In this document: in pieces, positions 1 through 64,000 of the stretch | Layout of the letters: each line of letters begins with the position of its first letter | How positions within the stretch are numbered: the first letter of the stretch is position 1 | Assembly (NCBI GenBank): GCA_902555275.1 | Contig: CACDRY010000001.1 | Span: 62,001-126,000 of the forward strand | Length of the DNA stretch: 64,000 nucleotides | Source of the DNA: an uncultured Pelagibacteraceae bacterium | GTDB taxonomy: Bacteria; Pseudomonadota; Alphaproteobacteria; Pelagibacterales; Pelagibacteraceae | Direction of reading: 5' to 3' | The notes under the pieces: generated by a model | The model's database searches: none | The model's input: the letters and a program-made list of their open reading frames with translations, nothing else | Told to the model about the DNA's origin: nothing | Program-made: the position numbers and the translations under genes

Positions 1-1
1 T

Positions 2-160
2 CATAATTCTTCAACGCAGTACGCTGATGGAGGTGAATTTGGTTTTGGAGGAGAAGTTGGAATTTCAACAAATAAACTTCCACCAAGAGGACCTGTTGGA
101 CTAAACCAGCTAGTTAGTTACAAATATGAAATATATGGATCTGGACAAACAAGGAAATAA
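2..160 (+). CDS. proA: Glutamate-5-semialdehyde dehydrogenase, C-terminal fragment (5' truncated by window edge)
   Basis: Frame 2 reads [52 protein letters not shown], a typical ProA C-terminus; not in the ORF track because it has no start. Confidence 0.9.
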
Positions 161-671
161 AAAAAAAATTGGAATTCTTGGAGGTACCTTCGATCCAGCA
201 CATAAGGGACATTTAAGCATCTCTAAAGAGGCAAAAAAAAGATTCGATATTGATAAGATTATTTGGGCAGTAACCAAAAAAAATCCATTTAAAGACAAAA
301 GTAGTTTAAGCTTAGATAAAAGAATAAATTTTGCAAAAAAAATTGCTCAAAAAAGTTCATTTATTAAGGTAAAATATTTTGAAGATAAAATTAAATCAAA
401 TAGAACAGTTGACCTTATAAAATATATAAAAAAAAATAATAAAAATTCTGATATTTATTTCATAATGGGAGCAGATAGTTTGATAAATTTTCATAAATGG
501 AAGAACTCTGATTTAATTTCATCTATTTGTAACATTCTGGTATTTGATAGAGATAGATATAAGGCTAAATCATTAAGTTCTAGAAGCTTTAAAAAGTATA
601 GTAAGAAAAGCTTAAAATTTATTAAATTTAATAAGGTCAATATTTCATCTTCTAAATTAAGAAAAATTTGA
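126..671 (+). CDS. nadD: Nicotinate-nucleotide adenylyltransferase; start may be 135; overlaps the proA end
   Basis: [15 protein letters not shown] nucleotidyltransferase motif, [10 protein letters not shown]-terminus; proA-nadD-rsfS synteny. Confidence 0.9.
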
Positions 672-688
672 TACTCTTTTAATAATTA

Positions 689-1039
689 ATGGACAAAATC
701 TCTACTCTTCACAAAGATGTGGTAAATCTCTTAGATGCAAATAAAGCCCTAGATATTGTTTCAATCGATTTAGATGGAAAATCATCAATAGCGGATCAAA
801 TGATAATCGCTAGTGGAACGTCTTCAAGACATATCCAAGCTTTATCAGAGCAAGTGTATGAATATTTGAAAAAAAATGGTGTAAGTAATTGTAAAATTGA
901 GGGAAGAGAAAGCAATGATTGGAAACTTGTAGATGGAATAGATCTCATTATTCATATTTTCAATCCTGAAAAAAGAAAATTTTATGAGCTAGAAAAAATA
1001 TGGTCTGAATTAATTCCTAAAGAAAAAGTAATTATATGA
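689..1039 (+). CDS. rsfS: Ribosomal silencing factor RsfS
   Basis: RsfS/Iojap motifs (DQMIIASGTSSRHIQAL, EGRESNDWKLVDGIDLIIHIF). Confidence 0.92.
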   Translation: MDKISTLHKDVVNLLDANKALDIVSIDLDGKSSIADQMIIASGTSSRHIQALSEQVYEYLKKNGVSNCKIEGRESNDWKLVDGIDLIIHIFNPEKRKFYELEKIWSELIPKEKVII

Positions 1040-2181
1040 TGAGAAAATTTAAAACATATTTTTTATCATTATTTATTTTTTTTTTCGTAACTAGTAGTAT
1101 TAGCGCGTCAGAAGAGAATGATATTTATAAAAAAATAGATGTTTTTTCAGAAGTTTTAGATAAAATTAATAAAGAATTTGTTGATGATGTGAACCAAAGT
1201 GATGCTATGGATGCTGCAATCAATGGTGTTCTTCAATCCTTAGATCCATATTCTGCTTATATGTCACCAGAATCTTATCAAAGTATGCAAACAGAAACGA
1301 GTGGAGAATTTGGAGGACTGGGAATTGAAGTTAGTATGGAAGCTGGGGTAATAAAGGTAATAACGCCTATGGATGATTCACCTGCGGCTGAAGCAGGAGT
1401 TAAAGCTGGTGATTATATTGTAAGAATTAATGATATTCAGGTTCAAGGTAAATCTTTAAGTGAAGCAGTTGATATCATGAGGGGTCCTGTTGGATCGGAT
1501 ATTGAAATAACAGTTAGAAGAAGAGGTGAACGAAAGGCATTAGTTTTTAATATTACTAGAGAAAAAATTAAAGTTTCATCAGTAAAATCTGAGATATTAG
1601 ATAATCAAACTGGTTATTTAAGACTTACCTCTTTTAATGAAAACAGTAGTGGTCAAATTAGAGATAAAATTAAAGAGTTTAAAAATAATGAAAATATTAA
1701 AAATTATATTTTAGATTTGAGAAATAATCCTGGTGGACTACTTTCTCAAGCAATTAAAATTACAGATTTTTTTATAGATAGTGGAGAAATTGTTTCAACG
1801 AAAAGTAAAAGAAAATATGAAAGTAGGAAATTCTTTGCAAGAAAAGGTGATATAATAAATGGCAATACAATTGTTGTCTTAATAAATTATGGTTCAGCAT
1901 CTGCATCTGAAATTGTAGCAGGGGCGCTAAAGGATCACAAAAGAGCAATAATAATTGGAGAAAATAGCTATGGTAAAGGATCTGTACAATCAATCATACC
2001 TCTCAAAAATAAAGGTGCAATAAGATTGACTGTATCTAAATATTATCTTCCATCAGGTAAATCTATATCAGAAATAGGTGTCTCGCCTGATATTGAGGTA
2101 GCTGAAGGATCTGATGACTTTAGGTTTAATACTGATACAGACAATCAACTTCAATTCGCTCTAGATCTTTTAAACGGCTAA
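1036..2181 (+). CDS. ctpA: S41 family C-terminal processing peptidase
   Basis: Signal peptide, PDZ domain (GGLGIEVSM), S41 catalytic region (GSASASEIVAGALKDHKRAIIIGENSYGKGSVQ). Confidence 0.92.
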   Translation: MMRKFKTYFLSLFIFFFVTSSISASEENDIYKKIDVFSEVLDKINKEFVDDVNQSDAMDAAINGVLQSLDPYSAYMSPESYQSMQTETSGEFGGLGIEVSMEAGVIKVITPMDDSPAAEAGVKAGDYIVRINDIQVQGKSLSEAVDIMRGPVGSDIEITVRRRGERKALVFNITREKIKVSSVKSEILDNQTGYLRLTSFNENSSGQIRDKIKEFKNNENIKNYILDLRNNPGGLLSQAIKITDFFIDSGEIVSTKSKRKYESRKFFARKGDIINGNTIVVLINYGSASASEIVAGALKDHKRAIIIGENSYGKGSVQSIIPLKNKGAIRLTVSKYYLPSGKSISEIGVSPDIEVAEGSDDFRFNTDTDNQLQFALDLLNG

Positions 2182-2182
2182 A

Positions 2183-2662
2183 ATGAAAGAGAAATATAAA
2201 AATTTACCACTTAGAAGTGGTGTTGGGATAGTTGTTTTAAATAAAGAAAACAAAATTTTTGTGGCAAAAAGAATAGATAATAAAAAAAACTTTTGGCAAA
2301 TGCCACAAGGTGGAGTTGATGAGGGTGAAGATTTTTATGAAGCTGCAATTAGAGAATTAAAAGAAGAAACTAGTATTAAATCAGTAAGTTTAATTAAAAA
2401 AATTGATGGCATACTTACCTACCATTTACCGAATGAATTATTAGGAATTATTTGGAAAGGTAAATTTAAAGGTCAAAAACAACAATGGTATATAATGAGA
2501 TTTAATGGTGATGAAAAAGAAATTAATATTAATACAAAACATCCAGAATTTCTTGAATGGAAATGGGTAGATCCAGATGAAATTACTGAACTTGTGGTAG
2601 AATTTAAACTACATGTATACGAAAAAATTCAAGAAGAAGTAAAAAAAATTTTAATTAATTGA
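2183..2662 (+). CDS. rppH: RNA pyrophosphohydrolase (Nudix)
   Basis: Nudix box GGVDEGEDFYEAAIRELKEETSI; RppH-type flanking sequence. Confidence 0.9.
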   Translation: MKEKYKNLPLRSGVGIVVLNKENKIFVAKRIDNKKNFWQMPQGGVDEGEDFYEAAIRELKEETSIKSVSLIKKIDGILTYHLPNELLGIIWKGKFKGQKQQWYIMRFNGDEKEININTKHPEFLEWKWVDPDEITELVVEFKLHVYEKIQEEVKKILIN

Positions 2663-3042
2663 TTTTAATACTTCAAGTTTTTGATCAAGCAAATATTTTT
2701 CCTGATCATTTATTTCAGACTTATTAAGTTCTTCCTCAGCAGATTTCTGAATTTCTGAAATTTTTTCTTTATTAATGTCTTTTAAATTTAAAATAAGACT
2801 TGTAAGTATAGAAAGATTATTATCTTTAAATTCAATTATTCCATCATTCACATAAAAACTTTCCTCGCCAGACTTTGAAAATATTTTAATTATTCCTGGT
2901 TTTAAAAAAGAAATAATAGAAATATGGTCTTTTAAAATCCCTATCTCACCTTCAAATGCAGGAACAACTACCTCGGTGACATCATTTTTTGATAAAAATG
3001 ATTTTTCAGGGTTTACTATTTCCACAGAATATTCTTCGCTCA

Positions 3043-3043
<1 letters not shown>
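2651..3043 (-). CDS. atpC: ATP synthase F1 epsilon subunit
   Basis: Epsilon N-terminal domain (VEIVNPEKSFLSKNDVTEVVVPAFEGEIGILKDH); follows atpD. Confidence 0.92.
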
Positions 3044-5338
<2,295 letters not shown>

Positions 5339-5344
5339 AATTTT

Positions 5345-6880
5345 TTATGAGTTAAAATCTTGCTTAAGTTGTAAAATAATTTCATTCAATTCTTTCTCTT
5401 TATCATCTTCGAGTTTCCCTGAAGTTGTGATTGACTCAATGATATCTGGCTTTTCAGCTTTACATTTTTCAATAATTTTATTCTCAAAACTTGAAATATC
5501 CTTTTGTTCAATATCATCAAGATGTCCTCTAACTCCACAAAATACAGAAATGACTTGTTCTGCAACTGTCATGGGAGAATATTGGTTTTGCTTTAATAAT
5601 TCAGTTAATTTTGAACCTCGATTAAGTAATTTTTGAGTAGATGCATCAAGGTCTGAACCAAACTGTGCAAATGCAGCCATTTCTCGATATTGAGCCAATT
5701 CTAATTTCATCGACCCTGAAACTTTTTTCATAGCCTTTGTCTGAGCAGAGGATCCTACTCTTGATACAGACAAACCAACGTTAATTGCTGGTCTTATACC
5801 TTGGTTAAAAAGTTCAGTTTCAAGGAAAATTTGTCCATCGGTAATTGAGATCACATTTGTTGGTATAAATGCAGAAACGTCACCTCCTTGTGTCTCAATG
5901 ATTGGAAGAGCTGTCAAGGAACCGCCTCCATGTTCATCACCTAATTTTGCTGCTCTTTCAAGTAATCTACTATGTAAATAAAATACATCACCAGGATACG
6001 CCTCTCTTCCAGGGGGTCTTCTTAACAATAGAGACATTTGTCTATAAGCGACCGCTTGTTTTGATAAATCATCATATATTATTAAAGCATGCATTCCATT
6101 ATCTCTAAAATATTCACCCATTGTACATCCAGTATATGGAGCTAAAAACTGAAGTGGCGCTGCATCTGATGCTGTTGCTGCAACTATTGTTGTGTATTCC
6201 ATTGCACCAGCTTCTTCTAATGTTTTTTCAATCTGTCTAACTGTAGATCTTTTTTGACCTACGGCTACATAAATACAATATAATTTTTTCTTCTCATCAC
6301 CTGACTCGTTAATTTTTTTCTGGTTTATAATAGCGTCAATAGCTACTGCTGTTTTACCAGTTTGTCTATCTCCAATAATTAATTCTCTTTGTCCTCTTCC
6401 AATTGGAACCAAACTATCAATTGATTTGAGACCAGTCTGCATTGGTTCACTAACAGATTTACGTGGAATTATGCCTGGAGCTTTGACTTCAACCCTGCTT
6501 CTTTTTAAGCTTTTATCTAATGCACCTTTTCCATCAATTGGATTTCCTAAACCATCAACTACTCTACCAAGTAATTCTTTTCCAACTGGTGTATCAACAA
6601 TCGCACCAGTTCTTTTTACGGTATCACCTTCCTTGACCGCTTTATCATCACCAAAAATTACAACACCTACATTTTCACTTTCGAGATTCAACGCCATTCC
6701 TTTCGAACCATCAGAAAATTCTACCATTTCTCCGGCTTGAACATTATCTAATCCATAAATTCTTGCTATACCATCTCCTACTGATAAAACTTGACCAACC
6801 TCAGTAACCTCAGCTTTATCTCCAAATTTTTTAATTTGCTCTTTTAATATTTTCGTAACTTCTGAAGGATTTATTTCCAT
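5345..6880 (-). CDS. atpA: ATP synthase F1 alpha subunit
   Basis: GDRQTGKT Walker A; full-length 511 aa. Confidence 0.98.
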
Positions 6881-7438
6881 TTAAGCCTCTATCATTGTAT
6901 TTTCGATTTGTTGTAATTTATTTTTAATAGAGGTATCTACCATAATACTACCAACTTGAATTACCAAACCTCCAATTAAACTTTTATCATATTTATAGTC
7001 TAATTTTATTTTTGCATTAAAATTTTGAGATAATTCGTCTTTTATTTTACTTACTTGTTCTCCTGATAATTCTTTAGAGGAGATTAGTTCAGCTTTTACT
7101 TCTCCTCTTTTTTTTGAGCAAGTATCTACAAAATCTTGAAGAATTGTTTTGACATAAAAAAATCTTCTTTTAGATATTAGAAAACCTAAAAATTTTGATA
7201 ATAAAGAATTTAATTTATAATTATCAACAATCTTATTAATTACATCCTGAAGTTCATTTACTGAGTTAGTTGGATCTTTAATTAATGAGCTAAAATCCTT
7301 GCTCTCATCTATTAATTTTAATAAAGATATTGATTGTTCTTCTACTTCATCTACTGAATTATTTTCTTTAGCTAATTCATATAGTGCTAAAGAATATCTA
7401 CCTGCTGTAGTGACTGAAAAACTGTTATTTTTGCTCAA
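6881..7438 (-). CDS. atpH: ATP synthase F1 delta subunit
   Basis: OSCP/delta-like sequence; position at the head of atpHAGDC. Confidence 0.92.
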   Translation of the reverse strand: MSKNNSFSVTTAGRYSLALYELAKENNSVDEVEEQSISLLKLIDESKDFSSLIKDPTNSVNELQDVINKIVDNYKLNSLLSKFLGFLISKRRFFYVKTILQDFVDTCSKKRGEVKAELISSKELSGEQVSKIKDELSQNFNAKIKLDYKYDKSLIGGLVIQVGSIMVDTSIKNKLQQIENTMIEA

Positions 7439-7535
7439 TTTTGACTCTTTGTTTTAGAAGATTTTCTGGATTAAGTAGCATATGAGTAAGATGTCTTCAA
7501 GCATCAGATTAACAATTTAATATCTATTTTGTCTC

Positions 7536-9491
7536 TTAATTAAAGGTTATTGGATCAACATCAACCGTCAGTTTTATTTCATTGGATAATTTGTGCTTAT
7601 TTAATATTTCAGCCAACTTATTTTGTATTTTCGACCCTTTTTTTGACCTTATTAAAAGCCTTTGTCGATATTTTCCTTTAACTCTATAAATAGGTGCATT
7701 CACAGGTCCTAAAACTTTATCATCTAGAGAATTAAGGAGCACTTGTTTTAAAATTTGAGACTCTTCTTCTAATTTATTTTCTTTAGAGGCAGTGAGTATT
7801 AATGAAATAAATCTTTCAAATGGTGGAAGATTATTTTTTTCTCTTAACTTCAATTCATTATCTAAAAAAATAAATGGGTCATGGTGAGTAATTTGATTTA
7901 TTATATTTTGATTAATACTAAGAGTTTGAAAATATACTTTAGCAGGTTTACCTGTTCTTCCTGCTCTTCCAGATAATTGGTGGTAAAGTTGGAGATTTTT
8001 TTCAGCTGTTCTAAGATCGTGTCCATTAGATGTTAAATCAATATCTAGAACAACTATGCAATTTAAATTTGGAAAATGAAAACCTTTTGAAATTAATTGT
8101 GTCCCAATTAAAATATCAACTTCTCCATTTACTATACTTTCAAGTTGATCTTTTGAAGATTTTTTGTTCATGGTATCGCTTGAAAAAATAGATATTTTTT
8201 TGTCAGGAAATAATATCTTTACTTCCTCCGCGACCCTTTCAACACCCGGGCCACTAAAAACAAAATCACAAGTATTTCCTTTACTACAACTTCTATTTAA
8301 TTTACTTTTGTAACCACAATAGTGGCAAAGTAAAATATTTTTTCCTTTATGATATACTAAATTTATAGAACAGTTTGGGCAGGAGTATACTTTTACACAA
8401 TTTTTGCATAGTGCGTAAGGTGCAAAACCTCTTCTATTCATAAAAAATAAAACTTGATCATTTTTATTTAAATGATCTTTAACTTTTTTCAAAGTTTCGT
8501 TAGCAATCCATGATTTTTTATTTAATCTACTATTCTTTAAATCAATTATTTCGAATGATGGGAGATTTGCATCTTTATATCTTTTAATTAATCTTGAGAT
8601 AGAATATTTTTTTTTTTTAACATTAGCATATGTTTCTATTGAAGGAACTGCAGTTACAAGGTTAATAGGAATATTTTCAAAGTTAGCTCTAGCTATTGCC
8701 ATATCCCTTGCATTATAAATAATACCTTCATCTTGCTTAAATGATTGATCATGTTCTTCATCGATTACTATTAATCCTATTTTTTTAAATGGCAAAAAAA
8801 GAGACGATCTTGCTCCTATAACCACCTTTATTAATCCTGATGCTACACCACTCCAAATAATTTTTTTTCTTTTTGGTGTTATTCTCGAATGCCAAATTGC
8901 AGCTTTAAAACCAAAAAATTCCTCAAATTTTTTCTCAAATTCTGAAGTAAGTCCTATTTCTGGTAGTAAAATTATTGCCTGATAGCCTTTTTTTAAAATT
9001 TCCTCTATTTGCTTGAAATATACAATTGTTTTACCAGATCCAGTTGTTCCTTGAAGCAAGTGTACTCTAAATTCTCCATTTTTTTTTAACATTTCTCTAA
9101 AAACTTTATTTTGATCATCAGAAAGTTCAAAATTCTGCCTAGTTTTTTTATTATTAAATATTAGATATTCTTTATCATTAAATTTGGTTATTGCATCGCC
9201 ACCAAGTAAATGAAGTTTTAAACACATTCCAATCGGTACCAAATTATAATTTGAGAACCAATTCAAAAAATTTATTGTTTCAATTTTCAAAGGATTTATT
9301 TCGATAACAGATTTAATTTTTTTAAGTTTAAATTTTTTTTGAATTTTCTTTTCAAATAAGTTCCAAACAACACCTGTTACATCCCTTTTTCCAAATGGTA
9401 CCTTTACATAGGTTCCTGGACTTAATTTTTTATCGAATTCGTATGTAAAAGGATGATTGAAAATATTTGGTAATAAAACTGGAATTTGCAT
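7536..9491 (-). CDS. priA: Primosomal protein N' (replication restart helicase)
   Basis: GTTGSGKT, DEEHD helicase motifs and paired CxxC zinc-binding motifs (CKNCVKVYSCPNCSINLVYHKGKNILLCHYCGYK). Confidence 0.95.
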   Translation of the reverse strand: MQIPVLLPNIFNHPFTYEFDKKLSPGTYVKVPFGKRDVTGVVWNLFEKKIQKKFKLKKIKSVIEINPLKIETINFLNWFSNYNLVPIGMCLKLHLLGGDAITKFNDKEYLIFNNKKTRQNFELSDDQNKVFREMLKKNGEFRVHLLQGTTGSGKTIVYFKQIEEILKKGYQAIILLPEIGLTSEFEKKFEEFFGFKAAIWHSRITPKRKKIIWSGVASGLIKVVIGARSSLFLPFKKIGLIVIDEEHDQSFKQDEGIIYNARDMAIARANFENIPINLVTAVPSIETYANVKKKKYSISRLIKRYKDANLPSFEIIDLKNSRLNKKSWIANETLKKVKDHLNKNDQVLFFMNRRGFAPYALCKNCVKVYSCPNCSINLVYHKGKNILLCHYCGYKSKLNRSCSKGNTCDFVFSGPGVERVAEEVKILFPDKKISIFSSDTMNKKSSKDQLESIVNGEVDILIGTQLISKGFHFPNLNCIVVLDIDLTSNGHDLRTAEKNLQLYHQLSGRAGRTGKPAKVYFQTLSINQNIINQITHHDPFIFLDNELKLREKNNLPPFERFISLILTASKENKLEEESQILKQVLLNSLDDKVLGPVNAPIYRVKGKYRQRLLIRSKKGSKIQNKLAEILNKHKLSNEIKLTVDVDPITFN

Positions 9492-10343
9492 TTATTTCAA
9501 CCAAGGATATTTATCTTGGTAATCCTTAAATAGATTATAATATTTCGAATACTTATCAGTATTATAACTAGTAATCTTATTTCTAATTTGAATATTGCTT
9601 GACGTTCTAATATCTAGATCATCTCTCTTATAAAATTCAAGAACATTAGTATCCCATCTTAAACCACAAAAATTAAATATTTCTTTAGAAATTTTTTCTT
9701 TATTTTGTGTAAGGTTTTCAAGAGATACATCATGTATAATATTTGGATATTTTTTTTTAAAATATTTGATTATTTTTCTATAGTTATCAATATAAGTTAT
9801 TATGTTTTGTATACTATGTGTCCAAGATAAGTCAGGTAGTAATGATTGATAAATTCCTATAATGGAGTCCTTGAGATTTCTATGGCAATGTAAAAATTTG
9901 GCTTTCGGGAATATACTCAGTATAAAATCAATGTTAAAGAAATTCTCTAAAGATTTATCTACAAAATAATTTACGTCTTTTTCAATCAAAGAAAATTGAG
10001 AATATTTCTTATTCACAAAATTTTTAAACTCATTGACTTTAAAATTAAATATTTCTTGCTTTTCATCATTTAATAATATTTTAGAGGAAAGTTGATTTAT
10101 TACACCCATATTAATGAAAGCAGATTCTCCAAATGATGGAATGTTGTTTTCTGAAGAAGTTATAATTGCTTCAACTAGTGTTGATCCCGATCTTGGTAAG
10201 CCTATAATAAATATTGGTGAAATATCCTTAAATAAATGATCTTTTTTTTCATTTTCTATAAAATTTGATTGATTGTAATGATCTAAAATTACTTTTGAAT
10301 AATACTTTTGTGATTGAAGGTTATAGTTTTTTTTTAAAGTCAA
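9492..10343 (-). CDS. Sulfotransferase domain protein (probable C-terminal half of a TPR-sulfotransferase)
   Basis: PAPS-binding motif PIFIIGLPRSGSTLVEAI; the ORF begins at TTG with no ATG start at its head. Confidence 0.8.
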   Translation of the reverse strand: MTLKKNYNLQSQKYYSKVILDHYNQSNFIENEKKDHLFKDISPIFIIGLPRSGSTLVEAIITSSENNIPSFGESAFINMGVINQLSSKILLNDEKQEIFNFKVNEFKNFVNKKYSQFSLIEKDVNYFVDKSLENFFNIDFILSIFPKAKFLHCHRNLKDSIIGIYQSLLPDLSWTHSIQNIITYIDNYRKIIKYFKKKYPNIIHDVSLENLTQNKEKISKEIFNFCGLRWDTNVLEFYKRDDLDIRTSSNIQIRNKITSYNTDKYSKYYNLFKDYQDKYPWLK

Positions 10344-10860
10344 AACAGAGGCTATGTGAATTATTTAAAAAAGCTAACTCTTTTTCAAAGTTTCTCTCTT
10401 TCTTTTCTTTTTTAGATAGTAAGAATTCGGATAAAAACTTTTCTAAAATATTTGCATTTGGATTATCGTTAATTTTTTTAATAATTTCAAAATGACTTGT
10501 TTTAAGAAAATTTGGTTTTAATGTGAAGATTCCATAATAGGCTCTAATATCTCTTATATTTATATCTAAAACTTTAAGGTAAGTTGATAATGATTTTTCT
10601 ATATCACCAGTGGACTGCTCTAAATATGCAATTTTTAAATAAGTATTTAAAGATTTGGGGTCAATTTTAATGCATTTATCGAAAAATGTTAGACTCTTTT
10701 TAATATTTTTTAATTCAAAATTAATAATTGCAAGATTATAATTAATTTCGAAGTTATTATTATTTTTATTCAAATCTAGAAAAATTTTTTCTGCATCTTT
10801 AAAATTTTTTTGTGAAAGAAATTTTTTACCTAAATCTAAACTCATACTGAAATATATCAC
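10321..10860 (-). CDS. TPR-repeat protein (probable N-terminal half of the same TPR-sulfotransferase)
   Basis: TPR pattern (AEKIFLDLNKNNNNFEINYNLAIINFELKNIKKSLTFFDKCIKIDP); runs into an A9 tract then stop, overlapping the sulfotransferase ORF. Confidence 0.75.
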   Translation of the reverse strand: MIYFSMSLDLGKKFLSQKNFKDAEKIFLDLNKNNNNFEINYNLAIINFELKNIKKSLTFFDKCIKIDPKSLNTYLKIAYLEQSTGDIEKSLSTYLKVLDINIRDIRAYYGIFTLKPNFLKTSHFEIIKKINDNPNANILEKFLSEFLLSKKEKKERNFEKELAFLNNSHSLCFDFKKKL

Positions 10861-10903
10861 TTCTATACAATTAATATAATGAAAGATATGATTTTAAATT
10901 AAT

Positions 10904-12298
10904 CTAAGAGTGTATTTGTCTTTTATCAACTGAAAGAGCTGCTTCTTTAATTGCTTCTGAGAAAGTAGGATGTGCATGGCAAGTTCTTGCTATATCCTCT
11001 GAACTTGCTCCAAATTCCATAGCAACTGACATCTCAGCAATCATTTCACCAGCATGTGGACCAATTATGTGCACACCTAAAACTCTATCTGTTGTACTTT
11101 CAGCTAGTATTTTAACAAATCCCTCTGGCTCATTTATTGCTTTAGCCCTTGAGTTTGCCGTAAACGGGAATTTGCCAACTTTAAAGTTTATTTTTTTTTC
11201 TTTTAATTCTTCCTCGGTTTTACCAACATAGGCTACCTCTGGTGAAGTATAAATAACACCTGGTATGATATCATAATTCACATGACCTGACTGTCCAGCA
11301 ATTAGCTCTGCCACAGCTATTCCTTCCTCTTCGGCTTTGTGCGCCAACATAGGTCCATCTATAACATCTCCTATTGCATAAACATTTTTTACATTGGTTT
11401 CAAAATTTTTATTAACCTTTATTTTTCCTTTTTTATCTAGATTTACTCCAATTTTTTCTAAATTTAATTTATCTGTGTAGGGTTTTCTTCCAATAGAAAT
11501 CAAAACTACGTCAGCTTCAATATTATTTTTTGAATCTTTATTAGTTGTTTCTATAATTACTCCTTTGTCATTTTTGGTAATTTTTTCAACTTTAGTATTT
11601 AATTCAAATTTAATATTCTGTTTTTTTAAAATTTTCATAAATTCATTTGAAATTTCTTTATCGAGTCCTGGTGTGATGTGATCTAAATATTCTATAACGT
11701 GAACCTCACTTCCTAATCTTGACCAAACAGAACCCATCTCCAATCCAATATACCCACCCCCAACAACAACCATTTTTTTTGGAAGCTTAGAAATGTTAAG
11801 AGCCCCTGTTGAAGAAAGAATTTTTTTTTCATCAAAATCTATTCCTGGAAGAGATAAAGGCTCTGATCCTGTGCTTATTATAGTTTTATCAGTTTTAATT
11901 TTTATTTCTGATTTATCATTTTTGACTAATATTTCATTTTGTTCATTAAAAGATCCAACCCCTTTAATATAAGTAACTTTGTTTTTTTTAAATAAAAACT
12001 CTACTCCTTTTGTAAGTGTTGCAACAGAGCTTTCTTTATTGCTCATCATTTTTTCCAGATTTAGCTTAATTTCACCAGTTTCAATACCAATATTAGAGAA
12101 ATTTTTAGCTTTATGAAAACTTTCAGACATATTTAATAGGCTTTTAGAAGGAATACATCCTATGTTAAGACAAGTGCCTCCTAGAGATCCTCTGGACTCC
12201 ACACATGCAGTTTTTAACCCTAATTGTGATAATCTAATTGCACATACATACCCTGCCGGTCCTCCCCCAATTACAGTAACATCAAATTTTTCAGCCAT
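10904..12298 (-). CDS. lpdA: Dihydrolipoyl dehydrogenase
   Basis: GGTCLNIGCIPSK redox-active disulfide motif, FAD/NAD domains. Confidence 0.96.
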   Translation of the reverse strand: MAEKFDVTVIGGGPAGYVCAIRLSQLGLKTACVESRGSLGGTCLNIGCIPSKSLLNMSESFHKAKNFSNIGIETGEIKLNLEKMMSNKESSVATLTKGVEFLFKKNKVTYIKGVGSFNEQNEILVKNDKSEIKIKTDKTIISTGSEPLSLPGIDFDEKKILSSTGALNISKLPKKMVVVGGGYIGLEMGSVWSRLGSEVHVIEYLDHITPGLDKEISNEFMKILKKQNIKFELNTKVEKITKNDKGVIIETTNKDSKNNIEADVVLISIGRKPYTDKLNLEKIGVNLDKKGKIKVNKNFETNVKNVYAIGDVIDGPMLAHKAEEEGIAVAELIAGQSGHVNYDIIPGVIYTSPEVAYVGKTEEELKEKKINFKVGKFPFTANSRAKAINEPEGFVKILAESTTDRVLGVHIIGPHAGEMIAEMSVAMEFGASSEDIARTCHAHPTFSEAIKEAALSVDKRQIHS

Positions 12299-13617
12299 TA
12301 GATATTTAAAAATAATCTTCTAGGGTCTTCTAAATTTTCTTTAACAGTTTTTAAGAACGACACGGATTCCTTTCCATCAATAATTCTATGATCATATGAC
12401 AAGGCCAAGTACATTATTGGCTTTATTTTTATCTCACCATTATGATTTACTGGTCTTTCAACAATATTATGCATGCCTAATACGCCTGATTGAGGTGGGT
12501 TTAATATTGGTGTTGAAAGCATAGAACCATAAACACCGCCATTGCTTATAGTAAAGGTACCACCCTGTAAGTCCTCAATTGTTAGACTGCCCTCGTTTGC
12601 TTTTTGAGATAATTTTTTAATTTCTTTTTCTATTTCAGCAAATGACATCTCATCTGCATTTCTTAGTACTGGAACTACTAAACCTTTTTCAGTTCCAACA
12701 GCAAAACTTATATTATAGTAATTTTTGTAAATTATATCCTGATCTTCAATTTCAGCATTGATTGCTGGAAACAATTTTAGTCCAACTACACAAGCTTTTA
12801 CAAAAAATGACATAAGACCAAGCTTAATTCCATATCTGCTTTTAAAATCTTCTTGGTTATCTTTTCTCATTGCCATAATCCCAGACATATCTACTTCATT
12901 AAAAGTAGTTAACATAGCTGCGTTTTCTTGGGCTTGTTTTAATCTTTTAGCAATCGTTTGTCTTAAACGTGTCATTTTAATTCTCTCTTCTTCACCGTAT
13001 TTAATTCTTCTCTGGTTAGGTTGTGGGTTGGCTCCCATCATACTAATTAGATCACCTTTTAAAATTCTTCCTGCTTTTCCTGTTCCCTTTACATTATCTA
13101 AATTGATATTTTTTTCTGCAACCATCTTTCTTACTGCTGGTGAAAGAACAATTGGCTGTTGTAGGGTTTCCTCTGTTTCTACTTCATCAGTTAAAAGTAA
13201 AGGCTCTTCTTTTAAGAGCTCCATTGAATTGTCTTCAGTTAATACTATTGGTTCTAACTTAGTTTGAGATTTTTTTTCTATATCTAAATTAATTATGTTA
13301 CTTTTCTGGTCTGTGTCTTCTTTCTCTTCATTCATTTTAGTTTGTACTTTAATTTCAGATATTTTTTTTATTTCTTCATTCCCTTCAGAAATTGAACCCA
13401 AAACAGCTCCGACTTCAACTGTATCTCCATCTTTAAAACTAATTTCTAATAATGTCCCACTAATTGGAGAAGGAACTTCTAAATTTACTTTATCGGTTTC
13501 CAGTTCAACTATTGCCTCATCAGCCTCAACTTTTTCACCCTCTCTTTTCAACCATTTAGAAACTGTTGCCTCTGTTATACTTTCACCTAGCGTAGGAACT
13601 AAAATTTTTTCACTCAT
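12298..13617 (-). CDS. sucB: 2-oxoglutarate dehydrogenase E2, dihydrolipoyl succinyltransferase
   Basis: Lipoyl domain ([12 protein letters not shown]), E2 catalytic [10 protein letters not shown]; adjacent to sucA. Confidence 0.96.
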
Positions 13618-16496
13618 TAATCAAATACTTCATTTATAATTTCTTGTTGCTCAAGTTGATGCCTTTTAGCATATCCTGTAGCTGGAGATGCATCAGGACT
13701 TCTTCCAATATAAGAAATTTCAGTATTTTTAGCTTTAATGGTATCCAATGTCCATTGTATATAATCTCTCACTGAAAACCATGCACCCATATTTTTTGGC
13801 TCTTCCTGACACCAATAAAAATTCGCATTTTTAGCGTATGGTTTAAGTTCTTTTACTAAACTCTTCGCTGGAAAAGGATAAAGTTGCTCAATTCTAAACA
13901 TTACCACATCATCTCTTTTTAACTTTTCTCTAGCATTTAAAAGATCAAAGTATACTTTTCCTGAACAGATTATAACTTTTTTAATTTCACTAGATTTTTT
14001 CAATTTAACAAAATCTTTAGATCGATCACTTAATGCGTGATCCCACATAATTCGGTGAAATGATGTTTGTTTACTAAAATCATCAATGGTTGATACACAA
14101 AACTTATTTCTTAACAAAGATTTAGGTGTCATGATTACAAGTGGTTTTCTAAAATCACGATGTATTTGTCTACGTAAAGCGTGAAAATAATTTGCTGGAG
14201 TTGTACAATTCATAACTTGAAGATTATCATTTGCACACATTTGTAAGAATCTTTCAAGTCTAGCTGATGAATGTTCTGGTCCTTGGCCTTCATAACCATG
14301 GGGTAATAACATTACCAAACCTGAAGCTCTTTGCCATTTTCTTTCACCAGAAGCAATAAATTGATCAATTATAACTTGTGCACCATTTGCAAAATCACCA
14401 AACTGAGCTTCCCATAGTGTAAGAGTGTTTGGTTCAACTAAACTATATCCATATTCAAATCCTAAAACTGCAAGTTCAGATAAAAAACTATCTACTATTT
14501 CAAATTTTTTTTGGTTTTTTGATATATTGTTTAAGGGAATATATCTAGAGTTATCCATCTGATCTCTTAAAACTGAATGTCTCTGACTAAAAGTCCCTCT
14601 GCCAGAGTCCTGCCCTACAAATCGAACTGGAAAACCCTCATCTAATAATGAACCAAATGCTAAAGACTCAGCAGTAGACCAGTCAATATTTACACCATCA
14701 TCAACAGATTTTTTTCTACTTTGTAAAATTTTGTTAATAGTTTTGTGAATATTTACTTCTGCTGGAACCACGTTTATTTTATCTGAAATATTTTTAAGTA
14801 TTTTTTTATCTGCTCCTGTAATGCCTCTTTTATCTTTTCCTTTTTTTGGTTTATAACTAGACCAGGCTCCTTCAAACCATTCAATTTTAGGTTTATAATC
14901 TTTAGCTGTTTTAAATTGATCATCTAAAAGGTCTTTAAATTTTTTTATTTGATCATTTAAACTCTCTTTGGATATTAAATTTTCTTTAATGAGCTTAGAT
15001 CCATATATATTCGCTGTTGATTGATGCGATCTAATTTTTTTATACATCAATGGTTGAGTGAATGATGGCTCATCTCCCTCATTATGCCCAAATCGTCTGT
15101 AACAAACTAAGTCAATAACTACATCTCTATTAAACTGCAATCTAAACTCAGTAGCGATTCTTGAGCCATAAACAACAGCTTCTGGATCATCTCCATTAAC
15201 ATGGATGATAGGTGCATCAACCATTTTAGCAATATCTGATGGGTGAGGGGAAGATCTGGCAAACCTAGGACTAGTAGTAAATCCTATTTGATTATTCACT
15301 ATTATATGAATTGTTCCACCTGTGTTATGTCCCGGTAAACCTGACATTGCAAAACATTCAGCTACAATACCCTGTCCAGCAAAAGCAGCGTCGCCATGTA
15401 TTAAAATTGGAATTACTTTATTTCTCTCAGTATCTTTGTGAAAAAATTGTTTTGCTCTAGTCTGACCCAACACAACTGGATTAACTGCTTCCAAGTGTGA
15501 GGGATTGTCTGTTAAACTTACATGAACTGAATTTCCATCAAATTCTCTGTCTGATGAAGCTCCCAAATGATATTTCACATCCCCGGCACTATCTTCTTCT
15601 GTATTATTTATTTCACCGGCAAATTCATTAAATATTCTTTTGTATGATTTTTGTAAAACGTTGGCTAAAACATTTAGTCTTCCTCTATGAGACATTCCAA
15701 TTTTAACCTCTTTAATCTTGGATTGACCCCCAATTTTTATAATTTGTTCAAGACCTGGAATTAAGCTTTCACCTCCATCTAAACCAAACCTTTTAGATCC
15801 AACATATTTCGTGTGTAAAAATTTCTCAAATCCCTCAGCTTGAATTAATTTATTTAAAATAGCACTTTTACCGTTTTCTGTAAATTTTAGTGCATTTTCA
15901 TCTTTTTCTACCCTGTCCCTAAACCATTTTCTCTCTGTTGGATTTGATATATGCATATATTCATAACCAATTGATCCGCAATAAGTTTTTCTGAGTATGG
16001 ATAAAATTTCTCTTATGTTTGAATATTCTTTATTTAAAACACCATCTAAATATATTTTCTTATCGTAATCCTCTTTATCAAAACCGTAATTTTCTGGATG
16101 TAATTCATCTAGATATTCACTTTCTCTTATTTCTAATGGATCTAGTTTAGAGAGTAGATGGCCTCTTTGTCTATAAGATCTAATAAGTGAAACAGCTCTT
16201 ATTGAATTACTATTACCAGCTACTACATCATCCTGATTAACTTTTAGATCAGATTCTTCTTTTTTTAATTCTATATTTTCTATAATTTTTATTTTTTTTG
16301 GACTCCATGAAGGACCTTTTATTTCTTTAACAACAGAGTCTAAATCTTCACCTATATCAAGAAAATATTCTTTCCACTCATTTGGTAGACTAGGATCTTT
16401 ATTTATAAACTTTACATACATTTGCTCAATAAATGCATTGTTTGATTTGTTTAAAAATGAAGTTTTTTTGTACTCAAGATTTTTGGAAGCTGACAT
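13617..16496 (-). CDS. sucA: 2-oxoglutarate dehydrogenase E1
   Basis: 959 aa; ThDP-dependent E1 signatures ([27 protein letters not shown]). Confidence 0.97.
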
Positions 16497-16531
16497 ATTT
16501 ATTATTTAAATATTATACAAACAAAATGTTA

Positions 16532-17407
16532 TCAATTAGACAATTTATTTAGTAGCGTTTTTCCAATATCAGATGGAGAATTAGCAACAGTAATACCACA
16601 ATCTTGCATAGTTTTTATCTTTTCTTCTGCATTTCCTTTACCTCCTGAAATAATAGCACCCGCATGTCCCATTCTTCTTCCTGGTGGAGCAGTTACTCCA
16701 GCTATAAATCCAACAATTGGTTTTTTTATTTTATGATTTTTTACAAATTCTGCTGCCTCTTCTTCTGCAGTTCCACCTATTTCTCCAATCATTAGTATAG
16801 ATTCTGTTTGATCGTCATTTAGAAATAAATCAAGGCAATCGATGAAATTAGTTCCATTAATTGGATCGCCACCAATTCCTATACATGTTGATTGACCAAG
16901 ATTATTTTCAGTTGTTTGTGCAACCGCCTCATAGGTAAGTGTTCCTGATCTTGATACAATTCCAACTGAACCTTTTTTATGAATGTTACCTGGCATTATT
17001 CCAATTTTACATTCATTAGGTGTAATTATTCCTGGACAGTTTGGACCAATTAATCTGGAGCTTGAGTCTTGTAGTTTTTTTTTTACTTTTAACATATCTA
17101 GAATTGGTATTCCTTCACTGATACATACAATTAATTCAATAGATGCATCGATGGCTTCAATGATGGCTGATGAAGCAAACTTTGCAGGCACGTATATCAT
17201 TGTTGCATCTGCACCTGTTGCATCTTTTGCTTCTTTAACTGTGTTAAATACTGGTCTTTCTAAATGAATTTGTCCACCTTTTTTTGGTGTTACTCCCCCA
17301 ACTAAGTTTGTTCCATATTTAATAGATTGTTCAGAGTGAAAAGTGCCATGAGATCCTGTAAATCCCTGGCAAATTACCTTTGTATTTTTATCAATTAATA
17401 CTGACAT
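16532..17407 (-). CDS. sucD: Succinyl-CoA synthetase alpha subunit
   Basis: CoA-binding domain and [12 protein letters not shown] active-site His motif. Confidence 0.97.
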
Positions 17408-18567
17408 TATTTTATTGCCTCTACAACTTTTTTTGCAGCATCAGATAGGTTGTTTGCAGATATAATTTTTAAATCAGAATTCTCTAATATTTTTTTTCCT
17501 TCTTCAAAGTTTGTTCCTGCTAATCTTACTACTAATGGTACTTTAATTTTAATTTCTTTTGCTGCATCTACAACACCTTGTGCAAGTGTATCGCATCTCA
17601 TAATTCCACCAAAAATATTTATCAATATTCCTTTAACATTTTTATCTGATAAAATAATTTTGAATGCAGCAGAAACTTTTTCTTTTGACGCTCCACCTCC
17701 TACATCTAAAAAATTTGCAGGCTCTTCACCATAAAGTTTTATGATATCCATTGTGGCCATTGCTAATCCCGCACCGTTTACCATACATCCTATACTTCCA
17801 TCTAATTTTATATATGCCAAGTCATGTTTACTTGCTTCAATTTCAGTGGCTTCTTCCTCATTATAATCTCTTAATTCTTGAATCTCTGGATGTTTAAATA
17901 ATGCATTTTCATCAAATGTCATTTTTGCATCAAGACAAACTACTTTATTTTCTTTCGTTAGAATAAGTGGGTTTATTTCTACTAAATTTGCATCATTTTC
18001 TACGAACAATTTATAAATTGCTTTTATTAAGCTTATAGCTTCAAAACTAGCATTATCGTCTAATTCAAAAACCTTAATAATTTTCTTACAATCAACCTCG
18101 GAAATTTCTTGGTTAAAATTGACTTTAGTTGTTAAAATTTTTTCAGGTGTATTTTGAGCAACTTCTTCAATGTTCATTCCTCCTTGATCACTTGAAATAA
18201 ATGCAATTTTTGAACTTGCTCTATCGACTAGGCAAGAAAGATAAAATTCTTTACTAATATTAGATACTTCCTCAACATATAATCTTTTTACTTCTCTACC
18301 TAAAGGTCCTGTTTGATGAGTAATTAGGTTTTTGCCAAGCAAAATATTTGCTTCTTTTTCTAAATTTTCTAAATTATCAACAATTTTTACTCCACCAGCC
18401 TTACCTCTTCCACCAGCATGAATTTGGGCTTTAAGAACATACTTATCAGTTTTCAATTCCTTAGTTTTTTGTAAAAGATCGGATATATTAAATGCATATA
18501 CTCCCTTGGGTACATTCGCTCCATACTTTTTTAAAATTTGTTTTGCTTGGTGCTCGTGTATATTCAT
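17407..18567 (-). CDS. sucC: Succinyl-CoA synthetase beta subunit
   Basis: ATP-grasp start [16 protein letters not shown]; sucC-sucD pair. Confidence 0.97.
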
Positions 18568-19536
<969 letters not shown>

Positions 19537-21030
19537 TTATTTCATTGTTGGCATTATAAACTCAGGATTAGATCTAATTCCTGATGGCCATCTAGAGGTA
19601 ATTGTTTTTAATTTAGTATAAAATTTTACTCCTTCCATACCATGTGTTCCACTATCTCCAAATAAAGACCTCTTCCATCCTCCAAAACTATGAAAAGCCA
19701 TTGGAACTGGTATTGGAACATTTATTCCTACCATTCCAACTTGAATTTTGCTTGCGAATGTTCTTCCTGCATCCCCATCTCTAGTATAAATGCTAACTCC
19801 ATTTCCGTATTCGTGCTCATTAATCATTTTTGTAGCCTCTTCAAATGTTTTTACCCTAACCACAGATAAAACTGGTCCGAATATTTCCTCTTTATAAATT
19901 CTCATATCAGTTGTCACATGATCAAAAAGACACCCACCAATATAAAAACCGTTTTCATAGCCCTGCAATTTTAAATTTCTTCCATCAAGAACAAGTTTTG
20001 CTCCTTCTTTAACTCCTATATCTACATAGCGTTTTACTTTTTCCAAATGTTCTTTGGTTACTAAAGGGCCCATCTCGGATGATTTATCCATACCAGGTCC
20101 AATTTTTAATGCTTCAGCTTTTTTTGAAAGTCTTGATACTAACTCATCACCTACATCACCGACCGCTACTGCTACTGACTGTGCCATACATCTTTCTCCA
20201 GCTGAACCATATGCAGCACCCATTAAACCATTTACTGCACCATCTAAATCACAATCTGGCATTACAACTAAATGATTTTTTGCTCCACCTAATGCTTGAA
20301 CTCTTTTTTCATTTTTAGCTGCATTTTCATAAATGTACTTAGCAATAGGAGTTGATCCAACAAAACTTACAGATTTAATATTTTGATTTGTTAATATCGC
20401 ATCGACAACCTCTTTATCACCATTTACAACATTAAAAACTCCCTCAGGAAGACCAGCTTCGTGAAGCAGTTCTGCCAATTTCATCGGACATGAGGGATCT
20501 TTTTCTGATGGTTTTAAAATAAAACTATTACCACATGCTATAGCTAATGGAAACATCCACATAGGTACCATTGCTGGAAAATTAAATGGGGTTATGCCGG
20601 CTGCAACTCCCAAAGGCTGTCGCATTGAATAACTATCAACGTTTGTTCCAACATTTTCAGAAAACTCTCCTTTAAGCAAGTGTGGAATTCCACATGCAAA
20701 CTCTACAACTTCTAATCCTCTTATTAATGATCCCTTAGCATCCTCATAAACTTTTCCATGTTCTGAGACTATTAGTTTTGCCAGTTCATCAAAATTTTTC
20801 TCTATAAGCTCTTTAAATTTAAACATTATTCTTGCTCTTTGAAGTGGAGGGTTTAATGACCAAGTCTCAAAAGCTTTTTGTGCAATTTCTACTGCACCAT
20901 CTAAATCTGCTTTTGAGGCTAAAATAACCTCAGACTCTTGTTCCCCGGTAGCAGGGTTAAAGATTTTTCCTTTTCTCTCTGAATTACCTGATATTACTTT
21001 TCCACCAACAAAATGTTTGATTAAATTCAT
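19537..21030 (-). CDS. mmsA: CoA-acylating methylmalonate/malonate-semialdehyde dehydrogenase
   Basis: ALDH family with GGAKNHLVVMPDCD and GSAGERCMAQSVAV characteristic of MmsA. Confidence 0.92.
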   Translation of the reverse strand: MNLIKHFVGGKVISGNSERKGKIFNPATGEQESEVILASKADLDGAVEIAQKAFETWSLNPPLQRARIMFKFKELIEKNFDELAKLIVSEHGKVYEDAKGSLIRGLEVVEFACGIPHLLKGEFSENVGTNVDSYSMRQPLGVAAGITPFNFPAMVPMWMFPLAIACGNSFILKPSEKDPSCPMKLAELLHEAGLPEGVFNVVNGDKEVVDAILTNQNIKSVSFVGSTPIAKYIYENAAKNEKRVQALGGAKNHLVVMPDCDLDGAVNGLMGAAYGSAGERCMAQSVAVAVGDVGDELVSRLSKKAEALKIGPGMDKSSEMGPLVTKEHLEKVKRYVDIGVKEGAKLVLDGRNLKLQGYENGFYIGGCLFDHVTTDMRIYKEEIFGPVLSVVRVKTFEEATKMINEHEYGNGVSIYTRDGDAGRTFASKIQVGMVGINVPIPVPMAFHSFGGWKRSLFGDSGTHGMEGVKFYTKLKTITSRWPSGIRSNPEFIMPTMK

Positions 21031-21054
21031 GATTGAAATTATTTAATTAAGTAA

Positions 21055-21825
21055 TCAAGCTGTTGCAAGCATTTTCTTTATCTCTGCAATAGCTTTTGCG
21101 GGATTTAAGCCCTTGGGACAAGCATTTGTACAATTCAAGATAGTATGACATCTGTAAAGTTTAAGTTCATCAGCAACTTTTTTAAGTCTTTCTTTTCTAT
21201 CTTCATCTCTACTATCAATTATCCATCTATAAGCCTGAAGTAAAACAGCTGGACCTAAATACTTTTCACCGTTCCACCAATAACTCGGGCAAGACGTTGA
21301 ACAACATGCACACATTATACATTCATACAATCCATCTAATTTTGCTCTGTCATCTTTAGATTGAATATTTTCTTTGTCATTTACTTTTGAGGTTTTTAAC
21401 CAAGGTTCAACTGACTCATATTGTTTATAAAGAGTGCTTAAGTCTCCAATTAAATCTTTCAAAACTTTTAAATGTGGTAATGGATAAATATCGATGTCTC
21501 CATTTAATTCAGAATGAGATTTGGTACACGCTAGACCATTCTTTCCATTCATATTCATTGCACATGACCCACATACTCCATGAGCGCAAGATCTTCTATA
21601 AGCAATAGACGGATCTATTTCATTTTTAATTTTGTTTAAAACATCAAGCACTTTAGATGAACAATTATCCATATCAACTTCATAGGTATCAAGTCTTGGA
21701 TTTTCATTTGTAGATGGATCCCATCTATAAACATTTACTTTTCTAATATTTTTTGAACCTGTTTTATCTTTGTAGTATTGACCTTTTTCTACCTTTGAGT
21801 TTGCAGGTAAATTTAATTGAACCAT
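21055..21825 (-). CDS. sdhB: Succinate dehydrogenase iron-sulfur subunit
   Basis: [12 protein letters not shown] 2Fe-2S and [17 protein letters not shown] clusters. Confidence 0.97.
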
Positions 21826-23600
21826 TAATATACTCTTTCCTGTGGAGGAAAATATTGTACATCATTTGTAAGTGTTGATCTATGAACAGGTCTGTAATTA
21901 ATTTTAGTTTTTGAACCATTACACCAAGACAGAGTATGTTGCATATAGTTCTCATCGTCTCTCTTTGGAAAATCTTCTCTTGCATGGGCTCCTCTGCTTT
22001 CTTTTCTATGATACGCAGAATCCATTGTAGTTATTGCTTGTCTTATTAAGTTATCAAATTCTAGAGTTTCAACTAAATCTGTGTTGAATATTAATGATTT
22101 ATCTTTTACATAAAGAGAGTCCATTCCATCATAAGGTCTTCTAATTTCATCAACGCCTTCTTTTAATGTTTTCTCAGTTCTAAATACAGCACACTTTGAT
22201 TGCATTGTCTTTTGCATTGAAAGTCTTAGTTCAGATGTTGGATTTGAACCTTCTGAGTTTCTTAATTTATCAAATCTATCTAAACATCTATCCGTTTCAT
22301 TTTTATCAATTTCTTCATGCTTCATTCCGGGTTTTACTAACTCTGCTGCTCTTTTCGCTGCAGCTCTTCCAAAAACTACTAAATCTATTAATGAGTTTGA
22401 ACCTAATCTATTTGCACCGTGAACAGAAACACATGCTGCTTCGCCAATAGCCATTAACCCGGGTACAGTTTTTTCAGATCCATTTAATGTAAGAACCTCT
22501 GCTTTATAATTTGTTGGTATTCCACCCATATTATAATGCACTGTGGGTACTACTGGTATAGGCTCCTTGGTTACATCAACGTTTGCAAATAATTTAGATG
22601 CTTCTGATATTCCTGGAAGCCTCTCATCTATAACTTTTGGGTCCAAATGATCAATATGAAGATGAACGTGATCTTGTTCTTTTCCTATACCTCTGCCTTC
22701 GTTAATTTCTACTGCAATTGATCTACTCACGACATCTCTAGATGCTAAATCTTTTGCTTTAGGAGCGTAACGCTCCATAAATCTTTCTCCTTTTGAATTT
22801 ACTAGATAACCACCTTCTCCTCTTACACCCTCTGAAATTAATGTTCCATGACCATAAATACCTGTTGGATGAAATTGTACAAATTCCATATCTTGTAATG
22901 GTAATCCAGCTCTTAAAGCCATAGCATTTCCATCTCCAGTGCACGTATGAGCTGAAGTAGCTGAGTAATACACTTTTCCATAACCACCTGTTGCTATAAT
23001 TGTTGTATGGGACTTAAATCTGTGAATTGTTCCATCATTAAGGTTCCAAGCAATTATACCTTTGCATGCTCCATCTTTCATTATCAAATCTAGTGCGAAG
23101 TATTCTATAAAAAATTCGGTATTATGTTTTAAAGCTTGTCCATACAATGTGTGAAGTATTGCATGTCCAGTTCTATCTGCTGCTGCACAAGTTCTTTGCA
23201 CAGTCTCATTTCCATAGTTTTTTGTCATGCCACCAAAAGGTCTTTGATAAATTTTGCCATCATCTGTTCTGCTAAATGGAACTCCATACTTTTCTAATTC
23301 TAGAACAGCAGCTGGCGCTTCCTTACATAAATATTCTATAGAGTCCTGGTCTCCTAACCAATCAGCACCTTTAACAGTGTCGTACATATGCCATCTCCAA
23401 TCATCTTCACCCATATTTCCAAGTGCTGCTGAAATACCACCTTGTGCTGCGGAGGTGTGGCTTCTGGTTGGGAACACTTTAGAGACACATGCAGTTTTTA
23501 ACCCCGCTTCACTTAATCCTACAGCTGCTCTTAGCCCAGAACCACCTGCACCTAGAACAACAACATCATATTCATGATCAATAATTTTGTATGCACTCAT
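21825..23600 (-). CDS. sdhA: Succinate dehydrogenase flavoprotein subunit
   Basis: [20 protein letters not shown]-binding motif; 591 aa. Confidence 0.98.
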
Positions 23601-23602
23601 AA

Positions 23603-23926
23603 CTATAAACTAAATATTAAGATAATGATTAATAATGGAAATACTATAGCAAAGATATTTAAAGATTTATTTGCGGCATTTTTGATTTTTTGATCTTCGA
23701 TATAGTCCTCAAAAACCTCACTAATACTTAGTGCAGAGAAAAAATATGCAAAAATCAAAAAAAGACTTAACAAAAACTTTGAAGGTTGAGAAGACACAAA
23801 CAGTAATACCTGTTCAAAGCCTTTGTCGTAAATAGAAGCTAGATTAATCGCAAACCATAGCATTAATGGCACTAATATTGCTGAACTTACTTTTAAGAAC
23901 AACCATTTTTTTGTAACTGATCCCAT
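23603..23926 (-). CDS. sdhD: Succinate dehydrogenase membrane anchor subunit
   Basis: Small 3-TM protein between sdhC and sdhA. Confidence 0.85.
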
Positions 23927-24309
23927 TAAATTAAAACTCTTCCAATAATAAAGATTATTACAGTAAGTGGAAATGATCCGATTAGCACAATTAATCCTGT
24001 TATTTTTGTAGTTTTTTGCTCAAAACCATAACCTAAATCCATCAGCAAATGTCTTATTTCACTAAGCATTTGAAATGAAAAAGACCAAATAATTCCAAGA
24101 CAAAAAAATTTTCCTAAAAAAGATGATAAGAACAAATTAATATTCTGATAACTCTGTTCACCCAATAATAAAGAGGCTATCCATATACCTATTAAAGTTA
24201 TAGCGAAAAAGTTTATTATACCAGTTATTCTGTGTGAAATTGAAACCAGTGAGGAAATGTGCCAATTATAAATTTGTATATGTGGCGATATTGGATTTTT
24301 ATTTTCCAT
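23926..24309 (-). CDS. sdhC: Succinate dehydrogenase cytochrome b556 subunit
   Basis: SPHIQIYNWHISSLVSISHRITG SdhC signature. Confidence 0.93.
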   Translation of the reverse strand: MENKNPISPHIQIYNWHISSLVSISHRITGIINFFAITLIGIWIASLLLGEQSYQNINLFLSSFLGKFFCLGIIWSFSFQMLSEIRHLLMDLGYGFEQKTTKITGLIVLIGSFPLTVIIFIIGRVLI

Positions 24310-25309
24310 AAAAATCTTTTTCTACTAAAGCCTCAGCAATTTCAACTGCATTAAGTGCAGCACCTTTTAATAAGTTATCAGACACAACCCACAAATTAAT
24401 TGAATTTGGTTGAGAAGAGTCCTCACGAATTCTTGATATGAATGTTTCAAATTTGTCTTCAGCTTCAACAGGCGTAATGTATCCTCCATCTTTTTGCTCA
24501 TCAACTACCTTGCATCCTGGTGATGATGATAAGACATTTCTTATTTCTTCTAAGTCATGTTTTTTGTTAAATTCAACATTCACACTTATGGAGTGAGAAA
24601 TAAGAACAGGGATTCTTACACAAGTAGATGTTATATTAATTTTACTATCTAATATTTTTTTTACCTCATCATGATTTTTTTGCTCTTCTTTTGTGCTTCC
24701 ATTTTCAAGAAAACTATCGATATGTGGTATAGCATTAAAAGCAATTTGCTTAGTAAAATTTTTTGACTCAACATCTTTATTTTCCAAGACTTCTTTAGTT
24801 TGGGATATAAGTTCATCCATTCCTGCCTTGCCTGCTCCTGATACAGATTGATAAGTTGATGCAACTATTCTTTTTACATTATACAAATCATGTAATGGTT
24901 TGAGAGCTACAACTATTGGTATTACTGAACAATTGGCATTTGCTATAATATTCTTATTTTTAAATTTAGGTAATTCTTTGGAATTTACCTCTGGAACAAT
25001 TAAAGGAATTTCTGGATCTTTTCTAAAGAATTTTGAATTATCTATTACAATTGTTTTTTCTGCTGCGATCGGTGCCCATTTTTCAGCAATTGAAGAACCA
25101 GCTGCAAAAAAAGCAATTTTTACTTTTGAGAAATCAAATTGTTCTAAATTACAAACAGTATGCTCTTTTCCTAAAAAATTAATTTTTTTTCCTTCACTAT
25201 TTGGAGACGCAACTAAGTACGCCTCTGTTATTGGAAAGTTTTTTTTTTCCAAAACTTCTATTAATTTTCGACCTACGTTTCCTGTCGCTCCTACTATTGC
25301 TATATTCAT
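24299..25309 (-). CDS. asd: Aspartate-semialdehyde dehydrogenase
   Basis: NIAIVGATGNVGRKL, NANCSVIPIVVALKPLHD active-site Cys. Confidence 0.95.
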   Translation of the reverse strand: MNIAIVGATGNVGRKLIEVLEKKNFPITEAYLVASPNSEGKKINFLGKEHTVCNLEQFDFSKVKIAFFAAGSSIAEKWAPIAAEKTIVIDNSKFFRKDPEIPLIVPEVNSKELPKFKNKNIIANANCSVIPIVVALKPLHDLYNVKRIVASTYQSVSGAGKAGMDELISQTKEVLENKDVESKNFTKQIAFNAIPHIDSFLENGSTKEEQKNHDEVKKILDSKINITSTCVRIPVLISHSISVNVEFNKKHDLEEIRNVLSSSPGCKVVDEQKDGGYITPVEAEDKFETFISRIREDSSQPNSINLWVVSDNLLKGAALNAVEIAEALVEKDFYGK

Positions 25310-25328
25310 GATATTTTAAAGTTTTATA

Positions 25329-26438
25329 CTAAATGAAAGGTAAATCACAAACTTTTCCATGAAAATCAGAGCCATTTATATTGATTTTAAAGGATTTCGA
25401 AGTCTCAAAGTGTGGTTTGTTAATCATTGCAATCCCAATGACTTGTTTAAAAGTTGGATTGTAACAACCAGATCTTAATTCTCCAATTACATTATTATCT
25501 TCATCTACTAGATCCATTGAGCCATTAACACTTATTTCCTTGGCATCAATTTTTACTCCCATAAGTTTTTTTTTAATTCCTTCAGCTTTAATTTTTTTTA
25601 GTTTTTCTTTACCTAAGAAATCAACATCACTATCTATATTTACATACTTGTCAAAACCACACTCATATGGATTATCTCCATTGTCCATATCGTTACCATG
25701 GGAAAGTAAACCACTCTCAATACGTTCGATAAGGTTTGGTCCACCTGGTCTAATATTGAATTCCTTTCCAATTTCAAAAAGATGATCGTATAGTTTTAAA
25801 CCTGACTCGTTGTGTTCCATATAAATTTCATAGCCACCTTGTTTAGACCATCCAGACTTTGCAATAAGGTGTTTATCGCCACCAAATTCAAAATAATCAA
25901 AACCAAAAAATTTTAAATTTACAATTTTTTCTCCAAAAACTTTTTCCATTAATTGAAATGATTTTGGTCCTTGAACTGCCATTATATCAACATCAGGTTC
26001 AGAAATTTTTACATCAAATTTGTTTCCAATCGCTAATCCTTTGGCAAATAGAATTACATCTGAGTCAGCTAAAGAGACCCACCACCTATTTTCATTTAAT
26101 CTTAGAACTACAGGATCATTAATTAAACCTGCATTGTCATCAATGATTGGGCAGTAATAACATCTTCCATCTTTGGATTTTGATAAATCTCTGCAAGTCA
26201 TCAATTGAACCAATTTTGCTGAGTCTTTTCCAGAAATTTCAACTTGTCTTTCAGCGGCAACATCCCAAATCTGAACATGCTCTTTCAAGTGATGATAAGC
26301 ATCTTCTACAGAACCAAATGCTGCTGGCAGCAACATATGATTATATATAGTATAAGCAGTTACACCTTGTTTTTCAATTCTAGAGGTGTACGGTGTACCT
26401 CTAAGCCTTCTTGATTTTGCTATTAAAAAAGTTTTCAT
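25329..26438 (-). CDS. dmdA: DMSP demethylase (GcvT-fold, THF-dependent)
   Basis: GcvT-family protein with the N-terminus [34 protein letters not shown], recognised as SAR11-type DmdA; followed by CoA ligase and acyl-CoA dehydrogenase genes. Confidence 0.92.
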
Positions 26439-26489
26439 TTTTTTTTGAGCATTACTGCCATCTTATTTGATTTTTGTAAAGAAACTATA

Positions 26490-28118
26490 TTAGTTTAATT
26501 CCTTAGCTTGTTTTCTCAGTTCAAACTTTTGAATCTTTCCAGTGGATGTCTTTGGTAGCGGAGTAAACACAACCTTCTTAGGAAGTTTAAATCCAGCAAG
26601 AGTTTCTCGACAAAATTTAATAATTTCTTCCTCTGAACTTGATTTTCCTTCGATTAATTCAACAAAAGCACAAGGTGTTTCACCCCATTTTTCATCTGGT
26701 TTTGCTACAACAGCTGCCAGTGATACAGCAGGATGTTTTGAAATCGTATTTTCAATTTCGATAGATGAAATATTTTCTCCTCCTGAAATTATAATATCTT
26801 TTGATCGGTCTTGTATTTTTATGTAACCACTTGGATGAGTTACAGCTAAGTCGCCAGAATGAAACCATCCTCCATCCATTGATTTTTCTGTCGCTTCTTT
26901 ATCTTTAAAATAACCCTTCATCACCACATTTCCTCTAATCATAATTTCACCCATTGTTTTTCCATCATGAGGAACTGGCTTCATGGTTTCTGGGTCCATT
27001 ACAATGACGCCTTCTGTATTGGGATACCTTACGCCTTGTCTTGCTCTTATTTCATTTTGGTTATTTTGATCTAATTCATCCCATTCTTGATTCCATGCAC
27101 ACTGCAAAATATGACCATAGGTTTCTGTAAGACCATATACATGCATTACTTCAAAGCCTAACTTTTGCATTTTTTCAAAAATTATACTAGGAGGAGGAGC
27201 ACCTGCTGTTAATACATATACCTTCCTTTTTAATTCCTTTTGCTGATCCTCAGGTGCATTAGCTAACATGTTTAAAACTATTGGTGCTCCACCAAAATGG
27301 GTAACTTCATATTTATCAATTAATTCAAATATCTTTTTTACATCAATATTTCTCAGACAAATTACTCGACCATGAATCATTGACATTGTCCAAGGATAAC
27401 ACCAGCCATTACAATGAAACATTGGTACTGTGTATAAAAAATTTAACTGATTAGGCATATTCCATGCAACTGCACTTCCTGTTGCCATTAAATATGATCC
27501 TCTATGATGATAAACAACTCCTTTTGGATTACCAGTTGTTCCAGAAGTATAACCTAATGCTATAGCTTGCCACTCATCTTTTGGCATTTTCCATTTAAAA
27601 TTTTCATCTCCAGAATTTAAAAACTCCTCATATTCCAAAGATCCTATATTTTTTGAATCGGTTAGCTTTGCATCTTTATCATCTATATCAATTATAGTAA
27701 TTTTTGAATTAACTTCTTCTAAAGCTTTTTTTACTACATCATGAAATTGTCTATCTACAATTAGCACCTTCGCTTCACTATGATTTAAAATAAAACTAAT
27801 TGTTTTTGAGTCTAGTCTTGTATTAATAGCATTTATAACTGCTCCAACCATAGGAATGGAATAATGCGCTTCAAATATTTCAGGTGTGTTAAAAGCCAAG
27901 ACAGATACCGTATCACCTGTTTTAATTCCCAATTTATCTAATGCACTAGCAAACTTAATACATCTTTTGTAAACTTCACTCCAAGTGTATTTCCTACTTT
28001 CATAAACTACTGCTTCGTAGTTTGGATAAATATCTTTTGCTCTTTCTAAAAATGATAAAGGGGTTAATGGAACATAATTGGCTTCATTTTTATCCAAATT
28101 TGTTTCATAAGGGTTCAT
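26490..28118 (-). CDS. dmdB: Acyl-CoA ligase, likely methylmercaptopropionate-CoA ligase
   Basis: AMP-binding motif GYTSGTTGNPKGVVYHHRG; immediately downstream of dmdA and upstream of a dmdC-like ACAD. Confidence 0.78.
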   Translation of the reverse strand: MNPYETNLDKNEANYVPLTPLSFLERAKDIYPNYEAVVYESRKYTWSEVYKRCIKFASALDKLGIKTGDTVSVLAFNTPEIFEAHYSIPMVGAVINAINTRLDSKTISFILNHSEAKVLIVDRQFHDVVKKALEEVNSKITIIDIDDKDAKLTDSKNIGSLEYEEFLNSGDENFKWKMPKDEWQAIALGYTSGTTGNPKGVVYHHRGSYLMATGSAVAWNMPNQLNFLYTVPMFHCNGWCYPWTMSMIHGRVICLRNIDVKKIFELIDKYEVTHFGGAPIVLNMLANAPEDQQKELKRKVYVLTAGAPPPSIIFEKMQKLGFEVMHVYGLTETYGHILQCAWNQEWDELDQNNQNEIRARQGVRYPNTEGVIVMDPETMKPVPHDGKTMGEIMIRGNVVMKGYFKDKEATEKSMDGGWFHSGDLAVTHPSGYIKIQDRSKDIIISGGENISSIEIENTISKHPAVSLAAVVAKPDEKWGETPCAFVELIEGKSSSEEEIIKFCRETLAGFKLPKKVVFTPLPKTSTGKIQKFELRKQAKELN

Positions 28119-28119
28119 T

Positions 28120-29883
28120 CTAATTAAATTTGTAATTCATAATATAATTACTTCCAGTTGTTGCAGTAATATAACTACTTTCTATCCTAGGAAGCACTCT
28201 ATTAAAGAAAAAGTTGGCAGTTTGGATTTTGTCCTCATAAAAATCTTTATTACTCTCATATTCTTTGAAGGAAACTTCTAGAACTTTTAACCAAGCATGC
28301 CCGGTTGCAACTAAACCAAGAACTTTTAAATAGTCATTACATGCTCCACTTGCATCTTCTGGAGAATTTTTTATTTTTTCCTTCATCCAATCAGTAAATT
28401 TTGACAAAATATCAAGATGATAGTTAAGTTGTTTTACAAAAGGCTCGGCTTTTTTGTCAGTAATTTTAATCTCGTCTTTAATTAAGTTTAGATAGTTTTC
28501 AATAATATCGCCATTTTTGTTAATTAATTTTCTGAAGACTAAGTCAGCAGCCTGAACTGAATTTGTTCCCTCATAAATAGGTGTAATTCTATTGTCTCTG
28601 TAGAATTGTTCAATACCTTGATCTTTCGTAAATCCATATCCTCCATGAATTTGCATTGCTTCACTTGTTATCTCCATTGCATTATCTGTGAAAAGCGATT
28701 TAACAACTGGTGTCATTAATGAAACAAGATCTGAGGCTTCTTGTTTTATTTTTTCATCAGAATGATTTAAGCTAACTTCAATTTGTTGAGACAGCCAGAA
28801 ACTCAAGGCTCTTTGTCCCTCTATCATAGACTTCATACTCAAAAGTGACCGTCTAATATCAACGTGATCAATAATAAAATCTGCACCATTATTTGATTTT
28901 GAATTAAATGCCTTACCTTGTTTTCTTTCTTTGGCGTAAGTAAGGGAATTTTGATATGCAATTTCAGAAATGCCTAACCCTTGAATCCCAACAATAATTC
29001 TCTCCAAATTCATCATTGTGAACATAGAGTTAAGGCCTTTATTTTTTGGTCCAATCATATAACCAACAGCATCATCAAAATTTAATACACATGTTGCAGA
29101 TCCCTTAATGCCCATTTTGTTTTCTATTGATCCTGTTGAAACTCCGTTTCTTGGCCCAACTGATCCATCTTTATTTAAAACGAATTTTGGAACTAAAAAT
29201 AAACTGATACCTTTTGTTCCTGCTGGTGAGTCTGTTGATCGAGCTAATACTAAATGAATAATATTTTCTGTTAAATCTTGATCACCTGAAGTAATAAAAA
29301 TTTTTTGACCACTAATTTTGTAAGTTCCATCATTTTGATCTACTGCTTTAGTTTTTAGAAGACCTAAGTCTGTTCCGCATACTGGTTCTGTTAAACACAT
29401 TGTGCCGCTCCATTTACCCTCAACCATTTTAGGTAAATAAGTATTTTTTATTTCATCATCAGCATGCCTTAACAAACAGTTATATGCTCCTATAGTCAAT
29501 TCACTGTAAAGTTTAAAAGATAAACTTGCAGATGATAACATCTCATCAAAGAAAGTGCTTACTGTTTTAGGCATTCCTTGACCACCATATTTCGGATCAC
29601 AAGATAAGGAAATCCATCCATCTTTTATAAATTTTTGATAAGCTTCCTTATATCCTGGCGGTGTTCTAACCACACCATTTTCTAAAACAGCTGGAGTTTC
29701 ATCTCCACTTTTTGCAAGAGGTAAGATTAAGTTTTGAGTAATTTTTGCTGCTTCTTCTAAAATATCTTTAACTAATTCTGTATTAACTTCTTTATATTTT
29801 TCAATTTCATTATATTTTTTATTGTTCCTCAATTTATCAAAGAGAAACATCATATCATCTACTGGTGCGTTATAAGTTGGCAT
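28120..29883 (-). CDS. dmdC: Acyl-CoA dehydrogenase, likely methylmercaptopropionyl-CoA dehydrogenase
   Basis: 587-aa long-form ACAD (MCLTEPVCGTDLGLL; GGYGFTKDQGIEQFYRDNRITPIYEGTN). Confidence 0.78.
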   Translation of the reverse strand: MPTYNAPVDDMMFLFDKLRNNKKYNEIEKYKEVNTELVKDILEEAAKITQNLILPLAKSGDETPAVLENGVVRTPPGYKEAYQKFIKDGWISLSCDPKYGGQGMPKTVSTFFDEMLSSASLSFKLYSELTIGAYNCLLRHADDEIKNTYLPKMVEGKWSGTMCLTEPVCGTDLGLLKTKAVDQNDGTYKISGQKIFITSGDQDLTENIIHLVLARSTDSPAGTKGISLFLVPKFVLNKDGSVGPRNGVSTGSIENKMGIKGSATCVLNFDDAVGYMIGPKNKGLNSMFTMMNLERIIVGIQGLGISEIAYQNSLTYAKERKQGKAFNSKSNNGADFIIDHVDIRRSLLSMKSMIEGQRALSFWLSQQIEVSLNHSDEKIKQEASDLVSLMTPVVKSLFTDNAMEITSEAMQIHGGYGFTKDQGIEQFYRDNRITPIYEGTNSVQAADLVFRKLINKNGDIIENYLNLIKDEIKITDKKAEPFVKQLNYHLDILSKFTDWMKEKIKNSPEDASGACNDYLKVLGLVATGHAWLKVLEVSFKEYESNKDFYEDKIQTANFFFNRVLPRIESSYITATTGSNYIMNYKFN

Positions 29884-29909
29884 AAGTATACTTTAGAATA
29901 AATGTTTAA

Positions 29910-31016
29910 TTATTGCAATTTTGAAATTATCGCATCTCCCATCACTGATGTTGATACTTCTTTCATTCCCTTAGAAATAATGTCTTTAGTTCTAAGACCC
30001 TCATCAAGCACACCTTGAACAGCTTTTTCTAAACTATCTGCCTCTTTATCTAGATCTAAAGAATATCTTAAAGCCATTGCAAAACTCAGTATTGTTGCTA
30101 TTGGATTAGCAATACCTTGACCTGCTATATCGGGTGCTGATCCATGAACTGGCTCATATAAAGATCTCATATTACCGTTTTTATCTTTGGCTCCAAGGGA
30201 CGCAGATGGCAAAAGCCCTAGGGAACCAGTCAACATTGCAGCCTCATCTGATAACATGTCACCAAAAAGATTATCTGTTACTATCACATCAAATTGTTTA
30301 GGATTTCTAACTAACTGCATTGCACAGTTATCTGCTAGCATATGTTTTAATTCTACATCACTATATTCTTTTTCATGAATTGCTTGCACTTCTTCTTTCC
30401 ATAATTGACCTGCCTCCATGACATTCGACTTTTCACAGGAAGTAACTTTATTATTCCTTTTTCTGGCTAGATCAAATGCAACACGGGCTACTCTCTCGAT
30501 TTCACTAGTAGTATAGACATGAGTATTAATTCCTTTTCTTTCACCATTATCAATTGGTTTTATCCCTCTAGGTTCACCAAAGTAAATCCCACCCGTTAAT
30601 TCCCTAACAAAAAGAATATCTAAATTAGAAACAAATTCAGGCTTTAAACTTGAGGCATCAACGAGTTGTTTAAAACAAATTGCAGGTCTCAAATTTGCAA
30701 ATAATTTTAATTCTTTTCTTAATTTTAATAGAGCTCTCTCTGGTTTTTTTGAAAAATCAATATTATCCCATTTTGGTCCACCAACAGCACCCAATATTAC
30801 AGCAGCGCTTTCTTGTGCCTTGTAAAAAGCTTCATCAGTTATTGGAGTTCCATGTTTATCATAAGCAGCACCTCCAACCAAATCTTGGTCAATTTCAAAA
30901 TCCAATGATTTATTTGAGTTGAACCATTCAATTATTTTTTTGACTTCAGCAATTACCTCGGGTCCGATACCATCCCCTGGTAATAGTAAAATTTTTCTTT
31001 TTTTAATTTTAATCAT
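29910..31016 (-). CDS. leuB: 3-isopropylmalate dehydrogenase
   Basis: [39 protein letters not shown]. Confidence 0.97.
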
Positions 31017-31614
31017 TAAATATCCAAGGTTTTGCCTCTTTAATTTTATTTTCGTATGAAACTATTTTTTCAGATTTTTCTAGAGATAACGCAATATCAT
31101 CTAATCCCTCTATTAGACATTTTTTCTTAAATTGATCTATTTCAAATTTTATTTCTTTATTACCAAAACTTATTGTTTGCTCAGGCAAATTTACAGAAAT
31201 TTCCTCTTTTCTATTCGAGTACTCTGAAATTTCTTTGATTTGATCCTCTGAAATTGTAATTGGGAGAATCCCATTCTTAAAACAGTTATTATAAAATATA
31301 TCTGCATAACTTGAACTAATTACACAAGTTATTCCAAAATCCATTAAAGCCCAAGGAGCATGTTCTCTAGAAGAGCCACATCCAAAATTCTTTCCTGCAA
31401 TTAAAATTTTAGAATTATTATACGGACTATTATTTAAAATAAAGTCATCTATCTCTTTACCACTTTGATCATATCTCATTTCAAAAAATAAATTTTTTCC
31501 TAGTCCAGTTCTTTTTATGGTTTTTAAAAACTGTTTAGGAATTATCATGTCTGTATCTATATTGACGATAGGTAGATAAGCTGGAATACTTTTTATTGAT
31601 ATAAATTTATTCAT
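31009..31614 (-). CDS. leuD: 3-isopropylmalate dehydratase small subunit
   Basis: [28 protein letters not shown]. Confidence 0.96.
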
Positions 31615-33018
31615 TTAATTTTGGTATTTTCTAACATCATCTAAGTTTCCAGAAATTGCAGCTGCTGCAGCCATTGCTGGACTAACTAAATGTGTTCTAC
31701 CACCTCTTCCCTGTCTACCCTCAAAATTTCTATTAGAGGTAGATGCACATCTTTCTTCAGGTTTAAGCTTATCCGCATTCATTGCTAGACACATTGAACA
31801 GCCTGGCTCTCTCCATTCAAAGCCTGATTCTAAAAATATTTTATCCAGACCCTCTTGCTCTGCTTGTTCTTTAACTAAACCAGAACCTGGAACAATCATT
31901 GCATGTACATGTGATGCAACTTTTTTATCTTTTAATATTTTAGCTGCCTCTCTTATATCTTCTATTCTCCCGTTAGTGCAGCTTCCTATAAAAACTTTAT
32001 CAATCTTAATATCTTGAATATTCGTATTTGGTTTTAATCCCATATAATTTAATGATCTGTTAATTGAATTTTTTCTATCTGGGTCAGTTTCACTTTCAGG
32101 ATTGGGAACTTTACCGTCTATTTCAACCACATCCTGGGGAGATGTTCCCCAAGTTACCATTGGCTTAATTTGAGATCCATCTAACGTTAATTCTTTATCA
32201 AAGTTTGCATCCTTATCAGATTTTAATGTATGCCAATATTCTAAAGCTTTTTCCCAGTTTTCTCCTTTTGGTGACATTGGTTTACCTTTTAAATATTGGA
32301 AAATCTTTTCATCTGGTTGAATTAATCCTGCTCTTGCCCCACCTTCAATCGTCATGTTGCAAATCGTCATTCTTTGTTCAACACTTAGATTAGATATAAG
32401 GTTACCGGCATACTCAATCACATAACCAGTACCACCAGCTGTTCCTATTTTTCCAATTATCTGCAAGATGACATCCTTTGATGTTACGCCAATAGGTAAT
32501 GAACCATTTACGCTAATTCTAAAGTTTTTTGATTTTTTTTGAACTAAAGTTTGTGTTGCTAAAACGTGTTCTACTTCTGAAGTTCCAATACCAAAAGCTA
32601 AAGCTCCAAATGCTCCATGAGTTGCAGTATGACTATCACCACAAACAATAATATTTCCAGGCTGTGTAAAACCTTGTTCAGGCCCTATGATATGGACAAT
32701 GCCTTGTCTTTTATCATCCATTCCAAAAATCTCTACTCCAAATTCCTTACAGTTTTTGTTCAAAGTTTCAACTTGAATTCTCGAGTCTTCATCTGCAATA
32801 CCTTTTGACCTGTCAGTTGTTGGAACGTTATGATCTGCAACAGCAAGAGTTAGTTTAGGGTGTCTTACTTTTCTGTTTGAATTTCTTAAACCTTCAAATG
32901 CTTGAGGGCTTGTAACTTCATGAATCAAATGTCTATCTACAAACAAAAGTGATGTACCATCAGGTTGTTCATCAACTAGATGATCGTTCCAAATTTTATC
33001 GTAAGTTGTAAAAGGCAT
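31615..33018 (-). CDS. leuC: 3-isopropylmalate dehydratase large subunit
   Basis: Aconitase-family signatures ([40 protein letters not shown]). Confidence 0.97.
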
Positions 33019-33029
33019 TTAGAAAAAAA

Positions 33030-33572
33030 TTATTTTTTCTGTTCTTGATTTTCTTTCGGTTCTTCTGTTTTTACAGGCTCTGCTTTAACTTCTTCTTTAG
33101 GAGCTTCTGCTTTAACTTCTTCTTTAGGAGCTTCTGTTTGAGGATCAGTTGATGGCATTACGTTTTCCTCAGTAACCTCATTAATTTTAGTTTCTAAATC
33201 AATACCAATCGTCTTCTTAATTTTTTCAGCTATTCTAGCAGATTTACCAGTTCTATCTCTTAGATAGTATAATTTTGCTCTTCTTACTTTTCCTGATCTT
33301 ACAACTTTTATTGTATCAACAATTGGGCTATATAATGCAAAAGTTCTTTCTACTCCCTCACCAAAAGAAATTTTTCTAACAGTAAAAGATGAATTGATAT
33401 CTCTACTCTTTTTTGCGATACATACACCTTCAAAATATTGAATTCTGTCTCTTTTACCCTCTGTTATCCTAACCCCAACTTTAACGATGTCTCCAGGAAA
33501 AAAATCAGGATGTTTTCTCTCAGATATAATCTTGTTTAAATTTGATCTGTTTATTTCTTCAATATTTTTCAT
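33030..33572 (-). CDS. rplS: Ribosomal protein L19 with extended repeat-containing C-terminus
   Basis: L19 core ([32 protein letters not shown]) plus a [23 protein letters not shown] tail. Confidence 0.95.
33081..33134. repeat. Two 27-bp tandem copies inside the rplS 3' end (unit tgctttaacttcttctttaggagcttc)
   Basis: 33081-33107, repeated at 33108-33134 with small differences; encodes the 9-aa unit EAPKEEVKA. Confidence 0.8.
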
Positions 33573-33573
33573 T

Positions 33574-34257
33574 TTAATTTTTCTTATATTTTTGCCACAA
33601 GTCTGGTCTTCGGTCGCGTGTTATAGCCTCAGATTGGGATAAACGCCAGTCTTTAATTTTGGCGTGATCACCTGAAATTAGCACATTTGGGACCTTTTTT
33701 TCCTCCCAAACTTGAGGTTTTGTGAATTGTGGATATTCAAGAAGGCCATTCTCAAAACTCTCATCTCTTGAGGAATTAATATTACCTAGAATTCCTGGAA
33801 TAAATCTTAAAATAGAGTCTGTTACAACAAATGCAGCAACCTCACCCCCTGACAATATAAAGTCACCAATGCTAATCTCTTCAATATCTCTACTTTCTAG
33901 TATTCTCTCATCTACTCCTTCGAAGTGTCCACAAATTAAATTGATTGTTTTTTCACTCGAAAACTCTCTTGCAAGTTTAGAATTAAAAACTTTTCCTCTT
34001 GGACTTAAATAAAGGGTCTTTTCTTTAGCCTTGATATTTGCATCTAATGAATTTGCCAAAACATCTGCTTTCATAATCATTCCATTCCCTCCACCATAAG
34101 GAGTATCGTCAACAGTTTTATGTTTATCTAAAGCATAATCTCTTATGTTTACTGTTTCTAAATCCCATTCTTTTCCTTTTGACTTTCCAAAAAGGCCTTT
34201 ACTCAAATAACCAGGAAAATATTCAGGATACAACGTAAATACTCTAGACAAAAACAT
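33574..34257 (-). CDS. trmD: tRNA (guanine-N1)-methyltransferase; start moved to [16 protein letters not shown]
   Basis: TrmD knot motif ([28 protein letters not shown]); the ORF-track 5' extension to 34497 is an out-of-frame reading of the rpsP repeat tail. Confidence 0.95.
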
Positions 34258-34261
34258 TATT

Positions 34262-34732
34262 CTATTTAGCTTCTTCCTTCGGAGCTTCTGTTTTAGCTTC
34301 TTCCTTCGGAGCTTCTGTTTTAGCTTCTTCTTTTGGTGCCTCTGCTTTTGGAGCTTCTGTTTTAGCTTCTTCCTTCGGAGCTTCTGTTTTAGGAGCATCT
34401 GCTTTAGCTTCGCCACCCTCATCAGTTTTCTTTCTATCTTTTTTTGGAATTGCTTTTTGAGGATTATTACCTTTTGCTGGCATAGGCATAATCTCATTTT
34501 CTCCTAATAATCTTGCAACTCTAGTTGTTGGTTGTGCCCCTTGACCCAGCCAATACTTAACTCTCTCAACATCTAATCCCATTCTTTCTTTTTTTTCTCT
34601 CGGAATTAGAGGATTAAAAAAACCTAATTTTTCTATAAATCTTCCATCTCTTGGAAATCTACTATCAGCAACCACTATCTTATAAACTGGTCTCTTCTTA
34701 GTTCCTCCCATTGATAAACGCATTTTTAACAT
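34262..34732 (-). CDS. rpsP: Ribosomal protein S16 with long low-complexity C-terminal tail
   Basis: [41 protein letters not shown] is the S16 core; tail of EAPKEEAKT repeats. Confidence 0.95.
34266..34388. repeat. 27-bp tandem/near-tandem repeat inside the rpsP 3' end (unit ttagcttcttccttcggagcttctgtt)
   Basis: Exact copies at 34266-34292, 34293-34319 and 34362-34388; degenerate copy at 34320-34346. Confidence 0.9.
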
Positions 34733-34744
34733 TTGTTCTCCTAT

Positions 34745-36103
34745 TTATTTTAATTGATTAAAAAGTTCTGGTGGTATGCCTTTATCCATCATCCCTTTTG
34801 TATTTCCTTTGGACATTTTTTTCATCATTTCTGACATCATCTTAAATTGCTTAAGCAATTTATTGATAGTGGCTACGTCTGTTCCTGAGCCATTAGCAAT
34901 TCTTTTTTTTCTAGAACCATCTATAATCTTTGGGTTTTCACGCTCTTTTTTAGTCATAGATAATATTACCGCCTCGTTTTGAGTAATTATTTTTTCATCC
35001 ACTCCAGCTTGATCCATTTGAGATTTAACTTTTGAAACACCAGGCAAAAAAGACATTATACCTTCAATACCACCCATTTTTTTCATTTGTCTTAGCTGAG
35101 TAAGATAATCCTCTAACGAGAACTGACCTTTTTTTAATTTTTCCTCTGTTTTTTTTAATTTTTCTTCATCTAGATCTTCTGCAGCCTTTTCAACAAGGGA
35201 AACAATATCTCCCATACCTAAAATTCTATTGGCAATTCTGTCTGGGTGAAAAATTTCAAAATTTTCTATCTTTTCACCAACTCCTAAAAATTTAATTGGA
35301 ACATCTGCAACATATTTCATACTTAATGCTGCTCCACCTCTTCCATCGCCATCTGATCTTGTAAGAATAATACCTGTCAGATTAACAGTACTTTTAAATT
35401 CTTTAGCAACATTAGCTGCTACTTGGCCAGTCAAAGAATCTGCGACAAGAATTGTTTCTGAAGGATTTATAATACTTTCAATTTGTTTAATCTCACTCAT
35501 CATTTGTAAATCAATCTGAGTTCTTCCGGCTGTATCAAATAGAATTACATCTGCTCCATTAAGATTAGCAGCACTAATCGCTCTTCTACAAATATCTGCA
35601 GGAAGTTGATCTTTGATGACTGGAAGCGTTATTATATTATTTTGCTCACCCAAAAGTCTTAGTTGCTCTTGTGCAGCAGGTCTGTAAACGTCTAGACTAG
35701 CCATCATAACTTTTTTCTTTTTGTTAGCCTCTAAAAATCTTGCTAACTTAGCTGTAGTGGTAGTTTTTCCAGAACCCTGTAACCCAACTAACATCACTGG
35801 AACAGGAGGTACTGCATTTAATTCAATATCAGAATTTTTATCCCCTAAGAAAGAAATTAACTCATCGTTAACAACTTTAACTACCATCTGTCCTGGTGAA
35901 GTAGACCTAATGATCTCTTGACCAAGAGCTTTGGGTTTCACTCTATTTATAAATTCTTTTACAACTTCTAAAGATACATCCGCTTCTAAAAGAGCAAGCC
36001 TAATCTCTCTTAAACCCTCATCTACTTGCTTTTCATCAAGCGAAGGCGCCTTTTTTAAAGAAGAAAATATTTCTTCAAATTTATTTGTTAAATTTTCAAA
36101 CAT
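34745..36103 (-). CDS. ffh: Signal recognition particle protein Ffh; start at MFENLTNKFEEIF
   Basis: GLQGSGKTTTTAKLA and DTAGR GTPase motifs; Met-rich M domain. The ORF-track start at 36127 lies within the structured upstream RNA. Confidence 0.96.
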   Translation of the reverse strand: MFENLTNKFEEIFSSLKKAPSLDEKQVDEGLREIRLALLEADVSLEVVKEFINRVKPKALGQEIIRSTSPGQMVVKVVNDELISFLGDKNSDIELNAVPPVPVMLVGLQGSGKTTTTAKLARFLEANKKKKVMMASLDVYRPAAQEQLRLLGEQNNIITLPVIKDQLPADICRRAISAANLNGADVILFDTAGRTQIDLQMMSEIKQIESIINPSETILVADSLTGQVAANVAKEFKSTVNLTGIILTRSDGDGRGGAALSMKYVADVPIKFLGVGEKIENFEIFHPDRIANRILGMGDIVSLVEKAAEDLDEEKLKKTEEKLKKGQFSLEDYLTQLRQMKKMGGIEGIMSFLPGVSKVKSQMDQAGVDEKIITQNEAVILSMTKKERENPKIIDGSRKKRIANGSGTDVATINKLLKQFKMMSEMMKKMSKGNTKGMMDKGIPPELFNQLK

Positions 36104-36117
36104 AATCACATCCAGCA

Positions 36118-36213
36118 AGTATCGCACCAGTGGGCGAACTCTCGCTGACTGGTGTCGATCTCTTTGTTACCAAAGACACCGCAAATTGCTGTATTTTGCG
36201 GAAACGGCGATAA
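36118..36213 (-). ncRNA. Candidate structured RNA / cis-regulatory leader upstream of ffh
   Basis: On the minus strand: hairpin CCGCAAA..TTTGCGG (36201-36179), hairpin CTTTG-GTAA-CAAAG with a GNRA loop (36175-36162), bipartite hairpin CACCAGT/ACTGGTG with inner GCGA/TCGC (36154-36125), closing pairing TATCGC/GCGATA (36212-36207 with 36125-36120). Confidence 0.6.
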
Positions 36214-36263
36214 ACTATAATAGAGGTTCAAAATGTCAATAAATAAGTTAAATACTGAAGTAT

Positions 36264-37088
36264 ATGGAATTTAAAGCTTTTAAAATGGATGGTCTTGGAA
36301 ATGATTTTGTAATTATTGATAATAGGTCAAATAATATGAAATTAAACAAGGATCAAATTATTAAAATTTGCGATCGAAACTTTATTGGTTGTGACCAACT
36401 AGTCTATATTAACAACAGTGATAATGCTGATGCTGATCTAGAGTTTTATAATTCTGATGGTTCGGCAGCTGACGCATGTGGAAACGGTACAAGATGTGTA
36501 GCCTTTTTATTATCAAAAGAAAAAAATACAAAAAATATAAGCGTTCAAGTAGCATCAAAACAGTTGAATTCAAAGTTACTTGATGATGGTCAAGTCGAAA
36601 CAATAATCGGTGTACCAAAAACTAATTGGAATGAAATTCCTTTATCTAAAAAACTAAACACTAAAAATTTAGGAATTATTATAGAAGATAACAATAACCA
36701 AGCAGTGAGTGGCGGTATAGCTATTAACGTAGGTAATCCTCATGCTATTTTTTTTGTAAATGATGTAGAAAATTTCAATTTAGAAAAAATTGGACCCGAG
36801 ATCGAAAATCATGAATTTTTTCCGGAAAAATGTAATTTCACCCTTGCTCAAAAATTAAATGAAAATCATTATAAAATTAAAGTTTGGGAAAGAGGTGCAG
36901 GTTTAACAAAAGCATGTGGAACTGCTGCGTGCGCAACAGCAGTGGCTGCAAATTTAGAAAAATTAGAAAATTCTAGAACTGAAATTGAATTCAGTTTAGG
37001 AAAATTAATAATTTCTATTGATGAAAGTCAACAAATTCATATGAAAGGACCTGTATCTAGTATCAGAGAAATAGATATAAATATCTAA
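36264..37088 (+). CDS. dapF: Diaminopimelate epimerase
   Basis: KMDGLGNDFVIIDNR; DACGNGTRCVA; KACGTAACATAVAA active-site cysteines. Confidence 0.97.
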   Translation: MEFKAFKMDGLGNDFVIIDNRSNNMKLNKDQIIKICDRNFIGCDQLVYINNSDNADADLEFYNSDGSAADACGNGTRCVAFLLSKEKNTKNISVQVASKQLNSKLLDDGQVETIIGVPKTNWNEIPLSKKLNTKNLGIIIEDNNNQAVSGGIAINVGNPHAIFFVNDVENFNLEKIGPEIENHEFFPEKCNFTLAQKLNENHYKIKVWERGAGLTKACGTAACATAVAANLEKLENSRTEIEFSLGKLIISIDESQQIHMKGPVSSIREIDINI

Positions 37089-38005
37089 TGGGTATTTTCG
37101 AAAAGTTTAAATTAGGTTTTAAAAAAAGTGCTGATAATATTTCCTCAGGGCTTAGAAATATAATAGTAAAAAAGGAAATTGATGATGAAACATTAAACAA
37201 AATAGAGGAATTTTTGATTAGTTCTGATGTTGGCATTGACGCTTCAGCTGAAATAAAAAATATTATCTCTCAGAAAAAAATTGATCCTAAGAAAAATGCG
37301 GTTGAGGAAATAAATGCTATTTTAAAAGAATATATTTTAGAGTTAATGATACCCTTAGAAAGAAAAGATTTTTTTGAAAATAAAGAAAATTTAAACGTAA
37401 CATTAATTTCTGGTGTAAATGGGGTAGGTAAGACGACCACTATCGGTAAAATTGGTAAAATATTTAAAGATAACGGCTCAGAAGTAATATTTTCTGCTTG
37501 TGATACCTTTAGGGCAGCAGCAATAGAGCAATTAGAGTCTTGGTCTGATAAGATTGGAGCGTCAATTATCAAATCAAATCCAGGGTCTGACCCTGCTTCA
37601 GTAGCTTACAAAGCGATAGAATATGCAAAAAACAACAATATTAAACGGGTACTAATTGATACCGCTGGCAGATTGCAAAATAAGAAAAATTTAATGGATG
37701 AATTCAAAAAAATTGCAAATGTTATAAAAAAAACAGATGAAAGCGCACCTCATGATGTTGTTTTAGTTCTAGATGCAACCTCCGGGCAAAATATAATAAA
37801 TCAACTTGAAGAATTTGATAAAATTATAAAAATTACCGGTTTAATTATGACAAAACTTGATGGGACAGCAAAAGGAGGAGTACTAATTGCAATTTCAAAA
37901 AAATATAAGGTTCCAATTTTAGGCCTTGGACTTGGAGAAAAAGAAGACGATTTACAAATTTTCAATGCTGAACAATTTGCAGATGCATTTACTCAATTTA
38001 ATTAA
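37088..38005 (+). CDS. ftsY: SRP receptor FtsY
   Basis: GVNGVGKTTTIGKIG, DTAGRLQNK, TKLDGTAKGG. Confidence 0.96.
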   Translation: MGIFEKFKLGFKKSADNISSGLRNIIVKKEIDDETLNKIEEFLISSDVGIDASAEIKNIISQKKIDPKKNAVEEINAILKEYILELMIPLERKDFFENKENLNVTLISGVNGVGKTTTIGKIGKIFKDNGSEVIFSACDTFRAAAIEQLESWSDKIGASIIKSNPGSDPASVAYKAIEYAKNNNIKRVLIDTAGRLQNKKNLMDEFKKIANVIKKTDESAPHDVVLVLDATSGQNIINQLEEFDKIIKITGLIMTKLDGTAKGGVLIAISKKYKVPILGLGLGEKEDDLQIFNAEQFADAFTQFN

Positions 38006-38558
38006 TTAGATTTTTAGAAATTAAAGGTTTTTCAATAGAACATTCAAAATTATTCTTATTTGTTTCATATCCACAAACTTTTGCATAACTTGAAATAATG
38101 AAATTTAGTTTCCCATCATTCTCGAAATTCTTTAATTTTTTAGACTGAATATTATATTCTAGATTTTGATGAAAATTTTTTTTACCACTTACTAAAATTA
38201 AAGTATTATTATCTTTCATTAAATAATATGCAAAGTCCTCAGGAAAAACTGGATAGGTATAATTTTTTACAAGTTTTTTAACTTTTTTAGGAAACCATTC
38301 ATATGTTAGTAAAGGGAAATCCTCTTTTGAATTATGATTATAAATATATAGATCTTGTGGATAATCATTAATATAGTTTGCATCTTCTCCTCTAGCTAAA
38401 ATGGCTTTGTCTCTTGTTTTGAAATATAATGTAAATTGACTATTATATGATTTCATTTTACCAACATAAAAATATTTATTACTAGTTTCGTTGCTAATTT
38501 CAGCGTAAGAAAAATTTGAAAAAAAAATTACAATTAATATAGATAAAATTCTTGCCAT
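37998..38558 (-). CDS. Hypothetical secreted/periplasmic protein
   Basis: N-terminal signal sequence MARILSILIVIFFSNFSYA; no family recognised. Confidence 0.65.
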   Translation of the reverse strand: MARILSILIVIFFSNFSYAEISNETSNKYFYVGKMKSYNSQFTLYFKTRDKAILARGEDANYINDYPQDLYIYNHNSKEDFPLLTYEWFPKKVKKLVKNYTYPVFPEDFAYYLMKDNNTLILVSGKKNFHQNLEYNIQSKKLKNFENDGKLNFIISSYAKVCGYETNKNNFECSIEKPLISKNLIN

Positions 38559-38607
38559 ATATGACTTTAAAAATATAAAGTTGCTTAATATTTGTTTGAA
38601 TTGTGTC

Positions 38608-39417
38608 TTAATTTAATTCTGTAATAAATAACTCAATTGAGTTTATGAGATTTTCGTTAAAATCCATCATATGATCATCATTTTCAACAAAAAAACTTGA
38701 TTTTTTTCCATTAAATTTATCATAAATTTCTTTTCCCATTTTAAATGGTACAATTTTATCTTTCATACCATGCATTACCAGAATTGGAGATGTATTTTTA
38801 TTCAATTTACTAATCGAATTGTATTTATCTTTTAACAAATATTTGACTGGCAAATATGGATAATAACTTTTTGCTAGTGTTTCCATAGATGTGAACGGTG
38901 ACTCTAATATCACACCACTAAAAGAATAATCTTGTGCTAGATTTAATGCAATTGCTGTACCCAACGACTCCCCGTACAAGATTATATTTTTATCTTCAAT
39001 TTTCTTGGAATTTAGCCATTTCTTTGCTGCCAAAGCATCTTCATAAAGGCCTATTTCTGAAGGTTTTCCATCATTTCCACTAAATCCCCTATAAGCGAAT
39101 ATCAAATAGTTAACATTCATTTTTGAGAATTCATTTAATTTATAAATACGATTATCAAGTTTGCCAGCATTGCCATGAAAAAGTAATATAGTCTTATAAT
39201 TTTCGTTCTTTTGAAAGTGCCATCCAACCAAACTACTTTCAGAGTTAATAAATACCTTTTCTATTTTGTGATTCAAAGGTCCTTCGTCTAAATAATTATT
39301 TTCTCCTGGATGGTACAGAAGATTTCTTTGATAAAAAAAAATAAAAATGCAAATAAACATATAAATAATTAATATTAATAATAATATATTTGTTAGTGTC
39401 ATTTTTTTATTAATCAT
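38608..39417 (-). CDS. Membrane-anchored alpha/beta hydrolase
   Basis: N-terminal TM, nucleophile elbow YGESLGTAIAL, FHGNAG oxyanion motif. Confidence 0.88.
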   Translation of the reverse strand: MINKKMTLTNILLLILIIYMFICIFIFFYQRNLLYHPGENNYLDEGPLNHKIEKVFINSESSLVGWHFQKNENYKTILLFHGNAGKLDNRIYKLNEFSKMNVNYLIFAYRGFSGNDGKPSEIGLYEDALAAKKWLNSKKIEDKNIILYGESLGTAIALNLAQDYSFSGVILESPFTSMETLAKSYYPYLPVKYLLKDKYNSISKLNKNTSPILVMHGMKDKIVPFKMGKEIYDKFNGKKSSFFVENDDHMMDFNENLINSIELFITELN

Positions 39418-40621
39418 TATTTCTATTTAGATAAATGAAAAAAATATAACTTAATATACAAAGAATTAAAAAAATTGAAAAAGAAATTCTATAACTACTT
39501 ACAATATCAAATCCTTTAGAATTAAATAAGTCTATAAATAATCCAATACCCCATTGCATAAAGAATGTTCCTGAATGAATGAATACATTATATGAAGTAA
39601 GTGACTTGCCTGCTAAATTTTGTGAAAAGTTTAAAGCTATAGCTGGTTGAGTTAGAGAAATTACAATTGAAGTCATAATGTATATTGCAAATAAAAAAGC
39701 TCCAGCTTTAGGACCAAAAAAGATTATTAGAAAAAAAACAAAGTAACTTACTGGGAGTCCAAATTTAATTAGTTTAACACTACTTATTCCATAATCAGAG
39801 AGTTTGGGAAGAATATATCCCCATAAAAAGTATGATGCTAACATAGTTACATTGATCCAAAATAAGCCTGTAGCACTTTGAAATGGAGAATAACCTGTAA
39901 TATTTAGCATCCAAGGACCGGCCCAAAGCGTTTGGATTGCCTGTATACCACCATAATTAATAAATGCTAATGGTACCATACTGATAAAAAACTTATTCTT
40001 CCAAATTTGTGCTAAACCTTTTTTTTCTTCATCAACAGTGAAGTTTTCTTTCTGTTCCCAATTAGGAGTGAATAAAAAAATTAAAATAATACTTATTAAA
40101 ATAAGTATAGCTATTAAAATGAAAATCCATCTCCATCCTATGTATGGTAATAAAATCTGTACAGGTAAAGTAGATGATACAAAACCTATATTTGCTACCA
40201 TTAACATCCATGAATTAGCACGCTGTTGATATTTTTCAGCAAACCAAACTCTGTATCCTGTTAGAGGTCCCATCATACAAGCGCTCACGCCGATCCCAAT
40301 AAATATTCTTGAAATAAGTAACCCAGAAAAACTTTTTGCTAATGCAAATGATATGGTTCCTACCAATGCAATTACTAAAAAATATCCAACGACTTTTTTT
40401 GGTCCATATTTATCAAGAAGTAGTCCTATTGGGACTTGCATAATTGAAAAGCCAATAAAATAGCCTCCTGCTAACAGTCCTAAATTTCCTGCTGTTAAAT
40501 CGAATTCATATGTCAGGACTGGTGTTAATGTTGCAGTAATAGATCTAACAAGATTTGATAATAAAAAACCAAAGGCAAAAATACAAAATATGATAATGCT
40601 TTTATTTACTTTAGTAATCAT
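39410..40621 (-). CDS. MFS transporter
   Basis: About 12 hydrophobic segments; GLLLDKYGPKKV MFS loop motif. Confidence 0.9.
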   Translation of the reverse strand: MITKVNKSIIIFCIFAFGFLLSNLVRSITATLTPVLTYEFDLTAGNLGLLAGGYFIGFSIMQVPIGLLLDKYGPKKVVGYFLVIALVGTISFALAKSFSGLLISRIFIGIGVSACMMGPLTGYRVWFAEKYQQRANSWMLMVANIGFVSSTLPVQILLPYIGWRWIFILIAILILISIILIFLFTPNWEQKENFTVDEEKKGLAQIWKNKFFISMVPLAFINYGGIQAIQTLWAGPWMLNITGYSPFQSATGLFWINVTMLASYFLWGYILPKLSDYGISSVKLIKFGLPVSYFVFFLIIFFGPKAGAFLFAIYIMTSIVISLTQPAIALNFSQNLAGKSLTSYNVFIHSGTFFMQWGIGLFIDLFNSKGFDIVSSYRISFSIFLILCILSYIFFIYLNRNND

Positions 40622-40650
40622 TTATAAATTTTTGAGATTTAATCTGTACT

Positions 40651-42234
40651 ATGAATAATCAATCAACAAAAGATAAAGATGCACGCTCATCAAATGCTAT
40701 GGCTGCAACTTCTCATCCATTAGCGACTGAAGAAGCCTTAAAAATACTAAAAATGGGTGGAAATGCAGTAGATGCTTCTATAGCAGCTTCAATTGTTTTA
40801 TCTGTGGTTGAGCCTAATGCAACAAGTATTGGTGGAGACTGTTTTGCAATTGTCAAAATGAATGACAAGGATGCAGTATCTTTTAATGGATCTGGGTTAG
40901 CACCAGAGAAATTAAGTTATGATTTCTTCAAGGAAAAAAATATAGATAAAATTGGATTAACAAGTCCTCATTCAGTAACGATTCCTGGTGCAGTTCATGC
41001 TTGGGAAACTATTCATAAAGAATTTGGAAAATTAGATTTTGAACAATTATTTACAGGTGCAATTGAGATTGCAAAAAATGGTCACAAGATTTCTAAAGTA
41101 GTGTCAAATGCTTGGCATAATAGCTTTAATAAAATTAATGGAAATGAAAATTCTAAAAAAATTTTTTTGAAAGAAGGTCGTACTTATCAAGAAAATGAAT
41201 TAATGAAAAATATCCCATTAGGAAAAACATTAGAGGCAATTAGTAAAAAAGGAAGTAAAGAATTTTATGAAGGTGAAACTGCAAAAGATATAATTGAAAG
41301 TTTAAGTGAATTAGGGGGTGTGCATACTTTTGAGGATTTTTCTAAACAGAACACAATAAGATCAGAAACAATAAAATCTAGTTATAAGGGTGATTTTATT
41401 CATCAATGTCCTCCAAATGGACCTGGCGTAACTGTTTTGATTATGATGAAATTGTTAGAAAAACTAAATATTCAAAACTATAAATTCAACAGTACAGAAA
41501 GATTTCATCTTGAAGCCGAAGTTACAAAACAAGCTTATAAAGTTAAAGAAACAAGCTTAGGCGATCCAAATTTTGTAAATTTTGATTTAGATGAAATTTT
41601 AAGTGATAAAAATATTGAGGATATTTTTAATAAAATTAAGCTCAATTCATGCAGTGATGTTGGTGACTTAAATATTCCAGCTCACCCAGAAACTATTTAT
41701 CTAACAGTTGTAGATAAAGACTTAAATAGTGTGTCCATCATTAATTCAGTTTGTTACGTATTTGGGTCAGGTATCACTACAAATAAAAGTGGAATACTTT
41801 TACATAACAGGGGTACAAATTTCAGAGTAGAGCATGGACATCCAAACTGTATTGAGGGCTTAAAAAGACCATTACACACTATAATTCCAGGTATGGTCAT
41901 TGACAAAGATAACAATACAACTTTGAGCTATGGAGTTATGGGAGGGCAATATCAACCAGTAGGACAGGTGCATGTTTTAAATAATATGATTGATTACGGC
42001 ATGGGTCCTCAAGAGGCTTTAAGTTTTCCAAGAGCCTTTCATTTTAACAATATTTATAAGCTTGAAAAATCAGTTGATAATCAAATTTTTAACGAATTGA
42101 AAGAAATCGGTCATAATGTTGAGTATATTGATGGCACTCATGGTGGAGGTCAAGCTATTAAAATAAATCGTACAGAAGGGGATCTTTTAGGAGGATCTGA
42201 TCCTAGAAAAGATGGTTACGCAAAAGGGTACTAA
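40651..42234 (+). CDS. Gamma-glutamyltransferase-family Ntn hydrolase (no signal peptide)
   Basis: GGNAVDASIAASIVLSVVEP; likely catalytic Thr in PETIYLTVVDKDLNSVSIINS; C-terminal GGQAIKI..GGSDPRKDGYAKGY. Confidence 0.88.
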   Translation: MNNQSTKDKDARSSNAMAATSHPLATEEALKILKMGGNAVDASIAASIVLSVVEPNATSIGGDCFAIVKMNDKDAVSFNGSGLAPEKLSYDFFKEKNIDKIGLTSPHSVTIPGAVHAWETIHKEFGKLDFEQLFTGAIEIAKNGHKISKVVSNAWHNSFNKINGNENSKKIFLKEGRTYQENELMKNIPLGKTLEAISKKGSKEFYEGETAKDIIESLSELGGVHTFEDFSKQNTIRSETIKSSYKGDFIHQCPPNGPGVTVLIMMKLLEKLNIQNYKFNSTERFHLEAEVTKQAYKVKETSLGDPNFVNFDLDEILSDKNIEDIFNKIKLNSCSDVGDLNIPAHPETIYLTVVDKDLNSVSIINSVCYVFGSGITTNKSGILLHNRGTNFRVEHGHPNCIEGLKRPLHTIIPGMVIDKDNNTTLSYGVMGGQYQPVGQVHVLNNMIDYGMGPQEALSFPRAFHFNNIYKLEKSVDNQIFNELKEIGHNVEYIDGTHGGGQAIKINRTEGDLLGGSDPRKDGYAKGY

Positions 42235-42237
42235 ATA

Positions 42238-43746
42238 ATGTCAAAAAGAATTGTTAGAAACATTTTTGAAAATGTGAATGATGAAAATATTGCTCTAACC
42301 TCTGAAATCAGTACAAAACTAAATTACAAAGATTTAAAATTATTTATCGATAAAATTTCTAAACAGCTGGCTGGAAATGGATTATCAAACAAAGATAGAG
42401 CAGCGATAGTTTTACCAAATGGGCCATATATGGCTTCAAGTTTTTTAGCTATTTCAAGCTATATGTCTGCTGCACCTTTAAATCCATCATATAAATCTGA
42501 GGAGTATGAATTTTATTTAAAAGATTTAAATCCAAAAATTGTTTTGGTTGAGAAAAATTCTGAAAATCCAGTTGTAGATGTAGCAAAAAAATTAAAAATA
42601 GAATTATGTGAGATTAATCCAGAAAAGGATGGACCTTCAGGAATATTTAATATTTATGAAAAAGAAAGTGAATATTCTTTACCTGATGAAAATGATGAAG
42701 CATTAGTGCTACACACTTCTGGTACAACATCAAGACCAAAGATTGTTCCTTTAACAAATAAAAATATTTTTTCTTCTGCAGAAAATATTTCTAAAAGTTT
42801 AAATCTTTCTAAAAATGACCATTGTCTTAATATTATGCCACTTTTTCATATACATGGTCTTATAGCTATTTTAGCTTCATCAATGAAAGCTGGGGCATCT
42901 GTATGTGCATCAAATGGTTTTAATGCTATCAAGTTTTTAGATTTAGCTAAATCAGAAAAAATAACTTGGTACTCAGGGGTGCCTACAATGCATCAGGCTA
43001 TTTTATTAAGAGCAAGTAGAAATTTAGAAGTTGCTAAGCTACTAAAACTAAGATTAATTAGATCATCATCTGCATCTTTACCACCAGCAGTATTCAAAGA
43101 TTTAAATGATGTTTTTAGTTGCCCAGTAATTGAAGCATACGGTATGACAGAAGCTACTCACCAAATGACTTCTAATCCATTGCCACCTAAGCAACAAAAA
43201 GCAGGATTTGTAGGCCTTCCAGCAGGTCCAGAGGTATGTATTATGAACGAAGATGGGGAAGTGCTAAAACAAGGTGATGAAGGAGAAGTGTGTATAAAAG
43301 GTGAAAATGTAACTCTTGGATACGATAATAATGAAGAAGCAAACAAAACAAGTTTTACCAATGGTTGGTTTAGAACTGGCGATCAAGGTTATTTCGACAA
43401 TGAGGGTTATTTAAAGATTTCAGGAAGATTGAAAGAAATAATTAATAAAGGTGGAGAAAAAATATCTCCATTAGAAGTTGATAATGTATTAATGGACCAT
43501 CCATTAATAGATCAAGCAGTTTGTTTTGGATATGAAGACAAAATGCTTGGAGAAAATATTGCTAGTGCAATTATAATAAAAAGTGGTGAGGCATTTTCAG
43601 AAAATGATGTTTTAGAATATGCTCAAGAAAAACTTGCTAAATTTAAAATACCAAAAAAAATTTTTTTTGTTGAAGAAATTCCAAAAGGAGCAACAGGAAA
43701 ATTACAAAGAAATGTTTTAGCAAAAAAATTTGGTTTAAATAATTAA
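42238..43746 (+). CDS. AMP-dependent acyl-CoA synthetase, oxalyl-CoA-synthetase-like
   Basis: LHTSGTTSRPKIVPLTNKN AMP-binding motif; N-terminal AAPLNPSYKSEEYEFYLKDLNPK resembles the oxalate-CoA ligase (AAE3) group. Confidence 0.8.
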   Translation: MSKRIVRNIFENVNDENIALTSEISTKLNYKDLKLFIDKISKQLAGNGLSNKDRAAIVLPNGPYMASSFLAISSYMSAAPLNPSYKSEEYEFYLKDLNPKIVLVEKNSENPVVDVAKKLKIELCEINPEKDGPSGIFNIYEKESEYSLPDENDEALVLHTSGTTSRPKIVPLTNKNIFSSAENISKSLNLSKNDHCLNIMPLFHIHGLIAILASSMKAGASVCASNGFNAIKFLDLAKSEKITWYSGVPTMHQAILLRASRNLEVAKLLKLRLIRSSSASLPPAVFKDLNDVFSCPVIEAYGMTEATHQMTSNPLPPKQQKAGFVGLPAGPEVCIMNEDGEVLKQGDEGEVCIKGENVTLGYDNNEEANKTSFTNGWFRTGDQGYFDNEGYLKISGRLKEIINKGGEKISPLEVDNVLMDHPLIDQAVCFGYEDKMLGENIASAIIIKSGEAFSENDVLEYAQEKLAKFKIPKKIFFVEEIPKGATGKLQRNVLAKKFGLNN

Positions 43747-44762
43747 TGACAAAAGTTTGTATATTTGGTGCAGGATCGATTGGGGGATATTTAGCTGCGT
43801 GTTTGAGTAAAAATAATATTGATTTATCACTTATAGCCAGAGGTCCACACAAAAAAGCTATTGAGGAAAATGGTTTAACATTAATTAAAAAAGATAAAAC
43901 AGAAAACTTTAAATTAAAAGTAACAGATGATCCCAAAGAACTTGGAATTCAAGATTATATTTTTATTTCAGTAAAAGCTCATGCAATTTCTAATATAGTT
44001 GATTCTCTTCAAAGCTTAATTGGAAAAAATACAACTATAATATCTGCTGTGAATGGCTTACCTTGGTGGTATTTTCATAAAGCTAACACGGGGACAAACT
44101 TAGATGAGAAACATATAGATAGTGTTGATCCTGATGGTAAGATTTGGAATTCTTTGAATCCTTCAAGAGCTCTTGGATGTGTGGTTTATCCAGCAGCTGA
44201 AATTACTGAACCTGGTGTTATTAAACACAATGGTGGTGAAAGATTTACATTAGGCGAACCAGATGGATCAAAATCAGAAAGACTTAAAATTATTGCAGAC
44301 TTATTAATTGCAGGAGGCTTAAAAGCTCCACAAAAAAGTAATCTAAGAGATGAAATATGGATAAAGCTCTGGGGTAATTGCTCATTTAATATAGTAAGCG
44401 CACTATATGATAAGACTTTGGATGAAATTGGTAATGACCCAGAATTATTAAACACCGTAAGAAAATTGATGGAAGAATGTCAGTTAGTAGGAGAGAAAAT
44501 AGGTGTAAAATTCAACGTCTCAATCGATCAAAGAATTAAAGCTGCTATCTCTATTATTGGTCACAAACCCTCGACAACGCAAGACTTACATGCAAAACGT
44601 CCTTTAGAAATAGATCCAATTATTGGATCAATAATTGAAATTGGAAATAAAGTTAATGTAAAAACCTTTACATTAAAAACTGAGTATAACAAATTAAAAG
44701 ACAAAGCGGAAAGACTTAGTTTATATCAAAGGACAAATATAATTGAACAGATTACAAGTTAA
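43746..44762 (+). CDS. 2-dehydropantoate 2-reductase family protein (ApbA/PanE)
   Basis: KVCIFGAGSIGGYLAACLSKNN, VKAHAISNIVDSL, KLWGNCSFN. Confidence 0.85.
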   Translation: MTKVCIFGAGSIGGYLAACLSKNNIDLSLIARGPHKKAIEENGLTLIKKDKTENFKLKVTDDPKELGIQDYIFISVKAHAISNIVDSLQSLIGKNTTIISAVNGLPWWYFHKANTGTNLDEKHIDSVDPDGKIWNSLNPSRALGCVVYPAAEITEPGVIKHNGGERFTLGEPDGSKSERLKIIADLLIAGGLKAPQKSNLRDEIWIKLWGNCSFNIVSALYDKTLDEIGNDPELLNTVRKLMEECQLVGEKIGVKFNVSIDQRIKAAISIIGHKPSTTQDLHAKRPLEIDPIIGSIIEIGNKVNVKTFTLKTEYNKLKDKAERLSLYQRTNIIEQITS

Positions 44763-47414
44763 TCAAAAATTGAGAGAAATATCCCTGTGTACTGAATTAC
44801 ATTTTGAAACATAAATTGCTTGCTCTTTTGTAAGTTTTTGTTGTAACCTCAATCCAATAGTTTCACTTAATACAGTTAAGTGATTATTTATTCTATCCAT
44901 ATATTTTTTGTCAAATTCATTTCTCCAACTTACTTCTTGATCAAAATGTGCATAAGTATCACTAGCTATTTTTTGAATTTGTTCTGGATCTTTTTCATCT
45001 TCATCCATTATAGTTATTAGATAATCTAATTTATCTGCAAATTCATCTGATCCAGAAATCTCTCCTACTTTATCAAACATATTATCAATATGATCAATGG
45101 CATCTAAATATCCTCTATTGTCAATTTTAGATTTAAGAATTTTGATATCTTCATTTAATTCTTCAAATTTTTCACCATCTAAAATAAATAATTTTATCAA
45201 CATTAAATCATCATATGCATTGTCTGCAGTTTTACGATATTTTTTTACTGCTAAGTTTTTTGCTTTATTAATCTTGTTAAATTCATCATTTCTTGATTTC
45301 CAATCTTTAGAAATTGAGTTTTCTATTTCGTCAATTTCGAGTTTTATGTTCTCAATTCTTTGTTCAATTTTATTTTTTTCAGAAACTTCATCATCATCTA
45401 AATTTCTAATTTCGGCTTTAAATTTATCTATTTTTTTATTGAGTTTAAAAATTTTCTTTTGTTTTTTTCTCGTTTTGAAATGTAAATCTCGATAATCAAC
45501 AGCGTAATCATTGTAAATAGCTTCGGCACTTTTTACATCATCAACTAATTCAAATGTATAATTTGAATTATCAACATGACGTTGGAAATAACTTAACTTA
45601 TCGGCTGGTAAATTTGCAAGTATTATTGAATCAAAATCGTCTATGCTATTCTTTATTTCATCTGCATTGTTTGTATATTTTGCAAATTTATATTCTTGCA
45701 AACAATATTGAAGTTTCGGGTTCATAGGAGGTGGAGCTACATTTGAAGTCAAATAAACTCTATTTGGAAGATAATTTACCAGACTTGGATAAGACCCTAC
45801 AATTGCTAGGCCAATGAGTTGTAAAATTATAAATGGAACAACACCTTTCCAAATATCTAATGTTTGTACCACTTTCGGAGCAACACCTTTTAAATAAAAT
45901 AAGGCAAAACCAAAGGGGGGAGTTAAAAAAGAGGTTTGTAAATTGACACCAATCATAACACCTAACCAGACCGCTGTAACGTTTGCTCCTGTCTCAGCTA
46001 ATAATATAGGTGCAATTATTGGAACAACCACAACAGCGATTTCAATAAAATCTAAAAAGAACCCAAGTAAGAATATTACAATCATTACAACTACAAACTG
46101 AGTCCAAAAGCCCCCGGGTAAATCTTGAAGGAAGTCTCTTACTAATTCTTCACCACCAAATGCTCTAAATCCTGATGTAAGCATTGCAGCACCTAATAGA
46201 ATAATAAATACCATCGAAGTTGTAACGCACGTTTCGGTTACTACTTCTTTAAGAACATTTTCAGTTTTATATGTTCTCCAAAAACTCCATGCTATTCCAT
46301 AAACCAAAGTGATTACAAAAATAGCAGTTATATAAATTGCTCCTAAATCTCTTTCTTCTATATTTTTTATGTTAAGTTCATAATTTGATGCAAAAAAAGT
46401 AATGGGTATTAATGATCCAATTATCATTATAAGTGGATAGAAGGCACTTTTCTTACCTTGAAATAGACGGTAACCCGCCATTAATGTTGCTCCAATTGCT
46501 CCTATAGAACCAGCTTGGTTCACAGTTGCAATACCCATAAGAATCGATCCTAAAACAGCAAAAATTAATGCAAGTGGAGGAATAATTATAACAATAACTC
46601 TCATCCAAAATTTGAAATCAAAGTTTCCTTTAAATGGAACAGGTGGGGCAACCCCTTTTTTTATTCTTGCATAGAAAAATACATAGATCATATATAAAGC
46701 TACAAGTACTAATCCTGGTAAAAGTGCTCCCAGGAACATGTCACCGGCACTGGATGAACCTACTCTAAATTCACCTGGCATGTTAAATTCGCCTGTTAAA
46801 GCTTTATAATCGTTCTGCCTCATGTTATTGGCAACATCTGATGCGCTCGCTAATTGGTCCGCTATAATAATTAATACAATTGATGGCGGAATAATCTGTC
46901 CTAGAGTTCCAGAAGAGCAAACAATTCCACTTGCAAGTTTTCTGTCATAATTGTTGTTTAACATTGTAGGTAATGAAATTAATCCCATTGCAATGACTGT
47001 TGCTCCGACAATACCTGTAGTTGCAGCTAATAATGCACCAACAAATATTACCGAAATACCTAAACCACCAGGTATCGGGCCAAATAATTGACCCATAGTT
47101 ATTAATAAATCCTCAGCAATTTTTGATTTTTGAAGCATGATTCCCATAAAAATAAATAAGGGAATTGCAATTAAAGTGTCAGTCTCGACGTCCCAGTAAT
47201 TACTTCTAAAATTTGTAATTCCAGCAACAAGCCATTCGGTTGGACCATCGACAGCGAAGTAAGCATCAACATCGCCAGCAAAAATATAACCAAAAAAAGC
47301 TGCTAAACCGATAGATATGATAGCTGAACCAGGAAGAGCAAAGGCAACTGGATACCCTGAAGCTAGAGCTGCAATCATAATTAAAACTAATATAGCTAAA
47401 AAAAATAATTCCAT
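44763..47414 (-). CDS. TRAP transporter large permease subunit (DctM-type) with ~320-aa C-terminal coiled-coil extension
   Basis: DctM-family TM domain (IPLFIFMGIMLQKSKIAEDLL; GTLGQIIPPSIVLIIIADQ) then a charged hydrophilic tail from about 45730 to 44763. Confidence 0.92.
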   Translation of the reverse strand: MELFFLAILVLIMIAALASGYPVAFALPGSAIISIGLAAFFGYIFAGDVDAYFAVDGPTEWLVAGITNFRSNYWDVETDTLIAIPLFIFMGIMLQKSKIAEDLLITMGQLFGPIPGGLGISVIFVGALLAATTGIVGATVIAMGLISLPTMLNNNYDRKLASGIVCSSGTLGQIIPPSIVLIIIADQLASASDVANNMRQNDYKALTGEFNMPGEFRVGSSSAGDMFLGALLPGLVLVALYMIYVFFYARIKKGVAPPVPFKGNFDFKFWMRVIVIIIPPLALIFAVLGSILMGIATVNQAGSIGAIGATLMAGYRLFQGKKSAFYPLIMIIGSLIPITFFASNYELNIKNIEERDLGAIYITAIFVITLVYGIAWSFWRTYKTENVLKEVVTETCVTTSMVFIILLGAAMLTSGFRAFGGEELVRDFLQDLPGGFWTQFVVVMIVIFLLGFFLDFIEIAVVVVPIIAPILLAETGANVTAVWLGVMIGVNLQTSFLTPPFGFALFYLKGVAPKVVQTLDIWKGVVPFIILQLIGLAIVGSYPSLVNYLPNRVYLTSNVAPPPMNPKLQYCLQEYKFAKYTNNADEIKNSIDDFDSIILANLPADKLSYFQRHVDNSNYTFELVDDVKSAEAIYNDYAVDYRDLHFKTRKKQKKIFKLNKKIDKFKAEIRNLDDDEVSEKNKIEQRIENIKLEIDEIENSISKDWKSRNDEFNKINKAKNLAVKKYRKTADNAYDDLMLIKLFILDGEKFEELNEDIKILKSKIDNRGYLDAIDHIDNMFDKVGEISGSDEFADKLDYLITIMDEDEKDPEQIQKIASDTYAHFDQEVSWRNEFDKKYMDRINNHLTVLSETIGLRLQQKLTKEQAIYVSKCNSVHRDISLNF

Positions 47415-48463
47415 TATTGGCTTTCCATATTTTCGATACTAACTTTATTTGTTTTATCGACCTTTGAAATATTTACCTCTTCATCATTTTGCAGAAGTTT
47501 GTGGCTACTGCTCATAAAATAACTTGTGAATTGCAGCAACATCGTAACTGCAAAAACTCCTAAATAAACAGCCATTAAATAAAGTAGATATAGTCCATTA
47601 GAACCTTGCTGAGTTACTTCAAAAGCAACTACGGGTCCGTTAATAATACTTGCTTTACCGTTTAAACCATAAAAGATAACTATTAAACAAAGTGGTACTC
47701 CAAGAAGTGCTGAACCTATCGAATTAGTCCATGCTTTTTTTCTCTCACTAAAAGAAGAGTAAAGGACATCTACTCTTACGTGACCTTCGTGTATTAGAGC
47801 ATATGCACTTGCAAATAGATATAGCGCTGCATACCAAAATCTCACAAGGTCTCCCTGAAAAGCTTGCTCATAAGAAAATATAAATCTTGATAATACTATT
47901 ACAAATTCACTTAGTACGACTAGAACTGCAAGCCAAATAAATCCGACTGATTTTGTAAAATATCCAATTATGAAAGATCCTAAAATAATTGGAAAATGTA
48001 TAAATGTAATTCTTTCAGGAGCTTTAACCATAAAAGCTTTAACCTCAGGACTAAAAATAGCTTCCCATAGTCTTTCCACAACCATGAATGAAATTATAAA
48101 ATCAGCAACACCAACTAGAAATACAGCCCAAAAAGATGATCTAACTAAATATGCAGAAAATTTTGATAATATTTCTGAATCATGTTCCAGTGTCTGTGAA
48201 TATGTTTTAAATACGTATAAAATAACTCCAGCAATACAAATCAAATAAATTCCAATTTGCAAATAACCATAATTTAATTCTGATCCTTGAAGTGCTTTTT
48301 GTTTAAAACCAAATAATTCGTAATGAGAAAAAATTTTTTTTACTCCTGGCCAGTCGACCCAAACTGTAAGAATATTATTTATTAAAAATGCTAGCGTAAA
48401 AGCTAACACAGAGTAGCTTAAAATTCTTAAATAACGTGCTGTAATCTTACTTTCGGAGTCCAT
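47414..48463 (-). CDS. TRAP transporter small permease subunit (DctQ-type), enlarged to 349 aa
   Basis: C-terminal half has DctQ features (FASAYALIHEGHVRVDVLYSSFSERKKAW); extra N-terminal TM segments. Confidence 0.85.
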   Translation of the reverse strand: MDSESKITARYLRILSYSVLAFTLAFLINNILTVWVDWPGVKKIFSHYELFGFKQKALQGSELNYGYLQIGIYLICIAGVILYVFKTYSQTLEHDSEILSKFSAYLVRSSFWAVFLVGVADFIISFMVVERLWEAIFSPEVKAFMVKAPERITFIHFPIILGSFIIGYFTKSVGFIWLAVLVVLSEFVIVLSRFIFSYEQAFQGDLVRFWYAALYLFASAYALIHEGHVRVDVLYSSFSERKKAWTNSIGSALLGVPLCLIVIFYGLNGKASIINGPVVAFEVTQQGSNGLYLLYLMAVYLGVFAVTMLLQFTSYFMSSSHKLLQNDEEVNISKVDKTNKVSIENMESQ

Positions 48464-48500
48464 AGGTTTTTTTTAATACTAAAAATTTACTTTTATTGAA

Positions 48501-48533
48501 ACTAAAAAAAAGGGCCCAATTAAGGGCCCTTTT
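48501..48533 (-). terminator. Rho-independent-like terminator between the dctP-type gene and the dctQ/dctM genes
   Basis: Perfect stem AAAAGGGCCC (48508-48517) / GGGCCCTTTT (48524-48533), loop AATTAA; on the minus strand the stem runs into an 8-T tract. Confidence 0.85.
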
Positions 48534-48552
48534 AATTACATAAAAGACGTAA

Positions 48553-49686
48553 TTACATTCCTAGCACTCTGTTTCTTTGCTGAATGTAAGGTGAGTCTGA
48601 TAGGTTTGTCCAAGCACCAATTTCTTTTCTAGCTTTTAAGAAACTTGTGTGGATTCTCTCAGCTAGACCACTACTTGCTCTAGTTTCCTCAAAAACTTCC
48701 TCTGCTGCTTTTCCAAAACCATCGTAAACTTTATCACTAAACTTCTCTAGTTTAACACCATGGTCGTTTATCAATCTAGCTAATGCTGCTCCGTTTTTAG
48801 CATTGTACTCTGACATCATAACGTCGTTTTCAGTAGATGCACAAGCTTCGATTAACAACTGATCTGATTTTGATAAACTTGTAAACCAAGATTTATTACA
48901 TCCACAAGCTAACATTGAACCAGGTTCGTGCATTCCAGGATAGTAGTAGTATTTAGCTGCTTCTTGGAATTTCATTGCTTCATCATTCCATGGACCAACC
49001 CATTCTGTTGCATCAATTGCACCAGACACTAAGTTTTCATAAATCTGTCCACCAGGAAGTGAAACTGGAGATCCTCCAAGTTTACCAATAACTTGACCAC
49101 CTAATCCAGGCATACGCATTTTTAAACCTTTAAAGTCATTTGGACTTCTGATTTTCTTGTTAAACCATCCACCCATTTGAACTCCTGTATCACCACACAT
49201 GAAATTTTTTAGACCAAATTTATCTGCTAATTCATCCCATAATTGTTGACCACCAGCAAATCTGATCCAAGCATTCATTTCTGTGTAAGTGAAACCGAAA
49301 GGTACTGCAGTGAAGTAACCCCAAGCAGGATCTTTTTTCACCCAATAATAGTCTGCAGCATGATACATTTGAGAGTTACCTGAAGCAACTTCATCAAATG
49401 AGTCAAATGCCTTAACTCTTTCGTTAGCAGCGTAGTAAGTAACTTGAATTCTTCCATCACTTACATCACCAATTCTTTGCGCAAATCTTTGTGCACCAGT
49501 TCCTAGACCTGGGAAATCTCTTCCCCAAGTTGCTACCATTGAAACTTCAATTCTGTCTTTGGCAACAGCTGGAGCAGACAAAGATGATGCAGCTACAGCG
49601 GCAACACCTGTTGCAGCAGCAGCTTTAAAGAACTTACGTCTTGAAGGCGTTTTTTTTACCTTCATTAGTTTTTTGTCTTTAATCAT
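48553..49686 (-). CDS. TRAP transporter substrate-binding protein, TakP-like
   Basis: Twin-arginine-type signal (SRRKFFKAAAATGVAAVAASSLSAPAVA); NTGVQMGGWF-like, LKMRMPGLGG and DATEWVGPWNDE motifs as in TakP-type proteins. Confidence 0.9.
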   Translation of the reverse strand: MIKDKKLMKVKKTPSRRKFFKAAAATGVAAVAASSLSAPAVAKDRIEVSMVATWGRDFPGLGTGAQRFAQRIGDVSDGRIQVTYYAANERVKAFDSFDEVASGNSQMYHAADYYWVKKDPAWGYFTAVPFGFTYTEMNAWIRFAGGQQLWDELADKFGLKNFMCGDTGVQMGGWFNKKIRSPNDFKGLKMRMPGLGGQVIGKLGGSPVSLPGGQIYENLVSGAIDATEWVGPWNDEAMKFQEAAKYYYYPGMHEPGSMLACGCNKSWFTSLSKSDQLLIEACASTENDVMMSEYNAKNGAALARLINDHGVKLEKFSDKVYDGFGKAAEEVFEETRASSGLAERIHTSFLKARKEIGAWTNLSDSPYIQQRNRVLGM

Positions 49687-49790
49687 TTATTTCTCCTCTT
49701 TAGTTAATTAACTAATGATAATTAAACATAAATGTAACTTAGAGTCATTTTAAAAATTAGGACAAATAGGTTAAATACAACTTGAGATTG

Positions 49791-50744
49791 TTAATTGACT
49801 TTATTTTTGCAATTTCCTGTCTTAAAAAATTCATCAAGGTTGTCTATTGCTAAATTAGCCATTGCTGTTCTAGTTTCCTTGGTTGCACTACCTAAATGTG
49901 GAAGAATAAACGCGCTTTTATGCCTATAATAACCTTTGTTTAAATTTGGCTCATTTTTGTAGACATCTAATCCAACTGCATAAACTTTTCTTCTATCAAG
50001 AGCATCAACCATTGCCTCATCCTCTATTATATCGCCCCTTGCAACATTAGTTACAATTGCTCCTTTGGGCAAATATTCTATTGTATCTTTGTTTATCATG
50101 TTAATTGTCTCTTTCGATGCAGGACAGCAAACAGATAATACATCTGAAACTGATAACAAATCTTTTAGGTTGTCATGATAAACTGCTCCCTGCTCCTTAT
50201 CCTCAGTTAGCTTTGATCTATTGTGATAATGAATAACCATACCCAGCGATTTAGCGACTTTTGCAATCTTTTGTCCAATTCTTCCCATTCCTAATATTCC
50301 CAATCTAGTTCCAGTTAATTGTTTTCCTATTAATAAATCTGCTGACCAAACCCAACCTCCTTCTCTTGCTCTTTCAATTCCCTCAGAAGCTCTCCTGCAA
50401 GCACCCAATATTAAAAGAACCCCTATTTCAGCTGTTGCATCTGTCAAAACATCTGGAGTATTAGTCACTGCAATTCCTCTATTTCTTGCTGCATCCAAAT
50501 CAATATTTCCAAAACCAACTGCAAAATTTGATAATATTTTTACAGTATCGGGTAATTGATTTATTGTTTCAGCATCTAACTTATCAGTAAGAGCTGATAA
50601 TATTCCATCACAGCCATCGCTCATTTCAACAAGTTTTTTTTGAGAATATAGTTCATCGTTTAAATTCAAATTTGCATCAAAAATTTCTTTAGCCTTGTCT
50701 TCACAAGATCTTAGCAATCTTCTTGTGACCAAAATTTTTTTCAT
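49791..50744 (-). CDS. D-2-hydroxyacid dehydrogenase (glyoxylate reductase-like)
   Basis: LGILGMGRIGQKIAKVAKSLGM NAD-binding; PHLGSATKETRTAMANLAIDNL. Confidence 0.88.
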   Translation of the reverse strand: MKKILVTRRLLRSCEDKAKEIFDANLNLNDELYSQKKLVEMSDGCDGILSALTDKLDAETINQLPDTVKILSNFAVGFGNIDLDAARNRGIAVTNTPDVLTDATAEIGVLLILGACRRASEGIERAREGGWVWSADLLIGKQLTGTRLGILGMGRIGQKIAKVAKSLGMVIHYHNRSKLTEDKEQGAVYHDNLKDLLSVSDVLSVCCPASKETINMINKDTIEYLPKGAIVTNVARGDIIEDEAMVDALDRRKVYAVGLDVYKNEPNLNKGYYRHKSAFILPHLGSATKETRTAMANLAIDNLDEFFKTGNCKNKVN

Positions 50745-50754
50745 AGATATGTAA

Positions 50755-52134
50755 TTAATTTAAATCGAAAATTTTACCGGGATTCATTATGTTATTTACA
50801 TCCAAAGATCTTTTAATAGATTTCATAACGGGTACATTGTCAGGATGTTCTCTAAGCAAATAATGTTTCTTTTGAAGACCTATACCATGTTCTCCAGTAA
50901 TAGTTCCTTCAAGTTCAAGTGCTTTATTGATTAAATCATCACTATATTGTCTTATTCTTTTTTGTTTTTCATGATCCTCTGGATCATAAAGAACTATTGA
51001 ATGAAAATTTCCATCACCAACATGACCTACCATTGGAGCAGTTAGTCCCAGCTTTTGAACTTCTTTTTCTGCCCATGAAATACACTCAACTAATCTTGAA
51101 ATTGGAACGCAAACGTCTGTAGAATAAACTTTCATATCATTTCCTAATGCTTTAACCGAATAGTAAACATCGTGTCTTGCTTTCCATAATTTTTTTTGCT
51201 CTTCAGGAGAGGACGCCCATTGAAAATCACTTCCACCATTACTTTTTGAAATTTCTTCTACAATTCCAATATTTTCATTATTTGATGCTTCACTACCATG
51301 AAATTCAAAAAATAGAGTAGGTGACGCTTTTATATTTTCTAATTTAGAATACTTAATACTAATTTCCATTTGATCTTTATTAAGCATTTCAATTCTTGCA
51401 ATTGGAACACCGTACTGAATAACTTCTTGTGATGCTTTAACTGCAGAGTCTAAATCTGGGAAATAGCAAACTGCACTCATTATACTTTCAGGTATAGGTG
51501 ATAATCTTAGTTGTACTTCGGTAATTATTCCAAGTGTTCCTTCTGAACCTATAAATAAATTTGTGAGATTATATCCCGCAGAAGTTTTTTTTGTTCTAGC
51601 TCCTGTTTTAATAATATCTCCATTGGGAAGAACAACTGTGAGACCTGAAATTACAGTTCTCATTGTACCGTATTTAACAGCCATTGTTCCAGAAGCCGAA
51701 GTGGCAGCCATTCCACCAAGAGCTGCGTCTGCACCCGGGTCAATTGGAAAAAATACTCCATCCTCTCTTAAATATTCATTTAATTGTTTTCTTGTAACAT
51801 TTGCTTGAACCCTACAATCAAAGTCTTCAGCATTTACACTTAAAACCTTATTCATTTTTTCTAAAGAAATTGTTATTCCGTTTTGATTTCCAACAACATG
51901 ACCTTCTAAAGAAGTTCCAGTACCAAAAGGAACAACTGGTATTTTGTGTTCGTTACATAATTTTAATAATTGTGAAACTTCCTCATTTGTTTCGGGAAAT
52001 ACAACAGCTTTTGAAAGAATTGGATCATACGTGTCTTCACCTCTTGCATAATTTGCTCGCGTGGACTCTGATGTTGAAAATCTTCCGTTAAAGATTTTTT
52101 TCAATTCTGTTTGTACAATCTCATTCATAAGCAA
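50755..52134 (-). CDS. FAD-binding 2-hydroxyacid oxidoreductase (GlcD / D-lactate dehydrogenase-like)
   Basis: PCMH FAD domain (VVPFGTGTSLEGHVVG), C-terminal GEHGIGLQKKHYL. Confidence 0.9.
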   Translation of the reverse strand: MLMNEIVQTELKKIFNGRFSTSESTRANYARGEDTYDPILSKAVVFPETNEEVSQLLKLCNEHKIPVVPFGTGTSLEGHVVGNQNGITISLEKMNKVLSVNAEDFDCRVQANVTRKQLNEYLREDGVFFPIDPGADAALGGMAATSASGTMAVKYGTMRTVISGLTVVLPNGDIIKTGARTKKTSAGYNLTNLFIGSEGTLGIITEVQLRLSPIPESIMSAVCYFPDLDSAVKASQEVIQYGVPIARIEMLNKDQMEISIKYSKLENIKASPTLFFEFHGSEASNNENIGIVEEISKSNGGSDFQWASSPEEQKKLWKARHDVYYSVKALGNDMKVYSTDVCVPISRLVECISWAEKEVQKLGLTAPMVGHVGDGNFHSIVLYDPEDHEKQKRIRQYSDDLINKALELEGTITGEHGIGLQKKHYLLREHPDNVPVMKSIKRSLDVNNIMNPGKIFDLN

Positions 52135-52165
52135 ATATTACAAAAAAATCTTTTAAAAATACAGC

Positions 52166-53332
52166 CTATTTAGAAAGCATCTTGCCTATGTTTTCTAAGG
52201 CCTGCTGTATGTTATCTCTAGATGCGGCAAAACTAAATCTTACGTAGTCTTGGCAAGTTTGTCCAAATGCTGTTCCGGGAACTATTGCGACACCAGCTTC
52301 ATGCATTGCTTTTTTACAAAATTCTGCGCCTGTCATTCCAGTACCTTTTACATTTGGAAATGCATAAAAAGCTCCACCTGGGAGACTACATTCTATTCCT
52401 GGTAGATCATTTAAACCTTTATGAATTAAATTTCTTCTTAAAGTAAACTTATCTAGCATATCTTTAATTGAATCATCTGGTCCATCCAATGCAGCTATGC
52501 CAGCAAATTGTGCTGCTGCATTTACACAAGATACACTATTGATTAATAATTTATTCACATGTTCAACTAGTTCTTTTGGCCAAAAACTCCAACCTAATCT
52601 CCATCCAGTCATTGAATATGCTTTACTCCAACCTTCTAATACAATTAACCTATCTCTTAAATTTTCATAATGAAAAAACGATGGCATTTCTTTGTAGTCA
52701 AAAATTTGTCTACTATATATTTCATCACTTAAGATTGTAACATGCGGATGTTTTTCTAACTCTTTAGCAAAATAATCTATGACTGGTTTTTCAACAAAAC
52801 TTCCTGTTGGGTTGTTTGGGTTAATTAAAATTAACAATCTAGTTTTATCGGTAATTAAAGATAATATTTTATCTGGATCAAATTTAAGATCTTTGTCTTC
52901 AGTAAGATCATAAGGCACTGGTGTTGAACCAGTATAATTTATCATTGACTCATAAATCGGGAAAGCAGGTGTAGGATGAATTATTTCTGCCCCTGGTTCA
53001 CCAAAACATTGAATTGCATAACTCATTGTAGGCTTACCGCCTGGCATAATCAAAATTCTTTCAGCATCAATATCTGCATTATATCGTTTTTTAATCCATC
53101 TTGTTACAGCTTCTCTACATTCTGGAATTCCGTTAGACATAACATATCCATGATGACCATCGTCTAAAGCTTTTTTTGCAGCTTCAACGACATGTTTTGG
53201 TGTTTTAAAATCTGGTTGACCTAATCCCAAATGTATCATTGGGTGACCCTTTGCTTCTAATGCTTTAGCTTCAGCTAATACACTGAATGCAGACTCTGTT
53301 CCTAAGTTTTCTAAATTTTTTGCCAGTATCAT
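52166..53332 (-). CDS. PLP-dependent class I aminotransferase
   Basis: NPNNPTGSFV, SDEIYSRQIFD, EGWSKAYSMTGWRLGW Schiff-base Lys. Confidence 0.92.
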   Translation of the reverse strand: MILAKNLENLGTESAFSVLAEAKALEAKGHPMIHLGLGQPDFKTPKHVVEAAKKALDDGHHGYVMSNGIPECREAVTRWIKKRYNADIDAERILIMPGGKPTMSYAIQCFGEPGAEIIHPTPAFPIYESMINYTGSTPVPYDLTEDKDLKFDPDKILSLITDKTRLLILINPNNPTGSFVEKPVIDYFAKELEKHPHVTILSDEIYSRQIFDYKEMPSFFHYENLRDRLIVLEGWSKAYSMTGWRLGWSFWPKELVEHVNKLLINSVSCVNAAAQFAGIAALDGPDDSIKDMLDKFTLRRNLIHKGLNDLPGIECSLPGGAFYAFPNVKGTGMTGAEFCKKAMHEAGVAIVPGTAFGQTCQDYVRFSFAASRDNIQQALENIGKMLSK

Positions 53333-53397
53333 AAATTTATTTTTTAAAGTGAGAAAACTAACTGAAAAGGTTAACTATGTCTATTAATTAAAATTTT

Positions 53398-54549
53398 TTA
53401 TCTTCTATAAATAATTTTGGACTCATCTAGATCTTTTATACTTTTGCATCCCATCAATATCATGTTACGTCTTATTTCATCATGCATATTTTGCAGTAAT
53501 CTTTCTACTCCTTGTTGGCCACCAGCCCCTAAACTAAACAAAAAAGCTTTACCAAAACTACAAGCTGTCGCACCTGCTGCTAATGCTTTAAGAACATGTG
53601 TTCCTCTTCGAACTCCACCATCTAAAATTACCTCTAATTTATCTCCTACAGCATCTCTGATGGCTTTTACCTGATCAAATGGAGATCTAGATCCATCTAG
53701 TTGTCTTCCTCCATGATTTGATATCATTACAGCAGTACATCCAATATCTATAGCTCTCTTAGCATCATCAACTGACATAACTCCTTTTAGTGCAATTGGG
53801 CCATCCCATTTTTTTATACAATATTCTGCATCTTTCCAATTCATCGCAGGATCATATTGTTCATTTATGTATCCCATAACAGATTGAGCAATGTTAGTAC
53901 CTTTATCAACTTTATCTTTAAGATTTGCTAATTCGAATTTCTTATGCGTAAAATAATTAAATACCCATTGGGGTCTCATAGCAAAACTTAATAAACTATC
54001 TAAAGTAAATTTTGGTGGCGTTGTAAAACCTGTTCTATGATCTCTTTCCCTATTCCCAGCGACAATGGTATCAACTGTAATACACATTCCGTTGAAGTTT
54101 GCTCTTTTACATCTATCAATTAAGTCATTAGTTATTGATTGATCCTTGTGAATATATAATTGGAAAATTTTTGGCCCACTTGAAAGATTTGCAATTTCTT
54201 CAATCGAAAATGAAGCCATAGTAGACATACTATATATCGTACCAAATTTTTCAGCAGCACGTGCAGAAGCTTTATCTCCATCTGGATGATATAAACTTTG
54301 CATAGCAGTAGGTGATAAAAAAATTGGCATATCCATCTTTGTTCCAAAAACCTCTGTCTTTAAATCAGGTTCACCAACACTATTTAAAATATTTGGAATT
54401 AGATCACAGTCATTAAATGAATCTGTATTTCTGTTCATTGTAACTTCGTCATCAGCTCCTCCGTCTATATAATGAAAAATGGGAGCAGGAAGTTTTTTTT
54501 TGGCTAACTTTCTAAAGTCATCAAAGTTATAGCAATTGCTTAAACTCAT
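53398..54549 (-). CDS. FMN-dependent alpha-hydroxyacid dehydrogenase (LldD-like), paralog 1
   Basis: SNHGGRQLDGSRSPFDQV catalytic motif; HYIDGGADDEVTMNRN. Confidence 0.92.
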   Translation of the reverse strand: MSLSNCYNFDDFRKLAKKKLPAPIFHYIDGGADDEVTMNRNTDSFNDCDLIPNILNSVGEPDLKTEVFGTKMDMPIFLSPTAMQSLYHPDGDKASARAAEKFGTIYSMSTMASFSIEEIANLSSGPKIFQLYIHKDQSITNDLIDRCKRANFNGMCITVDTIVAGNRERDHRTGFTTPPKFTLDSLLSFAMRPQWVFNYFTHKKFELANLKDKVDKGTNIAQSVMGYINEQYDPAMNWKDAEYCIKKWDGPIALKGVMSVDDAKRAIDIGCTAVMISNHGGRQLDGSRSPFDQVKAIRDAVGDKLEVILDGGVRRGTHVLKALAAGATACSFGKAFLFSLGAGGQQGVERLLQNMHDEIRRNMILMGCKSIKDLDESKIIYRR

Positions 54550-55700
54550 TATACTCTGAATCTTAAGTTACTTCTGTTTAGGTCACTAATTTTTGTGCAA
54601 CCCATTAGTTTCATATCTCGTTGCAGTTCAGTTTTATATTGATTTAGTGCTCTTTCCACTCCTGCTTGACCTGCTGCTGCCAAAGCATAAAGATATAGTC
54701 TTCCACCTGAGCACGCTTTGGCACCCATAGATAATGCTTTAAGCATATGAGTTCCTCTATGAATTCCTCCTTCACAAATAACATCAAGTTTATCTCCAAC
54801 AGCGTCAACAATTTCTGCGAGTTGATCAAATGGAGATCTAGATCCATCTAGTTGTCTTCCTCCGTGATTTGAGACCATAATTCCAGTGCATCCAATATCT
54901 ACTGCTCTTTTTGCATCTTCAACACTCATAATACCTTTAAGAGCAAAATGACCTCCCCATTTAGAGCAAAGATTTTCAGCATCTTTCCAATTCATAGATT
55001 GGTCTAACATAGTAGAAAAATAACTCCCAATTGAAGAGTTAGTGCTTGTACCTTCTTTCACAAAATCTTGAAGGTGCGGTAATTCAAATTTACCTTTAGT
55101 CAGATAGTTTATTCCCCACATAGGCTTAGTAGCAAAACTAAACAAACTTGATAAAGTTAATTTAGGTGGAGATGTAAAACCAGTTCTTAAATCTCTTTCT
55201 CGGTTTCCTCCAGTAATAGTATCTACAGTTAAAGCCATTACGTCAAATTTTGCTGCTTTAGCTCTTTCTAAACATGAGTCATTCAAACCTCTATCTTTGT
55301 GGAAATAAAATTGAAACATCTTAGGAGTATCAATCATAGAAGAAATTTCCTCTACACTAACTGTGGCCAAAGCTGAAACACCAAACATAGTATTAAATTT
55401 TTTAGCTGCTTTTCCAACTGCTCTTTCTCCATCATAATGAAAAAGTCTTTGTAATGCTGTAGGTGCTAGGTAAAATGGTAAATCTAATTTTTTTCCAAAT
55501 ATTGTTGTTGAAAGATCAACATTTTCAACTCCTCTTAAAACATTTGGAACTAAATCAACGTCATCAAAAGCTCTAGTATTTCTAGCATAAGTTATCTCAT
55601 CATCAGCAGCACCATCAATGTAATGAAAAATTGGAGAAGGTAATTTTTTTTTAGCTAATTTTCTAAAATCACCAAAATTGTGACAATCCTTTAAATTCAT
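54549..55700 (-). CDS. FMN-dependent alpha-hydroxyacid dehydrogenase (LldD-like), paralog 2
   Basis: SNHGGRQLDGSRSPFDQL catalytic motif; same 383-aa length as paralog 1. Confidence 0.92.
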   Translation of the reverse strand: MNLKDCHNFGDFRKLAKKKLPSPIFHYIDGAADDEITYARNTRAFDDVDLVPNVLRGVENVDLSTTIFGKKLDLPFYLAPTALQRLFHYDGERAVGKAAKKFNTMFGVSALATVSVEEISSMIDTPKMFQFYFHKDRGLNDSCLERAKAAKFDVMALTVDTITGGNRERDLRTGFTSPPKLTLSSLFSFATKPMWGINYLTKGKFELPHLQDFVKEGTSTNSSIGSYFSTMLDQSMNWKDAENLCSKWGGHFALKGIMSVEDAKRAVDIGCTGIMVSNHGGRQLDGSRSPFDQLAEIVDAVGDKLDVICEGGIHRGTHMLKALSMGAKACSGGRLYLYALAAAGQAGVERALNQYKTELQRDMKLMGCTKISDLNRSNLRFRV

Positions 55701-55704
55701 ATAT

Positions 55705-56241
55705 CTAAAAACTACTTTTAAAATTGATCAATATCGAGTCACTGCCCGGGTTTTCATCACCGATATCAGCGTTTGAAATATGATGGTAGGTTACACCAAA
55801 TAAAGAACCTTTGGATAAATGAAGGTTTAGTTCAACCTCACTTTTAAATTCTATTGGAAACCCCATATCTTTGCCTTGGTCAAAACTTTCATATAACCCC
55901 ACACTAAAGCTAGGAACCAATGAAATATTTTCACTTAGTCTAATTAACTTTTGAAGTCCTGAAGACAAATAAACTGCATACTCTTCTCTTTTTTTTGTTT
56001 CTTCACCTTTACTAAATTGATTTTCCTTGTCTATAATACTTGTAAATTCGTAAATTTGTGTAAGTTCTCCTAAACTTAAAATATTGTAAGTATTATTTGA
56101 AACTTTCTTAATATTAAATAAAAGCCCTCCTGTCTCATGTTTATAATCGAAATAACCTATCTTATAATACAACTGATCATTAGCATTTGATATTGAGGAT
56201 GAAAGAAACAAAATAAAAAAAAATTTTAATATAATTCGCAT
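55705..56241 (-). CDS. Outer-membrane PagL-like lipid A deacylase / acyloxyacyl hydrolase family
   Basis: Signal peptide; C-terminal GVTYHHISNADIGDENPGSDSILINFKSSF matches the H-x-S-N...NPG pattern of the PagL family with a terminal Phe. Confidence 0.62.
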   Translation of the reverse strand: MRIILKFFFILFLSSSISNANDQLYYKIGYFDYKHETGGLLFNIKKVSNNTYNILSLGELTQIYEFTSIIDKENQFSKGEETKKREEYAVYLSSGLQKLIRLSENISLVPSFSVGLYESFDQGKDMGFPIEFKSEVELNLHLSKGSLFGVTYHHISNADIGDENPGSDSILINFKSSF

Positions 56242-56258
56242 AACGATAATATGTATAT

Positions 56259-56621
56259 CTACTTTATAGATACTTTTCTAAAAATTAAAAGGCCACCAAA
56301 AACAAATAAAATCAAAGGTAATACCCAAAGCAAAACTGTGTTTTTGTTAATTTCTGGATCATAAACTATCCACTCTCCATATTTACTCTTAAGAAAATCA
56401 TAAATCTGTTCATCATTTTTACCTTCATCGATTTTTTTTTGAATTAAAATTTTCATACTTAGAGCAAAATCAGATTGAGAGTCATAAACTGATTGCCCTT
56501 GACAAATTAAACATCTCAAATTTTTTGAAATTTGATCAACCTTTTCAGAATTAGCTGCATTTGATAGATTAAATGAACCTATTAAGTAAAATATTGCAAG
56601 GACTAAAATTTTAATTTTCAT
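56259..56621 (-). CDS. ccmH: Cytochrome c-type biogenesis protein CcmH
   Basis: LRCLICQGQSVYDSQSDFA motif (LRCxxC). Confidence 0.95.
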   Translation of the reverse strand: MKIKILVLAIFYLIGSFNLSNAANSEKVDQISKNLRCLICQGQSVYDSQSDFALSMKILIQKKIDEGKNDEQIYDFLKSKYGEWIVYDPEINKNTVLLWVLPLILFVFGGLLIFRKVSIK

Positions 56622-57144
56622 TTTTGATTATAATTTTAAGTTCATCAAGTTTTTTATTATCTAGTGGACCTATATATTTTTTTAAAATAGTTTTAGAATT
56701 GTTATTTATAAGAATTGTTTCAGGTACACCATATGCTCCTAGCTCAATTGAATTAACTCCAGAAGGGTCAACTACAATTTTAGAATAAGGATTACCCAGT
56801 TCTTTAATAAATTTTTTTGCATTAATTTCTTTATCTTTATAATTAATTCCTATTATATTTAACTTATCCAATGACTTGAGGTTTAATAAAAAAGGATGCT
56901 CCTCTCTACAAGGTAGACACCAGGAAGCCCAAATATTAATTATTGAATAGTCTTTATCATTTATCAATTCATATAATGTTGACTCTTCATCAGAGTAAAG
57001 AAACTTTGCCTTAAAGTTAAAATCAATTTTACTTGAGTTTAATTTAGGTGAATAATTATTTGTTTTATTCAGGCCTTTTAGAAGAATAAAAAAACTTACA
57101 ATAACTAAAAAAACTACTGTAATTAGCTTAATATTTTTAACCAT
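56611..57144 (-). CDS. ccmG: Thiol:disulfide interchange protein CcmG/DsbE
   Basis: Thioredoxin fold INIWASWCLPCREEHPFL; between ccmF and ccmH. Confidence 0.93.
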   Translation of the reverse strand: MVKNIKLITVVFLVIVSFFILLKGLNKTNNYSPKLNSSKIDFNFKAKFLYSDEESTLYELINDKDYSIINIWASWCLPCREEHPFLLNLKSLDKLNIIGINYKDKEINAKKFIKELGNPYSKIVVDPSGVNSIELGAYGVPETILINNNSKTILKKYIGPLDNKKLDELKIIIKNEN

Positions 57145-59008
57145 TTTTTTTTACAATGCTTAATATCCCACCAAAGGAAATTAATATTATTGATATCCAA
57201 ATCCATATCATGAACGGTTTTATTTGATACCTAACATTATAAAATCCATCATTTTTTAATATATTAAACACTAAAAAATTATCTGAATATAATGTTGACT
57301 CAATATCAGCTTCACTAGTTATTGTCTGTGGCTGATCATAAACTCTAATTTCTGGTTTTAAATTAATTGAAGTATTTTTATCTGTTATCTTAAAATTTGC
57401 TTGAAGAGATTGATAATTTTTACTTTCATCAATTATGAGACTTTCGAAGTTTATTGTTTTATTTAAAAATTTTCTTTCATCACCAACTTTCATATTAGAT
57501 GAATATTCTTTAGCAAGAACCCCATTGACTAAAACACTTAAAATAAACAAACTAAAACCAAAATGAGATATTTTTTGAGATAAGTTTGTTTTTTTTGCTG
57601 AAAAATCTCTAATTGTTATGAAGAAAAGAAAAAAGCTTGCTATAAAAAGTGGGAGTGAAAATAAATAAGAAACTCCAACCCTTTTTAAAAAAATAAAAGA
57701 TATAATTATTGATAAAATAAAAAATAAAAGTTGCTGCAGATTAATTCTATTTGTTTTATCTTTTATCCAACTAAAATTTGGTCCAATTGCCATAAAAATT
57801 AGAAAAGGAATCATAAAAGGTACAATTAGTTTATGATAAAAGGGAGGACCGACTGAAATTTTATCATTATTTAATACTTCTAGAAATATTGGATACACTG
57901 TACCAATTAAAACAACTGATAAAAAAAACATCATGAACAAGTTATTGACTAAAACAGCTGTTTCTTTACTAACAATATAAGTTTTTGCAAAATTGTTTTT
58001 GATTTTGTTTTGATAAAAAAAATAAATAAAAATAGACAACGTAATTAATATAAATAAAAAACAAAGAATAAAAACACCCCTTGAAGGATCATTTGCAAAA
58101 GTATGGATTGAATTTAAAATACCAGATCTAACGAGAAACGTTCCACTCATGCTTAATGAAAAAGTTGTAATTGATAAAATTACTGCCCAAGAATGAAACA
58201 TCTCTCTTTTTTCTAAAATTAAAATAGTATGAAATAGAGCTGTTAAACAAAACCATGGCATGAGGGATACGTTTTCAACTGGATCCCAAAACCAAAAACC
58301 TCCCCATCCTAATTCATAATAAGCCCATATAGATCCCAATAAAATTCCAATAGATAAAAAAATCCATGAAATTAGTACCCAATCCTTTATATGCTTTGCC
58401 CATATTTTATTAACGGAACCTGATATTAGGGCTGCGAGTGAAGAGGAAAAAATAATAGATGTTCCTACATATCCTAAATATAATATTGGTGGATGAATTG
58501 CTAATGCGGGGTCTTGAAGTATTGGATTTAAACCAGTTCCCTCGTTTGGAATTGGAAATAAATTCATAAAAGGATTTGAAGTAAAAAGAATAAATAACAA
58601 AAATCCTAAAATTATTATTTCCTGAAAAAATATAGTTAGAATCCTATATTTGTTTGAAAGATTTTTTGAAGTAATTGTAAAAATTAATAAAAAAATTGAC
58701 AATACTAATAACCAAAGAAGTAAACTTCCCTCATGGTTTCCCCATGTTCCTGAAATTTTATAGAATAAAGGTTTAGAGGTATGTGAATTATTATAAACTG
58801 TCTCATTACTAAAATCTGAGATTATAAAAGCTATTATAAGAGCGATGAAACTTATTATAATCATTAATGATTGAATAGAAATTAGTGAGAAAATTCTTCC
58901 ACTAACATTTATATTATTTCGATTTAATAATATTGGAGATTGAACGATTATTAAAATTGACGACAGTAAAGCAATATAAAGTGAATAGTTTCCAATTTGG
59001 TTAAGCAT
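57137..59008 (-). CDS. ccmF: Heme lyase CcmF
   Basis: WGNHEGSLLLW and GWGGFWFWDPVENVSLMPW WWD-domain motifs. Confidence 0.96.
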   Translation of the reverse strand: MLNQIGNYSLYIALLSSILIIVQSPILLNRNNINVSGRIFSLISIQSLMIIISFIALIIAFIISDFSNETVYNNSHTSKPLFYKISGTWGNHEGSLLLWLLVLSIFLLIFTITSKNLSNKYRILTIFFQEIIILGFLLFILFTSNPFMNLFPIPNEGTGLNPILQDPALAIHPPILYLGYVGTSIIFSSSLAALISGSVNKIWAKHIKDWVLISWIFLSIGILLGSIWAYYELGWGGFWFWDPVENVSLMPWFCLTALFHTILILEKREMFHSWAVILSITTFSLSMSGTFLVRSGILNSIHTFANDPSRGVFILCFLFILITLSIFIYFFYQNKIKNNFAKTYIVSKETAVLVNNLFMMFFLSVVLIGTVYPIFLEVLNNDKISVGPPFYHKLIVPFMIPFLIFMAIGPNFSWIKDKTNRINLQQLLFFILSIIISFIFLKRVGVSYLFSLPLFIASFFLFFITIRDFSAKKTNLSQKISHFGFSLFILSVLVNGVLAKEYSSNMKVGDERKFLNKTINFESLIIDESKNYQSLQANFKITDKNTSINLKPEIRVYDQPQTITSEADIESTLYSDNFLVFNILKNDGFYNVRYQIKPFMIWIWISIILISFGGILSIVKKNG

Positions 59009-59430
59009 TAATTACTCTCTTTTATTGCCTCTTCCACTTCAGGTGGCATGTAATTTTCATCGTGTTTTGCTAAAATTTTAACAGCAGTAAAAAAATTACG
59101 ATCTTTTAAAAAACCCTCGGCTACAACTCCTTTTCCCTCCTCAAATAAATTTGGAACGGAGCCGCTGTAGTTTACGATTAATTCATTTTTAAAGTCAGTG
59201 ATTACAAAGTTAACTTCTGACTGATTAACATTAATTGATTTTTCTTTAACCATCCCACCAACCCTTATTTTTTTTGATGTCAGCTCTGTTAAATCTTTTA
59301 TTTCAGTAGGTGATTTAAAATAAACAACGTTTTCCTCAAGAGATTTAAAAACTAAAAAAACAATTAGGATTAATGAAAAGAATATAGATAGTATAAAGAT
59401 GGCTCTTAATTTAACTTTTTTACCATACAT
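59008..59430 (-). CDS. ccmE: Heme chaperone CcmE
   Basis: C-terminal [13 protein letters not shown] heme-binding His motif. Confidence 0.96.
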
Positions 59431-59441
59431 GAAAATAAAGG

Positions 59442-59675
59442 TTAAATTTTAGATACAGATGAAGTAGCTAGTATTTCTTTATATGTCTCTTGTTTTTTTG
59501 CTATTTCAATTTTATCAGTATCTAAATTTTCAAAACGAGCCCTAAATTTCTTTTGCTCTTTAACAAGTTGAATTTTGATTACTGAATATAAAATACAGAA
59601 ACAAGAAAGAGTAAATGCAAAAGAAGACCATACATAGAGACCATATCCATTCATGTATAAAACATCGTTAATCAT
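59442..59675 (-). CDS. ccmD: Heme exporter protein CcmD
   Basis: Small single-TM protein ([15 protein letters not shown]) between ccmC and ccmE. Confidence 0.85.
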
Positions 59676-60379
59676 AATCTATCTAATCCTTTGTTTTTTA
59701 TTTTTATCAGTTCTGTATTATATTTCATCAAAAATATCAAAAGCGAAAAAAGTGCAAATGCCGCAGTCATTATACCTAAAGGTAACAACATGGATGCATG
59801 AATAGAAGTTTCTGTAAAAATATTTACTGAAGAAGGTTGGTGCAATGTTGACCACCATTCAACAGAAAATTTGATTATTGGGACATTTATTAAACCTATT
59901 ATTGCTATGTATGAACTAATCTTTACAGCTTTTTTCTCATCGTCAGTTACTCTCCAACTTAGAAGAAACATCAAATAGAAAAAAGCAAGTAATAACATAG
60001 ATGTTATTCTTGCGTCCCATGCCCACCAGGTTCCCCAAGTAGGTTTACCCCAGATAGATCCTGTAACCAAAGCAATAACATTAAAGACAAAACCAGATGG
60101 TGATAAGCTTTTTGTTATTAAAGAAAGATTCTTATTTTTAAAAACTAAAATACCAAATGATAAAACAGCAATTAAAGAAAAAATTCCAAGAGAAATCCAC
60201 GCGGCTGGGACATGTACATACATAATTCTCACTGAATCGCTTTGTTTATAGTCTTCAGGAGAAAGTATTAATGCCTCAACAAGGCCAATACTTATAATTA
60301 CTAAAAAAATAATAAATACAAACTTTTGTGTTTTATTTATTATTTTTAATAAGTTGTTTGGTTTTAAATAGTTAAACAT
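59672..60379 (-). CDS. ccmC: Heme exporter protein CcmC
   Basis: WGKPTWGTWWAWDARITSMLLL WWD motif; MYVHVPAAW. Confidence 0.96.
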   Translation of the reverse strand: MFNYLKPNNLLKIINKTQKFVFIIFLVIISIGLVEALILSPEDYKQSDSVRIMYVHVPAAWISLGIFSLIAVLSFGILVFKNKNLSLITKSLSPSGFVFNVIALVTGSIWGKPTWGTWWAWDARITSMLLLAFFYLMFLLSWRVTDDEKKAVKISSYIAIIGLINVPIIKFSVEWWSTLHQPSSVNIFTETSIHASMLLPLGIMTAAFALFSLLIFLMKYNTELIKIKNKGLDRL

Positions 60380-60430
60380 TTTCTTTTATCTATAACACAA
60401 ATTTAAATTATGAAAATTTTTCTGGTGGGT

Positions 60431-60494
60431 TATTCTGACCAAGAACACAGAGGGAGATAAAATAAATGGGATTAAAGCATCCTTGGTCAAAATA
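60431..60494 (-). ncRNA. Candidate structured RNA between hspQ and ccmC (5' leader or small RNA)
   Basis: Minus-strand RNA UAUUUUGACCAAG...CUUGGUCAGAAUA forms a 13-bp helix with one G.U wobble (C.A mismatch if read on +), enclosing ~38 nt with CUCCCUCU. Confidence 0.4.
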
Positions 60495-60561
60495 CAATTT
60501 ATTTTAGACATAATATATGACGAAGGTTTGCACGAAATGTGTTTAAATAATGTAAATTAGC

Positions 60562-60882
60562 TTAATTAGAAGGCTTAAAATAACCAGAGCCTTTTTTTCC
60601 AGAGAATATCTCGTTGATTAGAGGGTGTTTAATTGGTTCATCAGAGTCATCCACTAATAAATTTTGCTCTGAAACGTATGCTTCGTAAGTGATTTCGTCA
60701 TTTTCAGCTAACAAATGATAGAATGGTTGGTCTTTTCTAGGTCTTACGTTTTTTGGTATAGACTGATACCACTCCTCGGAATTATTAAACTCAAAATCAA
60801 CGTCATAAATTACACCCCTAAAGTCAAAGTGCTTATGTTTTACAACATCTCCAATAGAAAATTTTCCTTTTTGAATAGTCAC
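60562..60882 (-). CDS. hspQ: Heat shock protein HspQ
   Basis: FSIGDVVKHKHFDFRGVIYDVDFEF and QPFYHLLAENDE..YVSEQNL typical of HspQ/YccV. Confidence 0.92.
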   Translation of the reverse strand: MTIQKGKFSIGDVVKHKHFDFRGVIYDVDFEFNNSEEWYQSIPKNVRPRKDQPFYHLLAENDEITYEAYVSEQNLLVDDSDEPIKHPLINEIFSGKKGSGYFKPSN

Positions 60883-60959
60883 ATAATAAATATGGATATT
60901 TAAAAATAAAAATCAATAAAAAAAATATAATTGTTTTATTATTCTGCTATTATGTAGCA

Positions 60960-61511
60960 GTGAATAAATCTGTTTTAAAATTTGTTACTGATTTAGGGCC
61001 TTTGGTAATATTTTTTTATTTTTATTACAACAATGATAAAAACTTAATTGTTGCAATACCTCCACTCATAGTTGCAACAATAATAGCGGTTTTAATTATG
61101 TGGATTGTTGAAAAAACAATTCCAAAGGTACCGTTAATAAGCGGAATATTGATTACATTGTTTGGTGGTTTAACAATTTATTTTGATGATCCTATATTTA
61201 TTTACATGAAGCCAACAATTATAAATATCTTGTTTGGTCTTGCATTAATGTTTGGCAAATACTTTACAAATGAACCAGTTTTAAAAAAATTACTTGGCAA
61301 ATCTATGCCATTAAGTGATGAAGGATGGGAGATTTTAAATAAAAGATGGACGTACTTCTTTTTTGGATTAGCGATTTTAAATGAAATTATTTGGAGAACA
61401 CAATCAGAAGAATTTTGGGTTAACTTTAAAGTTTGGGGAATGTTGCCAATTACCTTTATTTTTACCGCTTTTCAAATAGGTTTAATAAACAAATACAAAC
61501 TGAATGAATAG
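60960..61511 (+). CDS. Septation protein A family (YciB/IspZ-like) inner membrane protein, GTG start
   Basis: Multi-TM; LVIFFYFYY, GWEILNKRWTYFFFGLAILNEIIWR family pattern. Confidence 0.88.
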   Translation: MNKSVLKFVTDLGPLVIFFYFYYNNDKNLIVAIPPLIVATIIAVLIMWIVEKTIPKVPLISGILITLFGGLTIYFDDPIFIYMKPTIINILFGLALMFGKYFTNEPVLKKLLGKSMPLSDEGWEILNKRWTYFFFGLAILNEIIWRTQSEEFWVNFKVWGMLPITFIFTAFQIGLINKYKLNE

Positions 61512-61839
61512 AAATTTAAAATTAGTAGTAAATAATACTAATAAAGATGAAGATAAAAAACTTTTTTTTGAAAGAAATGAGCTAAAAATAATATTAGATC
61601 TTTATGCAAAAATGGTTTCGTCAGGTAATTGGAAAGATTATGGCTTATCGATTTCCGGTAAACAAGTAAGTTTCAGTGTTTTTAAAAATGCTGCTGAAAA
61701 AGCTATATATAAAATTTGTAAAAACTTTAAGCCTTCAAACAAAAATCTTAAATATTTAATTACAGATACTAATGGTAAAATACTAAAAAACTCCTACGAT
61801 CTTAAGATACTCTTGAGAGTTGATTGGAAAAAAATTTAG
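61504..61839 (+). CDS. DUF2794 family protein
   Basis: FERNELKIILDLYAKMVSSGNWKDYGLSI resembles alphaproteobacterial DUF2794. Confidence 0.8.
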   Translation: MNRNLKLVVNNTNKDEDKKLFFERNELKIILDLYAKMVSSGNWKDYGLSISGKQVSFSVFKNAAEKAIYKICKNFKPSNKNLKYLITDTNGKILKNSYDLKILLRVDWKKI

Positions 61840-61842
61840 CTT

Positions 61843-62601
61843 TTATCTTCTTTGACCGAATAATCTCAAAAGCATTATAAATAAATTTATAAAATCTAAA
61901 TATAAAGTTAGTGCTCCCATAACAGCTTTTTTACCCATTAACTCACCGCTGTCAGAGGCAGCATACATGTTTTTAATTTTTTGTGTATCGTATGCCGTTA
62001 AGCCAACAAATACTAAAACACCTATTATTGATATTGCAAAATACATCATTGATGATTTTAAGAATATATTTACCACTGATGCAATTATAATTCCTATTAA
62101 ACCCATCATTAAAAAAGATCCCATCTTAGTTAAATCTCTTTTTGTTGTATAACCATAAATACTCATTGCTCCAAATGTTGCTGAAGAAATAAAGAATACT
62201 CTTGTTACACTTAAACCTGTGTAAACTAGTAATATTGAAGAAAGAGATAATCCCATTAATGCAGCAAATACCCAAAAAGTTGTTTGAGCTCTTGAAGCAC
62301 TCATTTTATTAATTCCAAAACTCATATAAAAAACAATTCCTAATGGGGCTAACATTACAATCCATTTTAAACCTGATAAATAAATTGCATTTCCAAATTC
62401 TGTTAATCCAACAATTGCTCCATTTGGATCTGTTACAACAGACATTTTAAATGATAAAAGTGCGATTATTCCAGTAAGCAAAACACCAGTTGCCATATAG
62501 TTGTAAACTTTAAGCATGTAGGCTCTTAAGCCTTCATCCGTAACTACAGTTTGTTTGGCTGTTGATGCTTTATTTAAAATATTATCTTTATTGAATTCCA
62601 T
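61843..62601 (-). CDS. Bax inhibitor-1 / YccA-YbhL family membrane protein
   Basis: 7-TM protein with GLTAYDTQKIKNMY and LYLDFINLFIMLLRLFGQRR. Confidence 0.93.
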   Translation of the reverse strand: MEFNKDNILNKASTAKQTVVTDEGLRAYMLKVYNYMATGVLLTGIIALLSFKMSVVTDPNGAIVGLTEFGNAIYLSGLKWIVMLAPLGIVFYMSFGINKMSASRAQTTFWVFAALMGLSLSSILLVYTGLSVTRVFFISSATFGAMSIYGYTTKRDLTKMGSFLMMGLIGIIIASVVNIFLKSSMMYFAISIIGVLVFVGLTAYDTQKIKNMYAASDSGELMGKKAVMGALTLYLDFINLFIMLLRLFGQRR

Positions 62602-62671
62602 ATTATTTATATAAGATTTTTTTTTAAGATTTTCAAGTCGTCAAAATAAATGTAACAAATACTACATAAGT

Positions 62672-63706
62672 ATGAATTATAAAAAACTAGGAAATACAGA
62701 CCTAAATGTGAGTACAATTTGTCTTGGGACAATGACTTGGGGTGAACAAAATACCCAAAATGAGGCATTTGAACAAATGGATTACTCTTTAGATAATGGA
62801 GTAAATTTTTGGGATACGGCAGAGTTGTATGCCGTGCCCCCGAAAGCAGAAACATATGGTCATACTGAAAGTATTATTGGTAATTGGTTTGAAAAAACAA
62901 AAAAAAGAAAAGACGTAATACTGGCGTCAAAAGTGGGTGGTCCTAGCAGAAAATATATGAGAAATGGAGAAAATAGTTTTACTGGCAAAAACTTAGAGAA
63001 TGCTCTTCATGGAAGTCTAAAGAGATTAAAAACTGATTATATTGATCTTTATCAACTACATTGGCCTGAAAGAAACGTGAATAACTTTGGAAGATTGGGT
63101 TACGAGCACAAAGAAAATGACTGGAATAAATTTGAAGATGTTTTGGAAAATTTAAAAAAATTTATTGAGGAAGGCAAAATTAGGTATGTTGGTTTGTCAA
63201 ATGAAACTCCATGGGGAGTTATGAATTATCTTCAACTTTCTAAAGATAGAGATTTACCAAGAATGATGTCAATTCAAAATCCATACAGTTTATTAAATAG
63301 GTCTTATGAAGTTGGTTTAGCAGAAGTATCTATAAGAGAAAATATAGGATGTTTATCTTATTCACCTTTAGCCAGTGGTTATTTAACAGGCAAATATAGA
63401 AATAAAAAATTTCCAAAAGGATCAAGAATGGAAAGAGATTTTGATTTTTGGACAAGATATAGAAAACCAAATATGGAAGAGGCTGTTGAAGATTATTACA
63501 AAATTAGTCAAAAATTTGACCTTGATATGAGTCAAATGTCTATAAAATTCTGTGAAGTTCAAGACTTTATGACTAGTGTAATTATTGGAGCAACAACTAT
63601 GGAGCAGTTGAAAACTAACGTAGAAAGTGTAAAAGTGAATCTTGATAGTGAAGTAATAAAAGAAATTAATAATGTACAAAAAAAATATCCAAATCCATGT
63701 CCATAA
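62672..63706 (+). CDS. Aldo/keto reductase (Tas-like)
   Basis: LGNTDLNVSTICLGTMTWGEQN; FWDTAELYAVPP; YIDLYQLHWPER. Confidence 0.92.
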   Translation: MNYKKLGNTDLNVSTICLGTMTWGEQNTQNEAFEQMDYSLDNGVNFWDTAELYAVPPKAETYGHTESIIGNWFEKTKKRKDVILASKVGGPSRKYMRNGENSFTGKNLENALHGSLKRLKTDYIDLYQLHWPERNVNNFGRLGYEHKENDWNKFEDVLENLKKFIEEGKIRYVGLSNETPWGVMNYLQLSKDRDLPRMMSIQNPYSLLNRSYEVGLAEVSIRENIGCLSYSPLASGYLTGKYRNKKFPKGSRMERDFDFWTRYRKPNMEEAVEDYYKISQKFDLDMSQMSIKFCEVQDFMTSVIIGATTMEQLKTNVESVKVNLDSEVIKEINNVQKKYPNPCP

Positions 63707-64000
63707 TTAAAAAATTATTTTTAAAAACACTTATATTGACAGTATTTCTAATGACATCTGTCCAGTCAGAAGACTTAACAAAATTAGGAACTTTTAAAGA
63801 TTGGAATGCTGTTGCAGTTTTTAATGAAACTGGAAAAATCTGTTTTGCTTATTCTATACCAGTAAGCCAGTCTCCTAAGGCAAGCAATAGAAAAGCAAGA
63901 TTATTTGTATCCTTTAGACCTGAAGATAAGATTTCTGATGAAGTGAGCATAACATCTGGTTACGATTTTAATCCACAAAACGCAATTTTAGCTACATCGG
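63697..64000 (+). CDS. Invasion-associated locus B (IalB)-like secreted protein, 3' truncated by window edge
   Basis: Translation from ATG at 63697: MSIIKKLFLKTLILTVFLMTSVQSEDLTKLGTFKDWNAVAVFNETGKICFAYSIPVSQSPKASNRKARLFVSFRPEDKISDEVSITSGYDF...; absent from the ORF track because it runs off the end. Confidence 0.75.
   Translation, partial: MSIIKKLFLKTLILTVFLMTSVQSEDLTKLGTFKDWNAVAVFNETGKICFAYSIPVSQSPKASNRKARLFVSFRPEDKISDEVSITSGYDFNPQNAILATS

Follow-up and report, generated by a model that had tools for sequence, protein, structure and literature searches.

The structured element directly upstream of ffh in this uncultured Pelagibacteraceae bacterium is the already catalogued ffh motif (Rfam RF01793), in its original setting. 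Related copies persist upstream of rpsP in a marine order in which we detected no component of the signal recognition particle (SRP). What is novel here is the three-hairpin unit to which the motif belongs, the C.C core of its last hairpin, and its separation from the SRP. Based on its distribution and conservation, we lean toward the view that the leader acts in cis to control its operon, and that its ligand is most likely one of the ribosomal proteins encoded there (S16 or L19) as opposed to Ffh or the SRP. Throughout, "the window" refers to the whole 64,000-nt stretch that was analyzed (GCA_902555275.1, contig CACDRY010000001.1, forward-strand positions 62,001 to 126,000).

The element lies in a gap of 160 nt (36104-36263), bounded by the ffh start codon at 36103 on the minus strand and by dapF, which begins at 36264 on the plus strand. 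A first-pass annotation, made from the letters alone, had described this gap as unusually long and full of complementarity, and its minus strand folds at −38.2 kcal/mol, compared with a mean of −29.0 kcal/mol for dinucleotide-shuffled sequences (z = −2.6; equaled by 4 of 200 shuffles). When searched against Rfam, the gap matched RF01793 ("ffh sRNA") at 58.7 bits, where the cut-off is 35 (window-wide E = 1.3 × 10−8), and this was the sole family to exceed its own cut-off anywhere in the window. The match ends 13 nt before the ATG of ffh. The original description of the ffh motif, as a single bulged hairpin, placed it between ffh and dapF of Pelagibacter HTCC1062, where the gap measures 159 nt (Meyer et al. 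2009; PMC2704228). The match and this description together identify the element as already known, and as the computationally proposed motif of marine alphaproteobacteria that the first-pass annotation had mentioned without a name. Both the Rfam model and that of Meyer et al. cover only the third hairpin (P3) of the leader that we describe below.

The features of the leader and of the neighboring genes are collected in Table 1. On the minus strand, the gene order is ffh, rpsP, trmD, and rplS, with ffh first, and we infer that the four are co-transcribed. The open reading frame of trmD overlaps rpsP at its start, with the true trmD start lying further downstream. The usual place of rimM is between rpsP and trmD, and the gene is absent from the operon in the window (33574-34732). 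The C-termini of S16 and L19 both carry similar Lys/Glu/Ala/Pro repeats (TEAPKEEAK-like).

Table 1. Leader elements and neighboring genes in the window
Feature	Position	Strand	Basis or remark
Promoter	36212..36239	-	−35 TTGACA at 36239-36234; probable −10 TAGTTT at 36217-36212; 16-nt spacer
P1 hairpin, CCGCAAA-ATACAGCAA-TTTGCGG	36179..36201	-	Predicted 5' end of the transcript
P2 hairpin, CGGUGUCUUUG-GUAA-CAAAGAGAUCG, one G.G mismatch	36156..36181	-	Core CTTTG-GTAA-CAAAG
P3 hairpin, the published ffh motif	36125..36154	-	RF01793 and covariation
RF01793 match	36117..36169	-	58.7 bits
ffh, signal recognition particle protein	34745..36103	-	TIGR00959, 575.7 bits
rpsP, ribosomal protein S16, second gene of the operon	34262..34732	-	TIGR00002, 97.6 bits
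trmD	33574..34497	-	TIGR00088/NF000648, match beginning at residue 85
rplS, ribosomal protein L19	33030..33572	-	TIGR01024, 142.7 bits
dapF, divergent neighbor	36264..37088	+	TIGR00652
ftsY, SRP receptor, 3' of dapF	37088..38005	+	TIGR00064, 320.6 bits

All three minus-strand hairpins that had been proposed at first reading are present. P3 comprises a 7-bp outer helix (CACCAGT/ACTGGTG), a C.C mismatch, an adjoining A.C position, a 4-bp inner helix (GCGA/TCGC), and a 4-nt loop. Among 46 distinct variants, between 44 and 46 preserve any given helical pair, and compensatory changes are frequent. The hairpin thus covaries, contrary to the lack of covariation that the first-pass annotation had named as refuting its proposal. 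The C.C mismatch is present in 45 of the 46 variants, and the position beside it varies (A.C, A.A, C-G, G.U, G-C, U-A, and others). P3 ends 21 nt before the ffh ATG, which corrects an earlier estimate of about 15 nt. Most leaders (L037-L119) also contain a conserved GYUUGG-like stretch 9 to 14 nt after P3, which is explained by neither pairing nor a ribosome-binding site.

Our data also support P2 as structured across the class. Its mean fold z-score is −2.33 over 87 leaders, compared with +0.08 and −0.24 for flanking controls, with shuffles that ignore kinship. The base of P2, CGGU:AUCG, overlaps the final three bases of P1 and occurs in the compensatory forms UGGU:AUCA (L047), CAGU:AUUG (L085), and CAAU:AUUG (L091). 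Counts of P2 pairs came from leaders pre-selected for at least seven of nine pairs, and support was therefore taken from the unselected fold z-scores and the compensatory cases. A scan for hairpins with exactly matching arms gave a weak signal for P2 because it allowed no mismatch. The GNRA tetraloop to which the first-pass annotation drew attention does occur here as GTAA, but it is a trait of the genus Pelagibacter (GAAA, GTAA, GCAA, and once GTTA) and not a general one. P1 finds support mainly in SAR11 and in one further alphaproteobacterial group: its arms read CCGCAAA:TTTGCGG in SAR11, and the f6/f24-type group outside SAR11 has CCGGAAG:CTTCCGG or CCGGAAA:TTTCCGG, a compensatory C-G/G-C change. 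As a class-wide part of the leader, P1 was not supported (mean fold z = −0.6).

All 87 distinct alphaproteobacterial leaders have a −35 element of the form TTGA[CT] at 40 to 150 nt (mostly 70 to 120 nt) before P3, where about 0.2 per leader would be expected by chance. Since the −35 lies at a similar distance in every leader, P1 to P3 most likely form a 5' untranslated region of roughly 100 nt; together with the minus-strand RF01793 match, this agrees with the initial view that the element is a structured 5' region and is transcribed in the direction of ffh. The −10 in the window is probably TAGTTT rather than TATTAT, because f2 relatives show TTGACA-N17-TAGTTT. With this assignment, the promoter spacing, at first thought not ideal, is ordinary, and transcription would start near 36204-36207, just before P1.

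The anatomy of the leader bears on a rival account in which it is a transcription attenuator, with P3 as an intrinsic terminator and refolding of P1 and P2 setting the level of read-through. A run of at least four U residues follows P3 immediately in 27 of the 87 leaders, and P1 and the base of P2 have CGG in common, which makes an alternative pairing possible. However, SAR11 leaders, including the one in the window, have no U run after P3, so that attenuation can be neither the sole mechanism nor the one operating here, and we rejected P3 as a terminator in the window for the same reason. We consider attenuation unlikely as the general explanation, although it fares best among the alternatives. 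The missing U run also makes translation or mRNA stability the more likely output step in the window.

Among 61 close relatives, 50 carry the motif, as do 75 of 289 evenly sampled alphaproteobacteria (59 of them above the cut-off), always as one copy per genome. Of 118 loci, 115 have ffh after the motif (113 by tblastn, and two where the contig runs out but the start of ffh can still be seen); in the remaining three, which belong to one family, rpsP is directly downstream. Matches below the cut-off still lie upstream of ffh, suggesting that the weak ones are real. The distance from the end of the Rfam match to the ATG ranges from 8 to 284 nt across loci; a mechanism in which P3 itself occludes the start site can thus be rejected as a general one.

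Genomes G330, G234, and G109 fall into an order of alphaproteobacteria represented by 18 draft genomes of about 0.9-1.4 Mb in three genera, whose named members are single-cell genomes labeled PS1 clade (AH-321-D15, with SecY coordinates identical to those of G363) and OCS116 cluster (AG-390-A19). Ffh gave no tblastn match in the three genomes searched. The SRP54 domain, which is common to Ffh and FtsY, was above cut-off in none of the 18 genomes and in all 14 control genomes, and SRP RNA was found in none of the 18. Each of the six genomes of this order that were checked with the same tool has SecY. Two incomplete named single-cell genomes had no SecY match and so carry less weight. The motif is present in 14 of the 18 genomes, and all 14 located copies lie 34 to 41 nt upstream of rpsP with their helical pairs and C.C mismatch retained. 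In the two of these loci examined (L055 and L145), dapF-mtaB is still divergent beside the leader; ffh is missing between the leader and rpsP, and the neighborhood is otherwise intact. The S16 tail in this order is likewise repetitive (Ala/Pro/Glu in L091). More broadly, 8 of the 289 sampled alphaproteobacteria had no SRP54 match at E ≤ 0.001, and a further two, G114 and G292, gave weak partial matches only.

Complete loss of the SRP in a whole marine order would be surprising if confirmed in closed genomes, and we found no report of it in a literature search that mostly covered sources outside subscription journals. Retention of the motif after this apparent loss represents a natural experiment that removes the obvious candidate ligand for a shared function. 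Since the motif is kept without Ffh, FtsY, or SRP RNA, its shared function cannot need them, unless it was re-purposed there; it may also have been kept merely along with the promoter. The tie to ffh implied in the first-pass annotation is not essential, as the element remains before rpsP where Ffh is gone.

The same evidence weighs against autoregulation by Ffh, in which Ffh, either free or lacking enough SRP RNA, would bind the leader and lower ffh translation. This idea is attractive, as the motif sits immediately 5' of ffh at nearly every locus, Ffh is an RNA-binding protein, and a part in ffh regulation has been suggested for the motif (Meyer et al. 2009; PMC2704228). Against it stand the order described above and the structure of P3, which has neither the tetraloop nor the loop pattern of SRP RNA; Meyer et al. 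(2009; PMC2704228) likewise noted no resemblance between the motif and SRP RNA. The genome carries a separate SRP RNA gene elsewhere (contig C7; RF00169, 45.9 bits), and RF00169 has no match at the site of the motif, where RF01793 alone matches. Complementarity between leader and SRP RNA was not above that of shuffles in six genomes, the duplex energies being no better, and we rejected both mimicry of SRP RNA and pairing with it. Ffh autoregulation therefore appears quite improbable to us, below attenuation.

Lower still, we place the possibility that a stable small RNA is processed from the leader and acts in trans, as the "sRNA" of the Rfam label suggests. Meyer et al. (2009) cite metatranscriptomic detection of the motif among small RNAs (PMC2704228), and RNA-seq recovered an RF01793 transcript in Mesorhizobium huakuii (PMC5596092). 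The latter is several hundred nucleotides long and apparently lies on a plasmid (IGR_Pb-19; PMC5596092). A trans-acting role fits poorly with a single copy per genome in a nearly constant place 5' of one operon, and no exposed conserved seed is evident, as the most conserved bases are in helices and the internal mismatch. The least probable alternative is a generic, ligand-free structure that stabilizes the operon mRNA against decay: its stacked hairpins and its place at the inferred 5' end would suit such a role, but the near-invariant C.C mismatch and specific core bases would not be expected without a ligand.

We therefore return to ribosomal-protein feedback, to which we give somewhat better than even chances. 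In the mechanism we propose, the promoter and its ~100-nt 5' leader of three consecutive hairpins would serve the ffh-rpsP-trmD-rplS operon; excess ribosomal protein would bind P3, with its C.C mismatch, along with P2, and operon expression would fall. The cis-regulatory role and the feedback are deduced from conservation and gene context. S16, whose gene adjoins the leader where ffh is gone, or L19 would be the most economical ligand; the choice between them, like that between control at transcription and at translation, is a guess. The natural experiment points to the S16 operon, and a 2024 review reports that the regulation of rpsP-rimM-trmD-rplS is not known, which is unusual for ribosomal-protein operons (PMC10931766). 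Some further observations temper this reading. The motif occurs in only about a quarter of the sampled alphaproteobacteria, whereas ribosomal proteins are present throughout. In addition, scanning E. coli 16S and 23S rRNA for simple patterns revealed no obvious mimic of an rRNA site, with no common core sequence save one GTCAGCGA match in 23S. More tentatively, and with somewhat less than even confidence, we suggest that "ffh motif" may be a misnomer for an autoregulatory leader of the S16/L19 operon, retained in one ocean order after complete SRP loss.

Compared with known systems, the leader resembles the autogenous mRNA elements of ribosomal-protein operons in its structured 5' untranslated region and in the two ribosomal-protein genes of its operon, and the motif stays with rpsP once ffh is gone; it differs in that its ligand is putative. 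We know of no S16 leader for comparison. Its likeness to the bacterial small SRP RNA (RF00169) is a functional link through the ffh gene, whereas SRP RNA is a separate gene here and P3 neither matches that model nor has its loop pattern. It shares with the published ffh motif (RF01793) the same hairpin, organism group, and ffh-dapF gap, with a score above the curated cut-off. Unlike in the published description, two more upstream hairpins and a promoter belong to the conserved unit, the "bulge" is made up of a C.C mismatch and one position that varies, and some loci lack ffh.
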